34,672 nucleotides of DNA, taken from contig JACMMP010000231.1 of the NCBI GenBank assembly GCA_014378995.1, forward strand, positions 1 through 34,672, read 5' to 3'. The position numbers and the translations under genes were made by a program. The stretch's first letter is position 1; every line of letters starts with the position of its first letter. The stretch is from Hyphomonadaceae bacterium (GTDB taxonomy: Bacteria > Pseudomonadota > Alphaproteobacteria > Caulobacterales > Aquidulcibacteraceae). The notes below the pieces were generated by a model. That model was not told the origin of the DNA, made no database searches, and worked only from the letters and a program-made list of their open reading frames with translations. Below, in pieces: positions 1-34,672 of the stretch.

Positions 1-1653
1 AACATCGCCGTGCCCTATGCCGGAAAGAAGATCAATGTGATCGACACCCCCGGCCACGCCGATTTCGGCGGCGAGGTCGAGCGCATCCTCGGCATGGTCG
101 ATGGCTGCGTGCTGCTGGTGGACGCGTCCGAAGGCGTGATGCCGCAAACCAAGTTCGTGCTGTCGAAAGCGCTGAAGCGCGGGCTGAAGCCGATGGTGGT
201 GCTGAACAAGGTCGATCGCGCCAGCGCCGAGCCGGATAAGGCGCTGAACGAAATCTTCGAGCTCTTCCTCGCCCTCGGCGCCACGGATGAGCAAGCCGAT
301 TTCCCAATCCTCTACGCCTCCGGCAAGGAAGGTTGGGCGAAGACGGATATGGCCCACGCGCACACAGACCTCACGCCGCTGTTCGAACTGATCGTGCGGC
401 ACGTGCCCGATCCCGAACCGATCCAGCTCAAGAATCAGCCGTTCGCGTTCCTCGTCACCATGATCGATTCCGATCCCTTCCTCGGCCGCATGTTGACCGG
501 CCGCGTTGAAGCGGGACGTGTAAGAGTAGGCGAGCCGGTGAAGGCGCTCTCGCGCGAAGGCAAAGAGATCGAGCGCGGCCGCTTAACCAAGCTGCTCTCG
601 TTCCGCGGGCTGAAGCGCGTGCCGGTCGAATCCGCCGAAGCCGGCGACATCATCGCCATTGCGGGCCTCGTTGAAACTACGGTCGCCGACACGATCGGCT
701 CGCCCGAACTCACGACGCCGATCCCGTCGACACCAATCGATCCGCCGACCTTGGCGATCACGGTCTCGATCAACGATTCGCCCCTCGCCGGCCGCGCCGG
801 CGACAAGGTGCAAAGCCGCGTCATCCGCGCGCGTTTGCTGGCCGAAGCGGAATCCAACGTCGCCATTCGCGTCACCGAAACCGCCAACCGCGACGCCTAT
901 GAAGTCGCCGGCCGCGGCGAGCTGCAGCTTGGCGTGCTGGTGGAAACCATGCGCCGCGAAGGCTTTGAGCTTTCGCTTTCTCGTCCGAAGGTGCTGACGC
1001 GCAGCGAAAACGGCCAGACGCTGGAGCCAGTCGAAGAAGTCGTCATCGACGTGGACGATGAATATACCGGCGTCGTCATTGAAAAGATGAGCATCCGCAA
1101 AGCCGAGCTGCAAGACATGCGGCCCTCAGGCGGCGGCAAGACGCGTATGGTCATGTACGCACCCTCGCGCGGCATGGTCGGCTATCACGGCGAATTCCTC
1201 ACCGACACGCGTGGTTCGGGCGTGATGAACCGGCTCTTCCACGACTGGGCGCCGTGGAAAGGTGAAATCCCAGGCCGCCGCAACGGCGCGCTCGTCTCCA
1301 ACGACAAGGGCCAATCGACCGCTTTCGCGCTGTGGAATTTGGAAGATCGCGGCCAGATGTTCATCGCCGACGGCGAGGACGTCTATGAAGGCATGGTGAT
1401 TGGCGAGAACAGCCGCGGCGAAGATCTCGATGTGAACCCGCTGAAGGGCAAGAAACTCACCAACGTGCGCGCGTCCGGCAAAGATGAATCGATCCGCCTG
1501 ACCCCGCCACGCCGCCTGACGCTCGAGCAAGCCATGGCCTGGATCGAAGACGACGAACTCGTCGAAGTCACCCCAGCGGCGATCCGCCTCCGCAAAGCCC
1601 ACCTCGACCCGAACGAACGCAAGAAGGCCGCGCGGGCGCGGGAAGCGGGTTAA
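1..1653 (+). CDS. typA: Ribosome-associated GTPase TypA/BipA, 5' part cut off by the window edge
   Basis: A translational GTPase of the EF-G/LepA superfamily that binds ribosomes and acts in stress and low-temperature ribosome assembly (family knowledge). The frame is open from the first base, so the start lies outside the window. Comparison with the usual ~607 residues suggests that about 60 N-terminal residues are missing, including the P-loop and switch I. What remains shows the G3 motif DTPGHADFGGEVER, the G4 motif NKVD, the domain II/III region and the TypA-specific C-terminal part with MVGYHGEFLTDTRGSG and the stretch ending VRASGKDE. The protein ends in a basic tail, NERKKAARAREAG. The DNA for this tail is repeated about 645 bp downstream. 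It converges on the DUF1203 gene, with the two stop codons only 3 bp apart. Confidence 0.97.
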   Translation, partial: NIAVPYAGKKINVIDTPGHADFGGEVERILGMVDGCVLLVDASEGVMPQTKFVLSKALKRGLKPMVVLNKVDRASAEPDKALNEIFELFLALGATDEQADFPILYASGKEGWAKTDMAHAHTDLTPLFELIVRHVPDPEPIQLKNQPFAFLVTMIDSDPFLGRMLTGRVEAGRVRVGEPVKALSREGKEIERGRLTKLLSFRGLKRVPVESAEAGDIIAIAGLVETTVADTIGSPELTTPIPSTPIDPPTLAITVSINDSPLAGRAGDKVQSRVIRARLLAEAESNVAIRVTETANRDAYEVAGRGELQLGVLVETMRREGFELSLSRPKVLTRSENGQTLEPVEEVVIDVDDEYTGVVIEKMSIRKAELQDMRPSGGGKTRMVMYAPSRGMVGYHGEFLTDTRGSGVMNRLFHDWAPWKGEIPGRRNGALVSNDKGQSTAFALWNLEDRGQMFIADGEDVYEGMVIGENSRGEDLDVNPLKGKKLTNVRASGKDESIRLTPPRRLTLEQAMAWIEDDELVEVTPAAIRLRKAHLDPNERKKAARAREAG

Positions 1654-1660
1654 GCTTCAG
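1585..1660 (+). repeat. Direct repeat, copy 1: 3' end of typA plus convergent stop
   Basis: This 76-bp segment encodes the typA C-terminus and stop, and also the stop codon (TCA on this strand) of the convergent DUF1203 gene. It recurs at 2231-2305 with, by hand alignment, 7 mismatches and one 1-base gap. The last 22 bases, ending TTAAGCTTCAG, are identical in both copies. Confidence 0.85.
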
Positions 1661-2118
1661 GCGCGATCGACGCGGCATTGGAAGCACCCAAACTTGGAGC
1701 GAACGTGGACGTAAGCGATGCTTTCGTCCCGCAAAATTTCTGCCGCAGCTTGTGTAAGGTCCCGCCCCGGGACAATGCGCCCGGTCTCATATCGAATCCA
1801 ATCGTTCGCGTCGTACCCTCGCAGCGCGGCCGGATCCATGAACGCAAACCAAGCCGGCAAGGTCTCGCCGTCGTACCGCTCGCACGTGGTTTGGTGAAGA
1901 AAAATCGGCCCCGTTTCAGCGTACGGCTGCGGCGCGCCTTCGAAGGGCCGATAAGACAGCACCAGCTTGGCTTCGCCATCGGCGATGAGTCCGAGACAGT
2001 GCCGGCACGGATTGGCGCCGCCTTCTGATCGCGTAACCAAAGGCGGCTGGCCATTTGCGTCCGCACCGCCGCCGCGAAAATGTTCAAACTGGTCGGTGGG
2101 AATGCCCTGAACGCGCAT
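1657..2118 (-). CDS. DUF1203 family protein
   Basis: A 153-residue protein resembling the DUF1203 family: an N-terminal phenylalanine-rich start (PTDQFEHF), a central cysteine pair CRHC near a GEAKLVLSYRPF strand, then the family-typical PYAETGPIFLH segment and a C-terminal half with RYDGETLPAW and a YVHVRSKFGCFQCRVD ending. Function is unknown; there is no signal peptide or membrane segment, so it is probably cytoplasmic. The ATG is preceded at 7 bases by AAGGAG, a good ribosome binding site, which supports this start. It lies between two copies of the typA tail repeat, so it may have been inserted between typA and the small gene that follows. Confidence 0.8.
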   Translation of the reverse strand: MRVQGIPTDQFEHFRGGGADANGQPPLVTRSEGGANPCRHCLGLIADGEAKLVLSYRPFEGAPQPYAETGPIFLHQTTCERYDGETLPAWFAFMDPAALRGYDANDWIRYETGRIVPGRDLTQAAAEILRDESIAYVHVRSKFGCFQCRVDRA

Positions 2119-2230
2119 GCATTGTCTCCTTCACCATCAAGGAAACATATCGCGACAGTGCTGCGCTGGCCGCTTTCGGACGCGCCGGCGAAACGCGCTG
2201 GCGCTTGTCGCTATCCGAGTCAACCATCGT

Positions 2231-2305
2231 CGACTCCGCACAGCGCACCTCGCCCGAACAAACGCAAGAAGTCCGCTCGGGCGAGGGAAGCGGGTTAAGC
2301 TTCAG
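2231..2305 (+). repeat. Direct repeat, copy 2: displaced typA 3' end
   Basis: This copy corresponds to the typA tail at about 89% identity over 76 aligned positions. In one frame it still encodes NKRKKSARAREAG and stop, but a 1-base deletion breaks the frame upstream and no typA body precedes it. Its final bases supply the stop codon of the convergent small gene at 2302, just as copy 1 supplies the stop of the DUF1203 gene. Confidence 0.85.
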
Positions 2306-2634
2306 TGCGCCATCTCTTCTTGATCGAGACGCGGGGTCGAGCCGCCCCGCTTTTTGCCGCGACGCGGTTCGCCTACATCCTCGCCGCCGCCGGCGCGATG
2401 GGCAGCGTGCTGCAGCGCTGCTGAGAACCCAAGAGCGGCTTTGCCGACGCCCCGGCGCACATCGCCGGCGATGTGGCGGATTGCTGGGCTGCCCAGCGCG
2501 TCCTTGCCGAATTCCACCAATGTTTCAGCAATGATTGCAGCGCCGAGCGGGGTGTCGGCATAGCGGCGCAGGGCTTTGGGAATCTTCACACCGGCAATCC
2601 GCTTCGGCAGGCTACGGTATTTTTTCTTGGCCAT
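2302..2634 (-). CDS. Small basic hypothetical protein (110 aa)
   Basis: I do not recognise a named family. The protein starts with a lysine/arginine-rich stretch (MAKKKYRSLPKRIAGVKIPKALRR), continues with an alanine-rich, probably helical segment (DTPLGAAIIAETLVEFGKDAL) and ends in a low-complexity hydrophilic tail (GEPRRGKKRGG). There is no signal peptide. Translation support is good: AAGGAG lies 6 bases before the ATG. Its stop codon lies inside copy 2 of the typA tail repeat, so this gene was probably the original convergent neighbour of typA. The basic N-terminus could bind nucleic acid, but nothing seen proves that. Confidence 0.7.
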   Translation of the reverse strand: MAKKKYRSLPKRIAGVKIPKALRRYADTPLGAAIIAETLVEFGKDALGSPAIRHIAGDVRRGVGKAALGFSAALQHAAHRAGGGEDVGEPRRGKKRGGSTPRLDQEEMAH

Positions 2635-2703
2635 CTTTCTCTCCTTCGCGTTCTAGGAGAAAGCCGCCGCGCGCACTCGGTTCCTACTCAGTGTACGGAT
2701 TAA

Positions 2704-3144
2704 TCAGTTCGCTGCAGCCGGGGCCGGCACACGCACGCCGCGGCGCCATTGCTCGCGCTGCGCCGCCACTTGCGCATCGACGTCCGCCGCCTGCGGGCAG
2801 GTGTATTCGATCTCGCGCATCTGGTCCGAGCCCGTCACTTCCGTGCCGTAGCAGCCGATCGGTTGCAGCACTGCGTTCGCCGCTGCGCCCCACCATAAAA
2901 TGCCGAGCGAGCTGTCGTTAGCGTAAACGATCACGTTTTGCGCCAAAAGCTGGCCGAGCGGCTGGGGATCGCCGCGCATGACGAGAACCGTCTGATCGGT
3001 GTCGTGAAACCAAACCTGGAAGCGCTGATCGCCAACGAACACGTCCGCGTCAGGGATACCGGCATCGTAGCTCAAGGTGCGCTGCGCCGAGGCGCACGCC
3101 CCGAGCGCGAGCAGGGAAATCAGCAGCAGAGCGCCAGTCTTCAT
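2704..3144 (-). CDS. Small putative lipoprotein (146 aa)
   Basis: The protein starts with a classical lipoprotein signal peptide: MKTG, a hydrophobic stretch LLLISLLALG, then the lipobox LGAC with the acylated cysteine at about residue 17. The mature part is about 130 residues, with several aromatic residues (FQVWFHDTD, ILWWG) and two further cysteines (GCYGTE, YTCPQA) that could form a periplasmic disulfide. An in-frame ATG 192 bases upstream would add an arginine-rich stretch unlike a signal peptide. I prefer the inner ATG because of the signal and a GAGG 6-9 bases before it. Function is unknown; it is expected to be membrane-anchored in the envelope. Confidence 0.75.
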   Translation of the reverse strand: MKTGALLLISLLALGACASAQRTLSYDAGIPDADVFVGDQRFQVWFHDTDQTVLVMRGDPQPLGQLLAQNVIVYANDSSLGILWWGAAANAVLQPIGCYGTEVTGSDQMREIEYTCPQAADVDAQVAAQREQWRRGVRVPAPAAAN

Positions 3145-3409
3145 CGTGAACCTCGTTTCGCGGGAAATCCTCGCCGCCGAAGATGCGCCGCGCACGGCGG
3201 GTCCATGTCGAAACCGTGGCCGGCGCGTGTTTACCAATCGCAAGGCGCCGTTTCGGTTCAGCTTTCGCTCAGCACGCGTGGCGCACAGCCCGCCAACGCT
3301 TAACACGGCGCAATTCGCGTCACGGATGCGTGGCACGGCTCATGCTCTCCCACCCTGCGCATAAGGCGGGCCCATGGGGGAAACCGCCGTGAACTAAGGG
3401 CGCACCACC

Positions 3410-3808
3410 ATGGCTAACGCCATCGACCTCCATGTCGGCAAGCGGCTTCGCCGCCGTCGCCGGCTTTTGGGCCTCACCCAGCAGCAGCTGGCTGAGTCCA
3501 TTGGCATCCGCTTCCAGCAGATCCAAAAATACGAATGCGGCGCCAACCGCGTGACCGCGAGCCGTCTCTACGAACTCGCCGTCGCGCTGAACGTGCCGGT
3601 CAACTATTTCTTCGAAGGCCTGCAAGCCGCCGCCGACCCCGCAACGGGCGCGCCGGCCAACGACCGCGATCTGATCGCGGCCGATGTGCTCTCGCAGAAA
3701 GAAACGCTCGAACTGATCCGCGCTTATTACAAGCTCGGCGAACGTCCGCGCCGCCGCCTGCTCGATCTGGCGAAAGCGCTGCAAGACGAATCCACCGACG
3801 CGGCCTAA
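3410..3808 (+). CDS. XRE/Cro-type helix-turn-helix transcriptional regulator
   Basis: A cytoplasmic DNA-binding regulator of 132 residues. The HTH_3 domain spans about residues 8-62: LGLTQQQLAESIGIRFQQIQKYECGANRVTASRLYELAVAL, with the QQQLA helix and the FQQIQKYE recognition helix typical of this group. Alphaproteobacteria commonly carry this compact form with an NYFF motif after the HTH and a C-terminal helix (LIRAYYKLGERPRRRLLDLAKAL). There is no sensor domain, so the ligand, if any, is unknown. The gene stands alone, with 265 bp of apparently non-coding DNA upstream and a strong terminator downstream. The target is not evident from this window. Confidence 0.9.
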   Translation: MANAIDLHVGKRLRRRRRLLGLTQQQLAESIGIRFQQIQKYECGANRVTASRLYELAVALNVPVNYFFEGLQAAADPATGAPANDRDLIAADVLSQKETLELIRAYYKLGERPRRRLLDLAKALQDESTDAA

Positions 3809-3840
3809 AACGCCGCTCTCGGTCGAGGGCTACGGGGGGA

Positions 3841-3872
3841 ACGGGCTCGCTTCGGCGGGCCCGTCTTCGTTT
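3841..3872 (+). terminator. Rho-independent terminator after the XRE gene
   Basis: A 10-bp stem ACGGGCTCGC / GCGGGCCCGT (one G-U pair) closed by a TTCG tetraloop, with a C-G closing pair. It is followed by CTTCGTTT, a modest T-rich tail. It begins 32 bases after the XRE stop codon. Confidence 0.75.
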
Positions 3873-3949
3873 GGGCGGCAGGAAGTCCATCCAACACCGC
3901 GCAAAGCCCGCTATAGTGCGCCGATGATGACACGCAGATCGCACCGCTT

Positions 3950-4027
3950 CGGACCGCCGGCTTCCAGCCGGCATTCGGTGATCACGCTTGCTCAGGCCTG
4001 TGGATTCGGCTGGAAGCCGGCGGTCCG
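3950..4027. repeat. Palindromic REP-like element, copy A (hisN 5' side)
   Basis: Two perfect 21-bp inverted arms (outer sequence CGGACCGCCGGC, inner CTTCCAGCCG and its complement) separated by 36 bp. The element is 78 bp long and ends 3 bp before the ATG of the next gene. It shares the GGACCGCCGGC outer core and overall design with the copies at 28638 and 31934. Confidence 0.85.
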
Positions 4028-4030
4028 CTA

Positions 4031-4822
4031 ATGCTTCACGACCTCCCTCGCCTCCTAGCCTTCGCTGACACGCTCGCCAACGCTGCGCGCGCGGCGATCC
4101 TCCCCTTCTTCCGCGCGCCGCACGTGTGCGAAAACAAAGGCGGCGCGCGTTTCGATCCCGTTACCGAAGCCGATCAAGCCTCCGAACGCGCCATGCGCGC
4201 GCTGATCGAACGCGAATTTCCCGAGCACGACATCCTCGGGGAAGAATACGGCGGCACGCTCGCCACGAGCGGCTATCAATGGATCCTCGACCCGATTGAC
4301 GGCACCCGCGCCTTCATCGCCGGCCTGCCGACCTGGGGCGTGCTGATCGGGCTCTACCACGACGGCGCCCCGCTCATCGGGGTGATGGATCAACCCTATC
4401 TCGACGAGCGCTATCGCGGCTGGATGAGCGGCGCCAACGTCATCGCACGTGGCGAAACCAAGCCGCTCAAAACGCGCGCCTGCGCGACCTTGAGTGAAGC
4501 TATCCTCTCCACCACCGATCCGTACTTGTTCGTTGGCGACGAAACCGAGGCTTTCGCCAGCGCGCGCGCGGTGGCCAAGCTCACCCGCTTCGGCTGCGAC
4601 TGCTACGCCTATAGCATGCTCGCGAGCGGTCACATCGATTGCGTCATCGAGTCCGGCCTCAAGCCCTTCGACATCGCCGCGCTAATTCCAATCGTCACCG
4701 GCGCCGGCGGCGGCGTGCTGAGCTGGGCTGGCGGCGATGCGAGCAAGGGCGGACGCGTGCTAGCGTTTGGCGACGCGCGCCTGCGCGACCAAGCGCTGAT
4801 CCAGCTTCGCACGGTGCGCTAG
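4031..4822 (+). CDS. hisN: Histidinol-phosphatase, inositol monophosphatase family
   Basis: A Mg-dependent phosphomonoesterase of the IMPase superfamily, 263 residues. Metal-binding motifs are visible: FDPVTEADQASE near residues 41-52, GEEYG at 70-74, and the diagnostic WILDPIDGTRAFIAGLPTWG at 84-103. The last is the form seen in HisN-type enzymes, which hydrolyse histidinol phosphate to histidinol in histidine synthesis. A C-terminal motif, ESGLKPFDIAALIPIVTGAGG, completes the site. Other IMPase-family substrates (inositol phosphate, PAP) cannot be excluded. The start abuts a palindromic repeat and lacks an obvious ribosome binding site. The last four bases, CTAG, serve as overlapping TAG stops for this gene and the convergent kinase. 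Confidence 0.85.
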   Translation: MLHDLPRLLAFADTLANAARAAILPFFRAPHVCENKGGARFDPVTEADQASERAMRALIEREFPEHDILGEEYGGTLATSGYQWILDPIDGTRAFIAGLPTWGVLIGLYHDGAPLIGVMDQPYLDERYRGWMSGANVIARGETKPLKTRACATLSEAILSTTDPYLFVGDETEAFASARAVAKLTRFGCDCYAYSMLASGHIDCVIESGLKPFDIAALIPIVTGAGGGVLSWAGGDASKGGRVLAFGDARLRDQALIQLRTVR

Positions 4823-7800
4823 CGCTCCAGCATTTCCCGCACTTTGACGCCAAGCTCGGTGATTTCGAAAGGCTTTGTGAGCACTTCCATTCCCGGCTCC
4901 AGATGGCCATCGCCGATGGCCGCGTTTTCTGCGTAGCCGGTGATGAACAGCACTTTCATATCAGGCCGCGCAATACGCGCCGCATCGGCCACTTGCCGGC
5001 CGTTCATGCCGCCCGGCAAACCAACATCGGTGATCAGCAAATCGATGCGCATATCGGACCGAAGAATTTCAAGCCCAGTCGGGCCGTCCGGCGCGGTGGT
5101 GACCCGATAACCGGTTTCTGCGAGCACATCGCCGATCAGCATGCGAAGCGCTGCTTCATCGTCTATGACGAGAATGGTCTCGCCGTCGCCACTATCGACA
5201 ACAGGTTCGTCAACAGCCTCATCGGCGCCCTCCACGGCGCCGTGGTGACGCGGCAGGTAGAGCCGCATCGTTGTGCCTTTGCCGACCTCGGAAGTGATGC
5301 GGACTTGGCCGCCGGACTGGCGCACGAAACCATAAATCATCGACAAGCCCAAGCCAGTGCCTTGCCCGATCGGCTTTGTCGTGAAGAACGGATCGAACGC
5401 GCGCGTCTGCGTTTCGGGCGACATGCCGGTTCCCGTGTCGGTGACGCTGAGCGAGACGTAATGGCCAGGCGGCAGGTCGCGCACTTTAGCGGCGCGCTGA
5501 TCCAATGACCTGTTCGCCGTCTCGATCCTTATGCTTCCGCCATCCGGCGCCATCGCATCGCGGGCATTGATGCACAGGTTGAGCAGTGCGTTCTCCAGCT
5601 GCGAACGATCGACGCGGATCGCCCATAAGCCGTCCGCGCCAGCCACCTCCACCTCGACGCCCGGTCCGACCGTGCGCCGGATCAGATCCTCCATACCGGA
5701 GACGAGCGTATTTAAATCCGTTGAGGCGGGATCGAGCGTCTGCCGGCGCGAGAACGCGAGCAGGCGTTGCGTGAGGGCGGCAGCGCGTTGGGCGGCGTCG
5801 CGCGCCGCGCTGATGTAGCGTTCTGCGCCCGGCTTGCCGTCGGTCAATCTGCGTTCGATCAGAGACACGCTTGCGATGATCGCCGCCAAAAGATTATTGA
5901 AATCGTGCGCGATGCCGCCGGTTAAATGGCCGATGGCCTCCATCTTTTGCGCTTGGCGCAGAGCGTCTTGCGCGGCCGCGAGTTCGGTCTCGGCCTCCTT
6001 GATCGGCGTGACGTCGCGCGCGCTACAATATATTTTGCCGTCCACCGGAACCGCGACCCAAGACAGCCAACGCCACTCGCCGCTTTTGTGGCGATAGCGA
6101 TTCTCAAACCGCAAAACCGGGTCGCCGCGCTTGACGCGATCGAACGCGTTGTGGCTCGCCTGCACATCGTCGGGGTGAACAAAATTGATGTAGGGCGTCC
6201 GCGTCATGTGGTCGGTCGTCCACCCAAGAGCGGTGGTCCAGGCCGGATTGACGGTTTCAAACATGCCCTCCGGCGTCATCACAGAAAGCAAATCCGGGCT
6301 TACCTTCCAGGTGACGCCACGCTCGCGCGTGCGCTCCAACACCTGCCGCTCCAAATCGGCGTTGAGGCTGGCAAGCGCTTCAACGGCTTGCTTTTGGTCG
6401 TGTATGTCGGTGTTTGTGCCAATCCAGCGGAGCACCTCTCCGCCATCGCTCTTGATCGGCACGGCGCGCGCAATGTGCCAGCGATACTCTCCATCGGCGC
6501 GCCGAAGGCGGAATTCCATTTCGTAGGATTCGCCCGAGGAGAGGGCCTGCGCCCACCGGGCGCTTGCGAACGGGATGTCGTCAGGATGGACCATGCGCGC
6601 CCATCCCTGGCCGACGAGGCCGTCCCGCTCCAAGCCGCTATAAGCGTACACTTGCTCGTTGAACCAATCGAGCATGCCGTCCGGCGGCGAGGTCCACGCA
6701 TGGTTCGGCATGGCGCGGGCAAGTGTCCGGAAATTTTCCTCATTGGTCCGCAACTCGGCCTCGGCGCTCAAGCGCTCGATATGCGCCCAGGAGCGCTCGG
6801 TGACTTCTCTGAGCAGCGCGAGTTCGTTCTGGCTCCAAGCGCGCGGCTCGCGATTATGGATCGCCATCAACGCCGTCAGGCGCCCTTCCCTTATCAGCGG
6901 CATGCAGATGGTCGCCGCGATGCCGATACTTCTGAACGTCGCCGCTTCCTCAAGCGCCAGTTCGGCCAGACTGTCCTCAATGATCAACGGCCGGCCGGCG
7001 CCGAGATCAGCGACCGCGCGTTTGCCGAAGGCGGCGAGACTGTAGCGGCCCACGATGCTCTGCGACCCCGGCGCGCTCCAATCGCCGCGTATGGTGAAGC
7101 CATCCTGGTCTTCGTCCATATCGGCGTAGGCGCAGATCGATACGCCCAGATACTCGCCGACCATGCGGGTCGTGGTCGCCAGTATGGCATCGGCGTCTAG
7201 GCTCGTCGCAGTCTCGCGGCTGAGCGCATCGAGAAAGCGCAGGCGCGCCTCGCTTTCGCGCAGCGCGGCCGTGGCCCGATAGGCGTCCGTAACCTCATAC
7301 CCGCCAATAAATATGCCGCTGACTTTGCCTGCGTCATCGCGGATCGGCTCAAACAGGAAATCGATGTACTGGACGTCGGCGCTGCCGTGCAGGCGCAGCT
7401 CCATTCCTTTCATCACCACGGCGTCGCCGCTTGCGTAGACTTGGTCGAGAAGTTTCTGGTAGGCCTGATCCGAGAGGTCGGCGAAGACGTCGCGAAACTT
7501 GCGGCCAACAAAATTCGTCCGCTGAGATATTTTTACGTAGGCGTCGTTGACATATTCATACACATGCTCGGGGCCGCTCAGCACGGCGACGAACCCAGGC
7601 ATTTGCTGCAGCGATTGCCGCTGGCGTTCCTGCTCGGCCGCGGCCCGGCGATCGGCGAGCACGCGCTCGGTAGTCTCGATGACGATGGCGATCACGCCCA
7701 CTGGACGCCCGCTCTCGTCGAGCACCGGGGAATAGTCGAGGTTCATCCAAACCTGCTCTGGCCGGCCGTTGCGGTAGAGGGTGAGTTCTTGATCGGTGTA

Positions 7801-8169
7801 AGCCAGCGAGCCGCCGGCGAGGCCCACCTTCATGACATTGTCATTGAAGTCGGCGGCCTCGGGCCAACCTTCGCGGACATTGCTGCCGAGCAGCTTTGGA
7901 TGGCGTTTGCCGGCGAAGCTGGAATAGGCGTCGTTGTAGATCATCACGCCATCGACGCCCCACAGCATGACCATGGGGACGCGCGACTGGAGCATGAGCG
8001 AGGTCGCAGCCTTCAAGCTTCGCGGCCAGCCCGCGATCGGGCCGAGCGACGTCTTCGACCAGTCGAAAGAGCGGATCAGCGCCGCGGTTTCACTAGCGCC
8101 ACTTGGGAAAGCGGTTCTATCGAGAGGCGCAGACAATCTTGACACAGCGGACGTCCCCCATGACCGCAC
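4819..8169 (-). CDS. Multi-PAS/GAF hybrid sensor histidine kinase with receiver domain
   Basis: A 1116-residue hybrid kinase with no clear membrane segment, so probably a cytoplasmic sensor. Approximate order: PAS-like fold 55-170 (MLWGVDGVMIYNDAY), PAS 185-300, GAF 315-470 (MPLIREGRLTALMAIHN), PAS/PAC 475-595 (WFNEQVYAYSGL, WIGTNTDIHDQK), a short coiled coil, PAS 620-728, HisKA with phospho-acceptor His755 (HLTGGIAHDFNNLLA), HATPase with Asn868 in the N box and DTGTGM at 911-916, and a C-terminal receiver with Asp1048 (LLITDVGLPGGMNG). The blue-light LOV signature (NCRFLQ) is absent. The first codon chosen is GTG with only weak ribosome-binding support, so the start could differ by a few residues. 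It lies 54 bp downstream of aguB on the same strand and may be co-transcribed. Confidence 0.93.
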   Translation of the reverse strand: MRSWGTSAVSRLSAPLDRTAFPSGASETAALIRSFDWSKTSLGPIAGWPRSLKAATSLMLQSRVPMVMLWGVDGVMIYNDAYSSFAGKRHPKLLGSNVREGWPEAADFNDNVMKVGLAGGSLAYTDQELTLYRNGRPEQVWMNLDYSPVLDESGRPVGVIAIVIETTERVLADRRAAAEQERQRQSLQQMPGFVAVLSGPEHVYEYVNDAYVKISQRTNFVGRKFRDVFADLSDQAYQKLLDQVYASGDAVVMKGMELRLHGSADVQYIDFLFEPIRDDAGKVSGIFIGGYEVTDAYRATAALRESEARLRFLDALSRETATSLDADAILATTTRMVGEYLGVSICAYADMDEDQDGFTIRGDWSAPGSQSIVGRYSLAAFGKRAVADLGAGRPLIIEDSLAELALEEAATFRSIGIAATICMPLIREGRLTALMAIHNREPRAWSQNELALLREVTERSWAHIERLSAEAELRTNEENFRTLARAMPNHAWTSPPDGMLDWFNEQVYAYSGLERDGLVGQGWARMVHPDDIPFASARWAQALSSGESYEMEFRLRRADGEYRWHIARAVPIKSDGGEVLRWIGTNTDIHDQKQAVEALASLNADLERQVLERTRERGVTWKVSPDLLSVMTPEGMFETVNPAWTTALGWTTDHMTRTPYINFVHPDDVQASHNAFDRVKRGDPVLRFENRYRHKSGEWRWLSWVAVPVDGKIYCSARDVTPIKEAETELAAAQDALRQAQKMEAIGHLTGGIAHDFNNLLAAIIASVSLIERRLTDGKPGAERYISAARDAAQRAAALTQRLLAFSRRQTLDPASTDLNTLVSGMEDLIRRTVGPGVEVEVAGADGLWAIRVDRSQLENALLNLCINARDAMAPDGGSIRIETANRSLDQRAAKVRDLPPGHYVSLSVTDTGTGMSPETQTRAFDPFFTTKPIGQGTGLGLSMIYGFVRQSGGQVRITSEVGKGTTMRLYLPRHHGAVEGADEAVDEPVVDSGDGETILVIDDEAALRMLIGDVLAETGYRVTTAPDGPTGLEILRSDMRIDLLITDVGLPGGMNGRQVADAARIARPDMKVLFITGYAENAAIGDGHLEPGMEVLTKPFEITELGVKVREMLER

Positions 8170-8223
8170 ACGGCCCCGCAGCCCGGCGAACGCATCGAAA
8201 AGGCGAAAGTTCCCGCCGCCGCG

Positions 8224-9060
8224 TCAGCGGTAAAACTCCGTTCTCCGATCGCGGAAGAAACCCCAGGCAGCGCGGTGGCGGTCCAGAAAATCGAGATCGA
8301 ATTGGTGAACCAGCACGCCTTCATCCTCGCGCTCAAAAGCTTGCACCAGATCGCCGCGATGGTCGGCGATGAAGCTGGAGCCGTAGAAGTTCTGGCCGCT
8401 GGGCTCGACGCCGATACGATTGGACGCCACCACCGGGATCACGTTCGACACCGCGTGCCCCTGCATGGCGCGCCGCCAGGGATCGCGCGTGTCGAGCGAA
8501 GCATCGTGCGGCTCGCTGCCGATCGCGGTCGGATAGAACAGCACTTCGGCGCCCTGCATCGCCATTGCGCGCGCGGCTTCGGGAAACCATTGATCCCAGC
8601 AAATGCCGACGCCGATGCGGCCGTGCGCGGTGTCCCACACTTTAAATCCGGTATCGCCGGGGCGGAAGTAGTACTTCTCCTGATAGCCGGGGCCGTCAGG
8701 GATATGGCTCTTGCGATAGACGCCAAGCTGCTTGCCGTCAGCATCGAGGATGACGACCGAGTTGTAATAGTGCGGCCCATCGCGCTCATAGATCGAAACC
8801 GGGATCACAACGCCCAATTCCTTCGCCACCGGCTCGAGCGCCTGCACGCACGGATGCGTCTTCGCTTCGAACGCCGTGGCGAACCACTTCTCTTCCTGCG
8901 TGGTGCAGAAATACGGCCCCTGAAACAGCTCCGACGGCAAGATCACCTGCGCGCCCTTCTTGGCCGCATCGCGAACTAAGCGCTCGGTCTTTTCGATGTT
9001 GGCGTTGATGTCCGCGCCATACGACGTCTGGATCGCGGCGACGGTGATTGTGCGGGGCAT
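8224..9060 (-). CDS. aguB: N-carbamoylputrescine amidase
   Basis: A nitrilase-superfamily enzyme that converts N-carbamoylputrescine to putrescine, CO2 and ammonia, the second step of the agmatine route. At 278 residues it is of normal length. The catalytic triad is visible: Glu44 in LPSELF, Lys117 in VYRKSHIPDGPGY and Cys154 in GVGICWDQWFPEAARAM. The motif SHIPDGPGYQEKYYF and the ending FYGSSFIADHRGD are characteristic of the AguB subgroup. It starts 2 bp after the stop of the small 120-aa gene and lies in one operon with aguA. It is cytoplasmic. Confidence 0.95.
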   Translation of the reverse strand: MPRTITVAAIQTSYGADINANIEKTERLVRDAAKKGAQVILPSELFQGPYFCTTQEEKWFATAFEAKTHPCVQALEPVAKELGVVIPVSIYERDGPHYYNSVVILDADGKQLGVYRKSHIPDGPGYQEKYYFRPGDTGFKVWDTAHGRIGVGICWDQWFPEAARAMAMQGAEVLFYPTAIGSEPHDASLDTRDPWRRAMQGHAVSNVIPVVASNRIGVEPSGQNFYGSSFIADHRGDLVQAFEREDEGVLVHQFDLDFLDRHRAAWGFFRDRRTEFYR

Positions 9061-9062
9061 TG

Positions 9063-9425
9063 CTAGTCCTCAACTCGAGAGCCGTGGCGATAGCTGGCTA
9101 CAAGTTCAATTGATGTTTCGATCGCATCGTTAAAGGTGTCGAGTTCGTCAGCAGGCACCCAGAGTTCGCGGTGCATGGCTGCGCCCGCCGTCCGTGCCGG
9201 GTAGCGTGTCGCCATCGCATCAGCAACGTCGAAGCTTACGACATGGCCTTCATGCCGGTCCGCTATGCCTTTCGAGTTCCAATCACGCGCGATCTGTTCC
9301 GCGTATTCAAAGTTGAGCACGGGGTAAAAGATCGGTTGCTCCGGCAAGCGCGGTGGAAAGCGTTTCCAACCGGACGCTTCGATCAACGCAAGCTCGGCCG
9401 GCCCGACAGGCCGCCACAAGCGCAT
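9063..9425 (-). CDS. Small uncharacterised protein of the 'ADP-ribosylation/crystallin J1'-named family
   Basis: A 120-residue soluble protein whose pattern (LWRPVGPAELALIEASGW, FPPRLPEQPIFYPVLN, YAEQIARDWN, a RYPARTAGAAMHRELWVPADEL segment) matches a small family that databases often label ADP-ribosylation/crystallin J1. To my knowledge that label does not rest on demonstrated activity. The ATG shares one base with the aguA TGA stop (TGATG). A GTG one codon upstream is an alternative. Its stop is 2 bp before aguB, so it is translationally embedded in the agmatine operon. The role is unknown; context suggests something linked to agmatine or putrescine turnover. Confidence 0.8.
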   Translation of the reverse strand: MRLWRPVGPAELALIEASGWKRFPPRLPEQPIFYPVLNFEYAEQIARDWNSKGIADRHEGHVVSFDVADAMATRYPARTAGAAMHRELWVPADELDTFNDAIETSIELVASYRHGSRVED

Positions 9426-10411
9426 CACGCCGGCTCCTGTTGCGTGATGCAGTGGAACGAGCCGCCGCCGGTGAGGATGGCGTGCGACGAAAGCCCAAGC
9501 ACCTTGCGGCCGGGAAAAAGCGGCGCGAGCGCATTCACGGCGTCATCGCCGCTACCGGAATAGATTGGCACAACAACTGTGCTGTTGCCGATAATGAAGT
9601 TCATGTGGCTCGCCGGCACGATGTCGCCATCCTCATCTTCGACCGCGCCAGGCGATGGAATGCGGACCACTTCAAGCTTGCGGCCTTGCGCGTCGCGCAT
9701 AGCCGCGAGCGAGAGCGCGATCTCCTCCAGCACGTCATGGTTCGGATCGTCCCGGCTGAACGGCGCCTGACACACCACAACGCCCGGCGCGACAAAGCGC
9801 GCAAGGTTATCAATGTGCCCGTCAGTGTGATCGTTCATCAAACCTTCGTCGAGCCACAGCACCTTCTCGATCCCGAGCGCCTTCTTCAGCGCCGCTTCCG
9901 CGCCCTCCTCAGTCCAATGCGCGTTGCGATTGCGGTTGAGCAGACACTGGCGGGTCGTCAGCAGCGCGCCTTCCCCGTCCATCTCGATGGCGCCGCCCTC
10001 GAGGATAAAATCGTGGCGCTTGTAATTGACGTTAGCGAGCAGCGCGATGCGGGCGCTGACTTCGTCATCATGCGGCAGCACGTACTTTTCGCCCCAGCCA
10101 TTGAACTGAAAGCCGATAGCGCGGCCATCGTTGGTGAAGATCGGTCCGCTGTCGCGAAACCAGATGTCGCCGAACGCGCCGGGGATCACGTCCGCCGCCT
10201 GCCCAAGCGCCAGTTTAGCGGTCGCTTCCGCCTCGCGCCCGTGCGCCAGAATGCGCACCTTATCGCCGCCGCCCTGGTCCCAGAGCGCGCGCACCATGCT
10301 CGCGACTTCCGCGCGCGCAGGCTCCAAATCCTCGCCCCAGAGATCGGCCGCCGAGGGCCATCCGGTCCAGATCGCCTTGTGCGGGCGCCATTCAGCGGGA
10401 ATCGTCGTCAT
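9425..10411 (-). CDS. aguA: Agmatine deiminase
   Basis: A guanidino-group-modifying enzyme that hydrolyses agmatine to N-carbamoylputrescine and ammonia. It has 328 residues from the ATG that begins MTTIPAEWRPHKAIWTGWP. A longer frame exists upstream, but its extra 19 residues are unlike the family N-terminus. Active-site features are visible: GDIWFRDSGP (Asp82, Asp87), EGGA at 138-141, HTDGHID with His195 and His199, and the C-terminal nucleophile Cys321 in GGGSFHCITQQEP. It is first in a minus-strand operon with the 120-aa gene and aguB. The 124 bp upstream, before the divergent glycosyltransferase, should hold its promoter; I see no clear regulator site there. Confidence 0.95.
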   Translation of the reverse strand: MTTIPAEWRPHKAIWTGWPSAADLWGEDLEPARAEVASMVRALWDQGGGDKVRILAHGREAEATAKLALGQAADVIPGAFGDIWFRDSGPIFTNDGRAIGFQFNGWGEKYVLPHDDEVSARIALLANVNYKRHDFILEGGAIEMDGEGALLTTRQCLLNRNRNAHWTEEGAEAALKKALGIEKVLWLDEGLMNDHTDGHIDNLARFVAPGVVVCQAPFSRDDPNHDVLEEIALSLAAMRDAQGRKLEVVRIPSPGAVEDEDGDIVPASHMNFIIGNSTVVVPIYSGSGDDAVNALAPLFPGRKVLGLSSHAILTGGGSFHCITQQEPA

Positions 10412-10535
10412 GGCGGCTCCATAGCGCAAGCGAACGAGCCCAGATAGGCAAGTTTCACCCCCACACAAGTGCGCCGCCGTTCTGGCGCCCGCGGCCCGCC
10501 TCCGCTATGAGGCGCGGGGGACCAATGAGACATCA

Positions 10536-12089
10536 ATGACCGCAGCCCGGGCCGCCTTCGACCGCGCGACACTGGCGTTTCTCGCCGTGCTGATCGTGCT
10601 GACCGCAACGCGGATCTGGGCGCTGTTCGAGAGCCCGCTCGGGCTCTATTTCGACGAAGCGCAATATTGGATGTGGTCGCGCAGCTTCGACTGGGGCTAT
10701 TTCACCAAGCCGCCCATGGTGGCCTGGGTGATCGGCGCAACGACGACGCTCGCCGGCACGGACGCGGAATGGGCGGTGCGGCTCGGCGCGCCATTGGCGC
10801 ACGCGGTTGCGGCAGGCGGCGTCTACGCGCTCACGCGCAACATGTACGGCGCGTGGCCGGGCTTCTGGGCTGGCCTTGGCTGGCTGATGCTGCCAGGCGT
10901 TTTCTTCAGCTCGAGTCTCATCTCCACCGACGCCGTGCTGCTGCCGCTCTGGACCGTCGCGCTCTACGCCATGTGGCGCATGATCGACACGCGCGCCATG
11001 CACTGGGCGATCGTGATCGGTGTGTTTCTCGGCCTCGGCGTGCTGGCCAAATACGCGATGCTCTATTTTGTCGTCTGCACCGCGTTCGCTGCGTGGCGAA
11101 TGGAAATTGTGCGCCAAGCGCTGGCGGGCGGGCGCGGCTGGGTTGCAGGCTTGATCGCGGCGCTGATCGTTACGCCGAACATCGTTTGGAACGTCAATAA
11201 TGGCTTCGCCACCGCGCGCCACACCGCCTCGAACGCCAGCCTCAATCTCGACGACATGTTCCACTTCGACGAGCTGTTCGAGTTTATCGGCGGCCAAGCC
11301 GGCGTGCTCGGCCCGATCATCTTCTTTGCGGTGATCTGGGCGATCTGGCGCGCGATCGGGCGGCGGGACGCGCTCTCAAACGAAGATAAATTCCTGCTCG
11401 CCTATATTCTGCCGCCGTTCATTTTCATCTCGCTGATCGCCTTCATCTCGCGCGCCAACGCCAATTGGGCGGCGGTGGCGTATCCGGCGATCGTGGTGTG
11501 GATCACCGGCACTTTGTTCAGCTCGGTCAACGGCCGGCGCTGGCTTGCGGGCGCGAGCGCCGTGAACGCCGCTTTGGGCGTTGCGTTCGCCATTGTGGTG
11601 CTGTCGATGCCCGCCATCGCAAACCAGGCCAAGGGCATCCACACGGCGCAAGCCTGGGAGCAGACCGCGCGCGAAGTCATGTCGCGCGCTGTAACGCAGC
11701 CCGGCGAAGCGCCCTTCACCGCCGTGTTGGTGGATGACCGCGCCACTTATTTCGAGCTCAATTATTACTGGCGCCACGCCCGCCGCGCCGGCGCCCCGCT
11801 GCCGCCGGTGCGCATGTGGCTGTTGCAAGCCGAAGCGCACAACTCGGCCGAAGCCAGCGATCCGATGCGCGCGGAAGAAGGCGGGCGCGTGCTCGTCGTA
11901 CATTTGCAGCGCTCTTATCTGCCGTTCGTCGCCGGCGACTTCACCGTGTTTCGCACGGTCGAGCATTTGACGGTGCCGCTCGGCGGCGGCGTCAACCGCG
12001 AACTGGAAATTTCCGTCGGCGAAGGCTTTGCTCCGGCGCCGCGCGACGCGGCGTTCCAGGAACGCTTGAACACGCGCAACGAACCTTAG
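10536..12089 (+). CDS. GT39-family (ArnT/PMT-like) membrane glycosyltransferase
   Basis: An integral inner-membrane protein of 517 residues that would transfer a sugar from a polyprenyl-phosphate donor to a lipid or glycan acceptor on the periplasmic side (family knowledge). The first membrane segment (about residues 12-30) is followed by the periplasmic loop with the catalytic motif FDEAQYW (Asp40, Glu41) and then [15 protein letters not shown], the hallmark of this family. About ten further hydrophobic segments follow, to about residue 370. The C-terminal ~150 residues form a soluble domain. The acceptor is unknown. It converges on edd, and the two stops overlap by 4 bp with no terminator between them. 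Confidence 0.9.
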
Positions 12090-13915
12090 ATCGGATCGTA
12101 GTCCGGAAAGGCCGAGCCGCCGCGTTCGGCGCTGCAAGCATTCAGACGGAAGAGCGAAAAGAGTTCTCGCCCCATGCCGCGTGCGTTAGCCGCGAGATCG
12201 AGTTGCGCCGGCGCGCGGTCGCGCCAATCCGGCGGCGACACCACGTCCAGCAAGCCGCGCTCGCCATCGACGCGCACGATGTCGCCGTCGCGCACCTTCG
12301 CCAGCGGGCCACCCTCCGCCGCTTCCGGCGTCACGTGGATCGCCGCCAAGACCTTGCCGCTGGCGCCGGACATGCGCCCGTCCGTCACCAACGCCACCTT
12401 GAAGCCGCGGTCCTGCAATGCGCCCATGAGCGGCATCAATTTGTGCAACTCCGGCATGCCGTTGGCGCGCGGTCCCTGCCCGCGCACGACGATGACGCAA
12501 TCGCGGTCGAGATCGCCGGCGCGGAACGCCGCCTGCACATCGCCCTGAGAGTCGAACACCGCCGCCGGCGCCTCCACGACGAGGAACGGCGCGCCAACAG
12601 CCGACGTCTTCGCGCACGCGCGGCCAAGCCCGCCGCTCATCACCGAGAGGCCGCCATGCGCGTTGAACGGATCGGACGCCGGCCGCACGATGGTGTCGTC
12701 ACGGCTGACTTGCGGCGCGTCGCGCCAGACTAGTGTTTCGCCTTCGAGCGCCGGATCGCGCGTGTGCCCCTCCATGCCGTCACGCGACACGGTGACGATG
12801 TCGCCGTGCAGCAAGCCTTCGCCCAGCAGCTCGCGCGTGAGAAAAGCCATGCCGCCAGCGTCGCGGAAATTGTTTACGTCGGCGGAGCCGTTGGGATAAA
12901 TTTTCGCCAGCAGCGGCGTCACCCGAGCGACATCGCCGAAATCGTCCCATAGCAATTCGATGCCGGCCGCCGCGGCGATCGCCGGCAGATGGATGAAGTG
13001 ATTGGTCGAACCGCCCGTCGCCATCAGGCCGACAACGGCGTTGACGATAGCGCGCTCGTCGACGACGTGGCCGATCGGGCGATAATCGTCACCAAGCCCG
13101 GTGATCTCGGCGGCGCGATGCGTCGCGGCGATGGTGAGCGCGTCGCGGAGCGGCGTGTGGGGATTGACGAAGGCGGCATTGGGGAGGTGGAGCCCCATCA
13201 GCTCCATCATCATCTGATTGGAATTGGCGGTGCCATAGAACGTGCAGGTGCCAGGCGCGTGATACGATTCCGCCTCGACTTGCAGCAATTCCTCGCGCCC
13301 GATCTTGCCTTCCGCGAACAATTGCCGGCGCGCCGCCTTCTCCTTGTTAGGCAAGCCGGACGGCATCGGCCCGCCCGGCACGAAAATCGCCGGCAGCCAC
13401 GGAAAGCGCAGCGCGCCGATCAACAGCCCTGGCACGATCTTGTCGCAAATGCCGAGTAACAGCGCCGCATCGAACGTCGCGTGCGAGAGCGAAACGGCGG
13501 TGGAGAGCGCGATGACATCGCGCGAGAAGAGCGAAAGCTCCATGCCCTCGAAGCCCTGCGTGACCCCGTCGCACATCGCCGGAACGCCGCCCGCCACTTG
13601 CGCCACCGCGCCGCGTTCGCGCGCGGCTTTGCGGATGATCTCGGGGAAGCGCTCGTACGGCGCATGCGCCGAGAGCATGTCGTTATACGCCGTGACGATG
13701 CCGATCGACGGCCACTTGCCGCCAAGCAGCTGCATCTTGTCCTGCACCGCACACCCGGCGGAGGTGTGCGCCTGGTTCGCCTCGGCTAAGCGCAGTCGCG
13801 CCGGCTTGCTGGCGTCATACGCACCAATCAGATCAAGATAGAGCCGCCTGCGCTTGGCGCTGCGCTGCCGTATGCGTTCGGTGACGGCTTCGATCGTCGA
13901 GTTGAGTTGGGCCAT
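12086..13915 (-). CDS. edd: Phosphogluconate dehydratase
   Basis: The Entner-Doudoroff enzyme that dehydrates 6-phosphogluconate to KDPG. It has 609 residues, close to the usual ~600. IlvD/Edd-family features are visible: [14 protein letters not shown] at 75-88, MCDGVTQG at 114-121, and candidate 4Fe-4S cysteines Cys157 (GICDKIVPG) and Cys224 ([13 protein letters not shown]). Other features are [11 protein letters not shown] near the C-terminus and [11 protein letters not shown] at the end. The preferred ATG shares its first base with the zwf stop (TGATG). An adjacent ATG one codon upstream is equally possible. Coupling to zwf puts the glucose-6-phosphate branch of the pathway in one transcript. 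Pgl and glk, often in this operon in related bacteria, are not here. Confidence 0.97.
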
Positions 13916-15384
13916 CATTCCGGATCCCACCAGGCTCGGCCATCCCGGTCGAGCAATAACGCTGATTGAGTTGGGCCGTTGGAGCCAGCAGCGTAACCGT
14001 GCGGCTCCACGCCCGCCTGCTCCCACGCCGCCAGCAACGCATCGGCCCACATCCAGGCAGCGTCCACTTCATCGCGGCGCATAAACAAAGCGAGATTGCC
14101 CCGCACAATGTCCATCAACAGCCGCTCGTACGCATCCGGGTAGCGCACGCCGCCGAACTCCTCCGCGAACGAAAGATCGAGCGCCGCCGTTTTTACGCGC
14201 AAGCCGCCCGGCCCCGGCTCCTTCATGTTGAGCCAGAGCTTCACGCCTTCATCCGGCTGCAGGCGCAGCACTAATTTGTTCGGCGCGCCGGCGCCCGCGC
14301 CGAAGATTGGCACCGGCGTATCCTTGAACTGAATGACGATCTCGCTGCGGCGCGCGCCGATGCGTTTGCCGGTGCGCAGGTAAAACGGCACGCCAGCCCA
14401 GCGCCAATTATCCACTTCGGCTTTGATGGCGACGAACGTCTCGGTCTTCGTCGGCTTGCCAACTTCGTCGGCGTAAGCCGGCGCCGGCTTGCCGCCGATG
14501 AGCCCAGCTTTGTACTGACCGCGCACCGTCTTCGCCGCCGCTTGTTTGGCATCAATGCGCCGCAGCGCAGAAAGCACTTTCAGCTTTTCAGTGCGGATCG
14601 CGTCAGCGTCCATGCTGTTCGGCGATTCCAGCGCCACCAAGCACAAGAGCTGCAGCATGTGGTTCTGCACCATATCCCGCAGCGCGCCGGACTTGTCGTA
14701 ATATTCGGCTCGGCCTTCGACACCGAGTTCTTCTGCCACCGTGATCTGCACGTGATCGATGGTCGCGCGCGACCAGATCGGCTCGATCAGCATGTTGGCG
14801 AAGCGCAGCACCAACAAATTTTGCACTGTCTCCTTGCCGAGATAGTGATCGATGCGGAATGTACGGTGCTCATCGAACACACGGCCGACGCCATCGTTGA
14901 TCTCACGCGACGAAGAGAGATCGCGCCCGATCGGCTTTTCCAGCACGATGCGCGAATTCGGCGTGGCTAGCTCGGTCTCTTGGAGACGCTGCGCAATCAT
15001 CACGAAAAGAGACGGCGCCGTGCTGAGATAGAAGATGCGCACATTGCCGTCGCCGTCAGCGAGCGCATCCTTCAACGCACCCCATTCGCCCGCCGGCGCC
15101 GTCGCGTCGACGCGGGCGTAGTGAACGTGCTTCAGAAACTCAGCGCACTTCGCTTCGTCGACACACGCGCCCGGCGCGAACTTGCCGCGGCTCTCGTGCA
15201 CCATCTGACGGAAGGCTTCGGTGTCGAGATCGGAGCGCGCCGCGCCGATGATGCGCGATTGCGGCGGGATCTGTCCGTCCAGATAGCGGTGCAGCAACGA
15301 CGGGAAAAGCTTGCGGAGCGAGAGATCGCCGGTGGCGCCGAAAACGACGAGGTCGAACGGGGGAACGGGAATGAACTCTGCCAT
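13915..15384 (-). CDS. zwf: Glucose-6-phosphate 1-dehydrogenase
   Basis: Oxidises glucose-6-phosphate to 6-phosphogluconolactone with NAD(P)+. It has 489 residues, the typical length. The nucleotide-binding loop is [16 protein letters not shown] at 15-30. [10 protein letters not shown] is at 147-156, and the substrate-binding active-site motif RIDHYLGKE is at 177-185. The C-terminal domain shows FYLRTGKR. It is first in the zwf-edd pair and is transcribed away from the lacI-type gene across a 122-bp gap. That gap holds an imperfect palindrome that could be an operator. Confidence 0.97.
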
Positions 15385-15432
15385 GCTCCTTACAAACTAG
15401 GATTTGGCGCTGCTGGCAAACAGGGGCCCAAG

Positions 15433-15452
15433 CAATTGGCCGCGCATAATTG
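15433..15452. promoter_or_regulatory. Candidate LacI-type operator between zwf and the regulator gene
   Basis: A 20-bp imperfect palindrome with CAATT/AATTG ends and a CGCG centre (14 of 20 positions symmetric) in the divergent zwf-lacI gap. Placement fits an autoregulatory or zwf operator, but it does not match the ACCGGT-centred site upstream of the isomerase gene. This is an inference from symmetry alone. Confidence 0.2.
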
Positions 15453-15506
15453 TCCCGCGACATTTGCGTTGCCAAGCGAAGCCGCGGGCGCCTATGGTCC
15501 GCGTCC

Positions 15507-16574
15507 ATGGCCGATGACGACAATCCGCCTCGCCGGCGCGGGCTGGGCGGGGAAAAGAAGCCCACCATCAACGATGTGGCGCGCCTGGCCAGCGTCTCGA
15601 AGAAGACGGTGTCGCGCGTAATTAATCAATCGCCGTTCGTAAAAGAAGAAACCCGCGAGAACATCAACCGCATCATTGCCGAGATCGGCTTTTCGCCTGA
15701 TCCGCAGGCGCGCGGCCTCGCCTTCCGGCGCTCATTCCTGATCGGCCTCGTCTACGACAACCCGAACCCGCAATACGTGGTGAACATGCAATTGGGCATG
15801 CTCGATGCGATGCGCGGCTCAGGCTACGAATTGGTCGTCCACCCTTGCAACCGCAACAATCCGACGTTTCTCACCGACTTCCGCCGCTTCATAGAACGCC
15901 AAAAACTCTCCGGCGTGGTGCTGACGCCGTCCGTTTCCGAAGACGACCGGGTCAAAGTGATCCTCGATGAAGTCGGCTGCGCCTATATCCGCATCGCTTC
16001 GGTGCCGGTCGACGAGCCGGCGCACATCATCGTGTCGAATGACCGCCAAGGCGGGCGCGCCGCGGCGCGGCACCTGGCCGAACTTGGCCACACCATTATT
16101 GGCTTCATCTCCGGCCCGCCGAGTTTCCGCTCCTCGCACGAGCGCCGCGGCGGCTTCGATGAAGAGCTGAAGGACCGCAAGCTGAAGCTGCCGGACGATT
16201 ACGTGATGCAAGGCGCCTACACGTTCGAGACCGGCATTTCGTGCGGCGCGGAATTGCTGAAGCGGGAGCCCCGCCCGACCGCCATCTTCGCCGCCAACGA
16301 CGAAATGGCCGCCGGCGTGCTGCACGCCATCCGCCGCGCCGGGCTGCAGTGCCCGGGCGATGTGTCAGTGGTCGGTTTCGATGATTTCCAGATAGCCTCC
16401 AGCGTCTGGCCGCCGCTGACCACGGTGCGAACGCCGACGCGCGAAATCGGGCGCATGGCGGCGGAAAAGCTCATCGGCGCCACCGACGGTTCTGACGAGA
16501 ATCCGCGCGAAGCCGCGCCCGCCACCTCCCCGGCTTTGGTGGTGCGAGATTCCACTGGGCCGGCCAAACGGTAG
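15507..16574 (+). CDS. LacI-family transcriptional regulator
   Basis: A sugar-responsive repressor-type regulator, 355 residues from the chosen ATG. A longer frame starts 57 bases upstream but would place extra basic residues before the family's N-terminus. The LacI HTH is at about 18-42: PTINDVARLASVSKKTVSRVIN, followed by the hinge region FSPDPQARGLAFRRS. The periplasmic-binding-protein-like effector domain follows, with IGLVYDNPN, DRQGGRAAARHL and AIFAANDEMAAGV, and ends VVGFDDFQIASSVWPPLTTV. It lies between zwf-edd and the isomerase-kduD-kdgK-eda run, so it is the likely controller of one or both. Natural effectors could be KDG, KDPG or a uronate; none can be read from the sequence. Confidence 0.93.
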   Translation: MADDDNPPRRRGLGGEKKPTINDVARLASVSKKTVSRVINQSPFVKEETRENINRIIAEIGFSPDPQARGLAFRRSFLIGLVYDNPNPQYVVNMQLGMLDAMRGSGYELVVHPCNRNNPTFLTDFRRFIERQKLSGVVLTPSVSEDDRVKVILDEVGCAYIRIASVPVDEPAHIIVSNDRQGGRAAARHLAELGHTIIGFISGPPSFRSSHERRGGFDEELKDRKLKLPDDYVMQGAYTFETGISCGAELLKREPRPTAIFAANDEMAAGVLHAIRRAGLQCPGDVSVVGFDDFQIASSVWPPLTTVRTPTREIGRMAAEKLIGATDGSDENPREAAPATSPALVVRDSTGPAKR

Positions 16575-16600
16575 AACGGGCGAAGCCGCTTGAAAGAGCC

Positions 16601-16618
16601 AGTGACACCGGTTACCAA
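16601..16618. promoter_or_regulatory. Candidate LacI-family operator upstream of the uronate genes
   Basis: AGTGACACCGGTTACCAA has the ACCGGT centre with a central CpG and partly symmetric flanks typical of LacI-family sites. It lies 63 bp before the start codon of the isomerase gene, in the only sizeable gap between the regulator gene and the four-gene run. No promoter boxes could be assigned with confidence. Confidence 0.35.
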
Positions 16619-16680
16619 ATCGAGCAAGTACCCGCCAGTGAACCCGTACTAGAATCTCTAAGCCAGACAGGGACCGTCCC

Positions 16681-17322
16681 ATGAAAATCGCGCTCATCAT
16701 TGAGAACAGCCAAGCCGCGAAGAGCGGCATCGTTCATGACGCGCTGAAATCTGTGGCCGAGCCCCTCGGCCACAAGGTGCATCACTACGGGATGTACGGC
16801 GCCGAGGATAAGGCCTCGCTCACCTATGTGATGAATGGCCTCCTCGCTGGCATTCTAATCAACGCGAAGGCAGCGGACTTTGTTGTCACCGGCTGCGGCA
16901 CCGGCATGGGCTCAATGCTCGCGTGCAACTCCATGCCTGGCGTGTTCTGCGGCCTCATCGCCGACCCGACGGATGCGTTCCTGTTCGGACAGATCAATGA
17001 CGGCAACGCCATCGCCATGCCGTACGCCAAGGGCTTCGGCTGGGCCGCGGAGCTCAATCTGCAGGATTGCTATCGCAAGCTCTTCGACGGCGAACGCGGC
17101 CTCGGCTATCCGAAGGAGCGCGCGGCCATCATGGCCAAGAACCGCGGCATCCTGAAAGAATTGAAGGTCGCGTCGTGTCACGACATGCTGACGGTGCTGA
17201 AGTCGGTGGATCAGGATTTATTGAAGGCCGCCGTCGCCGGTGAGCGCTTCGAAGAATTGTTCTTCGCCAACGCGCAGGACACCGCCATCGCCGATTACAT
17301 CCGCCGCGTGCGCGCTTCGTAA
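16681..17322 (+). CDS. RpiB/LacA-family sugar isomerase, candidate DhuI-type uronate isomerase
   Basis: A 213-residue protein with an RpiB-like first half: MKIALIIENSQAAK, then the family cysteine loop VVTGCGTGMGSMLACNS at about 68-84, and INDGNAIAMPYAKGFGWAAELN at about 102-123. It is longer than ribose-5-phosphate isomerase B (about 150 residues). From memory it closely resembles the streptococcal DhuI enzymes. Those isomerise 4-deoxy-L-threo-5-hexosulose-uronate, the same substrate as the unrelated KduI. Being followed directly by kduD (start codon overlapping its stop, TAATG) and kdgK supports that role strongly. No KduI-type gene is present in the window. An AGGGA-type ribosome binding site lies 8 bases upstream of the ATG. 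Confidence 0.85.
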   Translation: MKIALIIENSQAAKSGIVHDALKSVAEPLGHKVHHYGMYGAEDKASLTYVMNGLLAGILINAKAADFVVTGCGTGMGSMLACNSMPGVFCGLIADPTDAFLFGQINDGNAIAMPYAKGFGWAAELNLQDCYRKLFDGERGLGYPKERAAIMAKNRGILKELKVASCHDMLTVLKSVDQDLLKAAVAGERFEELFFANAQDTAIADYIRRVRAS

Positions 17323-18080
17323 TGAGCGCCAATCCGTTCAGCCTCGAAGGCAAAGGCGCAATTGTCACCGGCGGCAATGTTGGCCTCGGGCAAGCCATCG
17401 CCGTGGCGCTGGCGCAAGCGGGCGCGGACATTGTCTCGACCAGCCGCCGCCCGGCGGACGAAACTGGCGCGCAAGTGAAAGCGCTCGGCCGCAAGTTTCT
17501 CTCCATCGAAGCCGACCTCTCCTCCACCGCGCCCATCGCCGGCATCGTCGAGCGCACCGTCAGCGAGTTCGGCAGGATCGACATCCTCGTCAACAATGCG
17601 GGCATCATCCGCCGCAACGACAGCGTCGACTTCAGCGAGGAAGACTGGGACGCGGTGGTCGACACCAACCTCAAATGCGCGTTCTTCCTCGCGCAAGCCG
17701 CCGGCCGTCACATGATCGCGCAGGGCCGCGGCAAGATCGTCAACGTCGCCTCGATGCTCTCCTTCCAAGGCGGCATCCGCGTGCCCTCCTACACCGCCAG
17801 CAAAAGCGGCCTCGCCGGCATCACGCGGCTGCTCGCGTGCGAGTGGGCGGGCAAAGGCGTCAACGTCAACGCCATCGCGCCAGGCTACATGACCACCGAC
17901 AACACCGAAGCCTTGCGCGCCGACAAGGCCCGCAACGCACAAATTCTCGACCGCATCCCCGCCGGCCGCTGGGGCGACGCCTCGGACCTCGGCGGCGCGG
18001 CCGTGTTTCTGGCCAGCGCCGCGTCGGACTATGTGCACGGCGCGATTATTCCGGTCGACGGGGGCTGGCTCGCGCGATGA
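17322..18080 (+). CDS. kduD: 2-deoxy-D-gluconate 3-dehydrogenase / DK-II reductase, SDR family
   Basis: A classical short-chain dehydrogenase of 252 residues that interconverts 2,5-diketo-3-deoxygluconate and 2-keto-3-deoxygluconate (KDG). Visible features: the nucleotide loop TGGNVGLGQAIA at 16-27, NNAGIIRRND at about 87-96, the catalytic serine in NVASMLSFQGG, and YTASKSG with catalytic Tyr and Lys. The long stretches SMLSFQGGIRVPSYTASKSG and LDRIPAGRWG, and the ending VDGGWLAR, match Escherichia coli KduD as I remember it, which makes the assignment firmer than a generic SDR call. It is translationally coupled to the isomerase gene. Upstream donors are unsaturated uronates from pectin-, alginate- or glycosaminoglycan-type polymers. 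Confidence 0.92.
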   Translation: MSANPFSLEGKGAIVTGGNVGLGQAIAVALAQAGADIVSTSRRPADETGAQVKALGRKFLSIEADLSSTAPIAGIVERTVSEFGRIDILVNNAGIIRRNDSVDFSEEDWDAVVDTNLKCAFFLAQAAGRHMIAQGRGKIVNVASMLSFQGGIRVPSYTASKSGLAGITRLLACEWAGKGVNVNAIAPGYMTTDNTEALRADKARNAQILDRIPAGRWGDASDLGGAAVFLASAASDYVHGAIIPVDGGWLAR

Positions 18081-18100
18081 GCGCGGCGTAAGGAGCGTAC

Positions 18101-19099
18101 GTGGCGCGCATTCTATGCTTCGGCGAAATTCTGCTCCGGCTCTCGGCGCCGGCCCGCGAACTCATGCTGCAAACGCCGCGGCTCGAAAGCCATGTCGGCG
18201 GCGCGGAAGCGAACGTCGCCGTGTCGCTGGCGCGCTTTGGGCACCAAGTGCGCATGGCGAGCATCGTGCCAGACAATGCTCTCGGCCATCATGCGTTGAG
18301 TGAGTTGCGGCGGTGGGGCGTTGACGTCAGCGACGTCAAGTTCGGCGACGGCAGGATGGGGCTTTACTTCCTGACGCCCGGCGCAGGAAGCCGCCCCTCC
18401 GACGTGCTCTATGACCGCGCCGACTCTGCCTTTGCGCGGGCATCGCGCACCGCTATCAATTGGGATCAGGCGCCGGAAAATACCGATTGGCTACATGTCT
18501 CCGGCATCACCGCAGCAGTGAGCGAACAAGCGGCGGAAGCGGCCCTTATGGCGTTGCGCATCGGGCGCAGCGTCGGCGCGCGCACGTCGTTCGATGCGAA
18601 TTTCCGCGCTAAGCTCTGGGAAGCGCGCGGCGAAGATTCCGTGCCGGTGCTGCACGGACTTTTCTTCTACGCCATGCTGCTGTTTGCAGACGCACGTGAC
18701 ATCGCGCTCGTGACTGGTGAGCAACCGAAGAACGCGGAGGATGCAGCTCGCATCGCGTTCGAACGCTATCCCCACCTCAGCATATTGGCTTCCACAGAGC
18801 GCAAAGTGGTCAGCGCTGATCACCACGAACTGACAGCGCTGTTGTTCACCAAGGACGGCGGAGCCTACCGCTCGCGCACGCACACGCTTCGCGGCATTGT
18901 CGATCGCATTGGCGGCGGCGACGCCTTCGCCGCTGGCGTTATTCATGGCCTCTGGAACGAAATGAGCTTCCAGGAGATCGCAGATTTTGCGCTCGCCGCC
19001 GCGTGCCTCAAGCACTACATTCCCGGCGACTTCAATCTTTCCACGGTGGCCGACGTGAACTTCTATCTTTCCGATTCCGGTTCGGACGTGCGCCGGTGA
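18101..19099 (+). CDS. kdgK: 2-keto-3-deoxygluconate kinase, PfkB family
   Basis: Phosphorylates KDG to KDPG with ATP. It has 332 residues and starts at GTG with TAAGGAG 5 bases upstream. PfkB features: the N-terminal FGEILLRLS, the substrate-binding GGAEANVAVSLARFG at 33-47, FDANFRAKLW at about 164-173, and the catalytic anion-hole motif GGGDAFAAG with Asp274. The FDANFR element and neighbourhood favour KDG over fructose or ribose as the substrate. It lies 20 bp after kduD, and its stop overlaps the eda start (GTGA). Confidence 0.93.
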   Translation: MARILCFGEILLRLSAPARELMLQTPRLESHVGGAEANVAVSLARFGHQVRMASIVPDNALGHHALSELRRWGVDVSDVKFGDGRMGLYFLTPGAGSRPSDVLYDRADSAFARASRTAINWDQAPENTDWLHVSGITAAVSEQAAEAALMALRIGRSVGARTSFDANFRAKLWEARGEDSVPVLHGLFFYAMLLFADARDIALVTGEQPKNAEDAARIAFERYPHLSILASTERKVVSADHHELTALLFTKDGGAYRSRTHTLRGIVDRIGGGDAFAAGVIHGLWNEMSFQEIADFALAAACLKHYIPGDFNLSTVADVNFYLSDSGSDVRR

Positions 19100-19728
19100 G
19101 CGAGCCGCTTCAGCCGGAAGATGTGCTGCGGCTGTCGCCGGTGATGCCCGTTGTCGTCATCGATGACGCCGCGCACGCCGTGCCGCTGGCCCGCGCGCTG
19201 CTCGCGGGCGGCGTCAAGACGATCGAGGTCACGCTGCGCACGGCCGCGGCGCTGGATGCCATCGGCGCCATCGCCGCGGAGGCGCCGGAGATGATCGTCG
19301 GCGCCGGCACAGTGCTGACGGCGGACGATCTCACCGCCGCGATCGCAGCGGGCGCAAAATACGCGCTCTCGCCGGGCGCCACGACAAAGCTGATGAAAGC
19401 CGCGCACAAGGCTGCGATCCCCTTCATCCCCGGCGTTGCAACGGCGAGTGAAGTGCAACGCGGCATCGAGCGAGGCTTTCGCTGCTTCAAGTTTTTCCCG
19501 GCCGAACAACTCGGCGGCGTCAGCGCGCTGAAAGCGCTCGCGGGTCCATTCCCCAGCATCCGCTTCTGCCCCACCGGTTCGATCACAGCGGAAAAAGCAC
19601 CGGATTATCTCGCGCTCGACAACGTGTTGTGCGTCGGCGGCTCATGGATCGCGCCGGCCGAAAAGATACACGCCGGCGATTGGGCGACGATTGAAAGCGC
19701 CGCACGGCAAGCGGCGGCGCTGCGCTAA
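19096..19728 (+). CDS. eda: KDPG (2-keto-3-deoxy-6-phosphogluconate) aldolase
   Basis: Cleaves KDPG to pyruvate and glyceraldehyde-3-phosphate. It has 210 residues from the GTG that overlaps the kdgK stop. The frame stays open upstream, but that part lies within kdgK. Active-site residues are visible: Glu44 in KTIEVTLRT and the Schiff-base Lys132 in CFKFFPAEQLGG. VGAGTVLT at 68-75, FIPGVAT and FCPTGSI are the phosphate-binding motifs. This one enzyme would serve both the zwf-edd branch and the uronate branch. It is last in its run, and an inverted repeat follows that may end transcription. Confidence 0.96.
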   Translation: MSEPLQPEDVLRLSPVMPVVVIDDAAHAVPLARALLAGGVKTIEVTLRTAAALDAIGAIAAEAPEMIVGAGTVLTADDLTAAIAAGAKYALSPGATTKLMKAAHKAAIPFIPGVATASEVQRGIERGFRCFKFFPAEQLGGVSALKALAGPFPSIRFCPTGSITAEKAPDYLALDNVLCVGGSWIAPAEKIHAGDWATIESAARQAAALR

Positions 19729-19736
19729 CGATGCCG

Positions 19737-19812
19737 CCTTCGACAGGCTCAGGCTGACGCTGGTGGGTTAGCCTCGACAGTTTAAGTCGCGTCACCCTAA
19801 GCTTGTCGAAGG
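19737..19812. repeat. Inverted repeat with CCTTCGACA-type arms between eda and puuB
   Basis: Imperfect 23-bp arms (CCTTCGACAGGCTCAGG and the complement of AAGCTTGTCGAAGG, both continuing to TGACG) flank a 30-bp centre. It occupies most of the gap between two convergent genes. The CCTTCGACARGCTCAGG sequence is a dispersed repeat I know from many proteobacterial genomes. It could act as a two-way terminator. Confidence 0.75.
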
Positions 19813-19841
19813 GCGGCGCGCTGCACAGGTTTCGCCCTAGC

Positions 19842-21119
19842 TCACAACCGGTCGCGCAGCGCGTACCAGAGCATGCCGAGCACGTGCAGCGGTGAGCGCA
19901 ACGCCGCGCCGCCGGGAAATTCTGGTGGCGCGAGGCTTGCCAGAACATCGAAACGCTCCGCCGTTCCAGACATCGCTTCAGTGAGCACCTTGCCCACGAG
20001 CGCCGGCAGCAGCACGCCCTGCCCGGAATAGCCGTGCGCGAAAAAGAGATCGCCGAGCCTGCCGATATGCGGCATGCGCGTCATGGTGATCGATACCAGC
20101 CCGCCCCAGGCGTAAGCGATCCGCGCTGGCTCGAGCTGCGGGAAAATCCCCAACAAGTGCTTGCGCACAAACGTTTCGATGTCCGCGGGCGGCGACGGCG
20201 TGTAGCGCTCGCCGCCGCCGAAGATGAGCCGGCCATCCGCGCCGATGCGGAAATAATTGACGACAAAGCGGCTGTCGCTCACCGCGAGCTGATCGGCGAT
20301 GACGCTATCGGGCGCCGCCAACGGCTCGGTCGCGACAAGATAATTCGCCACCGGCATGATGCGTCCGGCGATGCGCGGCTCGAGGCCCTCCAGCAAAGCG
20401 TCGCACGCCAGCACGCCGTAACGCGCGCGCACAGCTCCCCCTTTCGTGTGCGCGACAACGCCCGCTATGGTTTTCACTTTGGTGACGCGCGCGTTTTCGT
20501 AAAGACGCACCCCCGCCGCCCGCGCGGCTCCCGCCAGGCCCAGCGCATAGTTCAGCGGGTGCAAATGCCCGCCGCACGAGTCGAGCAGCCCGCCATGAAA
20601 ATCCGGCGCCGCCACCTTCGCGCGCGCTTCCTCTGCGCTGAGCACGCGAGCGTGCGGGTAATCCATGACGTCGGCGAGCGTCGCCGCTTCCTCAGCCATC
20701 CAGCGCGTGTCCGCCCGCTTTGCCGCGAGCGTCAGGTGGCCGTTCACATGCAGGTCGCATGGGATGGCGTGCTGGGCGATCCGGTTGATCGTCAGCGTGC
20801 GCGCTTCCAGCGCGAGCTCGAACAGCTTGCGCGCCTCGTGCTTGCCGTAGCGCGCGATCAGCTCGCTCGCGCCTTTGCGCCAACCCGGGATGATCTGGCC
20901 GCCATTGCGCCCCGACGCGCCCCAGCCGATGCGTCCCGCTTCAAGCAGCGCTACGGAAAAGCCCCGCTCCGCCGCGTTTAGCGCCGCATGCAAGCCCGTG
21001 TAGCCCCCGCCAATAACCACGACGTCGGCGTTTACTTCGCCTTCAAGCCTAGGCGCAGGCGCAAATGGAGCGGCGGTCGCGACATAGTACGACCGTTCCA
21101 TGCCGAGGCCGTCATTCAT
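19842..21119 (-). CDS. puuB: FAD-dependent oxidoreductase, gamma-glutamylputrescine oxidase type
   Basis: A DAO/DadA-family flavoprotein of 425 residues. The FAD-binding motif ADVVVIGGGYTGLHAALNAAE is at 31-51 and is followed by WGASGRNGGQIIPGW, typical of PuuB/OrdL-like enzymes. C-terminal FAD contacts appear in YAWGGLVSITMTRMPHIG and HGYSGQGV. PuuB oxidises gamma-glutamylputrescine to the aldehyde, releasing ammonia and hydrogen peroxide. Other amine or amino-acid substrates are possible on sequence alone. Its position 11 bp after puuA on the same strand supports the polyamine role. An in-frame ATG six codons downstream is an alternative start. Confidence 0.88.
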   Translation of the reverse strand: MNDGLGMERSYYVATAAPFAPAPRLEGEVNADVVVIGGGYTGLHAALNAAERGFSVALLEAGRIGWGASGRNGGQIIPGWRKGASELIARYGKHEARKLFELALEARTLTINRIAQHAIPCDLHVNGHLTLAAKRADTRWMAEEAATLADVMDYPHARVLSAEEARAKVAAPDFHGGLLDSCGGHLHPLNYALGLAGAARAAGVRLYENARVTKVKTIAGVVAHTKGGAVRARYGVLACDALLEGLEPRIAGRIMPVANYLVATEPLAAPDSVIADQLAVSDSRFVVNYFRIGADGRLIFGGGERYTPSPPADIETFVRKHLLGIFPQLEPARIAYAWGGLVSITMTRMPHIGRLGDLFFAHGYSGQGVLLPALVGKVLTEAMSGTAERFDVLASLAPPEFPGGAALRSPLHVLGMLWYALRDRL

Positions 21120-21130
21120 CGAAGCTCACT

Positions 21131-22495
21131 TCAGACCTTGAGCAACAGGTGGTCGCGTTCCCACGAACTGATCACGCCTTCGAAATTGCCAAGTTCGTGG
21201 TCTTTGATCATCTCGAACGCGTTGCAAAAATGCGCGCCGAGCAGCTCGATCACCGGCTTGCATTCCTTAAATCGGTCCAAGCCTTCGCGCAGCGTGCGTG
21301 GCAGCGTGCGCTTCCATTTGTACGCGCTGCCCTGCACCATCTCCGCCGGCGCAATCTTATCGCGCATGCCGATATAGCCGCACACCAGCACGGCGGCGAT
21401 CGCGAGATAGGGATTGGCGTCGGCGCCAGGCAGCCGGTTCTCGATGCGCCGGTTCGACGGATGCGAGATCGGCACCCGCAGCCCGCACGAGCGATTGTCG
21501 TAGCCCCATTGCACGTTCACCGGCGCCGAAAAATCGGGGCGCATGCGGCGGAAGGAATTCACGTTCGGCGCGAACAGGGGCGTCACATCGCCCAAATATC
21601 TCTGCAGCCCGCCGACGAAATGCCTGAACATATCGGTATTGCCGTCACCGCCATCCCCTGGCTCGGCGCCGAAAAGATTGACACCTTTTTTGACATCGAC
21701 CAGCGAGATGTGGAGATGCATCGCGCTGCCGGGCTGGTTCTCCATCGGCTTGGCCATAAACGTTGCGTAGACGCCGTGCTTCAGCGCCACCTGGCGGACG
21801 ATGCGCTTGAACACGAGCACCTGATCCGAAACGTGCACCGGATCGCCATGATTGAAATTGATCTCAAGCTGCGCCGTGCCGCTCTCGTGGATCATCGTAT
21901 CGAGATGGAGCGACGCAGCTTCAGCGTGCTCGTAAATCGTCTCGATAATATCCTCGTATTCCGTGATGGCTTCGAGGCCGTACGGCTGCGGCGAAGTCTC
22001 CGAACGTCCCGAACGGCCGGCCGGCGGCATCAACGGCAGGTCCGGATCGGTGTTGACTTGCGTCAGGTAAAACTCGAGTTCAGGCGCCACGACCGGGCGC
22101 ACGCCCATCGCTTCGTAAAGCTGCAGCACTTTCTTCAGCACGTAGCGCGGCGCGATATCAAAGGGCTCGCCGCTAGTATGGTACGCATCCGCGAACACGA
22201 ACGCGGTGGGCGTCTTGTATCCTGGCGCCACGCAAATGGTTTCCAGCTCCGGGCGCAGCACGACGTCGGGATCCTGCATCGACAACGCCTCGTCCGCGTC
22301 GTCGGCGTATTCACCCGTCACCGTCAGCAGATAAATGCTCGACGGGATGCGCAGCGAGCCGTCGCGCTCGCTTTGCAGAAATTTCTGCGCCGGAAACACC
22401 TTGCCGCGAATGACGCCATTCAAATCCGGAACCAGGCATTCGATCTCGCCGATGCCCCGTTCCTTGATCCAGCTTGCGAAAGTCTTATCTGCCAT
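21131..22495 (-). CDS. puuA: Glutamine-synthetase-family gamma-glutamylputrescine synthetase
   Basis: A 454-residue ATP-dependent ligase of the GS-like group that joins glutamate to putrescine, the first step of the Puu pathway. Visible GS signatures: PELEFYL at about 137-143, the ESGTAQLEINFNH segment, FMAKP followed by GSAMHLHIS, NSFRRM, and WGYDNRSCGLRVP with SNRRIENRLPGADANPYLA. Length and the missing N-terminal beta-grasp extension fit PuuA rather than GlnA. It is transcribed divergently from a GntR regulator across a 296-bp gap and leads into puuB. A second paralogue lies at 30125. Confidence 0.9.
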   Translation of the reverse strand: MADKTFASWIKERGIGEIECLVPDLNGVIRGKVFPAQKFLQSERDGSLRIPSSIYLLTVTGEYADDADEALSMQDPDVVLRPELETICVAPGYKTPTAFVFADAYHTSGEPFDIAPRYVLKKVLQLYEAMGVRPVVAPELEFYLTQVNTDPDLPLMPPAGRSGRSETSPQPYGLEAITEYEDIIETIYEHAEAASLHLDTMIHESGTAQLEINFNHGDPVHVSDQVLVFKRIVRQVALKHGVYATFMAKPMENQPGSAMHLHISLVDVKKGVNLFGAEPGDGGDGNTDMFRHFVGGLQRYLGDVTPLFAPNVNSFRRMRPDFSAPVNVQWGYDNRSCGLRVPISHPSNRRIENRLPGADANPYLAIAAVLVCGYIGMRDKIAPAEMVQGSAYKWKRTLPRTLREGLDRFKECKPVIELLGAHFCNAFEMIKDHELGNFEGVISSWERDHLLLKV

Positions 22496-22526
22496 GACAC
22501 ACCGTTAGACGCACAAACTCACGCCG

Positions 22527-22543
22527 CGCGCCATTCTGGCGCG
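22527..22543. promoter_or_regulatory. Perfect 7-bp palindrome upstream of puuA, possible operator
   Basis: CGCGCCATTCTGGCGCG is fully symmetric around TTC. GntR/FCD regulators bind short palindromes, and this one lies between the puuA start and the divergent regulator gene. It does not resemble the FadR-type TGGTnnnACCA consensus, so the link is only positional. Confidence 0.25.
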
Positions 22544-22671
22544 GCCAACCGCGAATGATTGTCGTCGTTCAAACAAGCGCGGCGCTAAGCGAATGCAGCG
22601 CGAAGTAGACGCCGCCTGCGAGCCGCGCCCATTCGCCTTCGTATGAAGGCCGCGGGGGCGCATAAATCACC

Positions 22672-22699
22672 TGATGCGGCATAATGTGCTTTCGCATCA
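22672..22699. promoter_or_regulatory. Spaced inverted repeat TGATGCG/CGCATCA near the GntR gene
   Basis: Perfect 7-bp half-sites are separated by 14 bp, which puts their centres about two helical turns apart. It lies about 93 bp before the regulator's start codon. It could be a dimer binding site or chance symmetry. Confidence 0.2.
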
Positions 22700-22791
22700 T
22701 GGCTAGTCAAGCCGAGCGGCCTCGAAGGCGAGCTGTGCAAGCCGTCGATTTCAGCTGGCGGGTGGCGCACTTTCCCTTAGGGTCCCGCGCC

Positions 22792-23463
22792 ATGATCAAG
22801 GACGACGCCGAGGAAGGCCTCAACACCGCCGTTTACAATGAATTGCGCACGCGCCTCGTGACCGGACGCATGTCGCCCGGCCACGAGCTGTCCACGCGCT
22901 CGATCGCGGCGGAACTCGGCGTCAGCCAGACGCCTGTCCGCGATGCGCTGTCGCGTCTCTCGGCCGAGGGAGCGGTGTCCATCCGCTCTAAACGCCGCGT
23001 CCGCGTGCCTGCGATGACCCCAGAACGGTTCGACGATTTGCTGCGCTGCCGGCTGATGCTGGAACCGGAAGCCGCGGCATTGGCGCTGCCCCGCCTCGAC
23101 GCCGCGCACATGCGCCTGCTGCGCGAGATCGACGCCAAGCTCGACGCCGCAATCTTGAGCGGCGACGCCGACGCATACATGCAAAGCAATCACGCCTTCC
23201 ACTTCACGCTTTACCGCGCGCAGAGCCGGCAGACGCTGCTGCAACTCATCGAAACGCTCTGGCTGCAGTTCGGCCCGTTCATGCGCCTGGTGTATGGGCG
23301 CGCCAGCAACGCTCATCTACACGACCATCACCAGACGGCAATCGCGGCCATTAAAGCAGGTGACGCGGAAGCGCTGCGCGCCGCCATCGCCGCCGACATT
23401 AGCGACGGCATGGGCCTAATCGCCCGCACCGGGCTGATGAGCGACGATACGCTAAGCGTCTAG
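22792..23463 (+). CDS. GntR-family (FadR/FCD subgroup) transcriptional regulator
   Basis: A 223-residue regulator with an N-terminal winged helix at about 8-72 (NTAVYNELRTRLVTGRMSPGHELSTRSIAAELGVSQTPVRDALSRLSAEG). The C-terminal FCD ligand domain shows the putative metal-binding pattern: an arginine/glutamate helix (LRCRLMLEPEAAALA), NHAFHFTLYRA and HDHHQTAIAAI. The start chosen fits the family N-terminus; a longer open frame upstream adds unrelated arginine-rich sequence. Its position between puuA-puuB and the spuC-puuD-pot genes makes polyamine-responsive control of both runs likely. The ligand is not visible in the sequence. It converges on spuC with a single base between the two stops. 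Confidence 0.9.
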   Translation: MIKDDAEEGLNTAVYNELRTRLVTGRMSPGHELSTRSIAAELGVSQTPVRDALSRLSAEGAVSIRSKRRVRVPAMTPERFDDLLRCRLMLEPEAAALALPRLDAAHMRLLREIDAKLDAAILSGDADAYMQSNHAFHFTLYRAQSRQTLLQLIETLWLQFGPFMRLVYGRASNAHLHDHHQTAIAAIKAGDAEALRAAIAADISDGMGLIARTGLMSDDTLSV

Positions 23464-23464
23464 A

Positions 23465-24871
23465 TCAGCCCAGCCCGCCGGCATCGTCCGCCGGCAGCGC
23501 GCGCAACACCGGCTCCGCCTCGCGCAGCGAACGCGCAATGATATCGATCATGCGGTCGATCTCCGCATGCGTGATGATGAGCGGCGGGCACATCACGATC
23601 GAATCGCGGATGCCGCGCACCATCAGCCCGTTCTTGATGCAGGCGTCGCGCACCACCGGGCCGGCTTTGCCTTCCTTACCCGTGAAGCGCTTGTTCGTGC
23701 CTTTCTCCGCCACGATCTCGACCGCGCCGATCAAGCCAAGCGAACGCACTTCGCCCACCAGCGGATCGTCGCCGAGACGTTTCAAGGCTTCCACGAAATA
23801 TGGGCCGACCTCGGTCTTCACCCGCTCGACCAAGCCTTCGCGCTCGATGATCTCGATGTTCGCCAGCGCCACCGCGGCCGACACCGGATGCCCCGAATAC
23901 GTGTAGCCGTGCACGAACTCCCCGCCCTTCTCGCGCAGCACTTCGACAAGCGCATGCGACACCCCGACGGCGGAGATCGGCAGATAACCCGAAGATAAGC
24001 CCTTCGCCATGGCGACGAGATCGGGCGTCACCCCGAAGTGCTGGAAGCCAAACCACGAGCCGAGGCGGCCAAAGCCGCAAATGACTTCATCGCTCACCAG
24101 CAAGATGCCGTACTTCTTGCAGATCGCGTCGACGCGCTTCCAATAGCCCTTCGGCGGCAGGATAACGCCGCCCGCGCCCTGCACCGGCTCGCCGATAAAC
24201 GCTGCGACGTTCTCTGGGCCGACGTGCAGGATGCGGTCTTCGATCTCCTGCGCCGCGCGCTTGGCGAACGCTTCTTCGTCCTCGCCGAAGCCCTCGTTGA
24301 ACTGATAGGGCTGCATCACGTGCTCGACGCCGGGGATCGGCAGTCCGCCCATATTGTGCATGTGCTTCATGCCGCCGAGGCTGGCGCCTGCAACGGTGGA
24401 GCCGTGATAGGCGTTCCACCTGCTGATGAAGATCGTGCGGCTCGGTTCGCCCTTGGCTCGCCAATAATGACGCACCATGCGCATCACCGTATCGTTCGCC
24501 TCCGAGCCCGATGAGTTGAAGAACACGTGCTGAAGATCGCCGCCGAGCTTCTCCGCAAGCTTGGCCGCGAGCATCACTGTCGGGGGCGTCACCGTCTTGA
24601 AGAAGGTGTTGTAGAACGGCAGCTCCTGCATCTGCTCGGCCGCGGCGCGCACCAGCTCGGCCCGCCCGTAGCCGACATTCACGCACCAGAGCCCCGCCAT
24701 GCCGTCGAGAATCGCCGCGCCGTCGCCGTCATAAATGGTGCATCCTTCCGCGCGCGTGATGATGCGGCTGCCGCCAAGCTTTTGCAGCTCGCCGTAATTG
24801 GCTTGCGCGGGCAAATGGTGCGCGAGGTCGAGGCGGCGAAGTTCGGGAATGTCGTAATTGCGGGGGGGCAT
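23465..24871 (-). CDS. spuC: Class-III aminotransferase, putrescine-pyruvate aminotransferase type
   Basis: A PLP enzyme of 468 residues. Features: GMAGLWCVNVGYGR at 57-70, FFNSSGSEANDT at 117-128, AYHGSTVAGASLGG at 154-167, GEPVQGAGGVILPP at 227-240, Asp261 in SDEVICGFGR, and PLP-lysine Lys290 in MAKGLSSGYLP. The N-terminus and the Y-H-G-S segments match the omega-aminotransferases annotated SpuC, which move the amino group of putrescine (or the Puu-pathway amine) to pyruvate. Related enzymes use beta-alanine or other omega-amines, so the exact substrate is inferred from the neighbours (puuD, the pot genes). It is last in the minus-strand run potD to spuC, 39 bp after puuD. Confidence 0.88.
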   Translation of the reverse strand: MPPRNYDIPELRRLDLAHHLPAQANYGELQKLGGSRIITRAEGCTIYDGDGAAILDGMAGLWCVNVGYGRAELVRAAAEQMQELPFYNTFFKTVTPPTVMLAAKLAEKLGGDLQHVFFNSSGSEANDTVMRMVRHYWRAKGEPSRTIFISRWNAYHGSTVAGASLGGMKHMHNMGGLPIPGVEHVMQPYQFNEGFGEDEEAFAKRAAQEIEDRILHVGPENVAAFIGEPVQGAGGVILPPKGYWKRVDAICKKYGILLVSDEVICGFGRLGSWFGFQHFGVTPDLVAMAKGLSSGYLPISAVGVSHALVEVLREKGGEFVHGYTYSGHPVSAAVALANIEIIEREGLVERVKTEVGPYFVEALKRLGDDPLVGEVRSLGLIGAVEIVAEKGTNKRFTGKEGKAGPVVRDACIKNGLMVRGIRDSIVMCPPLIITHAEIDRMIDIIARSLREAEPVLRALPADDAGGLG

Positions 24872-24903
24872 TGGTCTTCTTCCCTAAGTCTATTTGTTTT
24901 GCG

Positions 24904-24919
24904 TCGCGCTTTAGCGCGA
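24904..24919. other. Short perfect palindrome over the puuD stop codon
   Basis: TCGCGCT and AGCGCGA flank two bases, and the puuD stop codon starts in the loop. It could form a small hairpin in the puuD-spuC gap. No T-run follows on the minus strand, so it is not a normal terminator. Confidence 0.4.
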
Positions 24920-25669
24920 GACGAGCGGTTCGCGGCGCAGAGCTCGGCCCAAAAGCTTAAAGAAGGTTTGGCTTTCGGGGTTTTCGTGCGCTTTCCATTC
25001 CGGATGCCACTGCACCGCAAGCACCGGCGCGCCGTTCACCTCGGCGGAAATTGCTTCGATCACGCCATCGGGCGCCGTGGCTTCGACTTGAAGGCCGGCG
25101 CCGAGCTTATCGACGCCTTGATAGTGCACGCTGACGACATCGATCTTCTCCTTGTCGTAAGCGCGCTTCAGCCAGCCGCCCTCTTTCAGCGTCACCGGAT
25201 GGATGTGCTCGAAATACTCGGAGAAACTTTTATCGCTCGGCGCGTGGTGCGCGATCAGCTCGGCATTGTCGGCCATGTCACGACGCAGCGTGCCGCCGAA
25301 CGCGACGTTCAGCTCCTGGAAGCCGCGGCAAATGCCGAACACCGGCTTACCGAGGTCCAGCATTGCGTCGATCAAATGCGCCGTCATATCGTCCCGGCCC
25401 GGATCGAACGGGCCCGGCGCGTCATCGACGATCGCGCCATAGCGCTTGGGATCGAGGTTCGACGGCGTGCCCGTGAGCAGCAGGCCATCGAGCCGCGGCG
25501 CCACTTCCTTGGCGTGCATCAGCTCCGGCATCGCCGGCACCAGCAAAGCCGCGGCGTCGGCATACGTCAGCGCCGAAGCGAGATAGCGCGTCATCACCGC
25601 CTGCGCAGATTGGCGCTCCACGTCGCGATTGCAGGCGATGACGCCAAGGACAGGACGCGCGGCGCTCAC
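24911..25669 (-). CDS. puuD: Gamma-glutamyl-GABA hydrolase (class I glutamine amidotransferase-like)
   Basis: Hydrolyses gamma-glutamyl-gamma-aminobutyrate to glutamate and GABA, the last Puu step. It has 252 residues from a GTG that overlaps the potA stop as GTGA. An upstream TTG would extend it into potA and lacks support. The catalytic triad is visible: Cys114 in GKPVFGICRGFQELNVAFGG, His222 and Glu224 in AVQWHPEW. The HYQGVDKLG segment is typical of peptidase C26/PuuD proteins. It is cytoplasmic. Location directly downstream of the polyamine transporter genes supports the assignment. Confidence 0.93.
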   Translation of the reverse strand: MSAARPVLGVIACNRDVERQSAQAVMTRYLASALTYADAAALLVPAMPELMHAKEVAPRLDGLLLTGTPSNLDPKRYGAIVDDAPGPFDPGRDDMTAHLIDAMLDLGKPVFGICRGFQELNVAFGGTLRRDMADNAELIAHHAPSDKSFSEYFEHIHPVTLKEGGWLKRAYDKEKIDVVSVHYQGVDKLGAGLQVEATAPDGVIEAISAEVNGAPVLAVQWHPEWKAHENPESQTFFKLLGRALRREPLVSR

Positions 25670-26835
25670 GACAGCAGCACCGCCGGCGAGCACGCATGCC
25701 AGGCGAGCCAAACCGGCTCATCCCAGGTGAAATCTTCCTGGTCGTAGCGCGTCAGATTGGAGCGAAACGTCTTCACGCGCCGGCCGCCTTCGAGCTCGAT
25801 CTCGAAATTGGTCTCGCTGCCGAGATAGACGATGTCGCGGATCACGCCGCCGACCACGTTCATGCCGGGCGGCGCGTCTTCCATCTTGGGCGCTTCGCCG
25901 GTGCGTTTGTGCATCTCGATTTTCTCCGGCCGCAGCGCCACCCAAACCGTGGCCCCGCGCGCGCCGGTGACGCCGTGATCGAGATAAACCGGCGCGGAGA
26001 GCTCCGGACAGCGCACCTGCGCCTCGTTCTGCTCGTCCTTCTCCAGCACGCCCTCAAACATATTCACGCTGCCGACGAAGTCGGCGACGAAGCGCGAATT
26101 TGGAAACTCGTACAAATCCGCCGGCGTCGCCACCTGCGTCAGCACGCCTCTGTTCATCACCGCGCAGCGCGTCGCAATCGCCAGCGCTTCGTCCTGGTCG
26201 TGCGTCACCATCATGAAGGTGATGCCAACTTTCTCCTGCAGGCTCGTCAGCTCCGAGCGCATCTGGTCACGCAATTTCGCATCGAGCGCCGAGAGCGGCT
26301 CATCCAGCAACAACACCCGCGGCCGCTTCACCAGCGCGCGCGCCAACGCCACACGCTGACGCTGGCCGCCGGAGAGCTGATCGGGCATGCGCGCGCCGTA
26401 GCCGTCGAGCTTCACCAGATCCAACGCTTCTTCCACGCGCGTCTTGATCTCGTCGCCCGCGACGCCGTCCATCTTCAAGCCATACGCAACATTGTCCGAC
26501 ACCTTCATGTGCGGAAACACGGCGTAGCTCTGAAACACCATGTTCACTGGCCGCTTGTTCGGCGGTAGCGCGGCGATATCCTTGCCGTCGATCAGAATGC
26601 GCCCTTCGCTCGGCGCCTCGAAGCCGGCCAGCATCCGCAGCAACGTCGTCTTGCCGCAGCCCGATGGCCCCAGCAGCGCAAAGAACTCGCCCTCCTGAAC
26701 TTGCAGCGTGACGTTATCGACCGCGATGGTCTTGCCGAAGCGCTTGGTGACGCCTTCGAAGCTGATGATCGCCTTCGCCTTCACCGGCGAGGCTGGATTG
26801 TCGGCTTGGGTGTGGACGGGTGAAACCTCGGTCAT
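25666..26835 (-). CDS. potA: Polyamine ABC transporter ATP-binding protein
   Basis: The ATPase of a PotABCD/PotFGHI-type importer for putrescine or spermidine, 389 residues. ABC motifs in order: Walker A GPSGCGKT at 56-63, Q-loop Gln102, signature LSGGQ at 154-158, Walker B VLLLDEP at 174-180 and H-loop His212. A C-terminal TOBE domain follows from about residue 280 (VALRPEKIEMHKR, IRDIVYLGSETNFEIEL), as in PotA and PotG. It is peripheral to the inner membrane. It sits between the permease gene and puuD; its stop overlaps the puuD start, and its start lies 1 bp after the stop of the permease gene. Confidence 0.95.
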   Translation of the reverse strand: MTEVSPVHTQADNPASPVKAKAIISFEGVTKRFGKTIAVDNVTLQVQEGEFFALLGPSGCGKTTLLRMLAGFEAPSEGRILIDGKDIAALPPNKRPVNMVFQSYAVFPHMKVSDNVAYGLKMDGVAGDEIKTRVEEALDLVKLDGYGARMPDQLSGGQRQRVALARALVKRPRVLLLDEPLSALDAKLRDQMRSELTSLQEKVGITFMMVTHDQDEALAIATRCAVMNRGVLTQVATPADLYEFPNSRFVADFVGSVNMFEGVLEKDEQNEAQVRCPELSAPVYLDHGVTGARGATVWVALRPEKIEMHKRTGEAPKMEDAPPGMNVVGGVIRDIVYLGSETNFEIELEGGRRVKTFRSNLTRYDQEDFTWDEPVWLAWHACSPAVLLS

Positions 26836-26836
26836 C

Positions 26837-27724
26837 TCAAGCCTTACTCTCTTTCGGCTTCTGGTTCTGCATGTGCAGCCCGACCGCCGTCAGCACCACC
26901 GTCACCACGATCAGAATGGTCGAGGCCGCATTCACCTCGGGCGTCACCGAGAAGCGCAGCATCGAATAGACCTTGACCGGGAACGTGATCGTGTCCGGCC
27001 CGGACGTGAAGAATGTGATGACGAAATCGTCTAGCGACAAGGTGAAGGCCAGCAGCGCGCCTGCGATCAGCGCCGGCTGCATGTGCGGCACCAGCACATC
27101 CCAGAACGTGCGCCATTCGCTCGCGCCCAAATCCTTCGCCGCCTCCTCCAACTCGCGGTTGAACGAGGAAAGCCGCGCGCGCACCACAGTCGCCACGAAC
27201 GGGAACGCAAACGAGATGTGCGCGATGGTGATGGCGCCCAGATTGAGCGGCCAGGGCAATCCTTGCGGCCACGGCATGACGCGAGCGAAGAAGACAAGCA
27301 TCGCTACGCCCAGGCAAATCTCCGGCACCACGATTGGCAGCGCAATCGTGCCTTCAACCGCCGTCTTGCCGGGAAAGCGGAAGCGCCACAGCATCACCGC
27401 CGCCAACGCCCCGAGGATCACAGAGATCACGGTGCAGAAAAAAGCGATGGTGAGCGAATTGACGAACGCTTCGATGAGCGAGTCGTTGTTCAGCGCCTTC
27501 TCGTAATATTTGAAGGTGAAGCCCTGCCAGACGATGTTGCGGCGGCTATCGTTGAAGCTGAACGCCATCAGCGTGATCAGGGGCAGATAAAGAAAGAACA
27601 GCGTGAGGCCGACCATCAGCTGCAGCGGCCAGCGCCGCATGTACTCAAGCGGCCCCGGTTTCTCGCGTTTCAGCGGCGGCGCACTGACGGCCGCGGCGGC
27701 AACCGGAAGCGCTTCCTTCGCCAT
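26837..27724 (-). CDS. potC: Polyamine ABC transporter permease, PotC/PotI type
   Basis: An inner-membrane permease of 295 residues from the ATG that shares a base with the potB stop (TGATG). A longer upstream frame lies inside potB. About six membrane segments are visible, the first LMVGLTLFFLYLPLITLMAFSF, which has the PotC/PotI-type F-S-F-N-D-S ending. The EAA loop contacting the ATPase is ELEEAAKDLGASEWRTFWDVLVP. LSLDDFVITFFTSGP is typical of the PotC/PotI side. It forms the translocation pore with the upstream permease. Confidence 0.93.
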   Translation of the reverse strand: MAKEALPVAAAAVSAPPLKREKPGPLEYMRRWPLQLMVGLTLFFLYLPLITLMAFSFNDSRRNIVWQGFTFKYYEKALNNDSLIEAFVNSLTIAFFCTVISVILGALAAVMLWRFRFPGKTAVEGTIALPIVVPEICLGVAMLVFFARVMPWPQGLPWPLNLGAITIAHISFAFPFVATVVRARLSSFNRELEEAAKDLGASEWRTFWDVLVPHMQPALIAGALLAFTLSLDDFVITFFTSGPDTITFPVKVYSMLRFSVTPEVNAASTILIVVTVVLTAVGLHMQNQKPKESKA

Positions 27725-28629
27725 CAGCCCCTCCGCTCCGCTTTGCGTTGCACGAACGCCTGCGCGGCAATGGCGATAAAGGTGAGGTACATGAGCAAAA
27801 ACGAAAGCGCTGCGCCGAACGGCCAATCGTTCGCGCGCTTAAATTGCCGCTCGATGACGTTGGCGATCATCTGGCTGTCGGTGCCGCCGAGCAAATCCGG
27901 TGTCAGATACGCGCCCAGCGCCGGGATGAACGTGATCAGCACGCCTGAGGCGATGCCCGGCGCCGCGAGCGGCACGACAACGGCCCAGATCGTGCGCAAG
28001 TGCCCGGCGCCGAGATCGAGGCTCGCCTCCATCAGCGAGCGATCCATCCTGTCGAGCGCAGCATAAAGCGGCAGCACCATGAACGGCAGGTGCACGTACA
28101 CGAGCCCGATCACCACCGCCGTGTTGTTGTAGAGCAACGTGAGCGGCTCATACGCGCCGAGCGGCTGCAGCCCCACCAGCGCCATGAACCCGCTGGCGTT
28201 ATTCCAAAGCCATTCCAGCGCAAAGTTCACATAGCCTTGCTCGCGCAGCACCGCGATCAGCGCGAACGTGCGGATCAGCAGATTGGTCCAGAACGGCAGC
28301 ATGATCAGCAGCAGCAGCCATGCTTTCGTTCTCGGCGTCGCAAACGCGATCGCCAACGCAACTGGAAAGCCGACGATCAGGCACAGCAATGTCGTCAGCC
28401 CGGCGACAACCAAGCTCTTCCAGAAAATGCCGAGATAAAGCGGCTCCAGCGCGCGCGCATAATTAGCGAACGTGCCGGTGAAATCGATGGTGACCGGGCC
28501 GACGTTTTCGCCGAACGTGTAAGCCCAGATCACGCCGAGCGGGATCAGGAAGAAAAGCAGCAGCCATAGCACGGGCGGCACGGCCACCGCCGCAAACGCC
28601 GCCTTCGCCTGGCTCCAGCTCTGCTGCAT
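27724..28629 (-). CDS. potB: Polyamine ABC transporter permease, PotB/PotH type
   Basis: An inner-membrane permease of 301 residues and about six membrane segments. The N-terminus includes PPVLWLLLFFLIPLGVIWAYTFG, the PotB/PotH first segment. MLPFWTNLLIRTFA is a strong family motif, and the EAA loop is LMEASLDLGAGHLRTIWAVVVPL. IPALGAYLTPDLLGG is also diagnostic. The AGGAG ribosome binding site lies only 3 bases before the ATG and directly abuts a palindromic repeat that fills the gap to potD. That may make its translation or transcript level differ from that of potD. Confidence 0.93.
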   Translation of the reverse strand: MQQSWSQAKAAFAAVAVPPVLWLLLFFLIPLGVIWAYTFGENVGPVTIDFTGTFANYARALEPLYLGIFWKSLVVAGLTTLLCLIVGFPVALAIAFATPRTKAWLLLLIMLPFWTNLLIRTFALIAVLREQGYVNFALEWLWNNASGFMALVGLQPLGAYEPLTLLYNNTAVVIGLVYVHLPFMVLPLYAALDRMDRSLMEASLDLGAGHLRTIWAVVVPLAAPGIASGVLITFIPALGAYLTPDLLGGTDSQMIANVIERQFKRANDWPFGAALSFLLMYLTFIAIAAQAFVQRKAERRG

Positions 28630-28637
28630 CTGCTCCT

Positions 28638-28717
28638 CTTGGAGCGCCGGCGTCCCCGCCGGCGCGAACCTTTAAGTGACGGATCGGTAGCCGCCGGCGA
28701 GACGCCGGCGGTCCAAG
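28638..28717. repeat. Palindromic REP-like element, copy B (potD-potB gap)
   Basis: Inverted arms of 26-27 bp (outer CTTGGASCGCCGGCGTC, inner CGCCGGCG) separated by about 27 bp. Each arm can also fold on itself through GCCGGCG/CGCCGGC. It begins one base after the potD stop and ends next to the potB ribosome binding site. It is close in sequence to the copy inside the aminotransferase gene. Confidence 0.88.
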
Positions 28718-28718
28718 T

Positions 28719-29819
28719 CTAGGCCGCGCTAATGCGCGTGAAGATTTCCTCGTAAAGCCGCGAGCGCTCGTCGCCCTCGAACGCGCCGTATTCGCTGGCG
28801 GCCATGATCTCTGCCGTCGGGAAGATCACCGGATTGTTCTTGTAGGAGTCCGGCATCAGTTCCCGCGCCGCACCGTTCGGCGTCGGATACTGGATTTCCT
28901 CGGCAATCTTCTGCCCGGCTTCGGCATCGAGCAAATAATTGATGAAGGCGTGCGCATCGGCGGCGTTCGGCGCGCCGGTGGGGATGCAGAGGCAATCCTG
29001 ATTGATCAGCGTGCCTTCGCGCGGGATCACCCAGCCATAATCGGCGTCGCCATATTCGGCGATCACCTGAGCCATGTCGCCGCAATATTCGAGCACCAGG
29101 TCGATTTCGCCGGCGACCAGAAGATCCTGACCATCGTCTTCGTGGAACGCTTTGATGTGCGGCTTCTGGCGGATCAGCATTTGCTCGATCTCGGTCAGCG
29201 TAGCGTCAGGGATAGCGTTGAGCGAAATGCCCTTATATTTGGCGCACAGGCGAATGAGGTCCGCCGATTCAGACAGCACAGCGATGCGCTGGGTAAATTG
29301 CGGCGAATCGAACAGATAGCGCCAGCTGTCCGGCACGAAGCCCGCCGGCATCGCCGATTTGCGATAACCGATGCCGAGCGTGAGCCACGTGTAAGGCACC
29401 GAATAGCGCCTGCCCGGATCGAACGGCGCATCCTGGAATTCAGGCGCGAGATTGTCGAAGTTCGGGATCAGCGAGCGATCCAGCTCTTGGATCATCTGCG
29501 CCTGACTCATGCGCGTGACGAACTCGTTCGACGGCACGATCACATCGTAGCCCGGATTGCCGGCCCGCAGCCGCGCGAACAATTCGTCATTGGTGGCGAA
29601 CAGGCTCATGTTCACATTGGCGCCGGTCGCTTCGCGGAAATCGTCCAAAGTGGTTGGGCCGATATAGGTGTCCCAATTGTAGAAGTTCACGGTGCGGCCG
29701 CCGCCGCCGCGATTGCAGGCCGAGAGCCCGCCGGCGAAAGAAATGCCGATCGCCGCGGCGCCGAATTGTTGCAGCATGGAGCGGCGCGACGCGCCTGTCA
29801 GAAACTTGGCTTTGCTCAT
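28719..29819 (-). CDS. potD: Polyamine ABC transporter substrate-binding protein
   Basis: The periplasmic putrescine/spermidine receptor of the importer, 366 residues. The N-terminus carries a Tat-like SRRSML motif at about 11-16, a hydrophobic stretch and a lipobox-like LSAC at about 32-35, so a Tat-exported or lipid-anchored form is likely. The mature start VNFYNWDTYIGPTTLDDF is the PotD/PotF signature for polyamine binding. YDVIVPSNEFVTRM, YTWLTLGIGYRKS, LVLEYCGDMAQV and VIPREGTLINQDCLCIPTGAPN follow as in PotD/PotF. Whether putrescine or spermidine is preferred cannot be told. It is first in the run potD-potB-potC-potA-puuD-spuC. Confidence 0.95.
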   Translation of the reverse strand: MSKAKFLTGASRRSMLQQFGAAAIGISFAGGLSACNRGGGGRTVNFYNWDTYIGPTTLDDFREATGANVNMSLFATNDELFARLRAGNPGYDVIVPSNEFVTRMSQAQMIQELDRSLIPNFDNLAPEFQDAPFDPGRRYSVPYTWLTLGIGYRKSAMPAGFVPDSWRYLFDSPQFTQRIAVLSESADLIRLCAKYKGISLNAIPDATLTEIEQMLIRQKPHIKAFHEDDGQDLLVAGEIDLVLEYCGDMAQVIAEYGDADYGWVIPREGTLINQDCLCIPTGAPNAADAHAFINYLLDAEAGQKIAEEIQYPTPNGAARELMPDSYKNNPVIFPTAEIMAASEYGAFEGDERSRLYEEIFTRISAA

Positions 29820-30124
29820 TTGGTGCGCCTTCCCTGCGTGCCGCTGCCAAGGCGGCGTCCTGCGACTAGACCAGGGCTATAACAAGCACGCAAATCGCGC
29901 CGCCGCGCAACATCTGTGATCTCATTTGCGACGATTTTCTGGTCGGAGGGCGCGCCTGCTTCGTTGCACCCCCTCCCCGCGGGGGAGGGGGCAGGGGGTG
30001 GGGTGAAGCGCGGTGAATCAGAATTTGACGACGCCAACGTCAGATGATCGCGCGAACGGCACAAGCGACAGCGCGTCACCCCGCCCCCAACCCCCTCCCC
30101 TCACGGGGGGGCTTTAAGCGCGCT
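29820..30124. other. Non-coding gap upstream of potD with a C/G-tract inverted repeat
   Basis: No gene is recognised here. The right two-thirds are dominated by an inverted repeat with C-rich and G-rich arms. The left third, before the potD start, should hold the potD promoter, but no clear boxes were seen. Confidence 0.6.
29968..30110. repeat. C/G-tract inverted repeat between two polyamine transcription units
   Basis: The left side holds a local hairpin CCCCTCCCC-GC-GGGGGAGGGG followed by GCAGGGGGTGGGGTGA. The right side, TCACCCCGCCCCCAACCCCC then TCCCC and a G-run, is complementary to it across about 70 bp. It lies just beyond the stop of the second GS-like gene and before potD, so it could end the upstream transcript. 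This C/G-tract pattern resembles dispersed repeats seen in other genomes. Confidence 0.75.
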
Positions 30125-31501
30125 TCAGCACGTGCGCAAATACCAGTCGAAGTCAGTGTTGGGAATGACGCTCTGGTAGCGTTCCTGCTCGACGCGCTTC
30201 ACCGTCGCGTACATCCGCACGAAGCGCTCGCCGAGATAATCTTTCAGCAGCGCCGACTCGGCGAACCGATCCACGGCGGCGAACCAGTTCGTTGGTATCC
30301 GCTCACCGGATTGCTCAGCCTGCGCGTAGCCGTCGCCGACGATCGCCGCGCCGGGATCGATTCTTTTGCTGATGCCGTGATGCACTGCCGCCAACAGCGC
30401 CGCGAGCGCCAAAGTCGGATGCGCGTCGGCCCCCGCGACGCGGTGCTCGATGTGGCGCGTATGCGGCGCGCCTGCCGGGACGCGGAAAGAAACCGTGCGG
30501 TTGTTGACGCCCCAAGTGGGCGCAACCGGCGCATAAGAATTCGCCTTGAAGCGCCGGTACGAATTTGCGTTCGGCGCATAGATCGCCATCGACTCCGCCA
30601 GCAGCGCCTTCATCCCGCCGACCGCGTGCGCCAGCACTGGCTCGCCTTCGGGCTTCTCCGACGCGAAGATGTTCTTCCCCGCCTTGTCGTTGACGCTGAC
30701 GTGCAGGTGCATGCCCGAGCCCGCGAGATCGGCAAACGGCTTGGCCATGAACGTCGCCTCATAACCGTGCCGCAACGCGCAGCCCTTGGCCGCGCGCTTG
30801 TAAAGCACCGTGTCGTCCGCCGCGCGCAATGCATCGGCATGGTGCTTCAGCGTAAGTTCCAGCTGGCCCGGCGCATATTCGCTGATCGCGCCTTCGAGCG
30901 GCACGCCCATCGCATCTGCGCAGGCCCAAAGATCGCGCAGAAAGTCGCTCGCCTCCTCCACTTCGCGCAGGCCGTAGACTTGATGCTGCGTCGGCCGCTC
31001 CCCGGTCAGCGGCGACATCGGCAACTGAACGCCGCCGCTGGCCGTGCGCTCAGCGTCGACGAGATAATATTCCAGCTCGCACGCCACCACCGGCACAAGT
31101 CCGTCAGCGGCAAAGCGATCGATCACACCCTGCAGCACGTGGCGGGGATCAAGATCGTGCGGCGCGCCATCGAGTTCGTACATCGACACTGGAATCTGCG
31201 CGACATCATCGCCCAGCCACGGCGCCGGCGTCAGCCGCCCGGCGATCGGCCGCGCGACGCGGTCAGCGTCGCCATCTTCCCACACCAGCCCCGTCGCCTC
31301 GACATCCTGCCCGGTGATGTCGTTGACCAGGATCGAGCCCGGCAGGAAACGCCCCTGCTCGTACACCGCCGCGATCTCATGACGCCGCAGACGCTTGCCG
31401 CGCGGCACGCCGGCCATGTTGGTGAACACGATCTCGAAGAATTCGATCTCGGGATTTTTATCGAGGAAGCTCTTCACTTCCTTCGGATCGGCGATGCTCA
31501 T
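30125..31501 (-). CDS. Second glutamine-synthetase-family protein (PuuA paralogue)
   Basis: A 458-residue GS-like ligase, clearly related to but diverged from the puuA product in this window. GS landmarks: CELEYYLVD at about 141-149, GQLELTLKHH in the ammonia/amine region, FMAKPF then GSGMHLHVSV, NSYRRFKANSYAP, WGVNNRTVSFRVP and HIEHRVAGADAHPTLALAA. The probable reaction is gamma-glutamylation of an amine, possibly a different polyamine or monoamine from the one PuuA handles. Its start overlaps the stop of the upstream aminotransferase (ATGA), so the two are translated together and probably act in one pathway. Confidence 0.88.
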   Translation of the reverse strand: MSIADPKEVKSFLDKNPEIEFFEIVFTNMAGVPRGKRLRRHEIAAVYEQGRFLPGSILVNDITGQDVEATGLVWEDGDADRVARPIAGRLTPAPWLGDDVAQIPVSMYELDGAPHDLDPRHVLQGVIDRFAADGLVPVVACELEYYLVDAERTASGGVQLPMSPLTGERPTQHQVYGLREVEEASDFLRDLWACADAMGVPLEGAISEYAPGQLELTLKHHADALRAADDTVLYKRAAKGCALRHGYEATFMAKPFADLAGSGMHLHVSVNDKAGKNIFASEKPEGEPVLAHAVGGMKALLAESMAIYAPNANSYRRFKANSYAPVAPTWGVNNRTVSFRVPAGAPHTRHIEHRVAGADAHPTLALAALLAAVHHGISKRIDPGAAIVGDGYAQAEQSGERIPTNWFAAVDRFAESALLKDYLGERFVRMYATVKRVEQERYQSVIPNTDFDWYLRTC

Positions 31502-32901
31502 GCGGCGCTTTCTTGGAGATATTCGGCGGCGAAGCTATCGACCGCTGCGACCAGCCGGTCAATCTGTTGCGCCGTCGTGACGGGCGAGACCAGCATCATC
31601 ATGTGAAACGGCGCGATCAGCACGCCGCGATTCATCAGGTAGAGATGGAGCACATGGTTGAGCTCCGTCTGCGCCAGGGCGGGCCGCATCGCGGCGGCGT
31701 CTTTCGGCGGCGCTGGTGCGAACACGATCTCCGCCCGCGCGCCGACATGCACGACGCACCACGGCAAAGCGCGCTTGGCGATCACGTCGCGCAGCTTGCC
31801 AACCAGCGTCTCCGCCCCGGCCAGCATTGCGGCATACGCTTCCGGCGTCGCCAGTTCCCGCAGCGTCGCGCCAATCGCGGCGATTCCCATGGCGTTGCCA
31901 GCCAACGTCGTGCCGATGCCGGAGCGGCCTGTTCTTGGACCGCCGGCGCCCTCGCCGGCGACAGTGGTGGAAGTGGACACGGTGTTCGCCGGCGAGGCGC
32001 CGGCGGTCCAAGATTGAATCTTGTGCCCCAACTCCGCGCTGACGCCCCAAATCGCCGCCGGAAAGCCCCCGGCGATCGCCTTGCCGATCACCAGCGCATC
32101 CGGCGCGAGGTCCCACGCTTGCGTCGCCCCGCCCGGCCCGCACGAGAGCGTGTGAGTCTCATCCAGAATCAGCAGTGCGCCGGCTTTCTTCGCCAGCGCC
32201 TGTGCGCGCTTCCAGAAGTGCTCCTCCGGCAGAATCATGCCGCAATTGGTCATCGCAGGCTCGGCCAGCACCGCGGCAACATCGCCCTGCGCCAGCGCCC
32301 CCTCCAGCGCGCCAATGTCATTGAACGGCACGGCGCGCGTTGTGCGCGTCATGTCGAACACTTGGCCGATCAGCCCGGCATCTGGCCGCGTACGGCCGTG
32401 ACGTAATTCGACGAAGCAATCTTCGACCATGCCATGATAGCAGCCGTCGAACACCACGATCACCGCTTTGCCCGTCACTGCCCGCGCCCAACGGATCAGC
32501 GCGCGGTTGGCATCGGACGCCGAAAGTGTCGTCTGCCACAGCGGCAAGCCGAAGCGCGCCGCCAGTAGCGCGCCGACGTCCGCCGCCTCGGCCGTCGGCA
32601 GCATGAACGTCGCCCCGCGACGCGCTTGTTCGGCGATGGCGCGCGCGATCTCAGGGCGGCCGTGCCCGAACATGCCCGGCGTGTCGCCAAGGCAGAAATC
32701 ATCGTAGGTATTGTCGTCGATGTCGGTCAGCACCGCGCCATCGCCATCTTCGGCGACGATGGGCGCTGCCCAATCGTTCATCCAATGAAACGGCGCCCCG
32801 AACAGCCAGTGCTGTTTCAGCGCACTCGCTTGTGCGGCGCTTTTCGGATGCGTCTCCAGAAACGCTTGCGTCTCGCGCGCAATCAGTTGGCTCAGCGCCA
32901 T
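31498..32901 (-). CDS. Class-III aminotransferase (GSA-aminomutase-like) with a palindrome-encoded insert
   Basis: A PLP enzyme of 467 residues in the glutamate-1-semialdehyde-mutase-like branch. Features: FHWMNDWAAPIVAEDGDGA at 38-56, CLGDTPGMFGHGRPEI at 70-85, FDGCYHGMVED at 151-161, Asp247 in LLILDETHTLSCGPGG, PLP-lysine Lys274 in VIGKAIAGGFPAAIWG and TTLAGNAMGIAAIGATL at 331-347. Residues about 297-323, rich in A, G, S and T, are encoded by a 79-bp palindromic repeat. Without them the protein would be about 440 residues, the usual size. The insert falls between the lysine region and the GTTLAGN motif. Overlap with the GS-like gene suggests amine catabolism. The substrate is unknown and hemL is unlikely. 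Confidence 0.88.
   Translation of the reverse strand: MALSQLIARETQAFLETHPKSAAQASALKQHWLFGAPFHWMNDWAAPIVAEDGDGAVLTDIDDNTYDDFCLGDTPGMFGHGRPEIARAIAEQARRGATFMLPTAEAADVGALLAARFGLPLWQTTLSASDANRALIRWARAVTGKAVIVVFDGCYHGMVEDCFVELRHGRTRPDAGLIGQVFDMTRTTRAVPFNDIGALEGALAQGDVAAVLAEPAMTNCGMILPEEHFWKRAQALAKKAGALLILDETHTLSCGPGGATQAWDLAPDALVIGKAIAGGFPAAIWGVSAELGHKIQSWTAGASPANTVSTSTTVAGEGAGGPRTGRSGIGTTLAGNAMGIAAIGATLRELATPEAYAAMLAGAETLVGKLRDVIAKRALPWCVVHVGARAEIVFAPAPPKDAAAMRPALAQTELNHVLHLYLMNRGVLIAPFHMMMLVSPVTTAQQIDRLVAAVDSFAAEYLQESAA
31934..32012. repeat. Palindromic REP-like element, copy C, inside an aminotransferase gene
   Basis: Inverted arms of 27-28 bp (CTTGGACCGCCGGCG then CCTCGCCGGCGA and the complement, differing by one extra C) separated by 24 bp, 79 bp in all. 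It belongs to the same family as the elements at 3950 and 28638. It is read through in frame on the minus strand. Confidence 0.9.
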
Positions 32902-32947
32902 GCGGTCACACGTCTCCTCCTATGACTCGCCTATGCCATACGCTCTA

Positions 32948-32962
32948 GCGCTTTGAAAGCGC
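32948..32962. promoter_or_regulatory. Perfect palindrome in the divergent aminotransferase-autotransporter gap
   Basis: GCGCTTTGAAAGCGC has perfect 7-bp arms around one G. It lies 46 bp from the aminotransferase start and 85 bp from the autotransporter start. It could be a regulator site for either gene. No adjacent regulator gene is present to pair with it. Confidence 0.35.
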
Positions 32963-33047
32963 AGTCCAATTCAGCTTCGGTTAGCGCCCCCCGCATGACT
33001 TTCCCGCACACGCGTCATCGGCGCATTTTCCGGGGGGGGAAGCACAC

Positions 33048-34672
33048 GTGAGATTCAATTTCCGCAAGACGGCGCTGAACGCATCGACCGCATTGATCGC
33101 GACACTGGCGCTGACGTCGAACGCATCGGCTCACACCGACGCGCTGGGCTTTGTAATCAGCGACGGCTCCGGCGAAGGGCTCTTTAACGTCAACATCTTC
33201 TACGGCTCTTGGCACTATGGCACCGGCGGCGCGGAAGGCTCGCTCGATCTCACCAACACCGACACCAGCACGCTGGTCGGCACCAATCCGTTCCAGCTTC
33301 TCCCCGGCTTCGACGGCGTACCCGACGGCACGCTCCCGCCCGGCCTCGTTGCTGGCGTCAATTACTTCTTCCCGGACGGCAATGGCGCCCTAACCGGCGA
33401 CCCGAACGGACACTACATTTACGCCTTCCAATACGTCACCTTCCTGGACCTCATCGCCGGCGCCTACGGCTTCGGCTACAATACCGGCTCCAGCTTCACG
33501 GTGAACTGGATGCCCTCCGATCCGATGATTAACGCGGGCGCGTTCATCATCGATGGAGAAGGCGAACTCGTCATCATTGGCGCCGGCCCGCCAACGATCG
33601 ACACCAGCCGCACACTCTTTACCTCCGATGAATTCAGCGCCGCACTCGATGCAACCTTTGACGGCGGCACGCTGCAGATCGTCTTGGGCGCTGAAACGAT
33701 GGCGCCCAATTTCACCGTCAACGCACTTGGCGGCTTCATCGACACCAATCTCCTTGACCCCACCTTCGACGGCATTTTTAGCGGCGATGGGGTGATCACT
33801 GTCGTGGGCAACGGGATCGCTGCGCTGACAGGCGTGAACACGCATGGCGGCTTCGTCGTCAACCACGCTGGCATCGCCGCCGGCGACGACGCGGCTCTTG
33901 GCGCTGCAGGCGCCTTGCTCACGCTGGACCACGGCTCCTTCACCGCCACCGGCGACATGACAATTGAACGCGATATTGCCCTCATTGGCAGCCACGGCAG
34001 CTCGTTCATCGTCGGCGACGAACTCACGCTGACTCTCAACGGCGCGATTTCGGGCGCCGCCTGCCTCTACAAGCGCGGTCTCGGCATGCTCGACCTGCGC
34101 GCCGACGGCGCGAACGCGATCGGCGCCTGCGTCGAGCAAGGCGAGATGGCCTTCAACAGCACGTTCACCGGCGATGTTTGGGTCGATCTCGGCGCGTCGA
34201 TGTCGGGCGCCGGCCAGATCGTCGGCGACGTGGAAGTCTCCGGCACCCTCTCACCCGGCAACTCACCCGGCATTCTTGTGGTCGCCGGCAGCGTCACGCA
34301 ATTGCCGGGCTCCACTCTGCTGATCGAGATCGACGGCCCGACCAGCGGCAATGGCGCGGGCTTCTTCGACTTTCTCTCTTTGACCGGAGTTTCGAGCATT
34401 TATACCGCGGCGGGCGAGCTTGCGCCAATTCTGCGCGGCATCTCCGCGCCCGCCGGCAACGCCTACACGCCAAATGTCGGCGACGTGTTCGAGATCGTGA
34501 GCGCGCAAGGCGGCGTCGTCGGCGCGTTCGACACCGTCACGCAGCCGACCGACGGACTGCCGGACGGCGCGCGCTTTGACGTCATCTATGGCGCCAACTC
34601 TATCCGGCTCGCCGTCACCGCCGCCGATTATAGCCTGCTCACCGGCGGCCGCGGCAACGCGCGCTCCGCCGC
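33048..34672 (+). CDS. Autotransporter passenger domain, 3' part cut off by the window edge
   Basis: The frame is open from a GTG, preceded by a purine-rich run GGGGGGGAAG, to the last base (541 residues seen). A Sec signal peptide is clear: RFNFRK, then the hydrophobic stretch TALIATLAL, with predicted cleavage after ASA at residue 28. The secreted part is rich in G, D, T and N, with beta-strand repeats. It includes a PATR-like unit (LYKRGLGMLDLRADGANAIG) and the typical late-passenger block GDVEVSGTLSPGNSPGILVV, followed by STLLIEIDG and FDFLSLTG. The last residues look like the linker before a beta-barrel, which would lie just outside. Two cysteines 22 residues apart flank the PATR-like unit, which is uncommon for passengers. 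The role is unknown; adhesion or surface display is the family norm. Confidence 0.85.
   Translation, partial: MRFNFRKTALNASTALIATLALTSNASAHTDALGFVISDGSGEGLFNVNIFYGSWHYGTGGAEGSLDLTNTDTSTLVGTNPFQLLPGFDGVPDGTLPPGLVAGVNYFFPDGNGALTGDPNGHYIYAFQYVTFLDLIAGAYGFGYNTGSSFTVNWMPSDPMINAGAFIIDGEGELVIIGAGPPTIDTSRTLFTSDEFSAALDATFDGGTLQIVLGAETMAPNFTVNALGGFIDTNLLDPTFDGIFSGDGVITVVGNGIAALTGVNTHGGFVVNHAGIAAGDDAALGAAGALLTLDHGSFTATGDMTIERDIALIGSHGSSFIVGDELTLTLNGAISGAACLYKRGLGMLDLRADGANAIGACVEQGEMAFNSTFTGDVWVDLGASMSGAGQIVGDVEVSGTLSPGNSPGILVVAGSVTQLPGSTLLIEIDGPTSGNGAGFFDFLSLTGVSSIYTAAGELAPILRGISAPAGNAYTPNVGDVFEIVSAQGGVVGAFDTVTQPTDGLPDGARFDVIYGANSIRLAVTAADYSLLTGGRGNARSA

Follow-up and report, generated by a model that had tools for sequence, protein, structure and literature searches.

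The REPINs of Pseudomonas fluorescens are described as inverted REP doublets with a variable centre and a predicted hairpin, which occur in many copies and are primarily extragenic, with a RAYT gene flanked by the same REP (PMC3116915). The palindromic elements of Rickettsia (RPEs), about 100-150 bp long, lie in frame in conserved genes and are translated; the descriptions in PMC2229807 and PMC10969869 concern obligate intracellular hosts and mention no RAYT association. REPs inside the ORFs of free-living bacteria are also in print, including those of the alphaproteobacteria 'E. lithoralis' and 'S. alaskensis', and recB of two Xanthomonas species carries different REPs at about the same site (PMC3733652). 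The REPs of that paper include the GTAG and CGTC types, and its TIRtrons contain tyrosine transposases flanked by inverted repeats. The CGTC REPs are mainly alphaproteobacterial, and Table 1 of the paper gives no transposase association for them (PMC3733652).

The window analysed here is a stretch of 34,672 nucleotides of a Hyphomonadaceae bacterium, in which a palindromic element lies inside a class-III aminotransferase gene (Table 1). Like the REPINs of P. fluorescens, the element is an inverted pair of REPs in one hairpin, its REPs are palindromic, it occurs in many copies, and the same REP is found at RAYT genes, in this case those of congeners. Whereas those REPINs are primarily extragenic (PMC3116915), four copies in this genome, the one in the window among them, are in frame within conserved genes, and the arms here start with CTTGG, ATGG or CTGG. 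The in-frame position in conserved genes is shared with the RPEs as these are described in PMC2229807 and PMC10969869, whereas the element here is RAYT-linked and its host free-living; judged by description, it would work like the RPEs rather than be filed as a member, the named relatives being MAGs of Hyphomonadaceae and Caulobacterales. With the GTAG/CGTC REPs and TIRtrons it shares the position inside ORFs of free-living bacteria and the tyrosine transposases flanked by inverted repeats, but its arms end in CTTGG, ATGG, CTGG or CCGG with neither GTAG nor CGTC as an unpaired tag, and protein-coding palindromes are here tied to a named transposase class in an alphaproteobacterial lineage, a link that PMC3733652 does not give for the CGTC type. 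An earlier note on this DNA had held an RPE-like case in a free-living alphaproteobacterium to be notable; the element does behave like the RPEs, but in-frame REPs in such bacteria had already been published (PMC3733652). The kind of element is therefore known; the novelty lies in its connection to RAYTs in this lineage and in the fact that the same loops are used recurrently. Among titles and abstracts of the open-licence literature, we noticed none on this palindrome family or on recurrent insertion of several families across a genus. We hold with considerable confidence that the element is a REPIN of the RAYT transposon family of the genus, translated as a tolerated loop, and that the same few sites have likely been hit repeatedly, together with allele exchange.

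Table 1. Features in the window, and in-frame copies of the element elsewhere in the same genome
Feature	Position	Strand	Remarks
Class-III aminotransferase, 467 aa	31498..32901	-	NCBIfam NF005453 (PRK07046 'transaminase') and Pfam PF00202
REPIN-like palindromic element, 79 bp	31934..32012	.	within the aminotransferase ORF; variable centre between two REP arms in inverted orientation
Left REP arm, CTTGGACCGCCGGCGCCCTCGCCGGCG	31934..31960	+	small hairpin by itself (CGCCGGCG-loop-CGCCGGCG)
Right REP arm	31986..32012	-	inverted copy of the left arm, one-base indel apart
Second copy, intergenic	28638..28717	.	between ABC permease gene and solute-binding-protein gene; adjoins the stop codon of the latter
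GGCTTCCAGCC-loop sister-type copy	3948..4029	.	21-nt perfect arms; near an ORF start; model match E 2e-7; not in the aminotransferase
In-frame copy, MnmA			apparently inside the C-terminal domain; NF001138, 405.6 bits, residues 40-422
In-frame copy, DnaX			between PF12169 and PF12362
In-frame copy, 34-bp hairpin, salicylyl-CoA 5-hydroxylase/oxidoreductase (PRK08255)			between its two halves

The palindrome and its repeat family

The inverted repeat reported by the earlier note was confirmed. The 18-nt arms at 31933-31950 and 31996-32013 are 100% complementary, and the strand of 31934-32012 folds at -43.5 kcal/mol against a mean of -18.7 for shuffled sequences (z -10.5; 0/200 shuffles as good). 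Each arm has the form CGCCGGCG-TCCT-CGCCGGCG, an imperfect palindrome. The intergenic element at 28638-28717 has the right arm in common with it (33 nt at 88%), as had been claimed, and folds as well (z -6.9). The 15-mer CTTGGACCGCCGGCG of the arm occurs at 18 exact places in the draft genome (G000; 252 contigs, 87.84% complete). A chance palindrome was ruled out by the fold (0/200 shuffles) and by these 18 exact copies. At up to two mismatches, CTTGGACCGCCGGCG gave 79 matches in the draft versus 46 for the reversed control, so that many of the two-mismatch matches are due to chance; within the window alone, a loose 14-mer count gave 17 matches (up to three mismatches) versus 12.3 expected, with 15 of 100 shuffles as high, which is not significant by itself.

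In an alignment of 11 copies, the consensus CTTGGACCGCCGGCGTCCTCGCCGGCG is followed by a variable centre and then by the arm in inverted orientation. A covariance model located at least 24 distinct places in this genome at E<=0.01 and at least 25 at E<=0.1, both lower bounds as 150 of the 10,701 candidates were scored; 11 of the 25 places had served to build the model and the other 14 were independent of its building. About 25 copies, itself a lower bound, means many per genome but far fewer than the hundreds known from Pseudomonas. Two of the 25 places are single hairpins of 34 bp, and one such copy (C75) folds with a z of -8.9. Across 61 genomes, for which per-genome copy counts are minimum values (saturating at 68 scored candidates), the model matched at E 1e-4 in 28 of 30 genomes of the genus, this one included, versus 1 of 31 others. 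The arm alone is open in all six frames, as are 78% of shuffles; the 79-bp element is open in all six frames versus 9.7% of shuffles, and the intergenic copy at 28638 is open in just three.

Inserted and empty alleles of the aminotransferase

The aminotransferase matched NF005453 with 619 bits, over a cut-off of 425, in one stretch from residue 3 to 460 that covers both sides of the insert. The ORF reads through the insert, which forms residues 297-323 between K274 and the GRSGIGTT motif, that is, between the PLP-lysine region and the GTT motif as the earlier note had placed it. Its estimate of about 27 added residues holds for the length of the segment, but the net gain relative to the empty linker is 22 residues (66 nt). 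Since 79 bp is no multiple of three, part of the target sequence was lost or altered along with the insertion. In the AlphaFold model (23 sequences; mean pLDDT 79.4, pTM 0.82), residues 301-334 between the helices 289-297 and 337-350 have a pLDDT below 50. The insert thus probably forms a flexible segment that follows the helix behind the PLP lysine and precedes the GTT motif, which fits the loop that the note had suggested for residues 297-323; the low-confidence stretch also takes in the conserved GTT motif, so that low confidence is no proof of exposure. The nearest solved structure, 5ykr of P. aeruginosa (43% identity), is without the inserted segment, and its K286, which is mutated in 5ykt, aligns with K274.

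Comparison of orthologues showed that the segment was inserted. A match to the aminotransferase at E 1e-60 was found in 23 of the 30 genus genomes; a genome whose insert had destroyed the match would escape this count. Named relatives with the aminotransferase are MAGs labelled Hyphomonadaceae, Caulobacterales, Caulobacteraceae or Alphaproteobacteria. The interval from WGV to SGIGTT contains a 51-nt linker in 12 of the 23, and in the six outgroup orthologues (three Asticcacaulis, one unclassified Pseudomonadota MAG, two from other genera of the family) the linker measures 57 nt and encodes no arm-like peptide. The segment as part of the ancestral enzyme was ruled out by these empty orthologues. 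Together with the 18 exact arm copies and the roughly 25 places in the genome, they agree with the view of a mobile or amplified repeat; no outgroup orthologue carried the peptide without the palindrome, which the note had named as the contrary outcome. An insert unique to this genome was not borne out, because the other 11 orthologues carry 18-81 nt extra, in whole codons in 11/11: +66 in this genome, and +60, +81, +18, +21, +27, +75, +27, +27, +69 and +54 elsewhere, with G003 being a partial gene at a contig end (G and L numbers denote genomes and loci). The earlier observation is therefore confirmed and its interpretation supported.

The inserted alleles differ in arm subtype: CTTGGACC in this genome, G019, G021 and G009, ATGGACC with TTGGACC in G012, CATGGAGC in G010, GGAGC arms in G007 and the GGCTTCCAGCC type in G003. 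No target-site duplication was seen in one clean comparison (the G018 insert versus G023), which suggests that about 8-10 bp were replaced at insertion; a further query yielded no empty site fit for comparison. On the tree of the aminotransferase flanks (27 rows), the insert state changed at least 8 times, 5 of them forced by supported branches, and a single inserted clade was rejected (p-AU 0.00095). An independent tree of the MnmA and DnaX flanks (28 genomes, 23 with an aminotransferase state) again required 8 changes, 5 forced, and rejected the single clade with a p-AU of 2.9e-65; neither tree showed the insert label clustered beyond what shuffling gave. Several landings combined with allele exchange are the most likely history of this site. 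In G007 and G010 (L032 and L041), the arm substitutions came in complementary pairs, GGAGC with GCTCC, so the palindrome has been kept within coding sequence, either through the origin of the subtype or through arm-to-arm correction.

Copies in MnmA, DnaX and other genes

The arm search through the genome that the note had proposed revealed a dispersed arm with further in-frame copies. At four of the 25 places, the window copy and those in MnmA, DnaX and the salicylyl-CoA hydroxylase/oxidoreductase, the element is in frame and the ORF around it matches a protein family on either side. The other 21 had no family match on both sides: 6 were without a spanning ORF of 150 aa, and 15 had at least one spanning ORF scanned, though not every one. 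The Pfam scan covered 20 spanning ORFs from 18 places; it gave four further matches (arginase family, HI0933-like, glucosamine isomerase and von Willebrand domain), each confined to one side of the element, which places those four copies probably upstream of genes, and no match in the remaining ORFs.

MnmA was found in 29 of 30 genomes, nine of them with an enlarged linker (102-198 nt vs 57-69). Five of the nine linkers contain the REPIN described here, two an unrelated GGGGGAG palindrome (G003 and G012, classed by eye) and two an apparent remnant (G009, G026), and the insert states changed at least 9 times. The nine codons (A/S)(R/G)K(T/I)TLIS(T/N) in the inserts of five species differ mostly silently, with a pooled pS of 0.53 and pN of 0.11 for a stretch that was chosen after being seen and for pairs that are non-independent. 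The aminotransferase insert occurs in 7 of 8 genomes with an MnmA insert versus 4 of 15 without it (Fisher p 0.009, uncorrected for relatedness).

In the DnaX linker, the REPIN model matched at E <0.001 in 15 of 30 genomes, and in G008 at 0.002. Fourteen of the 15 copies are open through the linker. The copy of G015 (L233) has a stop in the frame of the gene, the rest of which continues in another frame; this break is either real or a sequencing error, and if it is real, a shortened DnaX would be made. Judged by eye, the GGGGGAG type is present in the DnaX linker of G007, G010 and G028, and a second arm or element stands behind the first in G003 and G013. The natural variability of this linker makes DnaX the weakest case for a special landing site. 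The occupants of the aminotransferase, MnmA and DnaX sites in congeners differ in subtype or belong to an unrelated palindrome, and their distribution on the tree is scattered.

RAYT genes and the origin of the inserts

RAYT genes were found in 16 of 30 genus genomes with Pfam Y1_Tnp (PF01797), and likewise in 16 of 30 with a congener RAYT protein as the query. Neither search found one in the genome of the window, of which the draft is 88% complete; this weakens the case for mobilisation there. The 27-nt arms of the window element recur, inverted, around RAYT genes of congeners, and at six loci (L139, L138, L113, L117, L125, L135) inverted arms of the same kind bracket the gene in an element of 590-612 bp end to end; at L137 the arm is clear solely at the right end. 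Scanned with NF047646 (REP-associated tyrosine transposase; cut-off 80 bits), four of the RAYT proteins scored 83.8, 95.5, 78.4 and 79.4 bits, so that two passed and two fell slightly short. An inverted repeat of at least 22 nt brackets at least 17 of 30 RAYT loci, one of them imperfectly (L265), and 11 of the 17 have a GGA(C/G)CGCCGGCG core; the 17 is a lower bound because the RAYT start was taken as 1501 throughout, so that loci close to the end of a contig are out of register (L254 and L273 at least; their arms are visible as L139 and L125). Since congener RAYT genes are bracketed by the same arms, a non-autonomous REPIN of such a transposon is the best reading of the window element.

The arms around different RAYT genes are of the subtypes TTGGACC, ATGGAGC, ATGGACC, CTGGACC, CCGGACC and the GGCTTCCAGCC-loop type. 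The last brackets the RAYT gene at L280; G003 has it in both the aminotransferase and DnaX, and G013 and G014 have it in DnaX. RAYT arms were readable in 8 genomes, and in 5 of these the subtype of the aminotransferase insert resembles a RAYT arm of that genome, as judged by eye. RAYT presence did not significantly track insert presence (Fisher p 0.10 and 0.09 for the aminotransferase, 0.13 for MnmA). At L113 and L139, the RAYT reading frame is open across both arms, which would encode LGPPASSPA at the start and AGEDAGGP at the end, so translation of the arms may extend to the parent element. Each of these two elements precedes an ORF that we take to resemble a prenyltransferase.

The pattern could also stem from one ancient insertion per gene in the ancestor of the genus, which was then kept, trimmed or lost and reshuffled by recombination with little or no repeated landing, a reading that we regard as possible but doubtful. 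Among the 11 aminotransferase alleles with an insert, 7 have the codon CAA before the arm region, so part of the pattern is explained by common descent followed by exchange among species, and the basal species G009 carries the aminotransferase insert. In MnmA, much of the spacer and the left junction are common to most of the five species with a REPIN; in 13 of the 16 DnaX copies examined, 28 or 31 nt separate the beginning of the AARLL codons from that of the element, a near-constant register that suggests one old insertion for most of them. Both features fit one old inherited insertion rather than many landings. However, the empty aminotransferase alleles have a common 51-nt AAVPR-like linker, which could not be regained by merely excising the known inserts, and the arms of the inserts there are read in two different frames. 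The CTTGGACC, CATGGAGC and GGCTTCCAGCC subtypes occupy the same sites, and the MnmA site of two species holds the unrelated GGGGGAG palindrome; different subtypes and families at the same few places most likely mean multiple hits.

Insertion of an ordinary MITE moved by a DDE transposase, with an incidental likeness to the RAYT ends, would fit the small size and the terminal inverted repeats, but it is very improbable given that the RAYT genes are flanked by the very arm sequences, subtype variants included, that every arm is a hairpin by itself as in REPs, and that the one empty-site comparison showed no target duplication. That the insert-bearing aminotransferase is a pseudogene or an impaired enzyme tolerated through redundancy is also improbable, if less so. 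The insert adjoins the GTT motif, 7 of 30 genomes had no match at E 1e-60 (some being incomplete drafts), and one congener has a frameshifted copy; yet the frame is intact across 467 aa and was kept in all 11 inserted alleles, K274 and the neighbouring residues are conserved, and dN is far under dS, the dN/dS versus eight congeners being about 0.1-0.3 (pairwise, not branch-specific). The aminotransferase is thus still under purifying selection, as for a working gene. The frameshifted copy, in the complete genome of G023 (CP096134.1; L089 / L052), breaks near residue 229, and its linker contains no palindrome.

For the REPIN reading, the steps can be sketched as follows. A RAYT acting on a single-stranded hairpin presumably placed the REPIN. 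With arms that have no stop in any frame, insertions that keep the frame in tolerant loops would survive and be translated, while most others were probably purged. Repeated hits at the aminotransferase, MnmA and DnaX sites are most likely, in addition to the exchange of alleles between species. Tolerance of the loop and any effect on activity we infer from sequence and model. Such hairpins appear repeatedly to supply new peptide loops to proteins. More tentatively, the RAYT-linked family and at least one unrelated palindrome family may form a standing source of loops, with the aminotransferase, MnmA and the DnaX tau linker as repeated landing pads and with some of the peptides selected as protein; on balance we lean slightly against this broader view. 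Inserted, trimmed and empty alleles at the same place in three conserved genes of about 30 related species form a natural replicated series, which allows the origin of new peptide segments from selfish DNA to be tested directly.

Other repeats are present in the window. A long inverted repeat of the CCCTCCCCGCGGGGGAGG type (29958-30111) lies between the solute-binding-protein and glutamine-synthetase-like genes, and a palindrome resembling it is in frame in MnmA and DnaX of congeners. An inverted repeat of another type, CCTTCGACAGGCTCAGG...CTTGTCGAAGG, with 24-nt arms at 88%, is located at 19737-19812, and a 53-nt direct repeat, 92% identical, at 1608-1660 and 2253-2305.
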